NCBI GenBank assembly: GCA_014376885.1
Contig: JACMQR010000020.1
Span: 1 to 10,953 of the forward strand
Length of the DNA: 10,953 nt
Direction of reading: 5' to 3'
Source: Polaromonas sp.
GTDB taxonomy: Bacteria; Pseudomonadota; Gammaproteobacteria; Burkholderiales; Burkholderiaceae_C
Shown here: piece after piece, positions 1 to 10,953 of the stretch
How the letters are laid out: each line of letters opens with the position of its first letter
How positions within the stretch are numbered: the stretch's first letter is position 1
The notes under the pieces: model-generated
What the model was told of the DNA's origin: nothing
Seen by the model: the letters and a program-made list of their open reading frames with translations, nothing else
Databases searched by the model: none
Made by a program: the position numbers and the translations under genes

Positions 1-125
1 AGTAGCGACCTTCAGGCCGGCAGGACGGCTGGCCTGAAGCGCTTGTGTTTCGTCAATACGTTGTCGCCCAACCCGGCAGCCGGAGCACATGAGGGGCCGC
101 AGGCTTTCTCCCGCAAGACCTTTTG
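1..125 (+). promoter_or_regulatory. yybP-ykoY (Mn2+-sensing) riboswitch aptamer, 5' end cut by window
   Basis: The leader of the TerC-family gene has the landmarks of the yybP-ykoY element in the right order. AGTAGC at 1-6 is the end of the conserved GGGGAGUAGC box, CGTCAATACG lies at 51-60, and GCAAGACCTTTT lies at 113-124. Between the first two is a perfect 9-bp hairpin (10-18 with 31-39), and GCGAC at 5-9 can pair with GTCGC at 63-67. This riboswitch class binds Mn2+ and commonly precedes TerC/Alx and MntP-type genes, which matches the gene here. The 5' P1 strand and the promoter lie before base 1. The assignment is by eye from motifs and gene context; no covariance model was run. Confidence 0.82.
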
Positions 126-164
126 GCGCGCATCCGCGCTTGTCGTTTTTTACAAGGTCTTGTT
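114..164 (+). promoter_or_regulatory. Riboswitch expression platform with sequestered ribosome-binding site
   Basis: CAAGACCTT at 114-122, the conserved 3' segment of the aptamer, is the exact reverse complement of AAGGTCTTG at 154-162. The latter contains the AAGG Shine-Dalgarno core (154-157), 7 nt before the ATG at 165. The same bases can therefore either fold into the metal-bound aptamer or pair with the RBS. This suggests that Mn2+ binding frees the RBS and turns translation on. A 5-bp hairpin (126-130 with 135-139) lies in the loop of this pairing, and a run of six T (146-151) follows it. That could be a weak terminator, but the T-run is 6 nt away from the stem, so translational control is favoured. 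Confidence 0.65.
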
Positions 165-1127
165 ATGCAAACTATTGCGCCGCTGTGGCTGTGGGCCACC
201 TTTGTCGGCATTGTTCTGGCGTCCCTGTTCATTGATTTTGTGGTTCTGAAAAAGCAGGGTGCCCACGACATCGGCGTGAAAGAAGCGCTGAACTGGTCGC
301 TGGTCTGGATTGCGCTGAGCTTTTTGTTCAATGGCCTGTTCTGGTGGGCCGTCAAGGACAGCACCGGCTCGACCGAGATCGCCAACACCAAGTCGCTCGA
401 ATTCCTGACCGGCTACCTGATTGAAAAATCGCTGGCCGTCGACAATATTTTTGTCTTTCTGATGATCTTCACCTACTTTGCGGTGCCGTCGCACTACCAA
501 AAGCGGGTGCTGATGATCGGCATCATTGGCGCCATCGTGCTGCGTACCGTCATGATCCTGGTCGGCGGCTGGCTGCTGGCGCAGTTCCACTGGATCTTGT
601 ATGTGTTCGGCGCGTTTTTGATCATCACCGGCATCAAGATGTGGTGGGCCGCCGGCAAGGAGCCGGCGCTCGACGACAACCCGGCCCTGAAATTGTTGCG
701 GCGCATTTTGCCGATCAGCAAAAACTACGACGGTGAAAAGTTCTGGACGCTTGAAAACGGCAAAAAGATCGCCACGCCGCTGTTCATGGTGATCTGCCTG
801 GTGGCGCTGACCGATGTGATCTTTGCGGTGGACTCGATCCCGGCGATTTTCGCCATCACCAGCGACCCGTTCATTGTGCTGACGAGCAATGTGTTTGCCA
901 TCCTGGGCCTGCGCGCCATGTACTTTTTGCTCGCTGCCGTGGCCAACAAGTTTCACCTGCTCAACTACGGCCTGGCGGTGATTTTGGTGTTCATCGGCAC
1001 CAAGATGTGCCTGATCGACTTGGTCAAGATTCCGGTGGCCGCATCGCTGGGAGTGGTGGTGGGGATTTTGGCGGTGACCATGCTGCTCAGCCTGCGCTCG
1101 GCGCCGGCCGACGCGCCGCACCGATAA
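165..1127 (+). CDS. TerC-family integral membrane protein (Alx-like, probable Mn2+ exporter)
   Basis: A 320-residue polytopic inner-membrane protein of the TerC/Alx family. The two internally repeated acidic motifs are clear: EKSLAVDN (87-94) and TDVIFAVDSIPA (216-227), each with an intramembrane Asp (D93, D217/D223) of the kind thought to bind the metal. About eight hydrophobic segments are visible, separated by a charged cytoplasmic loop at roughly 163-203. Length fits the family, usually around 320 residues. The ATG at 165 is preferred over a TTG at 123 because it follows AAGG at 7 nt and because 123 lies inside the riboswitch. Alx/MeeF-type members are linked to Mn2+ efflux, which agrees with the Mn2+-type leader. 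The family name comes from tellurite resistance, but nothing here points to tellurite. It appears to be a single-gene unit. Confidence 0.93.
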   Translation: MQTIAPLWLWATFVGIVLASLFIDFVVLKKQGAHDIGVKEALNWSLVWIALSFLFNGLFWWAVKDSTGSTEIANTKSLEFLTGYLIEKSLAVDNIFVFLMIFTYFAVPSHYQKRVLMIGIIGAIVLRTVMILVGGWLLAQFHWILYVFGAFLIITGIKMWWAAGKEPALDDNPALKLLRRILPISKNYDGEKFWTLENGKKIATPLFMVICLVALTDVIFAVDSIPAIFAITSDPFIVLTSNVFAILGLRAMYFLLAAVANKFHLLNYGLAVILVFIGTKMCLIDLVKIPVAASLGVVVGILAVTMLLSLRSAPADAPHR

Positions 1128-1172
1128 AGCCTGGGTTGGCGCCTGCGGCCAGCAGGGGCGGGCCAGGCTGGC

Positions 1173-1186
1173 TATGATGCGCTCCC
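1173..1186 (+). promoter_or_regulatory. Possible promoter -10 next to the DUF1289 gene start
   Basis: TATGAT at 1173-1178 differs from TATAAT at one base and ends 8 nt before the ATG at 1187. Transcription would begin at about 1185-1187, giving a leaderless or nearly leaderless mRNA. This fits the lack of any Shine-Dalgarno sequence before this gene. No convincing -35 was found at normal spacing, so confidence is limited. Confidence 0.35.
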
Positions 1187-1597
1187 ATGCCAGCCATCCA
1201 CATCATCGACATTGAAACGGCCATCAACCACTGGCGCGCCAAAAAACCCTCGACCGGCGGGCTGAGCCTGGCACCCGAGGTGCGGGCGCTGGCCGGCGTG
1301 TACGCGCGCATGGTGTTCGACCACCAGGACACGGCCGACGAAACCGGTTTTCCGGCCGAGGCGCTGGCCGCCTGGCATGCCTGGTATGACACCACAGCGG
1401 ACACGCCGTGCATCGCCATCTGCTCGACCAGCCAGGGTGACGAGCGGTGCAAGGGCTGCGGCCGCACCTTTGAAGAAGTGCAGCACTGGCTGTCGATGAG
1501 CCCGGTTGAAAAGCGCGTCACCTGGCGGCGCATCACGCAGGAAGCCAGCGCCTGGCGCTTTGGCCGCTACGCCGACCGGGCGCTGGAGAAAAGGTAG
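1187..1597 (+). CDS. DUF3717/DUF1289 two-domain protein with four-cysteine motif
   Basis: A 136-residue soluble protein. Residues 5-30 (IDIETAINHWR, then a KKPSTGG-like turn) match the short DUF3717 family found in Burkholderiales. Residues 74-116 match DUF1289: PCIAIC, then CKGCGRT, giving C75, C79, C88 and C91, then the W-x-x-MS-x-x-E-K-R helix around 101-110. The cysteines probably bind a metal, likely zinc; this is inferred from spacing. The biochemical function of either domain is unknown to me. No Shine-Dalgarno is visible before the ATG, but a -10-like hexamer sits 8 nt upstream. The gene lies 59 nt after the TerC gene and is probably transcribed separately. Confidence 0.85.
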   Translation: MPAIHIIDIETAINHWRAKKPSTGGLSLAPEVRALAGVYARMVFDHQDTADETGFPAEALAAWHAWYDTTADTPCIAICSTSQGDERCKGCGRTFEEVQHWLSMSPVEKRVTWRRITQEASAWRFGRYADRALEKR

Positions 1598-1607
1598 CTG
1601 GCGGCAA

Positions 1608-1680
1608 TCTGATTTTTAAGTAAAAAAAGGCTATTGGCGCTTGCCTGTTATGGATTTCTAGCTATTTATTTAATAGCATC
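1608..1680 (+). repeat. AT-rich intergenic repeat-like element with hairpin
   Basis: This stretch is much more AT-rich than its surroundings. It contains GGCGCTTGCC and the inverted repeat GCTATT (1661-1666) / AATAGC (1672-1677) with a 5-base loop. Elements combining AGCGCTTG/GCGCTTG with TAGCTATTAA-like ends are scattered between genes in Comamonadaceae genomes, as I recall them; a related copy lies at 5551-5600. It may also help end transcription of the upstream gene, and its right end overlaps the possible -35 of the next gene. Confidence 0.45.
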
Positions 1681-1704
1681 GAAAATTCGCCGTACACTGG
1701 TCAT
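1670..1704 (+). promoter_or_regulatory. Candidate sigma-70-type promoter for the DUF2007-like gene
   Basis: TTAATA (1670-1675) and TACACT (1693-1698) are separated by exactly 17 nt. Each matches the consensus (TTGACA / TATAAT) at four of six positions. The -10 ends 6 nt before the ATG at 1705, so the transcript would start at or within a base or two of the start codon. No Shine-Dalgarno is visible, which is consistent with leaderless translation. The prediction is by eye only. Confidence 0.4.
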
Positions 1705-2016
1705 ATGCGCCGTCTGACCCGTGCCCCGAACATTGCCATTGCCGCCTTGTGGCTTGACGCGTTGCAGCAAGCCGGCTACTCGGCCAGCATGCAGCGCTAT
1801 TTCCTGGGCAGCGTGGCCGGCGAGCTGCCGCCCGACCAGTGCCAGCCGGAGATCTGGCTCGCCGACGATGAAGAGCACACCGGCGCAGGCGCCTTGCTAG
1901 AGGCGCTGCAGAACATGCCGCAGCGGCGCTGGCATTGCCGCTGCGGTGAAACGGTTGAAGGTGGTTTTGAGCAATGCTGGAATTGCGGCACCGCCCTTCC
2001 AGCCCACCTGCGCTAG
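1705..2016 (+). CDS. Small DUF2007-like protein with C-terminal zinc ribbon
   Basis: A 103-residue soluble protein. The N-terminal part (about 6-68: APNIAIAALWLDALQQAGY, then LPPDQCQPEIWLADDEE, then ALLEAL) has the pattern of DUF2007, a small ferredoxin-like alpha/beta domain in which an 'A-x-x-L-x-x-x-L-x-x-AGI' helix is followed by a 'vwV.ded' strand. The C-terminus (76-95) reads WHCRCGE...GFEQCWNCG. It is a zinc-ribbon-like element with C78, C80, C91 and C94; the first pair is spaced C-x-C, not the usual C-x-x-C. DUF2007 proteins are sometimes called signal-transducing, but I know of no defined function. It stands alone between a repeat element and the convergent purB. Confidence 0.75.
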   Translation: MRRLTRAPNIAIAALWLDALQQAGYSASMQRYFLGSVAGELPPDQCQPEIWLADDEEHTGAGALLEALQNMPQRRWHCRCGETVEGGFEQCWNCGTALPAHLR

Positions 2017-2146
2017 GCGCAGCAGCAAGCGGGGGGCGTGGTTATTTCACCAGCAGGGGCCGCGGGACTGGCTTTGCCAGACCGCAGGCACAGCAGCCCC
2101 CTGGGGGCATGGCGCTACACGCAGTGAGCAACCGTGGGGCCTATAT
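2017..2146. repeat. Convergent intergenic region with GC hairpins (repeat-like)
   Basis: These 130 bp separate the 3' ends of the DUF2007-like gene and purB. They hold a CTGGC/GCCAG hairpin (2068-2072 with 2076-2080, loop TTT) and a GCCCC/GGGGC hairpin (2096-2100 with 2104-2108). Neither is followed by a T-run. Similar GC-rich 'CCCCCTNGGGGGC...CACGCAGTGA' stretches recur behind genes in Comamonadaceae, as far as I recall, so this may be a dispersed palindromic element that also marks transcript ends. No credible gene is seen here. Confidence 0.4.
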
Positions 2147-3526
2147 TCACACCCGCCGCGCCAGTTCGGCCGCCATGCCGACATAGCTGGCCGGCGTCAT
2201 GGCCAGCAGGCGCTCTTTTTCCGCCTCGGGGATTTCCAGCGACCGGATCAGGCCGTGCAGGTCTTCCGGCCGGACGGTTTTTCCGCGCGTGACTTCCTTG
2301 AGCCGCTCATAGGCGCCGGCCACGGCATAACGGCGCATCACCGTCTGGATCGGCTCGGCCAGCACTTCCCAGGACGCGTCGAGGTCGGCGGCCAGGTTTT
2401 CCTCGTTGAGTTCGAGCTTGTTCAGGCCGATGCACAGCGAGTTGTAGGCCAGCACGGCGTAACCCAGCGCCACGCCCATGTTGCGCAGCACGGTCGAGTC
2501 GGTCAGGTCGCGCTGCCAGCGGCTGATGGGCAGCTTCTCGCTCATGTGGCGCAGCAGCGCATTGGCCAGGCCTAAGTTGCCTTCGGCATTTTCAAAGTCG
2601 ATCGGGTTGACCTTGTGCGGCATGGTCGACGAGCCGATTTCGCCGTCTTTGAGGCGCTGCTTGAAGTAGCCCAGGCTGACATAGCCCCAGATGTCGCGCG
2701 CCAGGTCGATCAAAATGGTGTTGGTGCGCGCCACCGTGTCAAACAGCTCGGCCATGTAGTCGTGCGGCTCGATCTGGATGCTGTACGGCTGGAAAGCGAG
2801 TCCCAGGCCCAGCGGCTCGGGCGTTTCGATGACGCGCCGGCTGAAGGCTTCCCAGTCGAAGTCGGGCCAGGCGGCCAGGTGGGCGTTGTAGTTGCCGACG
2901 GGGCCGTTCACGTTGGCCAGCAGCCGGATGCCGGCAATCTTTTCGCGAACGCCGGCCAGGCGGTGCACGACATTGGCCAGCTCCTTGCCCACCGTGGTCG
3001 GGCTGGCGGTCTGGCCGTGGGTGCGGCTGAGCATCGGCACGCCGGCATGCGCATGGGCCATCTGGCGCAGCTTGTCGATGACCTTGTCGAGCGCCGGCAG
3101 CAGCACCAGATCGCGGCTGCTTTTGAGCTGCAGCGCCTGGCTGGTGTTGTTGATGTCCTCGCTGGTGCAGGCAAAGTGCACGAACTCGCTGGCCGCCTGC
3201 ACCTCGGGACGGGCCTCAAACCTGGACTTGATCCAGTATTCAACCGCCTTGACATCGTGGTTGGTGGTTTTTTCAATCGCCTTGATGGCCAGCGCATCGG
3301 CTTCGGAAAAATTTTTCACGATGCCGAGCAAGTAGGTGCGCGCGCCGGGGCTCAGCGGCTTGAATTCAGCAAACCTGGCATCCGACAGGGCAATGAACCA
3401 GGCGATTTCGACCTGCACCCGGCGGTGCATATAGCCTTGCTCGGACATCAGGGGGCGCAAGGTGGCAAGTTTGGCAGCGTATCGGCCGTCCAGCGGCGAC
3501 AGGGCGTTGATGGGTGAAAAGCTCAT
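2147..3526 (-). CDS. purB: Adenylosuccinate lyase
   Basis: A 459-residue cytosolic enzyme. It cleaves SAICAR to AICAR plus fumarate in de novo purine synthesis, and adenylosuccinate to AMP plus fumarate. It is close in length to E. coli PurB (456) and starts with the typical SPLDGRYAAK. The fumarase/aspartase-superfamily signatures are all present: TSEDINNTS (121-129), SRTHGQTASPTT (167-178) with the general-acid H170, and the flexible-loop signature GSSTMPHKVNP (298-308), whose serine is the catalytic base in the family. The C-terminal ADSL domain follows (about 345-455). The gene is intact with no missing catalytic motif. It is transcribed away from the GST gene across a 116-bp shared upstream region. 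Confidence 0.98.
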   Translation of the reverse strand: MSFSPINALSPLDGRYAAKLATLRPLMSEQGYMHRRVQVEIAWFIALSDARFAEFKPLSPGARTYLLGIVKNFSEADALAIKAIEKTTNHDVKAVEYWIKSRFEARPEVQAASEFVHFACTSEDINNTSQALQLKSSRDLVLLPALDKVIDKLRQMAHAHAGVPMLSRTHGQTASPTTVGKELANVVHRLAGVREKIAGIRLLANVNGPVGNYNAHLAAWPDFDWEAFSRRVIETPEPLGLGLAFQPYSIQIEPHDYMAELFDTVARTNTILIDLARDIWGYVSLGYFKQRLKDGEIGSSTMPHKVNPIDFENAEGNLGLANALLRHMSEKLPISRWQRDLTDSTVLRNMGVALGYAVLAYNSLCIGLNKLELNEENLAADLDASWEVLAEPIQTVMRRYAVAGAYERLKEVTRGKTVRPEDLHGLIRSLEIPEAEKERLLAMTPASYVGMAAELARRV

Positions 3527-3564
3527 CGGCCTGATTGTAGGCCGCGCGGACCCGGTGCCGCCAA
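3527..3564 (-). promoter_or_regulatory. Candidate purB promoter abutting the start codon
   Basis: Read on the minus strand, TACAAT (plus positions 3534-3539) matches the -10 consensus at five of six bases and ends 7 nt before the purB ATG. A TTGGCG -35-like hexamer lies at 3559-3564 with a long 19-nt spacer. The start point would be at about 3527, making purB mRNA leaderless or nearly so. No good Shine-Dalgarno is seen before the ATG. Prediction by eye. Confidence 0.4.
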
Positions 3565-3575
3565 TCGCTGGGCGT

Positions 3576-3612
3576 CAGTCAAAATGCGCCCCGACTCGAT
3601 AGAATAGGGGGC
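3576..3612 (+). promoter_or_regulatory. Possible promoter for the GST gene
   Basis: TAGAAT at 3600-3605 matches TATAAT at five of six positions. CAGTCA at 3576-3581 is a weak -35 with an 18-nt spacer. Transcription from about 3612 would give a leader of roughly 30 nt before the ATG at 3643. The -35 is poor, so this rests mainly on the -10. Confidence 0.3.
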
Positions 3613-3642
3613 TCTCCCGTCACGACAAGAACCCAGCCCACC

Positions 3643-4257
3643 ATGAAACTCATCGGATCCGCCACCAGTCCCTATGTCCGCAAGGTGCGCATTGTCATGC
3701 TGGAGAAAAAGCTCGACTACCAACTCGTTTTGGAAGATGTCTGGGCCGCCAACACCCAGATCCACCTGTCCAACCCGCTGGGCAAGGTGCCTTGCCTGGT
3801 GATGGAAGCCGGCGAGGCCATCTTCGACTCGCGCGTGATTGTCGAGTACCTCGACACGCTGTCGCCGGTGGGCAAGCTGATTCCGGCGCAGGGCCGCGAA
3901 CGCGCCGAAGTCAAGACCTGGGAAGCGTTGGCCGACGGCGTCATGGATGCCGCGCTGGTGGCCCGGCTTGAAGCCACCTGGGCCGGCCGCGGCGCTGAGC
4001 AGCGCTGCGAAGCCTGGATTGCCCGGCAGATGGCAAAAATCGATATCGCCCTGCAGGCCATGAGCAAGGGCCTGGGCGACAAGGCCTACTGCAGCGGGGT
4101 GCATTTCAGCCTGTCCGATGTGGCCGTCGGCTGCGCTTTGGCTTACCTGGATTTCCGTTTTTCACAAATCGCCTGGCGTGACACCCACCCGAAACTGGCC
4201 AAGCTGCAGGATAAGCTGTCGCTGCGGCCGAGCTTTGTCGAAACGCAGGCCGGCTGA
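3643..4257 (+). CDS. Glutathione S-transferase family protein, YibF-like
   Basis: A 204-residue cytosolic protein with an N-terminal thioredoxin-like domain (1-75) and an alpha-helical C-terminal domain (about 85-200). The N-terminus MKLIGSATSPYVRKVRI places S9/P10 where E. coli YibF has its active-site SP. NPLGKVP (44-50) supplies the conserved cis-Pro, and FDS (61-63) the glutathione gamma-Glu binding Asp/Ser. EALADGVMDAAL in the C-domain is also shared with YibF. The physiological substrate of this subgroup is unknown to me. The gene is divergent from purB, and its 3' end meets the lipid cluster convergently, so it is probably monocistronic. No strong Shine-Dalgarno is visible before the ATG. 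Confidence 0.93.
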   Translation: MKLIGSATSPYVRKVRIVMLEKKLDYQLVLEDVWAANTQIHLSNPLGKVPCLVMEAGEAIFDSRVIVEYLDTLSPVGKLIPAQGRERAEVKTWEALADGVMDAALVARLEATWAGRGAEQRCEAWIARQMAKIDIALQAMSKGLGDKAYCSGVHFSLSDVAVGCALAYLDFRFSQIAWRDTHPKLAKLQDKLSLRPSFVETQAG

Positions 4258-4266
4258 TCCGGCCTT
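4248..4266 (+). terminator. Weak terminator-like hairpin at the end of the GST gene
   Basis: GGCCGG (4248-4253) and CCGGCC (4259-4264) form a perfect 6-bp stem with a 5-base loop that includes the GST stop codon. Only TT follows, so it is a poor intrinsic terminator. It lies between two convergent genes and could serve either strand. Confidence 0.3.
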
Positions 4267-4278
4267 GTCGCCCGGCTG

Positions 4279-4749
4279 CTACTGCCGTGCGCGTTTTTTA
4301 AGCCAGCGCATCAGCGCGCCGACCAGCGGCAGCTTTTCATACAGCTCCTCGGCCGCGTCCCAGTAGTCGCGGTGAAACTCCAGCAGCCCGGCGGCATTGA
4401 ACTTGAGGTGCGAGCCGCCCCGCACGGTCTGCAGCGCCTCGGTATCAAAGCGTTTGAAGCGGAAGTAAAAATCCCAGGTCAAAAAGCAGGCGTCGCCGTC
4501 CACGATGCAGCCGGTGACGACAAAGCGCGGCTGCTCGAGCGCCTCGTACATGTGGCTGAACACTTGCTGGATGCCTGGCAGGCCGTGCACCTCGTTGAAT
4601 GGGTCCTTGAAATAGGCATCAAGCGCATAAATTTCGTCCAGCCGTTCCAGGCTGGCGGGCGCGAGCTGCTCGAAAAACTCGACCACTCGCGTGGCTGCCT
4701 CCCGCATCGGTAGCGCTGGCGGCAGATGGTCGGCGGCGGCAGGCTTCAT
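4279..4749 (-). CDS. NTF2/SnoaL-like protein of the lipid-modification cluster
   Basis: A 156-residue cytosolic protein with the NTF2/SnoaL-like cone fold pattern. It has an N-terminal helix (about 15-40, VVEFFEQL...LDEIYALD), then YFKDPFNEV (46-54) with the 'F-x-DP' turn common in this family, then strands TWDFYFR (91-97) and an acidic HRDYWD (126-131). The ATG at 4749 is chosen because it starts 10 nt after the SDR stop. An in-frame start at 4791 would overlap the SDR gene by 32 nt. The family includes ketosteroid-isomerase-like enzymes and non-catalytic binding proteins, so the reaction cannot be named. In related clusters this protein accompanies the FAD, DUF1365 and Cfa genes, which suggests a role in the same lipid pathway. 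It is the last gene of the minus-strand set. Confidence 0.82.
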   Translation of the reverse strand: MKPAAADHLPPALPMREAATRVVEFFEQLAPASLERLDEIYALDAYFKDPFNEVHGLPGIQQVFSHMYEALEQPRFVVTGCIVDGDACFLTWDFYFRFKRFDTEALQTVRGGSHLKFNAAGLLEFHRDYWDAAEELYEKLPLVGALMRWLKKRARQ

Positions 4750-4759
4750 GGCGCGGTGC

Positions 4760-5530
4760 TCACAGCGCGGTGATTTTGCGCACGGCGGCAAAACGGGCGC
4801 GGTAGGGCAGCAGGCGCAGGGCCTTCATCCAGCGGGTAAAGCGCTTGGGAAAGTGAATTTCAAACTCCCCTTGGCGCCAGCCGCGCAAGATTTCCTGCGC
4901 GGCTTGTTCAGCAGTGATCAGGGCTGGCATGGTGAACTTGTTCTGGGCCGTCAACGACGTTTTGACAAAGCCCGGGCACACCAGGCTGACGCCGATGTGG
5001 CTGTCCTGCAGGTCCAGGTAGAGCGTCTCGGCCAGGTTGATCAGCGCCGCCTTGGTCGGGCCGTAGGCCAGGCTTTGCGGCAGGCCGGTGTAGCCGGCCA
5101 CGCTGCTGACCAGGCTGATGTGGCCCGACTGCTGCGCCAGCAGGCCCGGCAGCACGGCGTCGAGCAGGTAAAGCGCGCCGAGGTAGTTGACCTTGTTGTG
5201 CTGGAGCATGTCGGCCAGATCGAAGGCGGTGGCGCGCTGTTCCTTGTAGTGGCCGGCGCAGTACATCACCAGCGCCAGCGGTCCGGCGGCCAGCACGGTT
5301 TGCGCCGCTGCCTTCAGGGCCGCCGGGTCGGTGACGTCAAGCGCCAGCGCCTGCGCGCCCGGATGGCTGTCGGCAAAGCCGGTCAGTGCCGCTGCGTTGC
5401 GGGCCGAGACAAACACGGTCGCGCCCGCCGCATGCAGCGCATGCGCCGTGGCCTGGCCAATGCCGCTGGACGCACCAACCAGCCAGACATTTTTGCCGCG
5501 CCAGTCGGGCAGCAGGGGGTTAAAGGACAT
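4760..5530 (-). CDS. Short-chain dehydrogenase/reductase (SDR)
   Basis: A 256-residue NAD(P)-dependent oxidoreductase with a complete classical SDR fold. The nucleotide motif GASSGIG is at 19-25. ALDVTD (63-68) follows the expected acidic position, CAG at 91-93 replaces the usual NAG, and N115 is in HNKVNYLG. The catalytic set is S142/S143 (SLVSSVAG), Y156 and K160 (YGPTK), with PGFVKT at 187-192. The C-terminus is basic (230-256, several Arg/Lys), which might contact membrane or acidic lipid. The start is the ATG at 5530; a TTG two codons earlier is possible but less likely. NTF2-like gene starts 10 nt after it, so the two are surely co-transcribed. The substrate is probably a lipid intermediate, judged from neighbours only. 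Confidence 0.93.
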   Translation of the reverse strand: MSFNPLLPDWRGKNVWLVGASSGIGQATAHALHAAGATVFVSARNAAALTGFADSHPGAQALALDVTDPAALKAAAQTVLAAGPLALVMYCAGHYKEQRATAFDLADMLQHNKVNYLGALYLLDAVLPGLLAQQSGHISLVSSVAGYTGLPQSLAYGPTKAALINLAETLYLDLQDSHIGVSLVCPGFVKTSLTAQNKFTMPALITAEQAAQEILRGWRQGEFEIHFPKRFTRWMKALRLLPYRARFAAVRKITAL

Positions 5531-5550
5531 GGCCAATGCTTTTTCGTTAT

Positions 5551-5600
5551 GAATTTAATAGCTAAAAGTGCCCGCAGCGCTTGCACAAAAAGCTGATTTG
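5551..5600. repeat. Degenerate AT-rich repeat in the gap between DUF3833 and SDR genes
   Basis: The 90-bp gap 5531-5620 contains TTTAATAGCT (5554-5563), CAGCGCTTGCAC (5574-5585) and AAAAAGCTGATTT (5587-5599). It has the same building blocks as the element at 1608-1680 and stands out as AT-rich in a GC-rich window. It looks like a decayed copy of a family-specific intergenic repeat. On the minus strand its TATTAAAT stretch could act as a -10 for the SDR gene, but no good -35 is seen. It is the only non-overlapping junction of more than 10 nt in the minus-strand set. Confidence 0.45.
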
Positions 5601-5620
5601 ATGCCTTTTTCGGGGTATTT

Positions 5621-6190
5621 CTAGCGCTTCACGAACGACAGCGTGACCTCGCCCAGCTTGACGCCGAACTTGCTCATCTGCGCCTTGTTCAGCATCACCT
5701 TGTCGTTCATCAGGTACATCCAGTCGTCGAACTGCACCTCGATGATGCGGCCGTCCACTGGCAGCTTGAGCGTGTAGCCCCAGCGAAAGGCGTTGCCTTT
5801 TTCCTGGCCGACCGCCGTGCCCAGCACATCGTCCGCCGTGCCGGTAAAGCGCCCGTCGGGCTGGCGCTTGAGCGTCCAGATGCGGCGCTGCTTGGTGCCG
5901 TCGGAGTAGGTGAAGTCCTCGTCGAGCACGCCGGTTTCCATGCCGGGCGGTCCCTGCCAGTTGCATTTCATGACAACGGTGAAGCGCTTGACGACCTTGC
6001 CCGAGCGGTCGGTGAACAGGCCGTAGGCGTCCAGCGTGCCGCTGAAATACTGGCGCATGTCGAGCACTGGCTGCTCGGCGGCATAGTCGGCGACCTGTGG
6101 GCCGGCGCAGCCCGACAGCAACGCGGTCGACAGCATGAGCGTGGCCAGTGCGCCCTTGAAAACCGAGGCAGTGGGTTGGAGGCAGTTCAT
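5621..6190 (-). CDS. DUF3833 family lipoprotein
   Basis: A 189-residue exported lipoprotein. The N-terminus has a hydrophobic signal segment ending in the lipobox LLSGC (24-28), with C28 as the acylated residue followed by AGP. The absence of Asp at +2 suggests transfer to the outer membrane, by the usual Lol rule. The mature part matches DUF3833: YFSGTLDAYGLFTDRSGKV (about 48-66), then F-T-V-V-M-K-C-N-W, L-D-E-D-F-T-Y-S-D-G-T, and a beta-rich end with DDWMYLMND. Biochemical role unknown; the strand-rich pattern suggests a small beta-barrel. The start overlaps the MFS stop by ATGA (6187-6190), so it belongs to the same operon. Confidence 0.9.
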   Translation of the reverse strand: MNCLQPTASVFKGALATLMLSTALLSGCAGPQVADYAAEQPVLDMRQYFSGTLDAYGLFTDRSGKVVKRFTVVMKCNWQGPPGMETGVLDEDFTYSDGTKQRRIWTLKRQPDGRFTGTADDVLGTAVGQEKGNAFRWGYTLKLPVDGRIIEVQFDDWMYLMNDKVMLNKAQMSKFGVKLGEVTLSFVKR

Positions 6191-7512
6191 GGGACGGCGC
6201 TTTCAGAAGGTGGGACGATAAGAACCCAGGCGCTGCTTGCAGCCAGCAGCTTGAGCAGGCAGGGTAGCACGCAGTAGGCAATGACCAGCGCATCGAGTGC
6301 GGCAGCGCTGCGGCTGCCGGGCGCATAGCCAAACAGGGCCAGCAGCGGCAGCGCCAGACCGGCGGCCAGCGCCAGGTTGAGCTTGGTGGCGAAATTCCAC
6401 CAGCCAAAATAGGCGCCTTCGGACTGGCCGGACTGGCCGCTGGCCTGGATCACGCCGGCCAGCAGTGCGCCGGGCAGCGCCAGGTCGGTGCCCAGCGCCG
6501 CCCCGGACAGCGCGCAGATGATGGCAAACGCCAGCATGTCGCCCGCGCCAAGCTGCGATGCCCAGGCAAACACGCCAATCGCCAGCCCCATGCCTACCAG
6601 CCAGGTGCGCGCCAGCCCGAGCCGCTTGACGACCGCCAGCCAGAGCGGAATGGACAGCGCCGCCGCCAGAAAATAGCTGCCCAGAAACAGCGGCTCGAAG
6701 GCGGGCGGCGCTTGCAGGCGGTCCTGGATGAAAAACAGCACCAGCGTGGCCGGCACTGCGCTGGCGATGCCGTTGAGCATGAACACTCCCAGCAGCCGGT
6801 GAAAGGCGCGCGAGCGCAGCGGCAGCCACAAAGAGCCTGCTGCCGGTAGCCGGCTCGCGCGCTGCACTGCGGGTTCGGGCGCCCGGCACCAAGCCAGCCA
6901 GCCAGCCAGAAGCGCTATGAAAAAAATAGCTGTTGTCGCAGGCAGGCCAAGCACTGCCGGCGTAATGGATGCCACTACCACGCCCACCAGGCCCAGCCCT
7001 TCGCGCCAGGCGACGATGCGGCTGCGCTGGACCTCGTTGCCGCCGAGCATCGCGCCCCACGACTGGTGGGACACACTGAGCGCGCTGTAGGCGGCGTAGG
7101 TCAGCACCAGCATGGCGCCGGCCCAGGCGGCCAGGCCGACAGGAGAATCGCGCACGCCCTGCCAGGGAAAAAACAGCCCGGTAAAGCCCAGCGCCAGCAG
7201 CACCGCCGCCAGCGCGCCCAGACGGAGCACCGCGCGCAGCGAACGGGCAAAAAGCCGGTCGCTCAGGCGGCCCAGCAGCGGATCGATCAGCGCATCGAAC
7301 AGCCGCGCCGCCAGCAAAATCGCCCCCAGGGTGGCCAGCGGCATGCCGAACTCGCGCGCATAGTGGTTCGGCAAGATCACATACAGCGGCAGTGCCACAA
7401 AGGCCAGCGGCAGGCCGAGCAGCCCATAGGCCAGGCCGCTTCGCGTTGAGAAAGCGCCGGTTGTGCTGGCCTCATGCGCGGGCAGGGCGGGCGCGTCGGC
7501 CGGCGCGCTCAT
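6187..7512 (-). CDS. MFS transporter of the MelB/GPH (MFS_2) type
   Basis: A 441-residue inner-membrane protein with about 12 hydrophobic segments. DALIDPLLGRLSDR (73-86) is the hallmark of the glycoside-pentoside-hexuronide:cation symporter family, in which acidic residues equivalent to D73/D77 bind the coupling cation in MelB. HQSWGAMLG around 149-157 and the matching half-repeat in the C-terminal domain also fit. Bacterial GPH members usually carry sugars, but the vertebrate member MFSD2A carries lysophospholipids. Given the surrounding lipid genes, a lipid or lipid-precursor substrate is a reasonable inference and is unproven. Both ends overlap the neighbours by 4 bp. A GGTGA sequence about 9-13 nt before the ATG may serve as the RBS. 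Confidence 0.88.
   Translation of the reverse strand: MSAPADAPALPAHEASTTGAFSTRSGLAYGLLGLPLAFVALPLYVILPNHYAREFGMPLATLGAILLAARLFDALIDPLLGRLSDRLFARSLRAVLRLGALAAVLLALGFTGLFFPWQGVRDSPVGLAAWAGAMLVLTYAAYSALSVSHQSWGAMLGGNEVQRSRIVAWREGLGLVGVVVASITPAVLGLPATTAIFFIALLAGWLAWCRAPEPAVQRASRLPAAGSLWLPLRSRAFHRLLGVFMLNGIASAVPATLVLFFIQDRLQAPPAFEPLFLGSYFLAAALSIPLWLAVVKRLGLARTWLVGMGLAIGVFAWASQLGAGDMLAFAIICALSGAALGTDLALPGALLAGVIQASGQSGQSEGAYFGWWNFATKLNLALAAGLALPLLALFGYAPGSRSAAALDALVIAYCVLPCLLKLLAASSAWVLIVPPSESAVP
6893..6937. repeat. GCCA tetranucleotide tract and adjoining A7 run inside the MFS gene
   Basis: Four perfect GCCA copies (6893-6908) are followed by AGCGCTATG, seven A (6920-6926) and TAGCTG. The tract is in frame and encodes hydrophobic residues of a membrane segment. 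The AGCGCT...AAAATAGCT part resembles the AT-rich intergenic repeats at 1608 and 5551, so a fragment of such a repeat may have been absorbed into the coding sequence. Chance is also possible. Confidence 0.35.
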
Positions 7513-8108
7513 TCGCGGCTTTCACCGAGCAAGGCGGCGCGCAAGGGCAGCTCGGAGGTTTTGGGCGACAGCCAGATGCCGAAAAACAGCCGGCTGAATT
7601 CGGCGTTGCGAATCTCGCCGCTGGCCTGGCCGTTGACCCAGAAGGCGGCGCCTTCGTCCGGCCGGTGCAGGCCGGTGAGGCGGTCGCCCCGGCGCACATC
7701 GGGCAGCACCCGCAGCATCTCGGCCCCCCACTGGGCCGCCTGGTCGTCGCCGATGAGCTGGCTGCGGCGCATTTCCTTGAGGGACCGCTCGGCGATGTCC
7801 AGCGCCTTGAAGTCGCGCAGGTAGGCCAGCTCCAGCGCCAGCGTAAAAGCGCCATAGCGGGCCGGCGCGAAACCGGCCGGCGCCCACAGGCGCGCGTCGT
7901 ACACCTCGAAGCCCCAGAACTTCAGCCGCCCCCTGCCGATGAGCCTGGCCTGGGGCAGGGAAGTTTTCAGCTCGGCCGGCAGGTCGGGGATGCCGGCCGC
8001 CGCTGGCGCGCCCGATGCGGCCGGCTGCGCCGGTGCGCTAGCGGCAGCGCCCAGCAGCAGATGCGCCAGGCAGGCCTGGAGCGCTCTGCGCCGGCTGGTG
8101 CGTGTCAT
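7509..8108 (-). CDS. Exported chalcone-isomerase-like protein
   Basis: A 199-residue protein with an N-terminal export signal: basic TRTSRRR, hydrophobic core about 9-24, and a likely cut near AQPA (27-30). The SRRRAL stretch is a little Tat-like, but Sec is as likely. The mature domain matches the bacterial chalcone-isomerase-like family: GRGRLKFWGFEVYDARLWAP (58-77), LELAYLRDF (92-100), W-x-x-E-M-L-R-V-L-P-D-V, GEIRNAEFSRLFFGIWLSP (164-182) and a terminal LRAALLG. Family members with this fold bind fatty acids in plants (FAP proteins), and bacterial ones do not make flavonoids. Here it is probably a periplasmic lipid-binding partner; that role is inferred. It sits between the methyltransferase and the transporter with 4-bp overlaps on both sides. 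Confidence 0.88.
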   Translation of the reverse strand: MTRTSRRRALQACLAHLLLGAAASAPAQPAASGAPAAAGIPDLPAELKTSLPQARLIGRGRLKFWGFEVYDARLWAPAGFAPARYGAFTLALELAYLRDFKALDIAERSLKEMRRSQLIGDDQAAQWGAEMLRVLPDVRRGDRLTGLHRPDEGAAFWVNGQASGEIRNAEFSRLFFGIWLSPKTSELPLRAALLGESRE

Positions 8109-9346
8109 GGCCGCCGGCGCAGGGTGAACTGCATGACGCTGGTGTTGGCTTGCGCAAAAGCGGCTTCGCAGTACGCCAGGTAAAACTCCCAGATGCGCAT
8201 GAAGCGCTTGTCAAAGCCGAGCTGCAGCACCCGCGCCTCCTGAGCCAGAAAAGCCTCCCGCCACAGACGCAGGGTGCGCGCATAGTCCGGGCCGAATGAA
8301 AACTCGTCGGTGATGTCGAAGCCGGCGGCATTGGCCTGGACGCGAAACTCCCGCGGGCAGGGCAGGCAGCCGCCCGGAAAGATGTACTGCTGGATGAAGT
8401 CGGTCGAGCCGATGTAGCGCTCGAACAATTCGTCGGCGATCACGATGGTCTGGATGCAGGCCTGGCCGCCGGGTTTGAGCAGGCGCGCCACGGTCTGGAA
8501 ATACTCGGGCCAGTATTCGCGGCCGACCGCCTCGACCATCTCGATCGAGCAGACCGCGTCAAACGGCGCGTCCGGCGTGGTTTTGCCAATGTCGCGGTAG
8601 TCCTGCAGGCGCAGCTCTGCCTTGCCGGACAGGCCCAGGCGGGCCATGCGCTGGTTGGCCCAGTCGAGCTGCTCGGTGCTCAATGTCACGCCGACCAGCG
8701 CGGCGCCGAATTCGGTGGTGGCCATTTCAGCCAGCGCGCCCCAGCCGCAGCCGATCTCCAGCACCCGGTCGCCCGGCCTGACCTGCGCCATGCGCAAGGC
8801 GCGGCGCACCTTGGCATGCTGGCCGTCCACCATCGTGGTCTCGGGCGACGCGAAGATGGCCGACGAGTAGTTCATCGTGCCGTCCAGCCACAGGGCATAG
8901 AACGCATTGCCCAGGTCGTAATGGGCATGGATGTTTTTCTGGCTGTTGGCCCGGGTGTTGCGGTTGAGCAGGTGCTTGATGCGGTAGGCCAGGCGGCCCA
9001 GCCAGCTGCCGTAGATCGCGCTTTCGACTTCCTTGCGGTTGACGATGAGCAACTCCAGCAGGTCGGCCAGATGCGGCGTGGTCCAGTCGCCGGCAATGTA
9101 GCTTTCGGCAAAACCGATGTCGCCCGAGCGCAGCGCGGCAGCGCACGGGTTCCAGTTGTGCAGGTGCAAGCTGGCCATGGGCGCGGCGCCCGAGCCAAAG
9201 CGCTGCAGCGAGCCGCCGGGCAGCTGCACCGTCAGCGTGCCGTGGCTCAGGCGGCGGAGCATTTTCAGGGCGGTGCGCGCGGCGCCGGGCGCGTCGCGGG
9301 GAATCGGCTGGCTGGCGGGCAGGGAAGAGGGGCTCAGAGTGGTCAT
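8105..9346 (-). CDS. Cfa-family SAM-dependent fatty-acyl-phospholipid methyltransferase
   Basis: A 413-residue enzyme acting on unsaturated acyl chains of membrane phospholipid. It has a Cfa N-terminal domain (about 30-135), HAHYDLGNAFY (140-150), the SAM-binding motif LEIGCGWGALAE (196-207), and GVTLSTEQ (219-226). IFPGGCLPCP (322-331) and FGPDY (351-355) complete the Cfa signature. Compared with E. coli Cfa, E272 (E239) and Y355 (Y317) are kept. The bicarbonate-binding C139 and H266 correspond to S162 (MNYSSA) and Q299 (CIQTI). The product may therefore be a methylated or methylene chain and not a cyclopropane. Start: ATG at 9346, overlapping the DUF1365 stop. A longer open frame upstream (to 9796) is a shadow of DUF1365. 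No Shine-Dalgarno is visible, so translation probably depends on coupling. Confidence 0.94.
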   Translation of the reverse strand: MTTLSPSSLPASQPIPRDAPGAARTALKMLRRLSHGTLTVQLPGGSLQRFGSGAAPMASLHLHNWNPCAAALRSGDIGFAESYIAGDWTTPHLADLLELLIVNRKEVESAIYGSWLGRLAYRIKHLLNRNTRANSQKNIHAHYDLGNAFYALWLDGTMNYSSAIFASPETTMVDGQHAKVRRALRMAQVRPGDRVLEIGCGWGALAEMATTEFGAALVGVTLSTEQLDWANQRMARLGLSGKAELRLQDYRDIGKTTPDAPFDAVCSIEMVEAVGREYWPEYFQTVARLLKPGGQACIQTIVIADELFERYIGSTDFIQQYIFPGGCLPCPREFRVQANAAGFDITDEFSFGPDYARTLRLWREAFLAQEARVLQLGFDKRFMRIWEFYLAYCEAAFAQANTSVMQFTLRRRP

Positions 9347-10128
9347 CGCGTCACAGAGTTTGTGGGAAGGTCGGGTTTGCTGATGAAGGGAATGCGTTTG
9401 CGCCACAGCCTGAAGGCTTGCCAGTGGATGCGCGCCACCACGCCCCAGGTCATGGCCGGATAGCGCCACAGCGCCTTGCGCAGGCTGGCCGGGGTGACCG
9501 GCTCTAGGACGCCGCTGACGCTGGTTTGCAGCAGCGGTCCGACAGCGTCGCCTGCATGGTCGTGGTAGTCGATGCGCGCCAGGGTGGAGCGCACGCCGTT
9601 GCGCTCGGTTTGCAGGAAACGAAACCGGTAGTTGCCGGCCAGGGTGCAAAAGGGCGAGACATGGAACACCTTGTCGGCGGTGAGCAGCTGGCCGTATTGT
9701 GGCGCATCGAGCAAATAGCAGTGGCGCTGCCCGAAGGTGTTGTTCACCTCGACGACGATGGCGCGCAGGCTGCCATCCGGCCGGTGGCAGTACCAAAAGC
9801 TCACCGGCTTGAAGGCATAGCCGAGCACCCGCGGGTAGGTGTGCAGCCAGACTTCGCCGCCGGCGTCCTCCACGCCTTCGCGCTGCAAGAGCGCGTCCAG
9901 CCAGGCCAGGGCGTTGCCGCCGCCGTCGCCATGGTCGCTGTCAAAAAAGCTCAGGGCGCTGCGCCGGTTGTGCGCCAGGGCGCCGCTGCCATTGGCCTGC
10001 AGGCTGCGCATGGGCAGCAGCAAAAAATAGGTGGGGTAGTTGAAGGTGTTGCCGACCGGCCGCAGGCGGCGGTGCATGACCTGGCCGAAGCCGATCAGCG
10101 GCGCGTCTGCAACCGGCGGGTGGCTCAT
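9343..10128 (-). CDS. DUF1365 family protein
   Basis: A 261-residue protein, full length for DUF1365. The family motifs are clear: GQVMHRRLRPVGNTFNYPTY (15-34), PRVLGYAFKPVSFWYCH (99-115), EVNNTFGQRH (127-136) and KVFHVSPF (153-160). The conserved His, Cys and acidic residues could suggest an enzyme, but no reaction is established to my knowledge. DUF1365 genes almost always sit beside the FAD amine-oxidase-like and Cfa-like genes, as here, which argues for a shared step in fatty-acyl modification. It overlaps both neighbours by ATGA. No Shine-Dalgarno precedes the ATG at 10128. Confidence 0.93.
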   Translation of the reverse strand: MSHPPVADAPLIGFGQVMHRRLRPVGNTFNYPTYFLLLPMRSLQANGSGALAHNRRSALSFFDSDHGDGGGNALAWLDALLQREGVEDAGGEVWLHTYPRVLGYAFKPVSFWYCHRPDGSLRAIVVEVNNTFGQRHCYLLDAPQYGQLLTADKVFHVSPFCTLAGNYRFRFLQTERNGVRSTLARIDYHDHAGDAVGPLLQTSVSGVLEPVTPASLRKALWRYPAMTWGVVARIHWQAFRLWRKRIPFISKPDLPTNSVTR

Positions 10129-10953
10129 GCCGGCACGCCGTGCAGGGCCTGAGCGACCGGCGCGTGCCGGGCATGCTGCGCCAGCAGCAGCCGGGCGGCC
10201 TGCAGGCCCGACTTCAGCCCATCTTCATGAAAGCCGTAGCCGGTCCAGGCGCCGCAAAAATAGCTGTGCGCCTGGCCTTGCAGGCCGGGTAACGCCTGCT
10301 GCGCCCGGGTGGCGGCCAGGTCGAACACCGGATGCATGTAGTCGTATTCGCCCAGGATGTGCTGGTGCGCAATCTCGCGCACCGGATTGAGCGACACCAC
10401 CAGCGGCTGTGCAAAGGGCAGCGGCTGCAGCATATTGAGCAGGTAATGCAGGCAGACGCCGGACGATTCGCGGTCGGCGTGCGCTGCGCGCTCGTAGTTC
10501 CAGGCGGCCCAGGCAAGCTTTCTTTGCGGCAGCACCGCGCTGTCGGTGTGCAGCACCGCCCGGTTGGGCTGGTAGCGGATGGCGCCCAGCGTGGCGCGCT
10601 CGGCCGGGCTGGCCTGGGCCAGCAGAGCCAGCGCCTGGTCGGAATGCACGGCCAGCACCAGCTGGTCGAAATGCTCGACCTGGTTGCGGGTGACGATGCG
10701 CACGCCGCCGCGCAGCATGCTGGCATCGCGCTCGATGCGTTCCACCGGCGTGTTCAGCCGCTTGTCGGCAATGCCGGCGGTGATCTTGTCCACGTAATGG
10801 CGCGCCCCGCCACGCACCGTCCACCACTGCGGCCGGTCGGTAACCTGGATCAAGCCGTGGTTGTGGCAAAAACGAACCATGGTGGCCACCGGGAACTGCA
10901 GCATCTGGTCGGTTGGGCAGGACCAGATGCTGCCCATCATCGGCAAAAAATAC
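10125..10953 (-). CDS. FAD-dependent amine-oxidase-like oxidoreductase (C-terminal part, cut by window)
   Basis: The frame is open to the window edge, so only the C-terminal 275 or so residues are seen; the family is usually about 420-450 long. The N-terminal GxGxxG FAD-binding motif must lie to the right. Visible family motifs are PMMGSIWS, RFCHNHGL, RPQWWTVRGGARHYV with a GG turn, and LAVHSDQAL in the second half of the FAD-binding region. The C-terminal FAD-contacting stretch FCGAWTGYGFHEDG lies at about 10218-10259. The family groups with NAD(P)-binding Rossmann/amine-oxidase proteins such as carotenoid and fatty-acyl desaturases. Next to Cfa and DUF1365 it is likely a fatty-acyl desaturase or oxidase. 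It is the first gene seen of the six-gene overlapping operon. A TTG at 10946 is not the real start. Confidence 0.92.
   Translation of the reverse strand, partial: YFLPMMGSIWSCPTDQMLQFPVATMVRFCHNHGLIQVTDRPQWWTVRGGARHYVDKITAGIADKRLNTPVERIERDASMLRGGVRIVTRNQVEHFDQLVLAVHSDQALALLAQASPAERATLGAIRYQPNRAVLHTDSAVLPQRKLAWAAWNYERAAHADRESSGVCLHYLLNMLQPLPFAQPLVVSLNPVREIAHQHILGEYDYMHPVFDLAATRAQQALPGLQGQAHSYFCGAWTGYGFHEDGLKSGLQAARLLLAQHARHAPVAQALHGVPA

Follow-up and report, generated by a model that had tools for sequence, protein, structure and literature searches.

What do the envelope proteins encoded beside the genes of furan fatty acid synthesis do? The question is raised by a stretch of 10,953 nucleotides of Polaromonas sp. 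(assembly GCA_014376885.1, contig JACMQR010000020.1), called the window below. Furan fatty acids are made by known enzymes, and the question concerns their movement, renewal or disposal as sacrificial antioxidants. The furan fatty-acid operon described here is a variant of a known system, and its new aspects are the predicted folds of the DUF3833 and CHI-like proteins, the linkage of DUF3833 with DUF1365, and the mutual exclusion of an MFS carrier and DUF2878. The little-studied envelope proteins that accompany the furan genes in many bacteria seem suited to carrying or recycling lipids. The reading that we prefer, with modest confidence, combines furan fatty-acid synthesis with an envelope module that would handle these lipids or their oxidation products, more probably by inward salvage than by export.

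Structure of the operon

The original prediction of eight consecutive minus-strand genes, six of them joined by ATGA, is confirmed by the coordinates, and a Pfam search of the ORF table, which holds stop-to-stop frames rather than gene calls, returned for each of the eight the family stated earlier:

10125..10953, minus strand: UfaD-like FAD-dependent fatty-acyl desaturase (Pfam Amine_oxidase, 6.3e-7; RSP1091/UfaD position, PMC7380195)
9343..10128, minus strand: UfaO-like DUF1365 protein, 261 aa (Pfam DUF1365, 2.9e-79)
8105..9346, minus strand: UfaM-like fatty-acyl methyltransferase, 413 aa (Pfam CMAS, 3.6e-83; Gln for His)
7509..8108, minus strand: CHI-fold protein, 199 aa, with an N-terminal signal-peptide-like stretch (Pfam Chalcone_3)
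6187..7512, minus strand: MFS_2 (GPH type) carrier, 441 aa (Pfam MFS_2, 1e-48)
5621..6190, minus strand: DUF3833 lipoprotein, 189 aa, lipobox LSGC (Pfam DUF3833)
4760..5530, minus strand: short-chain dehydrogenase/reductase (SDR), RSP1087 position (Pfam adh_short, 4.4e-36; start ATG 5530)
4279..4749, minus strand: SnoaL_2/NTF2-like small protein, 156 aa (Pfam SnoaL_2, 4.9e-14; start ATG 4749)

The first six genes, from UfaD-like to DUF3833, are linked by five 4-base ATGA overlaps; 90 bases separate DUF3833 from SDR, and 10 bases SDR from SnoaL_2. The UfaD-like gene is represented by its C-terminal 275 residues, the 5' part being lost at the end of the contig (C339). A 22-base stretch between DUF3833 and SDR, considered as a dispersed repeat, proved not to be one: the genome of the window has a single copy with up to 2 mismatches allowed.

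The furan fatty-acid trio

By homology, the first three genes would correspond to the published furan fatty-acid trio UfaD/UfaO/UfaM (PMC7380195); from Pfam families and gene order, an FAD desaturase, a DUF1365 oxygenase and a Cfa-related methylase are adjacent in the window. Three genes were enough for furan fatty acid with both the R. sphaeroides and the R. palustris genes, and DUF1365 is present in UfaO homologs (PMC7380195); the UfaO-like protein is, by homology, a putative furan-ring-forming oxygenase. The furan-type acyl modification that had been proposed for these genes is supported by their families, their order and their homology to UfaM, UfaD and UfaO. A literature search returned no paper combining Polaromonas and furan fatty acid.

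The UfaM-like gene is the sole CMAS match in its genome (78% complete). In the alignment, all 151 trio-linked Cfa-like proteins have Gln at the conserved His position of cyclopropane synthases. His occupies it in the solved cyclopropane synthases 5z9o and 7qos and in 12 of 13 unlinked full-length Cfa proteins; the remaining one belongs to a trio that is truncated where its locus ends. Gln for His may thus be a mark of UfaM. The Cys position does not discriminate, being Ser, Ala or Gly in 151/151 linked proteins and, among the 12 unlinked proteins with His, in 8 as well.

Conservation and linkage

Within the genus, 68 of 87 genomes have DUF1365; it is absent from 19, including 11 of the 49 best assemblies. 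The order UfaD-UfaO-Cfa-CHI-MFS-DUF3833-SDR is kept in all 20 Polaromonas loci fetched from these 68 DUF1365 loci, which were picked for long contigs. The conserved linkage of the CHI, MFS and DUF3833 genes with the enzyme genes, for which a co-occurrence survey had been suggested, was therefore found, and the operon arrangement is beyond chance.

Among 398 genomes, DUF1365 is present in 107 of the 113 with DUF3833 versus 46 of the 285 without it; conversely, 6/113 DUF3833 genomes lack DUF1365, and 46/153 DUF1365 genomes lack DUF3833. Only 48 of the 80 DUF3833-anchored loci (one each from 80 of the 113 genomes, chosen mainly by score) have DUF1365 within their 19.5 kb, a count that is itself favoured, because in genomes with two hits (e.g., G264, G145, G297, G349, G416, G129, G255, G113) it was mostly the copy near DUF1365 that was taken. 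The last three proportions, 6/113, 46/153 and 48/80, count against the preferred reading, as do three loci (L157-L159) with the trio and CHI and without DUF3833. The Fisher and hypergeometric values of the survey ignore phylogeny, and its named loci (L162-L241), the 80 best of 585, are all close to the window and share some contigs with L122-L141. In all 31 CHI-bearing DUF3833-anchored loci, CHI lies directly before DUF3833 (22 loci) or with only MFS between them (9 loci); in 6 of these 31, DUF1365 is outside the locus. The survey ties DUF3833, DUF2878, the CHI-fold protein and the MFS carrier to the furan pathway, and it points to genes whose deletion would directly test the lipid-handling question.

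Envelope proteins and proposed direction of transport

The DUF3833 protein is predicted to form an antiparallel calycin-like beta-barrel of 8-10 strands, within the calycin/lipocalin fold, and the CHI-like protein to have a CHI/FAP fold plus a signal peptide. The family assignment of both rests on these predicted folds, since for neither did a profile search against the sequences of solved structures turn up a credible relative. CHI-fold proteins are known mainly for their roles in plant flavonoid and fatty-acid binding, and the one described here is probably a periplasmic fatty-acid/lipid binder. Examined with the catalytic/carboxylate Arg of CHI and FAP in mind, the alignment shows Tyr70 and Tyr96 in 126/126 CHI-like proteins, Arg98 in 119 and Arg190 in 122. 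A lipobox, by a loose pattern, is present in 59 of 82 DUF3833 matches of phylum-wide loci. Its loss showed no link with the loss of CHI when compared by eye: L083 and L084 have CHI without a lipobox, L057 and L062 the reverse. The signal-peptide-like stretch and the lipobox LSGC agree with the exported CHI-fold protein and the lipoprotein originally proposed. Passages of PMC8465259 describe an amplicon in which a cfa end adjoins a DUF3833 lipoprotein gene, and DUF3833 is mentioned in a passage of PMC10974088.

The Pfam match (MFS_2, 1e-48) likewise upholds an inner-membrane carrier. Asp73 and Asp77 are found in 123 of 126 aligned MFS proteins, the other 3 being gapped, and Lys377 in 99%. Cation-site aspartates of the MelB type are characteristic of inward symport, and also of MFSD2A, a protein that carries lysolipid inward. 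Inward movement is favoured because the MFS protein keeps these residues, and export, as first suggested, becomes only one option. The possibility that the module takes furan lipid outward, from inner to outer membrane, as newly made phospholipid or as free fatty acid, seems rather unlikely: although gene content fits it equally, and the frequent lipobox and the predicted export of the CHI-fold protein speak for it, the conserved aspartates point the other way, and nothing indicated a dependence of outer-membrane furan lipid on the module.

The operon-type MFS occurs in 36 of the 80 DUF3833 genomes and DUF2878 in 33; none has both and 11 have neither (hypergeometric 2.4e-13, a value that ignores phylogeny). 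These counts depend on a score limit (235 vs 166) chosen after the scores were seen, with three operon-type genomes (f67) at only ~240 bits and only 21 candidates scored in many genomes. In 27 of the 36 genomes the MFS lies inside the DUF3833 locus. The split tracks families, both types occurring in family f16 only, which counts against the preferred reading. DUF2878 was not found in the genome of the window by a search whose controls also gave no match; the profile does match across the 80 genomes. A literature search returned nothing relevant on furan fatty-acid transport.

Comparison with known systems and regulation

In R. sphaeroides, RSP1091-1087 together with ufaM (RSP2144) provide UfaD, UfaO, a GPH-type MFS, the DUF3833 position and SDR in the order of the window, whose MFS_2, DUF3833 and SDR match RSP1089-1087 by family, order and length. 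Unlike that system, the window carries the Cfa-like gene within the operon and also encodes the CHI-fold and SnoaL-like proteins. Single deletions of RSP1087, 1088 and 1089 left the fatty-acid profile unchanged (PMC7380195); therefore MFS_2, DUF3833 and SDR would act after synthesis or elsewhere, and these three are dispensable in R. sphaeroides for making furan fatty acid. Nor were they needed for oxidant protection in one inhibition-zone assay, where RSP1091 and RSP1090 without 1089-1087 restored wild-type singlet-oxygen resistance (passages of PMC3818230). This result counts against the preferred reading, as does the fact that no phenotype of the envelope genes was seen in the literature examined.

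The same enzyme families form a predicted operon in Aeromonas salmonicida (NTF2-SDR-FAD-DUF1365-cfa-DUF2878), of a function unknown to its authors; unlike in the window, DUF2878 replaces MFS, and DUF3833 and chalcone isomerase occur nowhere in the paper (PMC10012899). Gamma-type loci in our survey begin with NTF2-SDR and carry DUF2878 in the place of MFS. The export half had been called the least described part: it is indeed little studied, but this Aeromonas cluster and the membership of RSP1087 and RSP1088 in the core RpoE-ChrR regulon (passages of PMC5507510) were already published. In Shewanella oneidensis, SO_3386-SO_3374 are described in part of PMC4336711 as one operon with a photolyase (phrB), cfa and a predicted RpoE2 promoter; likened to it by description, the window differs in having no photolyase. 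The strongly light-induced nine-gene polycistron of Pseudomonas mendocina resembles the window in joining ufaM with FAD and SDR genes, and differs in its LitR/LOV setting, with MFS and DUF3833 unnamed in the passages concerned (PMC9758184).

The RpoE-ChrR setting invoked in the original prediction is not supported for the Burkholderiales tested, where, unlike in R. sphaeroides, neither ChrR over the cut-off nor an ECF11-type promoter was found. ChrR over the cut-off occurs in 0 of 31 genomes (that of the window, 78% complete, and 30 relatives), with weak partial matches in 14 of them, the window's own included (1.4e-8, profile 85-185); among DUF3833 genomes it occurs in 54/80, and in 0 of the 9 Burkholderiales among these. 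In loci L103-L107, which have the RSP1091-1087 gene order, ChrR lies 0.67-0.80 kb from UfaD. The ECF11 promoter was sought in relatives, as the upstream region falls outside the window. TGATC-N16-19-CGTA precedes UfaD in 0/20 Polaromonas and 0/69 named loci, and the peroxidase gene in 0/19 and 0/47, the named loci being drawn from the best 80 of 585 and the 69 being mostly Burkholderiales that overlap with the 20 Polaromonas loci. The same pattern was positive in 6/14 alpha, 8/14 gamma and 5/9 other loci, in groups picked by hand.

The module thus remains linked in relatives in which a search for the usual regulator gave no match over the cut-off. This persistence argues against mere co-regulated neighbours, that is, stress genes sharing an ancestral RpoE-ChrR promoter and acting in unrelated steps, as do the mutual exclusion of MFS and DUF2878 and the retention of CHI with DUF3833 away from the trio. 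Despite the dispensability of RSP1087-1089 for synthesis and in the one resistance assay, and despite a genome (G180) where DUF3833, DUF2878 and DUF1365 lie >100 kb apart, we consider this explanation improbable.

Proposed pathway

CHI-like and calycin-like folds bind haem and other ligands too, a point against the preferred reading. Binding of envelope porphyrin photosensitisers by these proteins, lowering singlet-oxygen formation, is improbable, as the DUF3833 protein of the window contains no His, no His column reaches 90% in either family, and 51 of 126 CHI-like proteins retain His148.

Gene content, order and linkage are shown, as is the exclusion between MFS and DUF2878, and the folds are predicted. 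For synthesis followed by inward salvage, we infer the ligands, localisation, transport direction and the SDR and SnoaL roles as follows. By homology to UfaM, UfaD and UfaO, the cytoplasmic trio would methylate, desaturate and oxygenate acyl chains of membrane phospholipids, giving a methylated furan fatty acid, a kind of lipid reactive towards singlet oxygen. The envelope module would act after synthesis. In the inner membrane it would have a cation-coupled MFS_2 carrier, replaced by DUF2878 in other lineages; in the periplasm, a carrier of CHI fold; and, probably on the outer membrane, a lipoprotein of calycin fold. These proteins may bind and move either furan acyl chains or what remains once such chains are consumed, namely lyso- and oxidised lipids, while SDR and the SnoaL-like protein, with the upstream glutathione peroxidase in relatives, would clear oxidation products. 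Taken as a whole, the original interpretation is partly supported.

More tentatively, furan-fatty-acid bacteria may possibly own a dedicated trans-envelope lipid route retrieving spent, oxidised or lyso-lipids for repair. Its inner-membrane protein would be interchangeable, either an MFSD2A-like MFS_2 or DUF2878, and would work with a carrier of CHI fold in the periplasm and with DUF3833 as a lipocalin-like lipoprotein. If true, CHI-fold proteins would serve bacteria as periplasmic chaperones for lipids in the oxidant response.

Upstream genes

Glutathione peroxidase is the first gene in 19 of the 20 fetched Polaromonas loci (Pfam family checked in L126 only). A k-mer enrichment search for a conserved operator of the Polaromonas operon gave no clear palindrome; purine-rich matches were seen. 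A divergent TetR gene adjoins UfaD in 0/20 fetched congener loci and in ten other loci (L049, L054, L160, L177, L180, L182, L186, L189, L200, and L216), among which L182 is labelled Polaromonas.

Operon structure and linkage of the envelope genes

4279-10953, minus strand: eight-gene operon, in the order FAD (UfaD-like), DUF1365 (UfaO-like), Cfa-like (CMAS, UfaM-like), CHI-like (Chalcone_3), MFS_2, DUF3833, SDR and SnoaL_2/NTF2-like genes

The eight genes of the original prediction were confirmed, families included, on this contig (C339), which the window spans in full, of a source genome of 2.59 Mb that is 78% complete. Among the best-ranking protein matches that bear an organism name, most come from Polaromonas. 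Genes one to six are coupled by five ATGA overlaps, followed by 90 bases to the SDR gene and 10 bases to SnoaL_2; the FAD gene is truncated at the contig end.

Linkage of the CHI, MFS and DUF3833 genes to the FAD/DUF1365/Cfa trio, proposed earlier as a subject for survey, was observed in all 20 fetched Polaromonas loci, which share the order UfaD-UfaO-Cfa-CHI-MFS-DUF3833-SDR, with a SnoaL-like gene detected in 15; the 20 come from 68 DUF1365-containing genomes among 87 of the genus. Across 398 Pseudomonadota genomes, DUF3833 was found in 113, DUF1365 in 153, and both in 107. In 80 DUF3833-anchored loci (one each from 80 of the 113 genomes, chosen mainly by score, and mostly the copy near DUF1365 in genomes with two DUF3833 matches, which favours linkage), DUF1365 lay within the same 19.5 kb in 48. 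CHI was present in 31 of the 80: in 22 it is the gene immediately preceding DUF3833, and in nine MFS alone separates the two. Six of the 31 contained no DUF1365. Twenty loci from genomes without a DUF3833 match held Cfa in 19 cases, CHI in three, MFS in one and DUF2878, a predicted membrane protein (PF11086), in six.

Probable furan fatty acid genes

The enzymatic half of the operon is already known. According to PMC7380195, R. sphaeroides UfaM, UfaD (RSP1091) and UfaO (RSP1090, DUF1365) suffice to convert phospholipid cis-vaccenate to a methylated furan fatty acid, their R. palustris counterparts being RPA2569-2571; the families of the window trio are identical. The window Cfa-like protein, the sole CMAS match in its genome, has Gln at the position of His in the solved cyclopropane synthases 5z9o and 7qos. 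Gln occupies this position in all 151 Cfa-like proteins linked to a DUF1365 or FAD gene, whereas His was found in 12 of 13 unlinked frames (15 of at least 300 residues, less two weak matches of 25 and 28 bits), the thirteenth (L167) being a trio member cut by the locus end. At the sequence level, this mark sets the window protein apart from cyclopropane synthases. The adjoining Cys position is no such mark, since Cys is absent from 151 of 151 linked and also 8 of 12 unlinked proteins, which slightly lowers confidence in the best explanation given below.

Regulation and upstream neighbours

The RpoE-ChrR setting named in the original prediction was upheld for alpha and many gamma relatives, but not for this lineage. 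ChrR scored above the cut-off in 54 of the 80 DUF3833 genomes, and the RpoE-ChrR promoter motif was found in 6 of 14 alpha, 8 of 14 gamma and 5 of 9 other loci, the background rate being 0.009 per 700 bases. In contrast, no ChrR exceeded the cut-off in the 31 genomes of this lineage, the source genome included (weak partial matches in 14), and no motif preceded UfaD in the 20 Polaromonas loci or in 69 named loci from the best 80 of 585. In ten loci, mostly from Burkholderiales, a divergent TetR gene is present in its stead, beside UfaD in, for example, L180, L182 and L216. In locus L199 an inverted repeat, ACTGATTG..CAATCAGT, was seen by eye before UfaD.

A glutathione peroxidase gene precedes UfaD in 19 of the 20 Polaromonas loci (L126:11665-12285 and equivalents in L122-L141) and was found in 47 of the 80 named loci (the best 80 of 585). 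In 17 of the 20, a divergent di-iron-type protein that weakly matches FA_desaturase_2 and AurF lies nearby (L126:12476-13474), possibly a further acyl-chain oxygenase or desaturase; both proteins were identified by Pfam in L126. In R. capsulatus, too, a glutathione peroxidase operon adjoins rpoE-chrR (PMC7074977), and in Shewanella a periplasmic glutathione peroxidase depends on RpoE2 (PMC4336711). Farther upstream, L126:14363-19499 encodes a ketoacyl synthase, a reductase of the NAD_binding_4 family and an RND transporter; these may form a cluster of their own for a lipid or polyene.

Proposed role of the envelope module

In the alphaproteobacterial-type loci L103-L107, UfaD-UfaO are followed by MFS_2, DUF3833 and SDR, with chrR 0.67-0.80 kb from UfaD. 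This matches the organisation published for RSP1091-1087, which lie upstream of rpoE-chrR (PMC3818230); RSP1089 carries the annotation GPH symporter (PMC7074977). PMC3818230 describes RSP1089-1087 as restricted to Rhodobacteraceae; in the present survey UfaD-UfaO, MFS and DUF3833 occur together in 26 of the 80 DUF3833-anchored loci, from 11 families. In a delta-chrR strain, in-frame deletion of RSP1087, 1088 or 1089, each on its own, left the fatty acid profile unaltered (PMC7380195), and after deletion of the operon RSP1091 and RSP1090 alone restored singlet-oxygen resistance (PMC3818230). Thus synthesis does not require RSP1087-1089, and neither does resistance in that assay.

The best explanation, toward which we lean with modest confidence, is that the trio makes a furan fatty acid and the envelope module handles the resulting lipids, inward salvage being preferred over export. 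The module would act on envelope lipids after furan synthesis. Export by the module is possible; inward salvage is favoured as the direction of the putative lipid movement because the MFS is of symporter type, a peroxidase heads the operon in relatives, and the module is dispensable for synthesis.

The gene set is partly known, from the core RpoE-ChrR regulon (PMC5507510), an Aeromonas cluster with DUF2878 (PMC10012899) and a cfa-DUF3833 neighbourhood (PMC8465259). Among the literature matches listed, we met no account of the CHI-fold protein as part of the set, of a barrel fold in DUF3833, of the mutual exclusion of MFS and DUF2878, or of the ChrR-free, peroxidase-headed operon form.

As to that exclusion, gamma-type loci carry DUF2878 between Cfa and CHI or DUF3833, where Burkholderiales carry MFS. 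In 80 whole genomes, operon-type MFS (at least 235 bits; next score 166) was found in 36, DUF2878 in 33, both in none and neither in 11. We infer a swap of one lipid-handling membrane protein for another. A single family (f16) has both types, in different genomes; since the split otherwise follows families, independent switches may be few.

The CHI place before DUF3833 is in some loci taken by another exported-looking protein of ~250 aa (L081:10184-10915; L090:9937-10746, the latter with no Pfam match), relatives of which are likewise close to the trio in L146-L149. Outside the window, the source genome encodes one more Chalcone_3 protein, a typical one (G000:C192:2696-3199, E 2.3e-48).
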